From the NCBI GenBank assembly GCA_003208885.1, contig QCUP01000009.1, positions 1 to 32,492 on the forward strand: a DNA stretch of 32,492 nt, in the 5' to 3' direction. Below, in pieces: positions 1 to 32,492 of the stretch; position 1 is the stretch's first letter, and each line of letters starts with the position of its first letter. Made by a program: the position numbers and the translations under genes. Under the pieces are notes generated by a model that was not told the origin of the DNA, ran no database searches, and saw only the letters and a program-made list of their open reading frames with translations. This DNA comes from Prochlorococcus sp. AG-679-K21 (GTDB lineage Bacteria > Cyanobacteriota > Cyanobacteriia > PCC-6307 > Cyanobiaceae).

Positions 1-1583
1 GCATTGATATCCTTGCTGAGTCTGTAGCTGTAACGCTTGGACCAAAAGGAAGAAATGTTGTCTTAGAGAAAAAATTTGGGGCCCCTCAAATCATTAATGA
101 TGGGGTAACAATTGCAAAAGAAATTGAATTAGAGGACCATATTGAAAATACTGGTGTTGCTCTAATTAGACAAGCTGCTTCAAAGACAAATGATGCTGCC
201 GGTGATGGTACTACTACCGCTACTGTTTTAGCTCATGCAATGGTAAAGGCTGGCTTAAGAAATGTAGCGGCAGGTGCTAACGCAATTACTCTGAAGAAAG
301 GTATTGATAAAGCCACAGAATTCCTGGTTGGTAAAATAGAAGAGAATTCAAAGCCTATAAGTGATAGCACTGCTATAGCTCAATGTGGAACTATAGCTGC
401 AGGTAACGATGAGGAAGTTGGCGAAATGATTGCTAACGCAATGGACAAGGTTGGTAAAGAGGGTGTTATTTCTCTCGAAGAAGGAAAATCAATGACTACT
501 GAACTTGAAGTTACTGAAGGAATGCGATTTGATAAAGGTTACATTTCACCATATTTCGCGACAGATACTGAGCGTATGGAGGCAGTTTTAGACGAGCCTT
601 ATATTTTGCTTACAGATAAGAAAATTGCTCTAGTACAAGATTTAGTACCAGTTCTAGAGCAAATAGCTAAGACAGGAAAGCCACTTGTAATTATCGCCGA
701 AGATATTGAAAAAGAAGCTTTAGCAACTTTAGTAGTGAATAGATTGAGAGGTGTACTTAATGTTGCTGCAGTTAAGGCTCCAGGATTTGGGGATAGAAGA
801 AAAGCAATGCTTGAAGATATGGCTGTTTTAACTAATGGTCAGCTAATCACCGAAGATGCAGGCTTAAAATTAGAAAATGCTACTCTTGAAATGTTAGGCA
901 CCGGCAGAAGAATTACTATAAACAAAGAGACTACAACTATAGTCGCTGAGGGTAATGAAAAGGCTGTTACTGCAAGATGTGATCAGATTAAAAAGCAAAT
1001 GGATGAAACAGATTCTTCTTACGATAAAGAAAAACTTCAAGAACGCTTAGCAAAGTTAGCTGGAGGTGTTGCAGTTATAAAGGTTGGAGCTGCTACGGAA
1101 ACTGAAATGAAGGATAAAAAACTTCGTTTAGAGGATGCTATTAATGCAACAAAAGCTGCTGTTGAGGAGGGAATAGTTCCTGGAGGCGGTACAACCCTCG
1201 CTCACTTGGCTCCAATTCTCAAGGAATGGGCTGATAAAGCTTTATCTGGAGAGGAATTAATAGGTGCTAACATTGTTGAAGCTTCATTAACATCTCCTCT
1301 TATGAGAATTGCAGAAAATGCAGGTTCAAATGGAGCTGTAATTGCAGAAAATGTTAAATCAAAACCCTTTAATGATGGATTTAATGCAGCGACTGGGGAG
1401 TATGTAGATATGTCTGCTGCTGGAATAGTTGACCCTGCAAAAGTTACTCGTTCAGGATTACAGAATGCAGCCTCAATAGCAGGTATGGTACTTACTACAG
1501 AATGCATCGTTGCTGATTTGCCAGAGAAAAAAGATGCAGCACCTGCTGGAGCTCCAGGAATGGGAGGCGACTTCGACTACTAA
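1..1583 (+). CDS. groL: 60 kDa chaperonin GroEL, 5' truncated by window edge
   Basis: Reading frame open from position 3 ([28 protein letters not shown]...) through the supplied ORF to TAA at 1581-1583; C-terminus [11 protein letters not shown]. Confidence 0.97.
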
Positions 1584-1604
1584 ATAACTAAAAATTTTAG
1601 TTAT

Positions 1605-1635
1605 AAAGGGATTGTTTTAACAATCCCTTTTTTTA
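1605..1635. terminator. Rho-independent terminator, possibly bidirectional, between groL and secG
   Basis: AAAGGGATTG-TTTTAA-CAATCCCTTTTTTT hairpin plus T-run. Confidence 0.85.
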
Positions 1636-1666
1636 TATTTTTTTAATATAGATAAATTTAATATTG

Positions 1667-1891
1667 CTATATCCAACCTGCACTAAGAATAATTGCAAGA
1701 GATAAAAATATAATCAAAATAGTCCAAGTTATTTTGTTTAGTGATGCTTCTGCGCTACTGGCGCTAGTAAACATTGAGCTTCCACTAGCTGCTATTCCTC
1801 CCATTCCATCTCCTTTGGGACTATGAAGCAAAACTAAAAGTATTAGTATTATTCCAGAACTTACCCATATCCATGTAAATATTTGACTCAT
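1667..1891 (-). CDS. secG: Preprotein translocase subunit SecG
   Basis: 74 aa, two TM segments, LLHSPKGDGMGG motif typical of SecG. Confidence 0.93.
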   Translation of the reverse strand: MSQIFTWIWVSSGIILILLVLLHSPKGDGMGGIAASGSSMFTSASSAEASLNKITWTILIIFLSLAIILSAGWI

Positions 1892-1915
1892 ATTTTAAAT
1901 TAGTTGTATTTATAT

Positions 1916-3538
1916 TTAAACATGTTGAACGACTTTATTAAATCCTTTTAATTCGATTTCTTTAATAAGTGATTTTCCTGTCATTTCTTTTGGAATAGGA
2001 AGATTTAATAATTGCAATAATGTTGGAGCAATATCAGCTAATCCAGCATTATCTCTCAAATAAATCTCATTCCCCATATTGGGAATTTTTCTCTTCTCAC
2101 CTTCAATAAAAATTAAGGGGACTTTATTAATAGTGTGTGCTGTCCAGGGTTCTCCATCAGGACCTTTCATTAGTTCAGCGTTTCCATGATCTGCAGTGAT
2201 AAGAATACTACCCCCCATTTCTCCTGTGGCATTGACTATCTTACCTACACATTTATCGACGGTTTCGATAGCCTTTATAGCTGCGGCCATATTACCTGTA
2301 TGTCCAACCATATCTGGGTTAGCAAAATTTATAACTACAAAAGAATACTTTCCAGTTTTTATAGCATTTGAGCAACTAATAGTTAATTCTTCAGCAGACA
2401 TTTCCGGAGCCATATCGTAAGTTGCAACTCTTGGTGATGGAATCAAATGTCTCTGTTCTCCAGGCGAGGGGACTTCTATTCCTCCATTGAAAAAATAAGT
2501 GACATGTGGATATTTTTCGGTCTCTGCTGTCCTGTACTGATTAAGTCCATGCTCTGAAACTATTTGGCCAATAAAGTTGTTGAGAGACTCAGGAGGGAAT
2601 GCCACTTTAACTGGTAAGTTTGCTTCATATTGAGTGAAAGTTAATATATCTATATTAGGGATACTTTTTCTTTTGAAGTTATCAAAATCTTTTGATGAAA
2701 GAGCCTTAATTATTTGTCTGGCCCTATCTGGACGGAAGTTAAAACAAATTAAACTATCTTCATCTTTTAAAAAGTTTTTAGATATTCTTATAGGCTCTAA
2801 GAATTCATCTGTAATATTTGCGCTATAGCTTTTATTTAAATAATCTTCAGGGGAAATTTCAGTTATTTTGCGATTTGGGTCAGTTAAATTTACAAAAGCT
2901 TTTTCTGTTCTTTCCCATAATAAATTTCTATCCATTATCCAATATCTTCCGCATATAGAGGCTATTTCTCCCACATTAAATTCTTTTATGCAATCTTCTA
3001 TTTGTCTTATGTATTTATAAGCACTTTTTGATGGAGTGTCTCTACCATCGGTTATAACGTGAATGGCTACTTTTTCTATATCTTCTTGTGAAGCCCATTT
3101 TATTAATCCTAATAAGTGATCAATGTGGCTGTGAACTCCTCCATCTGAACACAGACCAGTAATGTGTAAGGTGCCCTTTTTTTTCTTAATTGAGTTAGCT
3201 ATTTCTTTTAACTCAATTACTTCATTTAATTGGTTATTTTGAACAATATTTGTAATTCTCACAAGTTCTTGTTGAATGATTCTCCCTGATCCAATTGTGA
3301 GATGGCCAACTTCAGAATTACCCATTTGACCATTGGGCAAACCCACATCAGCTCCACTTGCATTAACAAGGGTATGAGGATAAGCATGCCATAAAGAATC
3401 CATTACAGGAGTATTGGCATTTTTTATAGCATTATCAAAAGTTTCTTCACGATGCCCCCATCCATCAAGAATTGCGAGAACTACTGGACTCTCTGGAACT
3501 TTTATTTTATTTATATTCTTGCTGCTATTTTTTGACAT
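1916..3538 (-). CDS. gpmI: 2,3-bisphosphoglycerate-independent phosphoglycerate mutase
   Basis: 540 aa; [45 protein letters not shown] motifs. Confidence 0.97.
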
Positions 3539-3677
3539 CTCTTAATTAAAAAGCAGGGTTTTAAAGAAGTAATCTTTAATTTAACCGTAAAAGTGGATCC
3601 GTACAATTTATATGTAATTTAGTTAGCTTTTGCTAATTTATTAAGGATATTGAATAAAGTTAATTTTTAGAGGAATC

Positions 3678-4220
3678 ATGTCCAATCCAGATAAAAGAAT
3701 AATAATACTTTCTGAAGATGAACTAAGAAAAACTTTCTCTCGCCTAACTTTTGAAATTATAGAAAAGATCTCAAATTTAGAAAATCTCCTATTGGTTGGT
3801 ATCCCTACGAGAGGAGTTTATCTCGCTGAAGTTTTGAGAAAAGAAATGTTTGATAAAACAGGAGTTAATGTAAAAAAAGGTATAATCGACCCAACTTTTT
3901 ATAGAGATGATCAAAATAGAGTTGGAACGCGTTTAATAGAGGCAACTGATTTTCCTACATCTGTAGAACAAAAAGACATTGTTTTAATTGATGATGTTAT
4001 TTATACAGGAAGAACAATTCGAGCTGCAATTGAGGCTATTCTTTTATGGGGAAGACCGAAAAGTATTATGTTATTAGTAATGATTGATAGGGGTCATAGA
4101 GAAGTACCAATTCAGCCTGATTTTTGTGGAAGGAAAGTTCCGACTAGCAAAAAGGAAACTGTTCATTTATGTCTAAAAGAAGTTGATGGTAAAGAAGGTA
4201 TCTTTTTGGATAAATTTTAA
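3678..4220 (+). CDS. pyrR: Bifunctional pyr operon regulator / uracil phosphoribosyltransferase PyrR
   Basis: 180 aa; PRPP motif VLIDDVIYTGRTIRAA, GIPTRGVYLAE. Confidence 0.95.
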   Translation: MSNPDKRIIILSEDELRKTFSRLTFEIIEKISNLENLLLVGIPTRGVYLAEVLRKEMFDKTGVNVKKGIIDPTFYRDDQNRVGTRLIEATDFPTSVEQKDIVLIDDVIYTGRTIRAAIEAILLWGRPKSIMLLVMIDRGHREVPIQPDFCGRKVPTSKKETVHLCLKEVDGKEGIFLDKF

Positions 4221-5782
4221 AAGATATTTCCTAAATTAAATTCACCTAATTCTTTTTCATTAATATCTAGACATCTGAGATAAAGGGATGAATCTTTTTT
4301 AATACTAAAATATAGTTTTAAACTATCTTCTCCAATTTTACAATCATATTTCAAGTTTATTTGAAGAGGTTTTTTATTCCATTTAAAAACCTTTTCCTCA
4401 TGTTGAAATTCTGATAACGTTGGTAATCCATTCTTAAAAATTACATCATAATTTCTTTTTGTTTTAGTTTCTCCAATAATTATCTCGAAAATGTTCTGAC
4501 CATCTTTACTAGCTTGAAGAATTAACTCAAATGGTTTTTCTGTAGGCCATGTTTGGCCCTTATAAAAAATTGGATGCCAGAAATGCTTTTGTTCTCTTTT
4601 ATTAAATAATCTAATAGATATACCTTTGATTAAGATATCTTTAATCTTAACTCCAGGAGTCATCGCAAGAGCTCCTATTGCTATTGATTCAATAGGGGGC
4701 GGAGACTTGATTTGTATTCCTGAAATCTCATTACCGATCCACTCTTTTATTAATGGAATTTGTGTTCCTCCTCCAACCAAAATCACAGAATCTAAATTAT
4801 CTGTATTACAAAATTTCCCTCTAGCTTCATTCAATAAATCCTTAAGTAGGGAATTTAAGTGACTTAAAAGATTATTCTCCATCAAAATCTTTTCAAATAT
4901 TTCTTTACTCAAAAAAAATTCTTTTTCTTCATTCTCTGCTGCAAATAATGAGATGAGGTATCTGCTCTCAGATTTAATTTCTGGGCCACTAAGCTTACAT
5001 TTTAATTTTTCTGCGATTGTAAGATTTCTCTCATCTTGATTTGATGGTAAAAAATAATTAACAATCCATTGATCTATATCTTTACCTCCAAGTTTTGAAC
5101 CCGATTTGCTTATTATTTCAGCACATCTTAATTTTTGCTTTGATATTGCACTCACATCCTTTCCTTGAAATCTCAATAGTTCTGCAATAGGAGCAGATTC
5201 CCCTTCACCGCCTTGTGTTTTAATTATGCTCATATCGATTGTACTCCCTCCAATATCGATAGTCATAATAATTGAACCTAATGGAACATTCACACCTATT
5301 CCAGCTGCAGTAGGCTCATCAACTAGTGCTACCTCATTAATAGGTAAACTTTCACAAAGACTTATTAACCACTTTCTATAACCCTTATAAGTGTCAATTG
5401 GGGCAGTTAAAACAAGCCTTTTAATATCTAATTCTATTGGAATATTTTCCCAAAGAATTTTGAAAAATTTTTCACCTGATTCGATGGGACTTAATACTTT
5501 TTCTTTTTGACTTTCAATAGGATTGCCAATTAATCTTTTAAAATTTGAATGAAAATATTTTTCTGAATAAGATAAATTTTTCTTTTTCAATGCAGATAAT
5601 CCTATCTTTGCAATATTGTCTCCACCTTCGAACCAAACTGCTGATGGGATTATTCCAGGAGAAGATGTAATACCAGGTATTTCTATTAAAGTAAAATTGT
5701 TATCTTTCTCATCTTGAAAAGCTAATACGGTATTAGTATTTCCTAAATCAAGAGCAAGAGTTCCTGAACAATTATTTTTCAT
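4217..5782 (-). CDS. Hsp70/DnaK-family ATPase-fold protein (divergent)
   Basis: 521 aa; LALDLGNTNTVLAF, VDEPTAAGIG, IDIGGSTIDMS, VILVGGGTQIP motifs of the actin/Hsp70 fold. Confidence 0.85.
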   Translation of the reverse strand: MKNNCSGTLALDLGNTNTVLAFQDEKDNNFTLIEIPGITSSPGIIPSAVWFEGGDNIAKIGLSALKKKNLSYSEKYFHSNFKRLIGNPIESQKEKVLSPIESGEKFFKILWENIPIELDIKRLVLTAPIDTYKGYRKWLISLCESLPINEVALVDEPTAAGIGVNVPLGSIIMTIDIGGSTIDMSIIKTQGGEGESAPIAELLRFQGKDVSAISKQKLRCAEIISKSGSKLGGKDIDQWIVNYFLPSNQDERNLTIAEKLKCKLSGPEIKSESRYLISLFAAENEEKEFFLSKEIFEKILMENNLLSHLNSLLKDLLNEARGKFCNTDNLDSVILVGGGTQIPLIKEWIGNEISGIQIKSPPPIESIAIGALAMTPGVKIKDILIKGISIRLFNKREQKHFWHPIFYKGQTWPTEKPFELILQASKDGQNIFEIIIGETKTKRNYDVIFKNGLPTLSEFQHEEKVFKWNKKPLQINLKYDCKIGEDSLKLYFSIKKDSSLYLRCLDINEKELGEFNLGNIF

Positions 5783-5884
5783 AATAAATTTCTTATTATT
5801 TTTTTAAGTTCGTTTGAAAATTTATAATTTTAATGATGTTGATATTAATGTAAACTATATTATATATTTAATAATAATTTTTTT

Positions 5885-6121
5885 ATGAACGTGTCAAATA
5901 ATTCTAGTCTTGATCACAATGATCTTGCAAAAAGAGGCGAAAGTTTAATAAGAAAATCCACTAATAGGTACTTAACTACTGTAAGAATTGCTTTTAGAGC
6001 TAAACAAAGAAGGTTTGATGATTTTGATGGATTATTAGAAGAATCAGCTATTAAACCTGTTCAAAGATCTATAATTGAATTAAGTGATGAACAAGATCAA
6101 CCAGATTTACTCCCAGGTTAG
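5885..6121 (+). CDS. rpoZ: DNA-directed RNA polymerase omega subunit
   Basis: 78 aa; [34 protein letters not shown], typical cyanobacterial RpoZ. Confidence 0.9.
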
Positions 6122-6123
6122 CC

Positions 6124-6495
6124 TTGTTAGTTGAAGAAAATAATTGGAGATTAAGTAAAGATATTAAAAAAGGTAAATTTTGTTTTTTGATTGGTGTAAA
6201 TAATTGGGCAATTGAGTTACAAAAACATGAATTCGAATTGTTATATAAATTACTTATAAAACTGAATAATCAATTGTTTGAAATAAAAGATGAATTAATG
6301 GAAGAAGAGTTTATTAATTTAGAAATAGAACAACTACCTTGGTATGCAGAATTGGAGGGTAAAAAATATGCATGGAACTTAAGATTAATATTTGAAAGCT
6401 CAGAACAAACTCGATCATTTGAAATGTATTGGCCTATACCAATAGCTGAAAATTTATTTTATGAAATAAAAAAAATGTGGGAATCAATGGATTGA
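6124..6495 (+). CDS. DUF1818-family protein
   Basis: 123 aa; GVNNWAIELQKHEFELLYKLL and following region resemble DUF1818; TTG start 2 nt after rpoZ stop, likely cotranscribed. Confidence 0.7.
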   Translation: MLVEENNWRLSKDIKKGKFCFLIGVNNWAIELQKHEFELLYKLLIKLNNQLFEIKDELMEEEFINLEIEQLPWYAELEGKKYAWNLRLIFESSEQTRSFEMYWPIPIAENLFYEIKKMWESMD

Positions 6496-6558
6496 AAAAT
6501 TAATTAAATTGGAAATTCTCAGAAAAATTTCCCCGATCTAAAATTACTTTTTCACATC

Positions 6559-6611
6559 TTTTCCACAGCTTATTTCTAAAAAATATTTGTAGATCAACCT
6601 TATGTGGAAAA
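6559..6611. promoter_or_regulatory. Pair of inverted DnaA-box-like sequences
   Basis: TTTTCCACA at 6559-6567 and TGTGGAAAA at 6603-6611, exact matches to the TTTTCCACA cyanobacterial DnaA-box form, in opposite orientation. Confidence 0.4.
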
Positions 6612-6808
6612 CTTGCAATGATAAGAAATTTTTATATTATTTATAATATTTATATAGTTTAGAAAAATTTATTGAGAAAGTACCTCTCTTAAAGGGTTCT
6701 CATCACTAATACGGCTGAGACATAGATAAATATCAAAAGTTGACTATTTACTATTTTTAGTGAAAACTGATCACAAGCCAATTGATCTTTCTACCCTTAT
6801 TTTGAATT

Positions 6809-7060
6809 ATGCAAGAATTAAACTGTGATGTTAATCAAAAATATATCAACAATAAAGAAGAAATAATTAGTTTTAAATGCGACCTTCATGAAAATCTTCA
6901 ACAAGCTATGAGCAAATTCGTTGAGGATCATCCTAATTGGGATCAATATAGAATTTTACAAGCAGCAATCGCTGGATTTTTGATGCAAAAAGGATTTCAA
7001 AATAGGGATCTAACAAGGCTATATATAGGCAAAATGTTTTCTATGGATTTTGATAACTAA
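6809..7060 (+). CDS. DUF2811-family protein
   Basis: 83 aa; LHENLQQAMSKFVEDHPNWDQYRILQAAIAGFLMQKG. Confidence 0.7.
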   Translation: MQELNCDVNQKYINNKEEIISFKCDLHENLQQAMSKFVEDHPNWDQYRILQAAIAGFLMQKGFQNRDLTRLYIGKMFSMDFDN

Positions 7061-7073
7061 TCAAAAATTAAAT

Positions 7074-7535
7074 TTATTTAATTTTCTCCAAGATCAATTT
7101 GGCGATCTCTTTTTTTATTGGAATTATAGATAGTCTATTACCTTTCTTAACTAATAACAGTTCTTGCTCATTAAATAAGATTTTTAGTTCAGTTAAACTT
7201 AAAAATTTATTTGCCTTAAATAGATATTTAACTTTCACACAATCCCATCTTGGTTCCTCTTGACTTGATTTAGGGTCATAATATTTTGATTCTTTTTGGA
7301 ATTGACTTGGGTCAACAATATTTAGATCGACAACCTCCATAAATCCAACGATGCCAGGAGGTTTACAATTTGAATGGTAGAAAAAAACTTTATCTCCAAG
7401 AGCCATTCTTCTCATGAAATTGCGCGCCTGATAATTTCGGATTCCATCCCATAAAGTAACCCCATCTTTTTTTAGGGTATCAATACTGTAAGCATCCGGT
7501 TCGCTTTTCATTAGCCAAAAATTTTCTTCAGTCAT
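7074..7535 (-). CDS. EVE-domain (PUA-like) protein
   Basis: 153 aa; FWLMKSEPDAYSIDTL, LWDGIRNYQARNFMRRMALGDKVFFYHSN, PGIVGFMEV motifs. Confidence 0.92.
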   Translation of the reverse strand: MTEENFWLMKSEPDAYSIDTLKKDGVTLWDGIRNYQARNFMRRMALGDKVFFYHSNCKPPGIVGFMEVVDLNIVDPSQFQKESKYYDPKSSQEEPRWDCVKVKYLFKANKFLSLTELKILFNEQELLLVKKGNRLSIIPIKKEIAKLILEKIK

Positions 7536-7579
7536 ATCAGGGGATTTGGAGGAAGTTGCAAATCGTGAACGAATCGTGA
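7504..7579. repeat. Composite repeat copy 1 (CATTAGCC segment overlapping the EVE start, plus 11-bp doublet)
   Basis: cttttcattagccaaaaattttcttcagtcatatca (7504-7539), followed by attgcaaa-like sequence and cgtgaacgaatcgtgaat (11-bp period). Confidence 0.8.
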
Positions 7580-7620
7580 ATGTAATATCATACTATTCGC
7601 TTTTATATATTCATTATCCT

Positions 7621-7660
7621 GCAAAGTTCCTATTTAGGAAAGTGATGGGTGGTACGGGGT
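7621..7660. repeat. Conserved 40-bp repeat B, copy 1
   Basis: gcaaagttcctatttaggaaagtgatgggtggtacggggt; near-identical at 17401, 20261, 21236 and 22588. Confidence 0.9.
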
Positions 7661-7812
7661 TAACTCCTTCGCCGTGCTTATCTGTAAACCCTGAGAGGAA
7701 TTTATAATATTTAGTTTGTATTTTTAATCACTTAAAACAGGATATCCTCTTAAATCACTAGTCATATTTTGAGAATCGTTGTAAATTATTTAAATTATTT
7801 TTAATCTTTTAA

Positions 7813-10800
7813 GTGAGTTCGGAATTAAAAGTTAAGGCTGAAAAATTAAGAGAAAGACTTCTTGACCTTTCGGGAAAAAATAGTTTTATAAGATATAACC
7901 ATACGACGGGAGGTAAAAATCCTAATAAACAAAAATATCTAAGAATCGTAAATGAAATACCAGAACTTTTAGTACAAAAATTAAGAAAAGGAACCAGATA
8001 TCAACTTCAATCGAAACCATCTGAAGCTAATTATGATTTTAACCTCCCTTTCATAACCCCTAAAACTGCAGCTCTATATAAAAAAAGTAGTAAATCAATA
8101 CAAGTATATGAGGGTGCAACTAAATTCGGATTATCATGCGCTGGTATTCGGCAAGACAGTAATAGTTATGAAAAAGATAAAGGAATAAACGTTTTATATG
8201 TCGCAATAGGTTTTCTTAAATATCCTCCCTTTAGAGGAGTAGTTCCGACATCAAAGCCAAAAGATCCAAATAAAAAACAAAAAAAAATTCCTACAGAATC
8301 ATTTGCACCTTTAATCCTCTATCCAGTTAAATTAACAAGAGAAAAAACCGCCTCAGGTTTTAATTATTTTTTAGAGACAAGTGAAGAAGAATTGATATTA
8401 AATAGGTCTTTAATTACAAAGCTGACTAAAGAAGAAGGCATTACATTACCTGAATTAAAATATGAAAAAGAAGATACTCCTCTTATTGAAAGATATTTTA
8501 AAGAAATAAATATTGCTCTTGCAGAAAAAAATGAAATTGAAGGATCTAATAAATGGGAATTAAAAAGATGGGCAACTCTGGGAATATTTAAATTTGGTAA
8601 ATTAGCAATTTTTGAAGACACTGATTTTTCTAAGTCTTGGTCAAAAAATCCATTACTAGATAAACAACTAGTTCAGGATTTTATTAATGGTGTTCCATCA
8701 AATTCAGTTGAAGATATTGGTGATATGGATATTTACCAAGATCAATTTGAAAATATTCAGATGCTTGGTCAAATACCTAAGTTAATTGCAGAAGCTGATA
8801 GTACTCAATATAAAGTAATCGTTAAAGCCCTTGAGGGCAAAAGCATGGCAATACAAGGTCCTCCAGGAACTGGAAAAAGCCAAACGATTACAAATATTAT
8901 TGGAGGGCTATTAGTAAGAAATAAAAAAGTTTTATTTGCAGCAGATAAATATACTGCTTTAGAAGTAGTTAAGCAAAGATTAACTCATAATAATTTGGGG
9001 CAATATATTCTTGAATTACACAATGCATCAAAGTCAAAGAAAGAGTTTCATGAAAATTTATCATCAAGATTAGCAAAGCCTAAAGTAAGATTTGTTAGTG
9101 ATTTTTACGAAGAAGACTTCCGTAAGTTAAAAAATCTTAGAAAAGAATTAAATGAACATGTTAATGCAATAAATCTAAAACTTAATTTGGATGGATCAAA
9201 TACGACTGTCTTTGATTTGATTTGGCGAGATGTCCTAAATAAAATTAATTTAGGAAAAAATAGTAGTTTTGATGTTATACAGGATTTTGAAGATAAGTTT
9301 TTAAATGATTTACTGAAAAATATCGAAAAAGAAAATATTTCAATCATTAAGTCTAATTTGGATATACTTTCAGAATTATCTGATTCAAGTAAGAATGATG
9401 AATTTTTAAAATTATCTCAATTAAAAGGGATACCAGAAACTGGGGATGATTTATCAAAATTAATAAGATTATCTAATAATCTTTTTTTAAGATTAGATGA
9501 TTTCAAAAAAAATATAAAAACAGAAAAGATAATATATTCTTCGTTATTAAATCTAAATAGAGAAAATTTAAAAAACGATATAGAAAGTTTTGAGGAACTT
9601 ATTTCTGAGAAATCAATTAATAAACAATTTACAATTAAAGAGGATATTAGTGAAAAGTTAGCCAATATATATAAACTAGTTGTAGAAAGAGAATCACAAG
9701 AAAACTACATTGAAAAATGGGCTAAACCTTTCTTAGAGAATGAAAATAAATTTGATCTCTTTGAGAATTGCCTAAAGGAAATTGAGAACATAGAGCCTAA
9801 AGATAAAAACTATAAGATTAAGGATCTACTAAATGATTTAACAGAACTTTATAAAACCATAAGAAGTTTTATTAGAGATATACCTATTGAAAAAAGAAGG
9901 TTAACTTCAAGATTAACTTTGAAAAATCTGATTGATGGAGTTGAATGTTTTAGAAAAATAAATCATGATTATTATGATTCATATGAAGATATTTTATTAC
10001 TTTTAAAAGGTACTAAAGATACTTCTAGCTTAGAAGACTTAATAAAAAAAATTAAGCAAATTCAAAAAAATAATAAAGATGGTGAAAAGATTCAAAAAGA
10101 TGGATTAGATCTAAATAAAATTAGAGACTTAGGTTCAGATAAGTTAAAAGATTTTTCTGAAGTAATTAGGAATTCTTCTTTCCTCGGGTGTTTGTTAGAT
10201 AAAGAAGTTAAATATGTTAAATCTTCTTGGAAAAAATATTCATTGCCTGGTTTTAAAAGACCTTCTTTAAAAGAAATGGCAAAAATATTTTTATTAGCAA
10301 GTAACTATTGTGAAAATATTGCTAATGAAGAACGATTTGGAGTGGATGGTTTTGATATTAATTACTTAAGGGAATTATCTTTAAAAATAAAATTTGATGG
10401 AAATTTAGAAAACATTTTATTCGATACAAAATCAAAGTTTTTAGAAATTGATTATTTTGAAGTGATCTATCAAGTTTTAAATCAAAATCAAAATTATAAT
10501 GATATCCAAATTCCTTACTTTGATAAATTATTAAATAAAAATATTCATGAAATACAGGAGCTTACAAATACTTATGCAACAAATATATTTAGTAAATTAA
10601 AATTATTAGGAGAAGATCCTAGTGCAAATATTTTAGATACAAGTTTTTCTACTATAAGTTTAATTTTAGATGATCTCAAATCATTAAAAAATATTATCAA
10701 AAATCTTGGCATAACAATTACTGAATCAGAAATATATTGTGAAAATAATCTAGAGTATTCAGTCTCTTCAAAAGATATAAATCGTCTTTTAGAGTTGTTT

Positions 10801-12828
10801 GGAAATATTGATATCTCTGAATATATAGAGGTTTCTTCTCAAAAAATAGAGGGTTTTTCTTTAATAAAATTACTTAATTTTCTGAAAATCCTAGATGATT
10901 TAACAAATGAACTATATGAGATATCTGCTAATTTTGAAGACGAAATTTTAAATTTTTATTTAGAAGAAAATTTTGAAGATGAAGACTATTTAAATGATTT
11001 AGAAAAATTAAGTCAAAGTTTAGATTATTTAATAAAGCTTGAAAGTAATTTAGAGGCTTTTATTGAATTTAATAGATTGAGAAAAAATATATCAAATCTT
11101 GGACTAAAAGGAGGTATTGACCAACTCCTCGATGTGGCTAATAAAACTAAAATTAAAGTATCTGATATCTTTGAATATCTTTATGTTAGAAATCAAATTA
11201 AGAGTATTAATCTAGATAAAAAACTTAATAAATTTTCTGGACAAGCCCTTATGGTTTGCAAAGACCAGTTTTGTGAATTGGATGTAAATTTTATAGAAAA
11301 TACCTCTAATTATGTTGATCAATATCTACATAAAAGCTCTTTAAAAAGAGAAGAACCTTTTGGTAATAGTAGAAGCCCAAAAAACTTAAGAGAGGGAGAT
11401 TTAATAGAACATGAAATTAATAAAAAAAGAAATCATCTTCCTTATCGAAAATTATTCGATCAGGCTCTTATTTCTCTTCAAAGAGTAAAGCCTTGTTTTA
11501 TGTTTTCACCTTCCTCAGCATCTCAATGTTTACCAAAGAAAATAGATATTTTTGATGTACTTATTATTGATGAAGCATCACAGATGAATCCTGAAGAAGC
11601 TATTGGTTTAATTGCAAGATGTAAACAAGTAATTATTGTTGGAGATGAAAAACAACTACCCCCAGATAATCGCTGGATGTCTAGAGATGATGATGATGAT
11701 GATGACGACTATGTTGAGACAGTTGAATTTGAAAGTAGCGAGTCAATTTTGGAGCTTGCAAATAAGGTATTAAGAAATAGTAGAGAATGTTCTCTGGGTT
11801 GGCATTACCGTTCTAGGCATCATTCTCTAATTAATTTCTCAAATAGATCATTTTATGACAATAGACTTACAGTTTTCCCTTCGAACAAAATAGGATCAGA
11901 AATTCATTTAGTTAAAGTAGAGGATCCTTATTACAACGAAAGTAAAAACTTACCAGAAGTTAAAACAGTTATGGAGACTTTAAAATCTCAAATTTTAGAT
12001 GATCCGACTAAAACTATATTGATAGCTTCTACTAATAGAGCTCAAGCAGGATTAATTCAGGATGAATTAGATCGTCTCAGAAATAAAGATAAAGTTATCA
12101 ATGATTATATAAGTTTGCATAAAGGAGAACTTGATAAATTGTTGGTTATGAATTTAGAAACTGTTCAAGGAGAGGAAAGAGATATAGTAATTATTTCAAC
12201 AGTATATGGACCTGATGCGAATGGAGTAGTCGCTAATAGATTCGGAGATTTAGTAAGGTCTGGAGGAGAAAGAAGATTAAATGTTCTACTAACTAGGGCT
12301 AAAGAAAAAGTCTATCTTGTGACTTCTTTAAATTCAGGAGATATTAGGGTTAGTCCTGGAGCAGTTAATGGAAAAAGATATCTTAAAGATTACTTATCTT
12401 TTGCTGAGACTGGAATAATTAGTGACACCTTAGTTAGGGAAAGTGGGGAGCCAGAGAATGATTTTGAAAGAGCTATTATGAATGCTATAAAACAAAGAGG
12501 TTATGAAGTTGATGCTCAAATTGGTTGCTTAAATTATCGGATTGATTTAGCGATAAAAGATCCAAGAGATACTTCGAGGTATCTATTAGCTGTTGAGTGT
12601 GATGGAGCTACATATCATTCTGGTTACTCAGCAAGAGTTCACGATAGATTAAGACAGCAAGTCTTGGAGGGATTAGGTTGGAATGTATTTCGTATCTGGT
12701 CTTCAGATTGGTGGAGAGCTCCTGAAGAAAAATTGGAATTATTAGATGAAACAATTCAAGGACTTCTTTCAAATACAGAAAAAGAAGAAAGTCTTGAAAT
12801 TAATCAAATTGATGATCTAGAAAATTGA
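7813..12828 (+). CDS. Large DUF4011-type SF1 (Upf1-like) helicase with C-terminal Vsr/DUF559-like nuclease domain; candidate defence protein
   Basis: GTG start; N-term KLRERLLDLSGKNSFIRYNHT; Walker A IQGPPGTGKSQT; Walker B FDVLIIDEASQM; GDEKQLPP; WHYRSRHHSLINFSN; TVQGEERDIVIIS; C-term RIDLAI...LLAVECDGATYHSGYSARVHDRLRQQVLEGLGWNVFRIWSSDWW. Confidence 0.9.
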   Translation: MSSELKVKAEKLRERLLDLSGKNSFIRYNHTTGGKNPNKQKYLRIVNEIPELLVQKLRKGTRYQLQSKPSEANYDFNLPFITPKTAALYKKSSKSIQVYEGATKFGLSCAGIRQDSNSYEKDKGINVLYVAIGFLKYPPFRGVVPTSKPKDPNKKQKKIPTESFAPLILYPVKLTREKTASGFNYFLETSEEELILNRSLITKLTKEEGITLPELKYEKEDTPLIERYFKEINIALAEKNEIEGSNKWELKRWATLGIFKFGKLAIFEDTDFSKSWSKNPLLDKQLVQDFINGVPSNSVEDIGDMDIYQDQFENIQMLGQIPKLIAEADSTQYKVIVKALEGKSMAIQGPPGTGKSQTITNIIGGLLVRNKKVLFAADKYTALEVVKQRLTHNNLGQYILELHNASKSKKEFHENLSSRLAKPKVRFVSDFYEEDFRKLKNLRKELNEHVNAINLKLNLDGSNTTVFDLIWRDVLNKINLGKNSSFDVIQDFEDKFLNDLLKNIEKENISIIKSNLDILSELSDSSKNDEFLKLSQLKGIPETGDDLSKLIRLSNNLFLRLDDFKKNIKTEKIIYSSLLNLNRENLKNDIESFEELISEKSINKQFTIKEDISEKLANIYKLVVERESQENYIEKWAKPFLENENKFDLFENCLKEIENIEPKDKNYKIKDLLNDLTELYKTIRSFIRDIPIEKRRLTSRLTLKNLIDGVECFRKINHDYYDSYEDILLLLKGTKDTSSLEDLIKKIKQIQKNNKDGEKIQKDGLDLNKIRDLGSDKLKDFSEVIRNSSFLGCLLDKEVKYVKSSWKKYSLPGFKRPSLKEMAKIFLLASNYCENIANEERFGVDGFDINYLRELSLKIKFDGNLENILFDTKSKFLEIDYFEVIYQVLNQNQNYNDIQIPYFDKLLNKNIHEIQELTNTYATNIFSKLKLLGEDPSANILDTSFSTISLILDDLKSLKNIIKNLGITITESEIYCENNLEYSVSSKDINRLLELFGNIDISEYIEVSSQKIEGFSLIKLLNFLKILDDLTNELYEISANFEDEILNFYLEENFEDEDYLNDLEKLSQSLDYLIKLESNLEAFIEFNRLRKNISNLGLKGGIDQLLDVANKTKIKVSDIFEYLYVRNQIKSINLDKKLNKFSGQALMVCKDQFCELDVNFIENTSNYVDQYLHKSSLKREEPFGNSRSPKNLREGDLIEHEINKKRNHLPYRKLFDQALISLQRVKPCFMFSPSSASQCLPKKIDIFDVLIIDEASQMNPEEAIGLIARCKQVIIVGDEKQLPPDNRWMSRDDDDDDDDYVETVEFESSESILELANKVLRNSRECSLGWHYRSRHHSLINFSNRSFYDNRLTVFPSNKIGSEIHLVKVEDPYYNESKNLPEVKTVMETLKSQILDDPTKTILIASTNRAQAGLIQDELDRLRNKDKVINDYISLHKGELDKLLVMNLETVQGEERDIVIISTVYGPDANGVVANRFGDLVRSGGERRLNVLLTRAKEKVYLVTSLNSGDIRVSPGAVNGKRYLKDYLSFAETGIISDTLVRESGEPENDFERAIMNAIKQRGYEVDAQIGCLNYRIDLAIKDPRDTSRYLLAVECDGATYHSGYSARVHDRLRQQVLEGLGWNVFRIWSSDWWRAPEEKLELLDETIQGLLSNTEKEESLEINQIDDLEN

Positions 12829-13918
12829 GCGCAAGATTTTCCGTCCCAAATACCTTTAAGGGGACAATAAATTTTGCTTTATCTTTCGCTTCAAAAATAC
12901 CAAAAATATAATATCGACCTAACCAACCTATTGACCCTCCGGAATGATATCCAATTCTAATTAAATAAGATTCTTGGCATCTTGATAATTGATTTGCTAT
13001 TTGATCACATTTGGATGAATCTACTTTTTTAAGTACTTCATAATGAGATTTATAGCGATCATGATTTTCTCTACCTTTTATATAACTTTTTTGATAGATA
13101 ATATTTTCTACTATAACTAGATCATTTTTTCTTTCTTTCTTTTTTGAAAAACCATTTTCTGAATTCCATTTAAAACATTCATCTAAATTAGTAGCAACAG
13201 AGTAAACATTATCTTTAGATATTTTTGACTTTATTTTATAACTCAATGGAATAGTTTTTCCGATATATTTTCCTGAACTATATTCAAATTCTCTTTTGTT
13301 TTTAATCCTAAATTCCTCTGTAAATAAATCTACTTTTGGTTTCTCAAAATATCCAAATGTAGGAAAACATGTTGGAGGGATAATTCCTTTATTTGTCTCC
13401 CAACCAATAACATTCTTATTATCGAATTTTTCTTGATTTACTCCGTTTATGGATTTAATAGTCCATTTACCATTTTCCATTCTGTCAAACCAGATTAGAC
13501 CCTGAGAAATCATGAATCCTCTCCATCCAATAGAATCACAATCTATTTCAGTATTTATAACTTTAGTAACCCATTCTTTAGGGAAGATTTGATCAAAACT
13601 TTTATTTTTGATGAATTCTCTTCTTGGACCATTTTGAAGTTCATCAATTAGAACATTTTTATAAATTCCTTGAATATCTTTTTTTGCTATGAGAGTTTGA
13701 ATCTTTCTCCCAAAATCATGAGCTTCCTGTCTGTCATAGTAATGATAATTCTTTTTCTTTTTTATTAATGAACAGTCTTTTCTCCCTGGTATTTGACTTT
13801 CAGAGTTTGCCGGAATCGGCACTGCGAAAACTATCAATAAAGCAAGTATTAAATTTTTTAAAGAGCTTTTAAAAATGATCTTATTTCTTACCTTTGCCAT
13901 ATCTCCAACCATTTCCAT
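12800..13918 (-). CDS. Hypothetical exported protein
   Basis: 372 aa with hydrophobic N-terminal segment NLILALLIVFAVPIPANSES; last gene of a 4-gene minus-strand operon. Confidence 0.8.
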   Translation of the reverse strand: MEMVGDMAKVRNKIIFKSSLKNLILALLIVFAVPIPANSESQIPGRKDCSLIKKKKNYHYYDRQEAHDFGRKIQTLIAKKDIQGIYKNVLIDELQNGPRREFIKNKSFDQIFPKEWVTKVINTEIDCDSIGWRGFMISQGLIWFDRMENGKWTIKSINGVNQEKFDNKNVIGWETNKGIIPPTCFPTFGYFEKPKVDLFTEEFRIKNKREFEYSSGKYIGKTIPLSYKIKSKISKDNVYSVATNLDECFKWNSENGFSKKKERKNDLVIVENIIYQKSYIKGRENHDRYKSHYEVLKKVDSSKCDQIANQLSRCQESYLIRIGYHSGGSIGWLGRYYIFGIFEAKDKAKFIVPLKVFGTENLALNFLDHQFD

Positions 13919-14381
13919 TTACCCAACCACCTGATCTACATTTCCCAGGACGCTTGAAATCATTACTATCACACCAAAATGTATCGCCTGCAAATATGAC
14001 TTTACTATTTATTCTTCTGGTACCACTATAAATAGGCATAAAATGAATACCTTTTTTTGAATTTAATTCTTCGGAACAAAAGAAATCAGGTCCGCACATT
14101 GCATAAGCAACATCTTTTTCATTTACATAAAGTATTGCTGCTGTTCCAGAATTTCTCCAATAAGGTATTCCTGGTAATCCAATCTCTTTTGCTTTTTGAT
14201 GGTGACGAGTAACTCTTGTTTTGTTTGATTCAAAAACATATTTCCACTCAACCTTTGGAAGATTTACTATGAGAATTCCAAAAATAATTGGTCCATATAA
14301 AGCTGCTACCCAAGCCCAAATTCCATATCTTTTATTTTTTTTATTTTCTTTTTTATTCGTTGAAGAATTAATCTTTATCAT
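13881..14381 (-). CDS. Hypothetical membrane-anchored protein
   Basis: 166 aa, single N-terminal TM (GIWAWVAALYGPIIFGILIV); overlaps the downstream ORF by 38 bp. Confidence 0.8.
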   Translation of the reverse strand: MIKINSSTNKKENKKNKRYGIWAWVAALYGPIIFGILIVNLPKVEWKYVFESNKTRVTRHHQKAKEIGLPGIPYWRNSGTAAILYVNEKDVAYAMCGPDFFCSEELNSKKGIHFMPIYSGTRRINSKVIFAGDTFWCDSNDFKRPGKCRSGGWVNGNGWRYGKGKK

Positions 14382-14384
14382 TTG

Positions 14385-14879
14385 TTATTTTTTACCCTTT
14401 TTATAAATAGTTTCTATTGTTGATATCCACCAATACCCAAAGCTATCAGTTAGTCTTTTTTGTATTTCTAGAGATGGCTCTTCCATACCTCGAGCCTTAA
14501 ATAGTTTAGGTACTGCTTTTTCCGTTGCTTCTTTGCAAAAAGCAGTTCTTTCTGCGACTTCATTTATAATAATTGGCTTTATGTTTTTTTCTTCAGTAAA
14601 CATAATTTTAGGTTGGATTTTATTACCTCTCATAATTCTTACAAATAATTCATCTGCAATACTCATAGCTTCATCAGGATGTTTGCCTTGATTAACAGCA
14701 AATACATAAGTGCAAGCAGCCATAGAAATAAATCTTGCGGCACAACTTTCTGCTCCATATTTCTGACACTCCAAACTAAATTCATTTTCTAATTTTTCAA
14801 ATTGCTCAGGTTTTGTTGGCACTGCAAATACTGATAAAGGGAATAACAGAAATAATGATGCTAGTAATAATTTATTCAT
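14385..14879 (-). CDS. Hypothetical exported protein
   Basis: 164 aa, signal peptide MNKLLLASLFLLFPLSVFAVP; ATGA overlap with upstream ORF. Confidence 0.8.
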   Translation of the reverse strand: MNKLLLASLFLLFPLSVFAVPTKPEQFEKLENEFSLECQKYGAESCAARFISMAACTYVFAVNQGKHPDEAMSIADELFVRIMRGNKIQPKIMFTEEKNIKPIIINEVAERTAFCKEATEKAVPKLFKARGMEEPSLEIQKRLTDSFGYWWISTIETIYKKGKK

Positions 14880-15232
14880 TTATCCTTTTTTACTTCAGGG
14901 AAACAATCTGGGAAGACATCTAGAACTTTTCCAATAGAATTCATCATATCTTCTTCTATTGTTTGTTTATTTCCATGAGCACGTTCATGGAGGTTTAGTG
15001 CAAATCCCAACATGTCTATTTTTTGTTTCATCGTAATGTGATTTCTATCTACTGCATAACAAACAGAAAGCATTTGACCAAGCAAGATTTTATTAGCTTC
15101 AATATCACTAATTTCAGAAGAGACTTTCTGATTGGAATTAACAGCAACAGGTAGAACGATAGCAGCTAATAAAGGTATTAGTAACTTACGCATAAATAGG
15201 GTATATCCTCCTAATTTTAAATCGACTGTCAA
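14876..15232 (-). CDS. Hypothetical exported protein
   Basis: 118 aa; signal-like MRKLLIPLLAAIVLPVAVNS (true start is probably this internal Met). Confidence 0.75.
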   Translation of the reverse strand: MTVDLKLGGYTLFMRKLLIPLLAAIVLPVAVNSNQKVSSEISDIEANKILLGQMLSVCYAVDRNHITMKQKIDMLGFALNLHERAHGNKQTIEEDMMNSIGKVLDVFPDCFPEVKKDK

Positions 15233-15430
15233 GAAGATATTTTTTTATTGCTGCTGGTGATTTTGTTCTGAATAAATATTTTTTTGATAGTGATTATAAA
15301 GATCAATTTCTTCTTTATCTTCACTAGCTAAACCAAGATTGAGTCTTGCTAATAGCATTATCCTTTGCTTTCTATAGTGTGAAATTGCCATTATTATCAA
15401 ATTTTTTCAATCGATTTTAGCTTAAAAAAT

Positions 15431-15574
15431 CGTGAACATATCGTGAACATTTTTTTAGGTGTTTTTGAAATCCATTGCTATGACTACTGGTACATGGTTC
15501 ATTAGCCAGTAGTTAATATCATTCATAGCAATCAGTTAGAAGATTATTATAAAGTGTGGACGGTGTGTGGACGG
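15431..15574. repeat. Composite repeat copy 2 (doublet - hairpin - doublet)
   Basis: cgtgaac at 15431/15442; TTGCTATGA/TCATAGCAA (15475-15483/15523-15531) and CTACTGG/CCAGTAG (15484-15490/15506-15512) stems; gtgtggacgg at 15554/15565. Confidence 0.9.
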
Positions 15575-15897
15575 AGCTCCCTTTTTCATAAGAATTTGAA
15601 CCCTATTCCTTTGATCTAATTTACCGTAAATAAATTAAACCTAAAAGTATATAGTTACTGATCGCTTGAGAGATACTTTTTTATTTATTCTCATCATTTT
15701 AAATAACATCGAGCCCGACATCCTTTTAAATAAAAGGGGCTAAAACTAGCCCCTCTTGGTGAAACTCTTCCAAAGAAACACCAAAGAAACTATACTTTAA
15801 AAAATTCAGATTTTTTTAATTGTTTTATTCAAAGAATTTTTAACTTCTACTTAATAAAACTGCTTTATAAATTAACTATGTATAACAACTTTTGATT

Positions 15898-16215
15898 ATG
15901 AAAAAACTTCTTTTAATAGTATTTTCTTTATCTTTTCTGTCCTCATGCAGTAATGATAAAGATTTTTTTCTTACCAAAGAAAATGCATTAATTAGTTGCG
16001 GTGGAAAATCTCGCATTATCGAAAATGAAAATGAAGAGATAATCAATACAGAAGTTAAGGACTTAATAGATGGAATAGGTAAGTATGTGGAATTTACAGT
16101 TGTAGAAACTGATAAGAAAGGCGGAAAATATAGAATTATTAATTGTTTTCCAAGTGAAGAACCACAAGATTCAATAATAAAAACTATAAAAACAAATTAT
16201 AAATTGAATAATTAA
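15898..16215 (+). CDS. Small putative lipoprotein
   Basis: MKKLLLIVFSLSFLSSCSNDKDFF..., lipobox LSSC; the supplied ORF starts 2 codons upstream at 15892. Confidence 0.75.
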   Translation: MKKLLLIVFSLSFLSSCSNDKDFFLTKENALISCGGKSRIIENENEEIINTEVKDLIDGIGKYVEFTVVETDKKGGKYRIINCFPSEEPQDSIIKTIKTNYKLNN

Positions 16216-16271
16216 AAGATTTTTTGGAGTGAGGGACTTGCATTTAAAAAAATAAAGGGAATATAAAGAAA

Positions 16272-16481
16272 ATGATAATTCCAATGGAATCAATTAAAAC
16301 CCCAAAAAGAATTATTAAGAAACAGCTTAAAAATGTTAATAAAGCAATTATTGAAATTGCAGAAATGAAATTTGTAAATATTGAAGAAAAAGAAGAAAAA
16401 TTAGACGCTCTTGTTTTTTTTGAAGAATCAAATATTGAGGAAGGCGGAGAAGTTAGAAATAAAATAACTACATTATTGTAG
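16272..16481 (+). CDS. Hypothetical protein
   Basis: 69-aa ORF, charged, codon usage consistent with genome. Confidence 0.45.
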   Translation: MIIPMESIKTPKRIIKKQLKNVNKAIIEIAEMKFVNIEEKEEKLDALVFFEESNIEEGGEVRNKITTLL

Positions 16482-16495
16482 ATATTGAATCGTTA

Positions 16496-16708
16496 CTATT
16501 TTGTATCAGCTACATTCTTAAAGAAATCACAATAAGTCATCAATTCTGATTCAGTTTCAATTTTGAGATTTAAATCATTAATTGCTTTCTTGGTATCAAT
16601 TCTGTAGCCATACTAATCTAGACAAACTTCTCTCTGTCTTTGGGTGTCAGAAATCTCAGGGGTATCTAATTTATTCGATGTATTGGCACAACCCCACATA
16701 AAAGCCAT
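16496..16708 (-). pseudogene. Small lipoprotein gene interrupted by one in-frame stop
   Basis: MAFMWGCANTSNKLDTPEISDTQRQREVCLD*YGYRIDTKKAINDLNLKIETESELMTYCDFFKNVADTK*; TAG (minus strand) at 16613-16615, frame otherwise open. Confidence 0.6.
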
Positions 16709-16734
16709 AAAGGGGATAAATAAAATTAAGCGTT

Positions 16735-17130
16735 TTATTTTTTCCTTTTAACTAATCCATAAGTACATAATATAGGGTTCACTATTAAAACAACCCAAAA
16801 AGGAGGTGGAGGACCTCCATCAACAATTGTTCCAGCATTAAAAGTATTGAATAAGGCTACTGCTAATAAACAAGCCATTAAAGCTAATTCACCTGATAAA
16901 ACTTTTTTTAAAGATTTTTTATCTTTCATAGAGCTGCAAATAATCAATAAGAAACCTATCCCTAAATTACTAGCTGCTACAACATCTGCAGTCCCTCTTA
17001 CAAGAAGCATTGTTTCACTTGAAGCGTTGCCTGCAATAGTTTCCACAGAAAAAATTAGTAAGATAATAATTAAAAATCCCAATAGGATATGAAGACTCCC
17101 AGCAGTTTTTAAAATATTTTTTAACTTCAT
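16735..17130 (-). CDS. Hypothetical multi-pass membrane protein
   Basis: 131 aa, about four hydrophobic segments. Confidence 0.65.
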   Translation of the reverse strand: MKLKNILKTAGSLHILLGFLIIILLIFSVETIAGNASSETMLLVRGTADVVAASNLGIGFLLIICSSMKDKKSLKKVLSGELALMACLLAVALFNTFNAGTIVDGGPPPPFWVVLIVNPILCTYGLVKRKK

Positions 17131-17230
17131 ACTAAAAAAGAAACTAATTGCCCCTTAGTTTAGATCGACTGTCAATCACAAATTATCCTAAATCTTTACC
17201 TCAATAAATGTCTTTATATTTATTAGTTTT

Positions 17231-17377
17231 GCTAGAATTTTGCTAGAATAGAATTTAAGAAAATTTAAAAAACCTAGTCATATCAAGCTGGTACATGGTT
17301 CATTAGCCAGTAGCTAGGTTCCTGTTGTGGCATGGGATCTCGGCGTAATTATAGGGTTTGAATAAAGTGTGAATAAC
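17231..17377. repeat. Composite repeat copy 3 (doublet - hairpin - doublet)
   Basis: gctagaat at 17231/17242; AACCTAG/CTAGGTT (17271-17277/17314-17320) enclosing CTGG/CCAG; gtttgaataaa/gtgtgaataac at 17356/17367. Confidence 0.85.
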
Positions 17378-17400
17378 TGTTTAGATATGAATTTATTATC

Positions 17401-17442
17401 CATCAAAGTTCCTATTTAGGAAAGTGATGGGTGGTATGGGGT
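17401..17442. repeat. Conserved repeat B, copy 2
   Basis: catcaaagttcctatttaggaaagtgatgggtggtatggggt. Confidence 0.9.
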
Positions 17443-17529
17443 AAATAGTAATTAAGAATAAGTAATAAAGAAGCTTCAGAAACTAATGTCTAAATTTAAA
17501 TGATATCGCACTATATAAAATGCTAAAAA

Positions 17530-17613
17530 GTTTGAGTAAAGTTTGGGTAAAAAATTACGGTTCCTTGAGATCCAAGTAATTGCTTGTCGCGCTCACTTTT
17601 CATTAGCCAGTAG
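17530..17613. repeat. Composite repeat copy 4
   Basis: gtttgagtaaa/gtttgggtaaa at 17530/17541, ttccttgagatcca, then ctcacttttcattagccagtag; closely matches copy 8. Confidence 0.85.
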
Positions 17614-17725
17614 TTTTATCGTCTAAACGGAAAACCGCAACATGGTCTGGTCTCCATAGACTTGAAATAAAACTAGAATTTAAAGAGTCGATAGTAGATC
17701 TAAAGCAAAAACAAAAGCAGTAAAG

Positions 17726-18022
17726 ATGGACTTTTCTACCACATCACCCACAACGGTCTTAGAACCAAAGACAAAAAAAGCAAAATATCCGGAAGCACGA
17801 GTAATAGTTTTAGATGACAATTTTAATACTTTTGAACATGTTGCTAATTGCCTGCTAGCAATTATTCCAGGAATGAGTGAAAAAAGATCATGGAATCTTG
17901 CCATTCAAGTAGATAAGTCAGGTTTGGCGGAAGTATGGAGAGGGAACCTTGAACAGGCAGAGTTATATCACGAGCAACTGGTTAGCAGGGGAATAACAAT
18001 GGCACCAATTGAAGCTGCTTAA
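17726..18022 (+). CDS. clpS: ATP-dependent Clp protease adaptor ClpS
   Basis: 98 aa; ARVIVLDDNFNTFEHVANCLLAIIPGMSEKRSWNLAIQVDKSGLAEVWRGNLEQAELYHEQLVSRGITMAPIE. Confidence 0.93.
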   Translation: MDFSTTSPTTVLEPKTKKAKYPEARVIVLDDNFNTFEHVANCLLAIIPGMSEKRSWNLAIQVDKSGLAEVWRGNLEQAELYHEQLVSRGITMAPIEAA

Positions 18023-18075
18023 AATCCACATAATAAAAGTCAATATTCCTATTATTTAAAAAATACAAAATCTCA

Positions 18076-18246
18076 ATGAAATCTCTACTCGCGAGCAAAA
18101 GATCAAAAGCAATATTAGGTATTGGTATTGTCGCTATAGGTATCGGTGCAATATCAAAAAAGGTCATTAGTTACCCAGCTGGAGGATGCATGAAGGGGGC
18201 TCAAGAAATGACTTTTAATAAAGAAAAAAATAATTACTTCATTTGA
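18076..18246 (+). CDS. Small hypothetical membrane protein
   Basis: 56 aa MKSLLASKRSKAILGIGIVAIGIGAISKKVISYPAGGCMKGAQEMTFNKEKNNYFI. Confidence 0.5.
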   Translation: MKSLLASKRSKAILGIGIVAIGIGAISKKVISYPAGGCMKGAQEMTFNKEKNNYFI

Positions 18247-18329
18247 GGAATAATCTTTTTTTTAGCTTAATGAGAGCTCTTGCTCATAATTTTATGGCGA
18301 CTGTCAATCTATAAAATTTAAGAAATAAA

Positions 18330-18355
18330 AAAGACCCCTTTAAGGGTCTTTTTAT
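18330..18355 (+). terminator. Rho-independent terminator
   Basis: AAAGACCCCTTTAAGGGTCTTTTT hairpin + T-run. Confidence 0.8.
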
Positions 18356-18360
18356 TAATG

Positions 18361-18470
18361 ACGACAGAAGGAGATCTATTTGATAATCAGATTAAGAGTT
18401 TTCTTAAAACTAGTTTTGCTAGTAAAAGTGATTACTCACTTCTTCAGATTTTACTAACGACTTTTTTTAA
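18361..18470 (+). ncRNA. Candidate structured sRNA with terminator
   Basis: TAGTAAAA...TTTTACTA stem (18420-18427/18449-18456) containing an inner AGTGA/TCACT hairpin, then CTTTTTTT; no ORF. Confidence 0.35.
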
Positions 18471-18699
18471 GATAGTTCAGAATTAATCTCGAAATTTTAA
18501 TTTCTGATTGCTTAACTTTCCTTCCTGAAAGGTCAGAGAGTTAATTACCTTGGTATTACAGACCATGGATTAGTGAAGATCTAATGGTCAACCTTGGTCG
18601 ACTCGATCACCAAACCTGTCGTGTTATTAAATTAATCGGTCTCAAAAATTTTGCATGAATCCTTAAGATTGATTTAATCATGATTAATCAAATCTTTAA

Positions 18700-18794
18700 T
18701 CCTTGTTCAAGTAGAATAGGTCAATCAGAAACTCCTCACACACTAATTTCTGATAATTAAACGCCCTGATTCGTAAGAATAAGGGTGTTTTTTT
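18700..18794 (+). ncRNA. Candidate Yfr1-motif RNA
   Basis: ACTCCTCACAC at 18731-18741 inside a perfect ATCAGAA/TTCTGAT stem, followed by CCTGATTC-GTAA-GAATAAGG hairpin and T8. Confidence 0.5.
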
Positions 18795-18894
18795 AATGAA
18801 ACTAAGTCCTAAAAGAGTTAATTGGTATATGTGTCGAATAAGTAACATTACTTATCCCCTTCCACCAAAAAAAATAATATGTAATAGATTTAAT

Positions 18895-18992
18895 TTGTGT
18901 GTAGGAGAGGTTTTACTAAAACCGTGGAAACAAGGAAACACTTCATTTAGTAAAACCAGAAAAAGACCCCTAGTTATAGGGGCCTTTTTTTT
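18895..18992 (+). ncRNA. Yfr2-family small RNA
   Basis: GGTTTTACTAAA/TTTAGTAAAACC 12-bp stem (18909-18920/18946-18957) with loop containing tandem GGAAACA-AGGAAACA, then CCCCTA-gtta-TAGGGG terminator and T8. Confidence 0.85.
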
Positions 18993-19063
18993 ATCTAAAT
19001 TTTCTTTTTGTGGTTTATGTAGCTCTTTATTATTTTTATTTAGTAGTGAGGGTTGCTTACCTT

Positions 19064-19246
19064 TTACTTTTTATAAATGAATTTTTGTATATCTTCAAAA
19101 AGGGTTGATTTAGAGCGAAAAAAACCATTTGAATTTAAATAAGATTTACCTTTTTCTATATTTTCAATTCTTTTTTCATAAGAATTATCATCTAAATCTT
19201 TTTGCATAAAAAAAATAGTGGGAGTCTTATTCTGAATAATGCTCAC
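19064..19246 (-). CDS. Hypothetical protein
   Basis: 60-aa ORF from ORF track. Confidence 0.35.
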   Translation of the reverse strand: MSIIQNKTPTIFFMQKDLDDNSYEKRIENIEKGKSYLNSNGFFRSKSTLFEDIQKFIYKK

Positions 19247-19342
19247 AAAAAAGCGGTTACCTTAAATACAAAATTCAGATCTTTTTTGAATTGCTTCTCA
19301 TTCAAACTAAAGAACTAATAAAAAAGTTTCTTTCTTAAATAT

Positions 19343-19537
19343 CTAAGAATCTTTTGATATTTTGTTCTTCATGTCCTCAATATTATTAATTAATTTGTCT
19401 AACCATTCTGTATTGTCCTCTGGTTTTAGATATGTAATTTTTGGTTGATTAATTTCAAGAGTCTCGAAATCTCCACTCATAAATTCTCCTTCGTAAATTA
19501 TTCTAAACTTTATATATGGTCTAATTGATTTAAACAA
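19343..19537 (-). CDS. Hypothetical protein
   Basis: 64-aa ORF; possible internal start MSGDFETLEINQPKITYLKPEDNTEWLDKL. Confidence 0.45.
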   Translation of the reverse strand: MFKSIRPYIKFRIIYEGEFMSGDFETLEINQPKITYLKPEDNTEWLDKLINNIEDMKNKISKDS

Positions 19538-19552
19538 AACACTGAGTATCTA

Positions 19553-19585
19553 ATGTGTGCGGTTTGATGAACATATAGGTACGGA
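19553..19585. promoter_or_regulatory. 11-bp-phased triple motif upstream of 19343-19537
   Basis: tgtgtgcggtttgatgaacatataggtacgga; same layout at 32047-32078. Confidence 0.45.
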
Positions 19586-19708
19586 AATAGGTATGTTTTT
19601 TTAGCCATTTAAATCTATGGCTGACTTAGATTAAAAACATGGTTGTCATGAGTCGGTTACGTTGCTAAAACTGAAATCAACCATAAACTTTAAATTGCAT
19701 TTAATAAA

Positions 19709-19891
19709 ATGACTTACTACAGTTGCTTTGATCAAAAAGGAAACATAATTGCTCGCTGTCAGACTAAAGAAGATATCGAAGTTTTAAAGAAAATGGGCAG
19801 AATAATAGTTGAGGTTAAAGAAATGAAAAATGAAGAATCTGTTGTCTGTTCTTTAACTGGTAGTCCGTCCGATTACAACGAAGATTATTAA
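19709..19891 (+). CDS. Hypothetical protein
   Basis: 60 aa MTYYSCFDQKGNIIARCQTKEDIEVLKKMGRIIVEVKEMK... Confidence 0.5.
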   Translation: MTYYSCFDQKGNIIARCQTKEDIEVLKKMGRIIVEVKEMKNEESVVCSLTGSPSDYNEDY

Positions 19892-19895
19892 GAAT

Positions 19896-20027
19896 ATGAC
19901 TCAAAGAACAATTCAATTAAATCAACATGGAAGATCAGGAGTTCTTTTGTTGGTTGCATTGAATAGCATTTATACTTTCTTTTCTACTTTTGAAAAAGCA
20001 TTAACGGATCGCGAAAGAGCGAGATAA
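19896..20027 (+). CDS. Small hypothetical membrane peptide
   Basis: 43 aa MTQRTIQLNQHGRSGVLLLVALNSIYTFFSTFEKALTDRERAR. Confidence 0.4.
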   Translation: MTQRTIQLNQHGRSGVLLLVALNSIYTFFSTFEKALTDRERAR

Positions 20028-20069
20028 AAATATTTAGTTATTTGTGGATTTAATGTCAATCAATAAAAA

Positions 20070-20225
20070 GTTCGAATGAGGTTCGAATGGAATTTTTTGT
20101 AAAAAATAAAAAACTTGCTATGACTAGCAAAATGAATCTCGCGCACTTTTCATTAGCCAAAAATTTTCTTCAGTCATATCAAGGTATTAGAAGAATATTG
20201 CAAAGTGTGGATAGGGTGTGGACGG
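20070..20225. repeat. Composite repeat copy 5, carrying a 36-bp copy of the EVE gene 5' end
   Basis: gttcgaatgag/gttcgaatgg at 20070/20081; TTGCTA-TGAC-TAGCAA hairpin; 20146-20181 identical to 7504-7539; gtgtggatagg/gtgtggacgg at 20205/20216. Confidence 0.9.
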
Positions 20226-20260
20226 AATAGTTTCTACACCCCTTTATTAACCTATTATCC

Positions 20261-20300
20261 ATCAAAGTCTCTATTTAGGAAAGTGAAGAGTGGGATGGGG
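20261..20300. repeat. Conserved repeat B, copy 3 (diverged)
   Basis: atcaaagtctctatttaggaaagtgaagagtgggatgggg. Confidence 0.85.
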
Positions 20301-20451
20301 TAAATCTTAGTTAGGAATAATTGATAAAAGAAGCTTTAGAGATTATTGTCCAAAATACAATTCTGACTAACTTTATAGAAGGGGTTGGATGCGGGCTATT
20401 GACGCTGGACAGCAGATCCCTTGAATTTGCTTTCTTAGATAAAAATATTAT

Positions 20452-21210
20452 ATGAAAAAAAAATCGCGAGATTATTATCTAGAAATTTTAAATTTATCAG
20501 AAGATTTTAATATCTATGCGCTTAAGAAGGCGTATAGAAGAGAAGCTAAAAAGTGGCATCCTGATCTGAACAAAGAAATAATCCTTACTGAAGAGAGGAT
20601 TAAGTTAATAAATGAAGCATATGAATTTTTAAAAACTTCCAAAAGAAGAATAGCAACCAAGGGGAAGGAATCTACTTCAAATGCATATCAGAAGGAATCT
20701 ACTTCAAATGCATATCAGAAAGAATCAACGAAGAGGAAGGAATCTACTTCAAATGCATATCAGAAAAACGCGATCAGAGAAAAGAAATCAAGATTTTTCT
20801 CGCTAAAAGTTACCCCCTTAATAATGGGCGTTATCTTAATAACATTAATTCAAATTTTTCCCCGTATACTTTGGAAAGTCTATTCACCGCCGAAATATTA
20901 TACAGATTCAATAAAAGCTTCATTAGTGAATGGTATTAAAGAATGCTTTAACCGTTATTTAGAAAAAAAATCTACAAAATTCTCTGATTCACAATTTTTT
21001 TCATCAAACAATTACGAAGGTTACTACATGAGTACATTAGTATCGATCAATAATAGTAATACTTGTTTTCAGGCACAAGCATTCCCTGAATTAAGATTTA
21101 AAGACAAACTCACAAGGTTCGATATCGAGCTGAATCTTAGAACAGGAATAATATCTAAAACTTGTGATGACCCATCAAAATATGGATGCAATGAAGGAAA
21201 TACTTGGTAG
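20452..21210 (+). CDS. J-domain (DnaJ-like) protein with internal peptide repeats and TM segment
   Basis: 252 aa; N-terminal J domain (DYYLEILNLSEDFNIYALKKAYRREAKKWHPDLNKE), three KESTSNAYQ repeats, TM, then exported C-terminal domain. Confidence 0.85.
   Translation: MKKKSRDYYLEILNLSEDFNIYALKKAYRREAKKWHPDLNKEIILTEERIKLINEAYEFLKTSKRRIATKGKESTSNAYQKESTSNAYQKESTKRKESTSNAYQKNAIREKKSRFFSLKVTPLIMGVILITLIQIFPRILWKVYSPPKYYTDSIKASLVNGIKECFNRYLEKKSTKFSDSQFFSSNNYEGYYMSTLVSINNSNTCFQAQAFPELRFKDKLTRFDIELNLRTGIISKTCDDPSKYGCNEGNTW
20665..20763. repeat. Three 27-bp perfect repeats inside the J-domain gene
   Basis: aaggaatctacttcaaatgcatatcag at 20665, 20692 and 20737. Confidence 0.95.
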
Positions 21211-21235
21211 ATATGCCAATGAATGAACCAATACC

Positions 21236-21266
21236 AAAGTTCCTATTTAGGAAAGTGATGGGTGGT
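21236..21266. repeat. Conserved repeat B, copy 4
   Basis: aaagttcctatttaggaaagtgatgggtgg. Confidence 0.9.
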
Positions 21267-21311
21267 TTTAGAAATATCTAATGTCTTATTAAATCAATAA
21301 ATTAGAGGAAA

Positions 21312-21450
21312 TTGCAAATCGTGAACATTTTTTTATAGGTTTTTGAAATCCATTGCTATGACTGCTGGCAAATGGTTCATTAACCAGTAGTTAGGTTCAG
21401 TCATATTAGTTATTTAGAAGAAAGTTACGATGTGGAACGGTGTGTGAATA
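21312..21450. repeat. Composite repeat copy 6
   Basis: attgcaaatcgtgaac, ATGACTG/CAGTCAT (21358-21364/21398-21404) enclosing CTGG/CCAG, then gtggaacggtgtgtgaat. Confidence 0.85.
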
Positions 21451-21573
21451 TATTGAGTATTTGCTACTCTCTGACAAAGTTCTATGCACCGATTTATTTA
21501 ATCTAATTTACCGTATAAAAAAATAAATTAAAAAATATAGAAACAGATCTCCAGAGATATAATTTTTTATAAT

Positions 21574-21792
21574 TTAACAACAAGAGCAACAGCTATCAGA
21601 TTCAGATTCGGGATGAATAGAAGTTAGTGCATCTGCAATATCTCTCAGCATATCTGCAACATATTCAGGAGGGCACCCAAATTTATTAACATAAGCAACA
21701 CTTTGTTTTGCCATATCTGTATAGGCAGGCAAAATCATGTTGTCTAGCTGGTCTTTAGTTGGTTGCCACTTTAACTCGCAATTATCTGACAT
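21574..21792 (-). CDS. Small protein with Cys-rich C-terminus (CCSCC)
   Basis: 72 aa; ...TSIHPESESDSCCSCC. Confidence 0.65.
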   Translation of the reverse strand: MSDNCELKWQPTKDQLDNMILPAYTDMAKQSVAYVNKFGCPPEYVADMLRDIADALTSIHPESESDSCCSCC

Positions 21793-21911
21793 CTGTGAAA
21801 GTAATATTTAATTTTTAGTTTAATGACTAAAAAACAATTGACAATAAGTCTGTATACTTTTTACTATCTAAAGTTTTGAATTCTAATTAAGGGTTGTATA
21901 TTTATTTTTTA

Positions 21912-21948
21912 ATATGATTATCATTTTCATTATTTATTATCAATGAAA
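21912..21948. promoter_or_regulatory. Candidate Fur/Zur-type operator between divergent Cys-rich genes
   Basis: tatgattatcattttcattatttattatcaatgaaag; resembles GATAATGATAATCATTATC-like boxes. Confidence 0.35.
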
Positions 21949-22020
21949 GCGTTATAGTCAGTGTTTGATTGCTTTTTAGTCTTGTATTCTTTATAATTAA
22001 ATTCGAATATTTAATTTATT

Positions 22021-22161
22021 ATGATTACTGCCTTATTAAATAATATTCTTATCAATAAGATATCTATTTCTAATAAAGAGGAAGTATGTCCTGGATGTGG
22101 ATGCACTTGTCCTTGTGAGTGTAAAGATTGCGCAGAATGCTCAACTTGTGGCGATCATTAA
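22021..22161 (+). CDS. Metallothionein-like Cys-rich peptide
   Basis: 46 aa MITALLNNILINKISISNKEEVCPGCGCTCPCECKDCAECSTCGDH (9 Cys); not in supplied ORF list. Confidence 0.65.
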   Translation: MITALLNNILINKISISNKEEVCPGCGCTCPCECKDCAECSTCGDH

Positions 22162-22440
22162 AATTTATAAATTTTAAAAAACTTGTTATAGCTTCATTCT
22201 TAACCTTGCTGTTCAGACAGATTTGCTTATCTGTTCACACATGAGCATTTGATTGAGGCTATTGCTGTATTTTGTATTGTTTCTATAGAACTACGCACCA
22301 GACCCTTAAGCTGTTTTTGGAGCGAAAACCTTAATGTCTTTCCTCCATTATCTGCAGCCCTTAACTAAATGATCTCCTTGAGGAATAAGCCTCTAGTGAA
22401 AGGGACAGGTCAAGATAGTTACACATTGATCTGTCGTGCT

Positions 22441-22513
22441 GTAGCCAGTAGTTAGGTTCATTCATAGTCTATAATTTGCGAGAAATAGTACTGCTGGTAT
22501 TGTGCTGGTATGG
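22441..22513. repeat. Composite repeat copy 7 (partial)
   Basis: gtagccagtagttaggttcattcatagtc, then tgctggtattg/tgctggtatgg at 22492/22503. Confidence 0.75.
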
Positions 22514-22587
22514 CATTTTGTTAACTTTTTCGTAAGTCAGCCAAATTAAAAGCATTTTATTTAGTTTATCGAACAATATTAGTCGAA

Positions 22588-22626
22588 GAAAGTTCCCATA
22601 AAGGAAAGTGATGGGTGGTATGGGGT
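22588..22626. repeat. Conserved repeat B, copy 5 (diverged)
   Basis: aaagttcccataaaggaaagtgatgggtggtatggggt. Confidence 0.85.
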
Positions 22627-22730
22627 CAATTATCCTTGCATGTACGTATATATTCGACCTCATAAATTTCTGTATAAACCCCGCCATTGATACTGAAAAA
22701 TAGGTTTATCGTATGAAATTTGTTTAATGT

Positions 22731-22759
22731 AGAACAGTTTTAAGAACAGTTTTTAGAAC
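22731..22759. repeat. 12-bp-phased triple direct repeat
   Basis: agaacagtttta/agaacagttttt/agaac at 22731, 22743 and 22755. Confidence 0.7.
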
Positions 22760-22839
22760 AAAATATAGGGTTATGAAATTTTTCGACTTATACAAATGTC
22801 TTAATAGGTTGACATAAGAGTTTTGTATATTGCTAATAC

Positions 22840-22975
22840 ACTTCGAATAAGGTTATTTAGGTCAGTTACTAAATCCTCGTGGAAAAGACTTTAGTGAATT
22901 TCTTTTACTGGTTACTAATGAGATCAGCCGAATCTCATTACGGTGAATCTTTATTTCCAGTAAGAGTTCCCTCCA
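22840..22975 (+). ncRNA. Candidate structured sRNA
   Basis: Upstream TTGACA (22809) with TAAT-type -10; nested stems TTACTGG/CCAGTAA (22905/22957) and TAATGAGAT/ATCTCATTA (22916/22932). Confidence 0.35.
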
Positions 22976-23129
22976 ATTCAATTAAGCCTTTTACAAAATA
23001 ATATATTTACATTGAAAAGAAAAAATTTATACCGAATTGAATAACCTTTGATTTATTTCAATCGACCCCACTAAAATTTTGAAGGATGCTTTTATTATGA
23101 GATAGATTATTCAATTCAATTTATTTTTA

Positions 23130-23363
23130 GTGTCAGAAGATCAAATAAAAAAATTTTTAGTGGAAATCCAAAAAAACAAAAATCTTCTTGATCAAGTTTT
23201 AAGCGTTGGGACTGCTGATGAGATTGCCAAAATAGCAAATGATTCAGGATTTAAATTTACAGGAAGTGAATTAAAAAATATTTCTAATGAAGTTGTTAAT
23301 GGAGTAAAAATAAAAAGTCAAGATACATCGCCATCTTATAACTTTGGAGAAGGTGGGAATTGA
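23130..23363 (+). CDS. Nif11-like leader peptide domain protein
   Basis: GTG start; 77 aa MSEDQIKKFLVEIQKNKNLLDQVLSVGTADEIAKIANDSGFKFTGSELKN..., Nif11 pattern; ends SYNFGEGGN. Confidence 0.75.
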   Translation: MSEDQIKKFLVEIQKNKNLLDQVLSVGTADEIAKIANDSGFKFTGSELKNISNEVVNGVKIKSQDTSPSYNFGEGGN

Positions 23364-23386
23364 TATAATCTTCTTTAAAAGAATTG

Positions 23387-23809
23387 CTAAACTTTATTTA
23401 TCCTACCTCCATAGCACCCATTACCAATTTTAAAAAAACTAGAAGTAGCTTTTAGTAATTCTCTATCATTGCTAACCTTTGATAGCTTTAGGGATAAACC
23501 TGAAAATAGAACTTTATTCACTTCATGGGATTTGATTTCTGTTTGATAAGGATGCCATATTTTATTACCCTTTAGGAGTATCGCATCTCCACTTAATTTA
23601 ATATTTGTGTTTTCAAAGCTCCAGCTTGAAGGCTTTATTTGAGTTGGTTTGTGTGTGTAAAAAGTACCTCTAATATTTTTCTCATTTGAAATGGTTCCTT
23701 TGAGCGCATTAGATCTTCTTTCAGATAAAACTATAGAAATACTAGGGACGTCTTCTGAAACTAAAACACAATTTATAGGTTGTATTATGTCAACTAAAAG
23801 AAAATACAA
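23387..23809 (-). CDS. Hypothetical protein
   Basis: 140-aa ORF. Confidence 0.6.
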   Translation of the reverse strand: MYFLLVDIIQPINCVLVSEDVPSISIVLSERRSNALKGTISNEKNIRGTFYTHKPTQIKPSSWSFENTNIKLSGDAILLKGNKIWHPYQTEIKSHEVNKVLFSGLSLKLSKVSNDRELLKATSSFFKIGNGCYGGRINKV

Positions 23810-23866
23810 TTACTTTAAAAAAATAAGTTAATTACTTATGAGTTTATACCAATCATCAATAATTTC

Positions 23867-23947
23867 TTAATGCCAAAGTAGCCAAAATAAAACACAACCA
23901 TAAATAACACCTGATAAAACTATTACTGGAAGCAGAAAGCTTTTCAT
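23867..23947 (-). CDS. Tiny membrane peptide
   Basis: 26 aa MKSFLLPVIVLSGVIYGCVLFWLLWH; ATGA overlap with the upstream ORF. Confidence 0.4.
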   Translation of the reverse strand: MKSFLLPVIVLSGVIYGCVLFWLLWH

Positions 23948-24114
23948 TTAATTAAAAATTTATCTAAACCATTTTGTTGGACGTATATAAAAAACCAAAT
24001 AGAAACAGATAGATTTAATAGTACTGTCAGTGATATAGAAATTATTAAAAACTTCTTCCCAACCCCATTTTGGGAAGAAGTTTTAACTGAAGTTGAAATT
24101 GACTCAAGTTCCAT
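23944..24114 (-). CDS. Small membrane protein
   Basis: 56 aa MELESISTSVKTSSQNGVGKKFLIISISLTVLLNLSVSIWFFIYVQQNGLDKFLIK. Confidence 0.5.
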   Translation of the reverse strand: MELESISTSVKTSSQNGVGKKFLIISISLTVLLNLSVSIWFFIYVQQNGLDKFLIK

Positions 24115-24417
24115 AAAAAAGAGTTAATTACTTATTAGTTTATACCAACTTTAAAAAATAGATTTTTAATTGAAATTCTTTATTAAAAAGAGATTTAAAA
24201 TCTTTCAAACACTATTATGTATTTAAAGTTACTTTAACAAATATTTTTAATCTATAAATTCGTTATAATTGTATTTAAATAATAATTAATGAATACATAT
24301 TAATCATTTAATTTTTATATTTAATATTATAATTTGTCCCTTTAGTTTATAAATTTTGAACTTGAATAAATAAATAATAATATCTATGTTTATATGAGTA
24401 TTTAAATTTTAAAAAAC

Positions 24418-24633
24418 ATGGTAGGAGTAACTAAAGATCCGACATTATTTTTACTTTTAGGGACTATTGGGCTTCTATTTTTTGGTTCAATAGGATATGG
24501 AATATATACAACAGTTGGACCATCATCATATAAATTAAGAGATACAATTAAAGAGCATGCAAGGTTACATGAATTAGGTATCGCACATGGACATAATAGT
24601 CAAAACCATAATGAAGCTGACCATATACATTAA
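24418..24633 (+). CDS. PsbN-like membrane protein with His-rich tail
   Basis: 71 aa; single TM then GYGIYTTVGPSSYKLRDTIKEH (PsbN-like FGPPS.LRDPFEEH) and tail HGHNSQNHNEADHIH. Confidence 0.55.
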   Translation: MVGVTKDPTLFLLLGTIGLLFFGSIGYGIYTTVGPSSYKLRDTIKEHARLHELGIAHGHNSQNHNEADHIH

Positions 24634-24645
24634 AAAGATATTTTA

Positions 24646-24783
24646 ATGAATTTATTTTTTGTTGACTCTGATTTAACGACAGGATTTTTCTTTATTTCAA
24701 TTTTTTCTGGAGCGTTGTTATCGTTTTTTATTTTCCTTCTTTTTTGGTTAACTAATCAAAATGCAATGTTTAAAAAACAATAG
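24646..24783 (+). CDS. Small membrane protein
   Basis: 45 aa MNLFFVDSDLTTGFFFISIFSGALLSFFIFLLFWLTNQNAMFKKQ. Confidence 0.5.
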   Translation: MNLFFVDSDLTTGFFFISIFSGALLSFFIFLLFWLTNQNAMFKKQ

Positions 24784-24797
24784 TTTGCTTATAAAAA

Positions 24798-24880
24798 GTT
24801 TGGGTAAATTTTGAGTAAAAATCACAAATCCTTGAGATCCATTCTGAAATCAGACTGACTCACTTTTCATTAGCCAGTAG
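24798..24880. repeat. Composite repeat copy 8
   Basis: gtttgggtaaa/ttttgagtaaa at 24798/24809, ccttgagatcca, ctcacttttcattagccagtag ending at 24880. Confidence 0.85.
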
Positions 24881-24996
24881 GACCATCATCTTATAAGTTA
24901 AGAGATACAATTAAAGAGCAGGCAAGATTACATGAGCTAGGTATAGCTCATGGACACAATAGTCACAATCATAATGAATCAGATCATCTTCATTAA
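24877..24996 (+). pseudogene. 5'-truncated duplicate of the PsbN-like gene at 24418
   Basis: VGPSSYKLRDTIKEQARLHELGIAHGHNSHNHNESDHLH*; in-frame TAG at 24871 inside the repeat, so no start. Confidence 0.85.
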
Positions 24997-25139
24997 AAAA
25001 TAATTTAAAAAAGTTTATTGCACTTATTACTTTTAAAACAACTCAAAAACAAGGAGAAGCCAATATCAAAAGTATTTTTAGTCTTGCTTTAGTGATGACC
25101 TCATTGGTAGTTTGGATATGCGTATTTAAATAAAAAATT

Positions 25140-25274
25140 ATGGCTAAAAAAGAAGGAAAGGAATTAGCGACAGTAAAGGTCTATCTCAATACTGGAATAA
25201 TTGCTGGATTAGTAGGTGTTGGGTTTATTTCCTCTACTTTAATTTTTGGTGTATTAGTTCTGGTTCTAAAATAA
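25140..25274 (+). CDS. Small membrane protein
   Basis: 44 aa MAKKEGKELATVKVYLNTGIIAGLVGVGFISSTLIFGVLVLVLK. Confidence 0.55.
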   Translation: MAKKEGKELATVKVYLNTGIIAGLVGVGFISSTLIFGVLVLVLK

Positions 25275-25297
25275 AAAGAATTCAAAATTTATGATCT

Positions 25298-25453
25298 TTA
25301 TTTAATTTTTTTTGAATTTAATAGAGGCCTTATTTTGTTTTTTAATTTCTCAAGAGGCTTTTCAATAAAATCAGGTTTTTTTAAAACTGCAAGGACAACC
25401 CATCCTGCGCTAATTACAAGAACCATTCCTAAATAAGCAAAACCATAAATCAT
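25298..25453 (-). CDS. Small membrane protein
   Basis: 51 aa MIYGFAYLGMVLVISAGWVVLAVLKKPDFIEKPLEKLKNKIRPLLNSKKIK. Confidence 0.5.
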   Translation of the reverse strand: MIYGFAYLGMVLVISAGWVVLAVLKKPDFIEKPLEKLKNKIRPLLNSKKIK

Positions 25454-25464
25454 TGATACTTTAA

Positions 25465-25653
25465 TTAAGTTGATTCTAATTCTACTTCTTTTTTGACTTC
25501 CTCTTCTTGTTTAAGTTCTATCTCATTTTTAACATCTTCTTTTTCTTTATCCTTAATTATTAATATTTTTTCTTTTCTTCCGAAATCATCTTTACCTGCA
25601 ATAAAGAATATTAGTGAAACTATAAAAAATAGTGCAAAAAGCAAAACTTCCAT
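25465..25653 (-). CDS. Small membrane protein with charged tail
   Basis: 62 aa; N-terminal TM then K/E-rich tail. Confidence 0.5.
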   Translation of the reverse strand: MEVLLFALFFIVSLIFFIAGKDDFGRKEKILIIKDKEKEDVKNEIELKQEEEVKKEVELEST

Positions 25654-26013
25654 TAACCAAGAAATTAAATTATTAATCTCAAATTAATTTACAGATCTGT
25701 TTTTAATCAACATCAAATAATACAACTTGCTGTTAATTTAATTTCAATCAACTACCAATTGATCTCTTTTATTTTTTGTTTGATATTGTGATGCAGCTTT
25801 TAAATGTTGAAACTCTTTTTAAGTTTTCAATTCTTTTTTTCTAAATCTTCGTTACCAAGCATTTAAATATTTTGATAAAGTTTATGAAGATACTCATTTA
25901 GAGTAATCTGTGACATAATTGTTCCATTAAAGTGTAAATTAGTTCAAATGATACAAGTCTCTCTCGCATTCTATTTACAATTAGTAATATTTATATATTA
26001 GCTTTTTAATCAG

Positions 26014-26130
26014 ATGAATTCAAACAAAGACATTCTTGACAGAGCCATAGGAAGACCAGCAATGATGGCTTTCATGATTTTAGTCGGAACATATGTAACA
26101 ACAGGTCAACTTATTCCAGGTGTTTTTTAA
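26014..26130 (+). CDS. hli: High-light-inducible protein (HLIP)
   Basis: 38 aa MNSNKDILDRAIGRPAMMAFMILVGTYVTTGQLIPGVF. Confidence 0.85.
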   Translation: MNSNKDILDRAIGRPAMMAFMILVGTYVTTGQLIPGVF

Positions 26131-26273
26131 TGGAAAATAAAAATCAAAAAAGGAATATAGATCCTCAAAAAACAAGTGCAGAGAAATTAAATGGTAGATT
26201 TGCTCTTGTTGGTGTTATAGCTCTAGTAGGAGCATACATAACAACAGGACAAATTGTACCTGGGATTATTTGA
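26130..26273 (+). CDS. hli: High-light-inducible protein (HLIP)
   Basis: 47 aa; AEKLNGRFALVGVIALVGAYITTGQIVPGII; overlaps preceding hli stop by 1 nt. Confidence 0.93.
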   Translation: MENKNQKRNIDPQKTSAEKLNGRFALVGVIALVGAYITTGQIVPGII

Positions 26274-26399
26274 AAATTCATTCAATCAAGTTCTTCATGA
26301 AAGTCCGCAAATTGTTTTACTAGCTGACTTTTCCTTTCGAAAGATTTCTCATATCTAAAAATACCTTCTATAGCTGAATAATACTAAAGAGACAGTTTT

Positions 26400-26813
26400 T
26401 TAATTAAAAGGGGAGGTGTTATTAGTAGGAGCTATTAATAGGATTTCAAAGATAATTCCAGTTAAAGCTATTGGTAATACCCAGATACCAATAAATCTAT
26501 GATCAAAAAATCTTAAATGATCATTACCTTTAAAAACATTTTTTAAAGAAGTGTATAGAGTTTCTGGTTGTTTATAAGAAGGGCCTGTTTTGGATGGTGA
26601 ATAAGGTTTTATAAAAGCAGATGATGCATAGAACTTTGAAATTTTCTTTATGAAAAAGATAGGCAAAACCCAAATGGCAACAAATCTACCTCCTAACCAC
26701 TGTCTTGCATTAGGAAGAGAATACTCTTTGATAGATTTATTTTCTGGCATTCCAGATTCTAAATCCTTATAAATATTTTCTAAACTCTTTTCTTTGCTTG
26801 AGTTACTTGTCAT
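26400..26813 (-). CDS. Membrane protein with internal duplication
   Basis: 137 aa; GRFVAIWVLPIFFI and HRFIGIWVLPIALT repeats. Confidence 0.65.
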   Translation of the reverse strand: MTSNSSKEKSLENIYKDLESGMPENKSIKEYSLPNARQWLGGRFVAIWVLPIFFIKKISKFYASSAFIKPYSPSKTGPSYKQPETLYTSLKNVFKGNDHLRFFDHRFIGIWVLPIALTGIIFEILLIAPTNNTSPFN

Positions 26814-27107
26814 TTAAAGTTCTAATTGGTGAATATTTTATGAATTTAAATCTTTAATAAAAATATTCCTAACTACTAAAATAACTAAAAAGCAGTTAAG
26901 AATATTTCCTTTGGCTAGGTTCATAAAGACGGATTTTATACCGTTGCAGATTCGCCAAATATCTACATATCCTTTATAGATAAAAAACTATTTTTTTTAA
27001 AGTAAATAATATACAAACATGTGAATATTATTTAATTATCAAAGTAATTTTTTATTACATTTTTTTTATATAATTTTGTTCTTAAAAATATTTTAAAAAA
27101 ATTTAAA

Positions 27108-27142
27108 CCTCATTTTCTAAGATTGCGAAAAAGAAAATGAGG
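27108..27142 (-). terminator. Hairpin, terminator-like on minus strand
   Basis: CCTCATTTTCT/AGAAAATGAGG perfect 11-bp arms; T-rich tract follows on the minus strand. Confidence 0.5.
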
Positions 27143-27428
27143 TCAAAGAGAGGTTCTCATTACAAACCGAAGTTATCAAAGCTAACGGCTAGTAGATTTC
27201 TCTAATTTCTACTTTTATATTTATACATTGAGTTTCTAAATTTAGGAAGATTTATTTTATACATTTAGATGTTGTATTTATTTTAAATTAGTTTCATTGA
27301 AAATTAATTAATATATTTACAAGACTCATCGAAAGATGAAAAAAAGCATAGAGAGAAACTGCTAAAAACAAAAATTGTTCTACAGGGATCATAATAAATA
27401 ATAAATTATTTGAATTTTGTTTAGTAAA

Positions 27429-27617
27429 TTAGTTTTTTGTTAGGAAGATGTTTTCTATTATCAAATCTCGACCTGATTGTTCATTTTTCATAGTCATTTT
27501 TTTTGGGTGATTATCAATAGATGAATCAAAAGCTCCCCATCTTTTAAGCCAAAACAAAGTATAGAAAAATGCAATTATAAAAGGAGCTCCCACAATTAAG
27601 AATCTGATATCCATCAA
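27429..27617 (-). CDS. PsbY-like small membrane protein, paralogue of the neighbour
   Basis: 62 aa MMDIRFLIVGAPFIIAFFYTLFWLKRWGAF... Confidence 0.45.
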   Translation of the reverse strand: MMDIRFLIVGAPFIIAFFYTLFWLKRWGAFDSSIDNHPKKMTMKNEQSGRDLIIENIFLTKN

Positions 27618-27627
27618 ATTACCTTAA

Positions 27628-27921
27628 TTAATAAGATTTAAACTGCATTGCTAAAATCGCGCCAAGAAAGAAAACGGTTGGAATTCCTAAGGCATTTACA
27701 GCTGCAGTTCTTACGGTAAAAACAGGATAACCCTCCTCGGGTCTGTTGGTATTAATAATCGAAGAATCTTCCCATACTTGATAATTCTTAAAAGGAGCTA
27801 AACCATCTTTAGGCAGTCCAAAAGGTGTCAATCTAAATACATCCCATTTCCCTAACCAAAATACTGTAAAGATCCAGGCAAAAATTATTGGAGTAATAAC
27901 TAGTACAACTCTAAAGTCCAT
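27628..27921 (-). CDS. PsbY-like conserved membrane protein
   Basis: 97 aa [40 protein letters not shown]... Confidence 0.5.
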
Positions 27922-28129
27922 TTGATAAATAAATAATTTGTTACTTATTTTGATCTTTTTAAATAAATAAAAAACTAAATCTTTAACTTATGTTTAAGTA
28001 AAAACACTTAATAACATCAATTTTGAACATTAGTAACCATAAGGAATGATTTATTGGTTTCGTTAAAGTATATTTTTAAAATTTTGATATTTAAATTTAA
28101 TGTAGATTTGAACTAATCTCAATAATATT

Positions 28130-28498
28130 ATGGAGACTTTTAGATTCCTACTTTTTGGTATTGCAGGTTTAAGTTTAATCTTTTGGGTTGCGGTAATAGC
28201 TTTATGGCATACATATATGTTTCCAACTTTCTTTAATGAAGATAAAGCTTTTAATTCTGTTAATTATCAGGAAAATTCTCTTACCTCAGAACCAATTCTT
28301 GGAAATTTAGTTAACAGTAGTAACTTCATAAGCAGACAAAAATATTCAATGAAAAATTTTGTAATAGCTGACTTTTCATCTATTCAAAATAATTTTAAAT
28401 TGAATAAGTTGTATACAACCGTAATGATCGGAGTATCATTCGCTACTTTTATATTTCTCACCTATGGATTAAGTAGTTCAATTACAACTGTTAGTTAA
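28130..28498 (+). CDS. Hypothetical membrane protein
   Basis: 122 aa, N- and C-terminal TM segments. Confidence 0.6.
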   Translation: METFRFLLFGIAGLSLIFWVAVIALWHTYMFPTFFNEDKAFNSVNYQENSLTSEPILGNLVNSSNFISRQKYSMKNFVIADFSSIQNNFKLNKLYTTVMIGVSFATFIFLTYGLSSSITTVS

Positions 28499-28582
28499 AT
28501 GGAATCAATATATACTTTAGTTTTTTTAGCTTCTTTCGTTTATTTAATATTTAATTCACTTAAAGATTTAAATATTAAATAA
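28499..28582 (+). CDS. Tiny membrane peptide
   Basis: 27 aa MESIYTLVFLASFVYLIFNSLKDLNIK, start overlaps the end of the previous ORF. Confidence 0.4.
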   Translation: MESIYTLVFLASFVYLIFNSLKDLNIK

Positions 28583-28598
28583 TAAATAAAAGTTTGTA

Positions 28599-28721
28599 TT
28601 ATTTTTTTGCGTCTGCCAAAAATTTTCTTCTTATAAAAAAGAATATTAATGTCGTTATTATCATTACCGGAGGGTGAAAAGAAATTGAATTTAAATAATC
28701 GTAGTAACTAAAGTTTTCCAT
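28599..28721 (-). CDS. Small membrane protein
   Basis: 40 aa MENFSYYDYLNSISFHPPVMIITTLIFFFIRRKFLADAKK. Confidence 0.4.
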   Translation of the reverse strand: MENFSYYDYLNSISFHPPVMIITTLIFFFIRRKFLADAKK

Positions 28722-29003
28722 AAATTTTTTGCATAATAAACGAAACTATAAAACAGATTTAAATTATTAATTGATTATATAAATCACATGAAAGTATAAA
28801 TTGAGAGTTAAAAATGTAGCCACATCTTGCACAGTTTGTATTTTAAAATTTTTGTTAAAAGTTCGAATGCGGTTCTTTCCACTTAACTTCTAATCAATAT
28901 CTGTTGCCGAATAAACAGCTTTTTGAAGAGTTGTTGCGTTTGGGATTGCTTTAGTTCTTTACTTCTTAGCTCCATCTTCTATCACTGTAATTAAGAGTTA
29001 TTT

Positions 29004-29234
29004 TTATGGAATATTCATGCATTTAAAATAATTATCATTGGCCATATCCATATTTAAACCCCATTCTTTATCAGATTTTCCATCACCTTTTTTAGTGTCT
29101 TTTTGAAATTTAGCTGTACATCTTTCTTCTATATTTTCTGGAGAATTATAATTCCTGAGGAAAATAAAAACTAAATAGGATAAAGATGAAATTGCACCTA
29201 TAAAAAAAGTAATTCTGGTGAATTTCTTTTCCAT
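29004..29234 (-). CDS. Hypothetical membrane-anchored protein
   Basis: 76 aa, N-terminal TM then two Cys. Confidence 0.5.
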   Translation of the reverse strand: MEKKFTRITFFIGAISSLSYLVFIFLRNYNSPENIEERCTAKFQKDTKKGDGKSDKEWGLNMDMANDNYFKCMNIP

Positions 29235-29622
29235 TTTTTTGCCTAGATATTCTATTTATAGTTATGTATTATTTTGACTACTGTAGTATTTAATCCTTTT
29301 TGGGAAACTTACATCCTAAAGCTTGCTTTTGAGGGCTAGATAAATTTCACTCAATTTATTCACTAATTTGAATATCAACATTGCTCAACAACTTGTTTTG
29401 AATTTATATTTTTTATGCAGTAATTATAAAGATTAATCTTCTCTTGATCTTCACAAAGCCAGCACAATATTTTGTCTTCCTAAAATCATTATTCTTTGCT
29501 CTCTTTAGTATGAAATTTACATTATTTTTGTTTACCTTACGAAATTATTAATATCGGCAAACTTAGTAATATTAATAATCAATTAAATAATAAAAAAGTA
29601 TTTAAGTACTTTTAATAAATCC

Positions 29623-30060
29623 TTATTCTGGTTCTCGTAATGCAGTAATAAGTAATCCACCTATTAGTCCTAGATTCATAAGTACTGCTCTTTGATGGAA
29701 AGGAAATACATGAAAAATAATTGTGGTTGGGATAAGAAATAATAATAAAAATGCTGAACCAATTTTTTGATTTCCTCCAAAGATAAAAAATCCGGAACCT
29801 AAGGTAAGGCATATTATTGCTCCAACTAAAAGGATAGATGCAATTGGATAAGGGATACCTTTTGAAGATACATATTCAACTGTTTTTTCAAAACCTGTAA
29901 TTTTGCCTGGTATAGCTGATATAAATATTGATGAGATTGCAACTCTTGCAAAAAAATCAAAAAAAGTTTTGATACCCTTATTTTTAAAAATAGATTTTTT
30001 CATTCTTCTATTATAAAAAAAGTTTAATTTATTAGATGAATACTTATTTAGTAACCGCAA
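29623..30060 (-). CDS. DoxX-family membrane protein
   Basis: ARVAISSIFISAIPGKITGFEKTVEYVSSKGIPYPIASILLVGAIICLTLGSGFFIFG; true start probably MKKSIFKNKG near 30003. Confidence 0.8.
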   Translation of the reverse strand: MRLLNKYSSNKLNFFYNRRMKKSIFKNKGIKTFFDFFARVAISSIFISAIPGKITGFEKTVEYVSSKGIPYPIASILLVGAIICLTLGSGFFIFGGNQKIGSAFLLLFLIPTTIIFHVFPFHQRAVLMNLGLIGGLLITALREPE

Positions 30061-30374
30061 CTTTTAAAAATGTTGCTCTCATGGGTGCAGCTTATGACCT
30101 GTTTTTAAAGGTTATTGAAGACGGAACTTTGAATGATGAGTTTGAAGGATTTAAAGTTATGGGAAGATATCATGCCTCTTACTCAAATAATGTCTATATT
30201 ATTGTCCAAGCTTCAACAGGCATAAAAATGACAGAACATTTCGCTCCTTGGAAAGTCAAGTTTGATATAGATTTTGATATCAAGCCAGTTATGACTGACG
30301 ATGAAAAAGTAGCTGAGCATAAGTTAGTTGGTTCATTAATGGCAGCAGAACAGAAAATGGGATTTACCGGATAA
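30036..30374 (+). CDS. DUF3303-like protein
   Basis: 112 aa MNTYLVTATFKNVALMGAAYDLFLKVIEDG... Confidence 0.6.
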   Translation: MNTYLVTATFKNVALMGAAYDLFLKVIEDGTLNDEFEGFKVMGRYHASYSNNVYIIVQASTGIKMTEHFAPWKVKFDIDFDIKPVMTDDEKVAEHKLVGSLMAAEQKMGFTG

Positions 30375-30554
30375 GGTAAATTCCTCATTTTGTTATTTAA
30401 ATAGACCTGCTTAAAAAGTAAAGTTTGAGTTTGATAAGCTGAGCTTATAGAGGGTATGAGAGTAAGTAATTATACTCACACTATCTATTCCTTGGCATTA
30501 GATTGATTTAAAGATTGCATAAGAAAGCATCTTAGCTAAATAACAAACAGTCAA

Positions 30555-30689
30555 ATGAAAGAAACAAAAACAGTAGAAAAAGAGAAGGTTGTAGCTGAGA
30601 AGCTCAATGGTAGATTTGCAATGATGGGCTTTATTGCTCTTGTTGGAGCTTATCTAACAACAGGTCAAATCATTCCAGGTATTGTGTAA
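30555..30689 (+). CDS. hli: High-light-inducible protein (HLIP)
   Basis: 44 aa; VVAEKLNGRFAMMGFIALVGAYLTTGQIIPGIV. Confidence 0.94.
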   Translation: MKETKTVEKEKVVAEKLNGRFAMMGFIALVGAYLTTGQIIPGIV

Positions 30690-30690
30690 T

Positions 30691-30798
30691 ATGAATTTCA
30701 TTTCTAAAAGTCAGGGATACGTTCCTCTTAAATTAGTTCCTTACATATTCTTTTGTGCAGTAATTCTTAGTATCACAACAACAAATACATTCATTTAG
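30691..30798 (+). CDS. Small hydrophobic protein following hli
   Basis: 35 aa MNFISKSQGYVPLKLVPYIFFCAVILSITTTNTFI. Confidence 0.5.
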   Translation: MNFISKSQGYVPLKLVPYIFFCAVILSITTTNTFI

Positions 30799-30820
30799 TT
30801 GCTTAAACTAATATTGTTAT

Positions 30821-30856
30821 AAAAGTCAGCTAGTAGAGATATAAGCTGGCTTTTTT
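30821..30856 (+). terminator. Rho-independent terminator of the hli unit
   Basis: AAAAGTCAGCT...AAGCTGGCTTTTTT. Confidence 0.8.
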
Positions 30857-30895
30857 AATGAAGTAAATTAATCTTGATTAGTTTTTTATATCAGA

Positions 30896-31408
30896 TTAAG
30901 TCTTGACTTTGTGTTTCAAAGGATTAAATCTGACTCTTTTAATTTGATCGTTTTCCCAAATCCAATAAACAGGTGCACTTCTTCTTGCTTTAATTAAAAT
31001 CTCTTTGTCTAATTTTTGCGGTATAAATTCTTTATAAGGATCAAAAAATTTATCTCTTGTTGGTTGATTTAAAACAATACTACCCTCTTTTCCAGAAATT
31101 GATCTGTGATAAGTTCCAATAGGAATTTCTAATGCCCCCATTTTTCTATTTAAATAAATTACATGATGTGGCTCTTCCCATGAAGGATTTATCAAAATAA
31201 ATTTTCTTTCGCCAGTAATAACTAAATTGTGATCAATTTGATGTTCGTGAACATAATATTGTTCATATTCAAAATCATCAGGAGGAGATATAGCTTCTTT
31301 AGAGTGAATTACCACATCGCAACCATTAGATGCTACCAAGCCCGCATCAAAGAATGTAACTTTTGGAGTTTCTCTAAAAATAGTTGTTGAGTAGAATTTT
31401 AATTCCAT
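30896..31408 (-). CDS. Hypothetical protein, possibly cupin-like
   Basis: 170-aa ORF with beta-rich, single-domain appearance. Confidence 0.6.
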   Translation of the reverse strand: MELKFYSTTIFRETPKVTFFDAGLVASNGCDVVIHSKEAISPPDDFEYEQYYVHEHQIDHNLVITGERKFILINPSWEEPHHVIYLNRKMGALEIPIGTYHRSISGKEGSIVLNQPTRDKFFDPYKEFIPQKLDKEILIKARRSAPVYWIWENDQIKRVRFNPLKHKVKT

Positions 31409-31484
31409 AATTTAACCTCTAGTGTTAATAAATTTATGAATATTATTAAGACCTGTTATCAAGAATAAAATTAATAGTGGATAG

Positions 31485-31631
31485 TTAGTCGCAACAAACT
31501 AAACAATCTTCTTGAATTGGATAATCAATATATTTTTTCTCAAAAGTTTCTTCTAAATTCCCCATCTCCTTGACATAATCCAGATCTCTTAACTGTTTGT
31601 GTGGAACGGTGAATTGAGTTTGTAGTTTCAT
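31485..31631 (-). CDS. Small protein with Cys tail (CLVCCD)
   Basis: 48 aa MKLQTQFTVPHKQLRDLDYVKEMGNLEETFEKKYIDYPIQEDCLVCCD. Confidence 0.5.
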   Translation of the reverse strand: MKLQTQFTVPHKQLRDLDYVKEMGNLEETFEKKYIDYPIQEDCLVCCD

Positions 31632-31644
31632 TTTTTCCTCCTAT

Positions 31645-31746
31645 TTAATATTGTTGTTTGAAGCCATGCCAAGTTTGAGAAAACCTTAATCCTAGATAAG
31701 AAATTAAAATTATCCAAAATAGAATTTCTATGCCTAAATTAATCAT
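31645..31746 (-). CDS. Tiny membrane peptide
   Basis: 33 aa MINLGIEILFWIILISYLGLRFSQTWHGFKQQY. Confidence 0.4.
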   Translation of the reverse strand: MINLGIEILFWIILISYLGLRFSQTWHGFKQQY

Positions 31747-31831
31747 TTGTTTTTCCTCCTTTTTATCTACTTATGATTTAGTACGGGTGATATATAAAAA
31801 TCAAGCGTAAGAATACTTAAAAGATTAAGTA

Positions 31832-31984
31832 TTAATCACAATAAACTTTGCAATGGTTATTAGTAGGATGCTCTTTGCATTCATTATTCCAATAAGCTTC
31901 GAGTTCTTTTGCCTTTATATCGTATGAAAGGTTTTTTTTATCCATATCCATCTCTTGGATAGTAAATGTGTCGTTTAGTGCCAT
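31832..31984 (-). CDS. Small protein with Cys tail (CKVYCD)
   Basis: 50 aa MALNDTFTIQEMDMDKKNLSYDIKAKELEAYWNNECKEHPTNNHCKVYCD. Confidence 0.55.
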   Translation of the reverse strand: MALNDTFTIQEMDMDKKNLSYDIKAKELEAYWNNECKEHPTNNHCKVYCD

Positions 31985-32046
31985 AAGACTTACCTATTGA
32001 CTACACTTAAGTTCTAATTCATTTGAATAGTTAATCTCAAGTTTTA

Positions 32047-32078
32047 TGTGTGCGGTTAGAGGAACAAAATTGTACGGA
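32047..32078. promoter_or_regulatory. 11-bp-phased triple motif upstream of 31832-31984
   Basis: tgtgtgcggttagaggaacaaaattgtacgga; parallels 19553-19585. Confidence 0.45.
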
Positions 32079-32170
32079 TTAAGGATCAAAAAAGACTCTT
32101 AAAATCAAAATGAGGACAATCAATATTTTTATATATTTCTTAGCTTATAAGTCTTTTTGTGACCTGTAAT

Positions 32171-32446
32171 TTATTTCGTTGTCGAAGTGAATTCTTTTAT
32201 TTGAAGCTTAGGTTCATAAACAGCTCCATTACATACTGCTACAGCAAGGCTCTCTTTTGCTTCTTTATCCCACCCTTTTAAATCTTTTTCTTTTTCATTA
32301 ATCCAACGTACTGTTTTATCAAGACATAGATTCCAGTAAGAAGCTTTTCTTGAAACAGGAATTAAAGAAATAGCTATCAGAACTATCGCTGCTGTAGATG
32401 TAATTACGCAGTATTTAATAATATTAGGACTTTTATGAGGGGACAT
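32171..32446 (-). CDS. Hypothetical membrane-anchored protein
   Basis: 91 aa, N-terminal TM. Confidence 0.6.
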   Translation of the reverse strand: MSPHKSPNIIKYCVITSTAAIVLIAISLIPVSRKASYWNLCLDKTVRWINEKEKDLKGWDKEAKESLAVAVCNGAVYEPKLQIKEFTSTTK

Positions 32447-32492
32447 AATATAAATTGTTTAACCTTTCTAATATAGTTCAGCAATCAATCAT

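Follow-up and report, generated by a model that had tools for sequence, protein, structure and literature searches.

How did a short core sequence come to be repeated, always in the same orientation, across one contig of Prochlorococcus sp. AG-679-K21? The DNA analysed here (the window, 32,492 nucleotides) contains several copies of such a core, which the first-pass annotation read as a conserved asymmetric hairpin. Judging from the arrangement of target, core and element ends, we conclude that the cores are very probably attachment junctions, left by a family of tyrosine-integrase elements for which the 5' end of an EVE-domain gene of Prochlorococcus is the specific insertion site.

The repeated core derives from the start of the EVE gene

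All sites have in common TTCATTAGCCA or a one-base variant of it, which is the reverse complement of EVE codons 7-10 (WLMK). Intact cores start at positions 7507, 15498, 17299, 17599, 20149, 21376 and 24866, all in identical orientation, and a truncated half is found at 22445 (Table 1). By searching the genomes of the genus, we found the EVE gene in 221 out of 266. In relatives of the window genome, the gene retains TGGCTAATGAA, a limited number of versions exist of its first codons and upstream region, and the 20 kb upstream of it contain as many as nine additional junctions, likewise all in one orientation. Across the genus, exact copies of the core exceed the number of EVE genes, and the reversed pattern, used as a control, hardly occurs. 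In other genera of the family with small genomes, 6-10 core matches were obtained (G266, G271, G286, G303, G324), and most genomes of at least 2 Mb gave one or two. As a separate observation, most genomes of the genus have TTTTGGCTAATGAA at a second place too (L120, G043:C1:873500-876000 and equivalents), and in several of them it occurs there twice, exactly 1184 bp apart.

Table 1. Features of the EVE locus and its array in the window (., strand not applicable).
Feature	Position	Strand	Remarks
EVE-domain gene, target	7074..7535	-	5' end contains core 7507-7517; Pfam EVE E=7e-53
Crossover core TGGCTAATGAA within EVE	7507..7517	-	newest junction
First element, 7991 bp	7507..15508	.	TTCACGA arms at both ends
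Arm pair TTCACGATTCGTTCACGA	7563..7580	-	EVE-side end of first element
Conserved block upstream of EVE	7610..7644	-	carried by elements; candidate promoter
Cargo: 1671-aa DUF4011-helicase-MTES_1575 nuclease defence protein (PDC-S37 / Hhe)	7813..12828	+	
Arm pair TTCACGATATGTTCACGA	15433..15450	-	far end of first element
Junction (first-pass copy 2)	15475..15531	.	two half-sites from different elements; core 15498-15508
Arm pair TCCACACACCGTCCACAC	15557..15574	-	EVE-side end of next element
Arm pair TTCTAGCAAAATTCTAGC	17232..17249	-	
Junction (first-pass copy 3)	17271..17320	.	core 17299-17309
Conserved upstream block, second copy	17392..17426	-	
CAAAC-type arm pair (CCCAAACTTTACTCAAAC)	17528..17545	-	
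Junction core	17599..17609	-	
Arm pair TTCGAACCTCATTCGAAC	20072..20089	-	
Junction core, then copy of EVE 5' end	20149..20159	-	
Arm pair TCCACACCCTATCCACAC	20205..20222	-	
Junction (first-pass copy 6)	21358..21404	.	core variant TGGTTAATGAA at 21376-21386
Truncated EVE-side half	22445..22511	-	TACCAGC arms 22494-22511
CAAAC-type far half and core	24794..24876	-	core 24866-24876; joined to psbN-like gene

Four further features of the array were recorded. First, the psbN-like gene is present in two copies (24512-24656 and 24875-25019), and an element half-site replaces the 5' part of the second, so that this gene is likely a secondary insertion target. Second, the Rfam small RNAs Yfr10 and Cyano-1 lie at 18724-18804 and 18895-18962, between the junctions at 17599 and 20149. 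Third, a motif ATCGACTGTCAA (reverse TTGACAGTCGATCTAAA) is repeated near the starts of cassette genes, at 15205-15234, 17148-17177 and 18280-18309, and is also found in the phage contig L093 and in elements of relatives; it is possibly a common promoter or leader. Fourth, a DnaJ-domain gene (20452-21210) contains a short peptide-coding repeat (GGAATCTACTTCAAATGCATATCAGAA) in three near-identical copies at 20654-20765.

Elements carry pairs of arm repeats at their ends

Read in the direction of EVE, an element consists of the core, a far half, an arm pair, the integrase gene (in intact elements), cargo, a conserved block (in many elements, CACTTTCCTAAATAGGAACTTTGATGGATAATAA), a second arm pair, a new EVE start (e.g. 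ATGACTGAA...) and again the core, with a median unit length of ~3 kb. There are few types of far half (e.g. CCATGTACCAG... or AAGTGAGCGCGACTAG...), and the arm pair that comes after them is 47-60 bp further on; overall, arms lie 45-65 bp from the core. A scan of the conserved upstream block for sigma-70 promoters gave no consensus match. The arm repeats are spaced by 11 bp in 146 of 150 halves, and their types include TTCACGA, TACCAGC, TTCTAGC, CCACAC/TTCACAC, CAAAC, TTCGAAC and CTAGCA.

We then compared the arms of the two ends of each element. The same type was found at both ends in 21 elements out of 43, against 8.5 by permutation. A type-free test gave 33 matches in 86 (14.4+-3.2 expected), a value never reached in 10,000 permutations, and in most CAAAC cases the sub-variants ATTCAAAC, ATCCAAAC and ACTCAAAC match at both ends too. 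In contrast, the two halves that meet at a junction showed no excess of matches, with either the typed (7/40 vs 8.7) or the type-free comparison (15/118 vs 15.6). Since ends match per element and not across the junction, a junction is made of the old EVE-side half and the far half of the newcomer. About half of the elements have ends that do not match, which indicates that the arrays are mosaics.

Similar repeats were observed elsewhere. On a GC-rich prophage contig encoding an Arm-DNA-bind_3 integrase, CATACCAGCAGCATACCAGCAGC lies ~50 bp past a tRNA and is the same repeat as in the TACCAGC type of EVE elements. At other integrase loci of the genus, pairs of direct repeats spaced by 10-12 bp lie near the gene, and at the loci L075 and L086 direct-repeat pairs occur at two places 8-9 kb apart, as expected of element ends. 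A match on viral contigs with TCCACAC repeats (L095/L096) was discarded, being a longer tandem repeat on an unrelated contig.

Intact elements encode a divergent tyrosine integrase next to the arms

We found no tyrosine integrase in the window, its first element (7507..15508) included, and the integrase matches of the same genome, which is 66% complete, sit on other contigs. A PF00589 search, in which the listed positions of integrases and EVE genes were compared, also placed none near EVE or in the arrays, because the EVE integrase scores under the reporting limit. It was detected by phmmer, using integrases of tycheposon-like loci as queries and the open reading frames of the arrays as targets, as genes of 529-539 aa in the arrays of three genomes, plus fragments. 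Genus-wide, six genomes (G142, G091, G044, G215, G052, G119) were found to have a full-length gene and G123 to have a broken copy; many others have shorter remnants. On contigs that contain both genes, the full-length integrase gene is 4-11 kb upstream of EVE. In the eight integrase-bearing elements that we examined (G142, G091, G044, G215, G052, G119, G123 and G303), the integrase gene starts 0-60 bp past the arm pair and the arm type is equal at both ends (for G052, across two contigs); six of the eight adjoin EVE. An integrase located 44 kb from EVE in G141 adjoins tRNA-Thr/Tyr and was set aside as unrelated.

The G303 integrase matches PF00589 with E=7e-5 and two other copies do so with 0.002-0.005. 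The catalytic Lys, Arg-II and Tyr are present in the EVE integrases. At the Arg-I position, all seven aligned EVE integrases have a Ser (SGMSPEEI; residue 300 of L144:1501-3084:-), in frames that are intact and conserved, and the relatives L076 and L082 have an Arg. Aligned to the first of them, the seven share 61-88% identity. The EVE integrases are a distinct and divergent family of tyrosine integrases. Over the N-terminal 100 residues, integrases of different arm types share 38-48% identity and those of one type 67-100%, whereas in the catalytic part the TACCAGC and CAAAC types share 80-87%. Thus, among the seven full-length integrases, few cases as they are, the sequence of the N-terminal region follows the arm type. 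No integrase of the TTCACGA, TTCTAGC, TTCGAAC or CTAGCA types was found, no arm domain of Pfam was recognised in the EVE integrases, and a PDB sequence search with the integrase found nothing. An AlphaFold model of the integrase was of low confidence, only the N-terminal and core-binding parts being moderately modelled. In this poor model the N-terminus would be a beta-sheet plus helix, and the best PDB matches include Cre, the integrase N-terminal domain 3nrw and the HPI / P4-like arm-binding domains 3jtz and 3rmp. These weak matches (E ~0.1-0.4) suggest an N-terminal arm-binding fold.

Most copies of the elements have no integrase and carry cargo such as defence genes. In ~25 genomes, just the last 23-25 codons of the integrase gene are left, directly after the arms. 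Such integrase-less elements therefore look like deletion derivatives.

Could these integrases be passengers, in arrays whose movement or reshuffling is due to the universal 389-390 aa chromosomal recombinase, or else to homologous recombination between the repeats? We consider this improbable as an account of the arrays, even though the recombinase is the sole PF00589 match in several genomes with dense arrays, since it is equally present where there are no arrays (120 of 121 genomes of the family have it) and thus does not discriminate as an agent. Homologous recombination may explain the mosaics, mismatched ends in half of the elements being what recombination between repeats would give, but the arm types match per element and track the N-terminal region of the integrases that the elements carry. 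In the genome of the window, the 389-aa phage-type recombinase (L052:1426-2595) is on contig C27, near pyrH and cobO-like genes.

The apparent hairpin is made of half-sites of different elements

The pairings claimed by the first-pass annotation for its copies 2, 3 and 6 are literally present. In copy 2, TTGCTATGA (15475-15483) pairs with TCATAGCAA (15523-15531) and CTACTGG (15484-15490) with CCAGTAG (15506-15512), and the 3' side has 10 extra nt. When the sites were folded as single-stranded DNA, copy 2 was strongly structured (z=-5.7, with 0/200 shuffles equally good) and copy 6 moderately so (z=-2.6, 2/200), and copy 3 was not significant (z=-1.3, 21/200). The sister sites at 7507, 17599, 20149 and 24866 of the same array showed no fold (z from -0.2 to +0.6); the first of these is the site inside EVE itself (7490-7550, z=0.6).

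Covariation was measured, with re-dealt halves as the null, over a set of 93 distinct internal junctions taken from the window and its relatives. Canonical pairs occupied 39.2% of the cells in the outer stem (40.5% with re-dealt halves, P=0.80) and 58.2% in the inner stem (58.3%, P=0.58), and two-sided stem changes were not in excess over re-dealt halves. Hence, the compensatory changes that had been claimed were not borne out. The claim that the fold is selected also finds no support, since covariation is lacking, the stem arms derive from different elements and the hairpin cannot form at most sites of the array. A weak residual, which we leave unexplained, was seen in the fold energy of 50 junctions (mean -13.7 vs -12.8 kcal/mol when permuted, P=0.007). 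Pairs across the two halves of these 50 junctions were not in excess (P=0.39), and reconstructed pairs of halves of the same element had a fold energy no better than random (P=0.36). Given that matches between the arm repeats of halves meeting at a junction are not in excess, each arm of the stem belongs to a different element: the hairpin is two half-sites that are partly complementary by chance.

These data bear on two further explanations. The first-pass annotation had also considered a structured RNA possible. Such an RNA, or a regulatory hairpin, where the EVE transcript begins is very unlikely: the EVE-side half is the start of EVE, so it is probably transcribed there, and the residual in energy fits a fold, but the conserved part is the coding start of EVE, the 93 junctions do not covary, the site within EVE is unfolded and an Rfam search gave no match at the junction sites. 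Equally hard to sustain is an integron-like array, in which gene cassettes would be separated by attC sites, folded as single strands and recognised by an integron integrase. Although the array is made of small oriented units and copy 2 folds strongly, the unfolded sister sites already contradict this reading, the window shows no enrichment of the GTTRRRY motif, which copies 2 and 3 lack, there are no attC boxes, the contig carries no integrase and no intI lies beside the array (in a genome 66% complete), the stems do not covary, and double-stranded arm repeats account for the element ends. Of the earlier suggestion of folded single-stranded recombination sites, the recombination part is right and the folded single-stranded part is unsupported. 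The sites are, as far as sequence can tell, double-stranded junctions of tyrosine-integrase elements in a protein gene.

Cargo, transfer and proposed mechanism

In relatives, an integrase-bearing element carries a complete type I restriction-modification system; their cargo also comprises the phosphatase PhoX and a unit of three genes (CobW_C, metallophosphoesterase, unknown) which is present in several strains at differing positions of the array. A complete EVE-array junction with TCCACAC arms was also found in a T4-like cyanophage contig (IMGVR_UViG_3300006334_000917; L093:371-480), between a small gene and a cupin gene and beside uvsX, the product of which is 89% identical to the UvsX of P-SSM2. 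This junction suggests one route of transfer.

We propose that an incoming circle recombines within TGGCTAATGAA, which would cut EVE off from its old promoter and first codons. The newcomer would supply the replacement, namely the upstream block, the 11-bp-spaced arm repeats and new start codons, and successive insertions would build up a tandem array whose junctions all point the same way and in which the newest element adjoins EVE. The integrase would bind both arms and core, elements without an integrase would move in trans, and the upstream block would drive EVE. More tentatively, the EVE locus could be a functional counterpart of the integron, a dedicated dock for small integrase-less cassettes (defence, phosphate, other). 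A few EVE-specific integrases, whose arm-binding domains would be interchangeable, could capture and exchange these cassettes in trans, and cyanophages could carry them from cell to cell.

To our knowledge, the island genes of Prochlorococcus are exchanged without known conjugation and with few prophages. The EVE locus is a single site that most genomes of the genus possess and that also exists in several sister genera, and its readable junctions give the order of arrival. They allow insertions to be counted, integrases to be typed and cargo (type I restriction system, helicase-nuclease defence gene) to be tracked between strains. Also, the link between arm type and N-terminal region offers a natural experiment in integrase specificity. 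The site would be a gene-collecting dock and not a folded RNA, with mobile elements inserted one after another in the front end of one gene.

Comparison with known systems

The tycheposons of Prochlorococcus are cargo-carrying elements of 4-200 kb, found at seven tRNA genes and equipped with a tyrosine recombinase (PMC10872708). EVE elements resemble them in genus, tyrosine recombinase and cargo, and integrase loci of the genus likewise show repeat pairs 10-12 bp apart. However, EVE elements target a protein-coding gene, and there is no tRNA in the window; their median unit is only ~3 kb, most units have no integrase, and the integrases that exist belong to the distinct family described above. 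We found no prior mention of the EVE locus in the open literature searched; the main tycheposon paper lay outside that search, so an earlier mention is possible.

In additive flexible genomic islands of Methylophilaceae, cassettes are separated by repeats that correspond to the last 20 bp of tRNA-Lys (PMC10872708). Insertion in succession at one site and target repeats between cassettes are common to both systems, whereas the target is a tRNA 3' end in the islands and the EVE 5' end here, and the EVE arrays show arm repeats and replacement of the gene start. Another comparable element is the one reported in PMC4489591, which shares with EVE elements a tyrosine integrase, the 5' end of a protein gene as target and a new gene start brought by the element. 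In comparison, EVE elements have no identified conjugation genes, are much smaller and form long arrays of non-autonomous units. P4-like and HPI integrases are linked to the EVE family by the identical TACCAGC arms beside an Arm-DNA-bind_3 integrase and by the weak structure matches to 3jtz and 3rmp, but differ in that EVE integrases have no recognised Pfam arm domain. Finally, integrons share with the EVE array small units in one orientation; the EVE array has neither attC boxes nor an integron integrase, and each of its units instead carries a copy of the start of the target gene.
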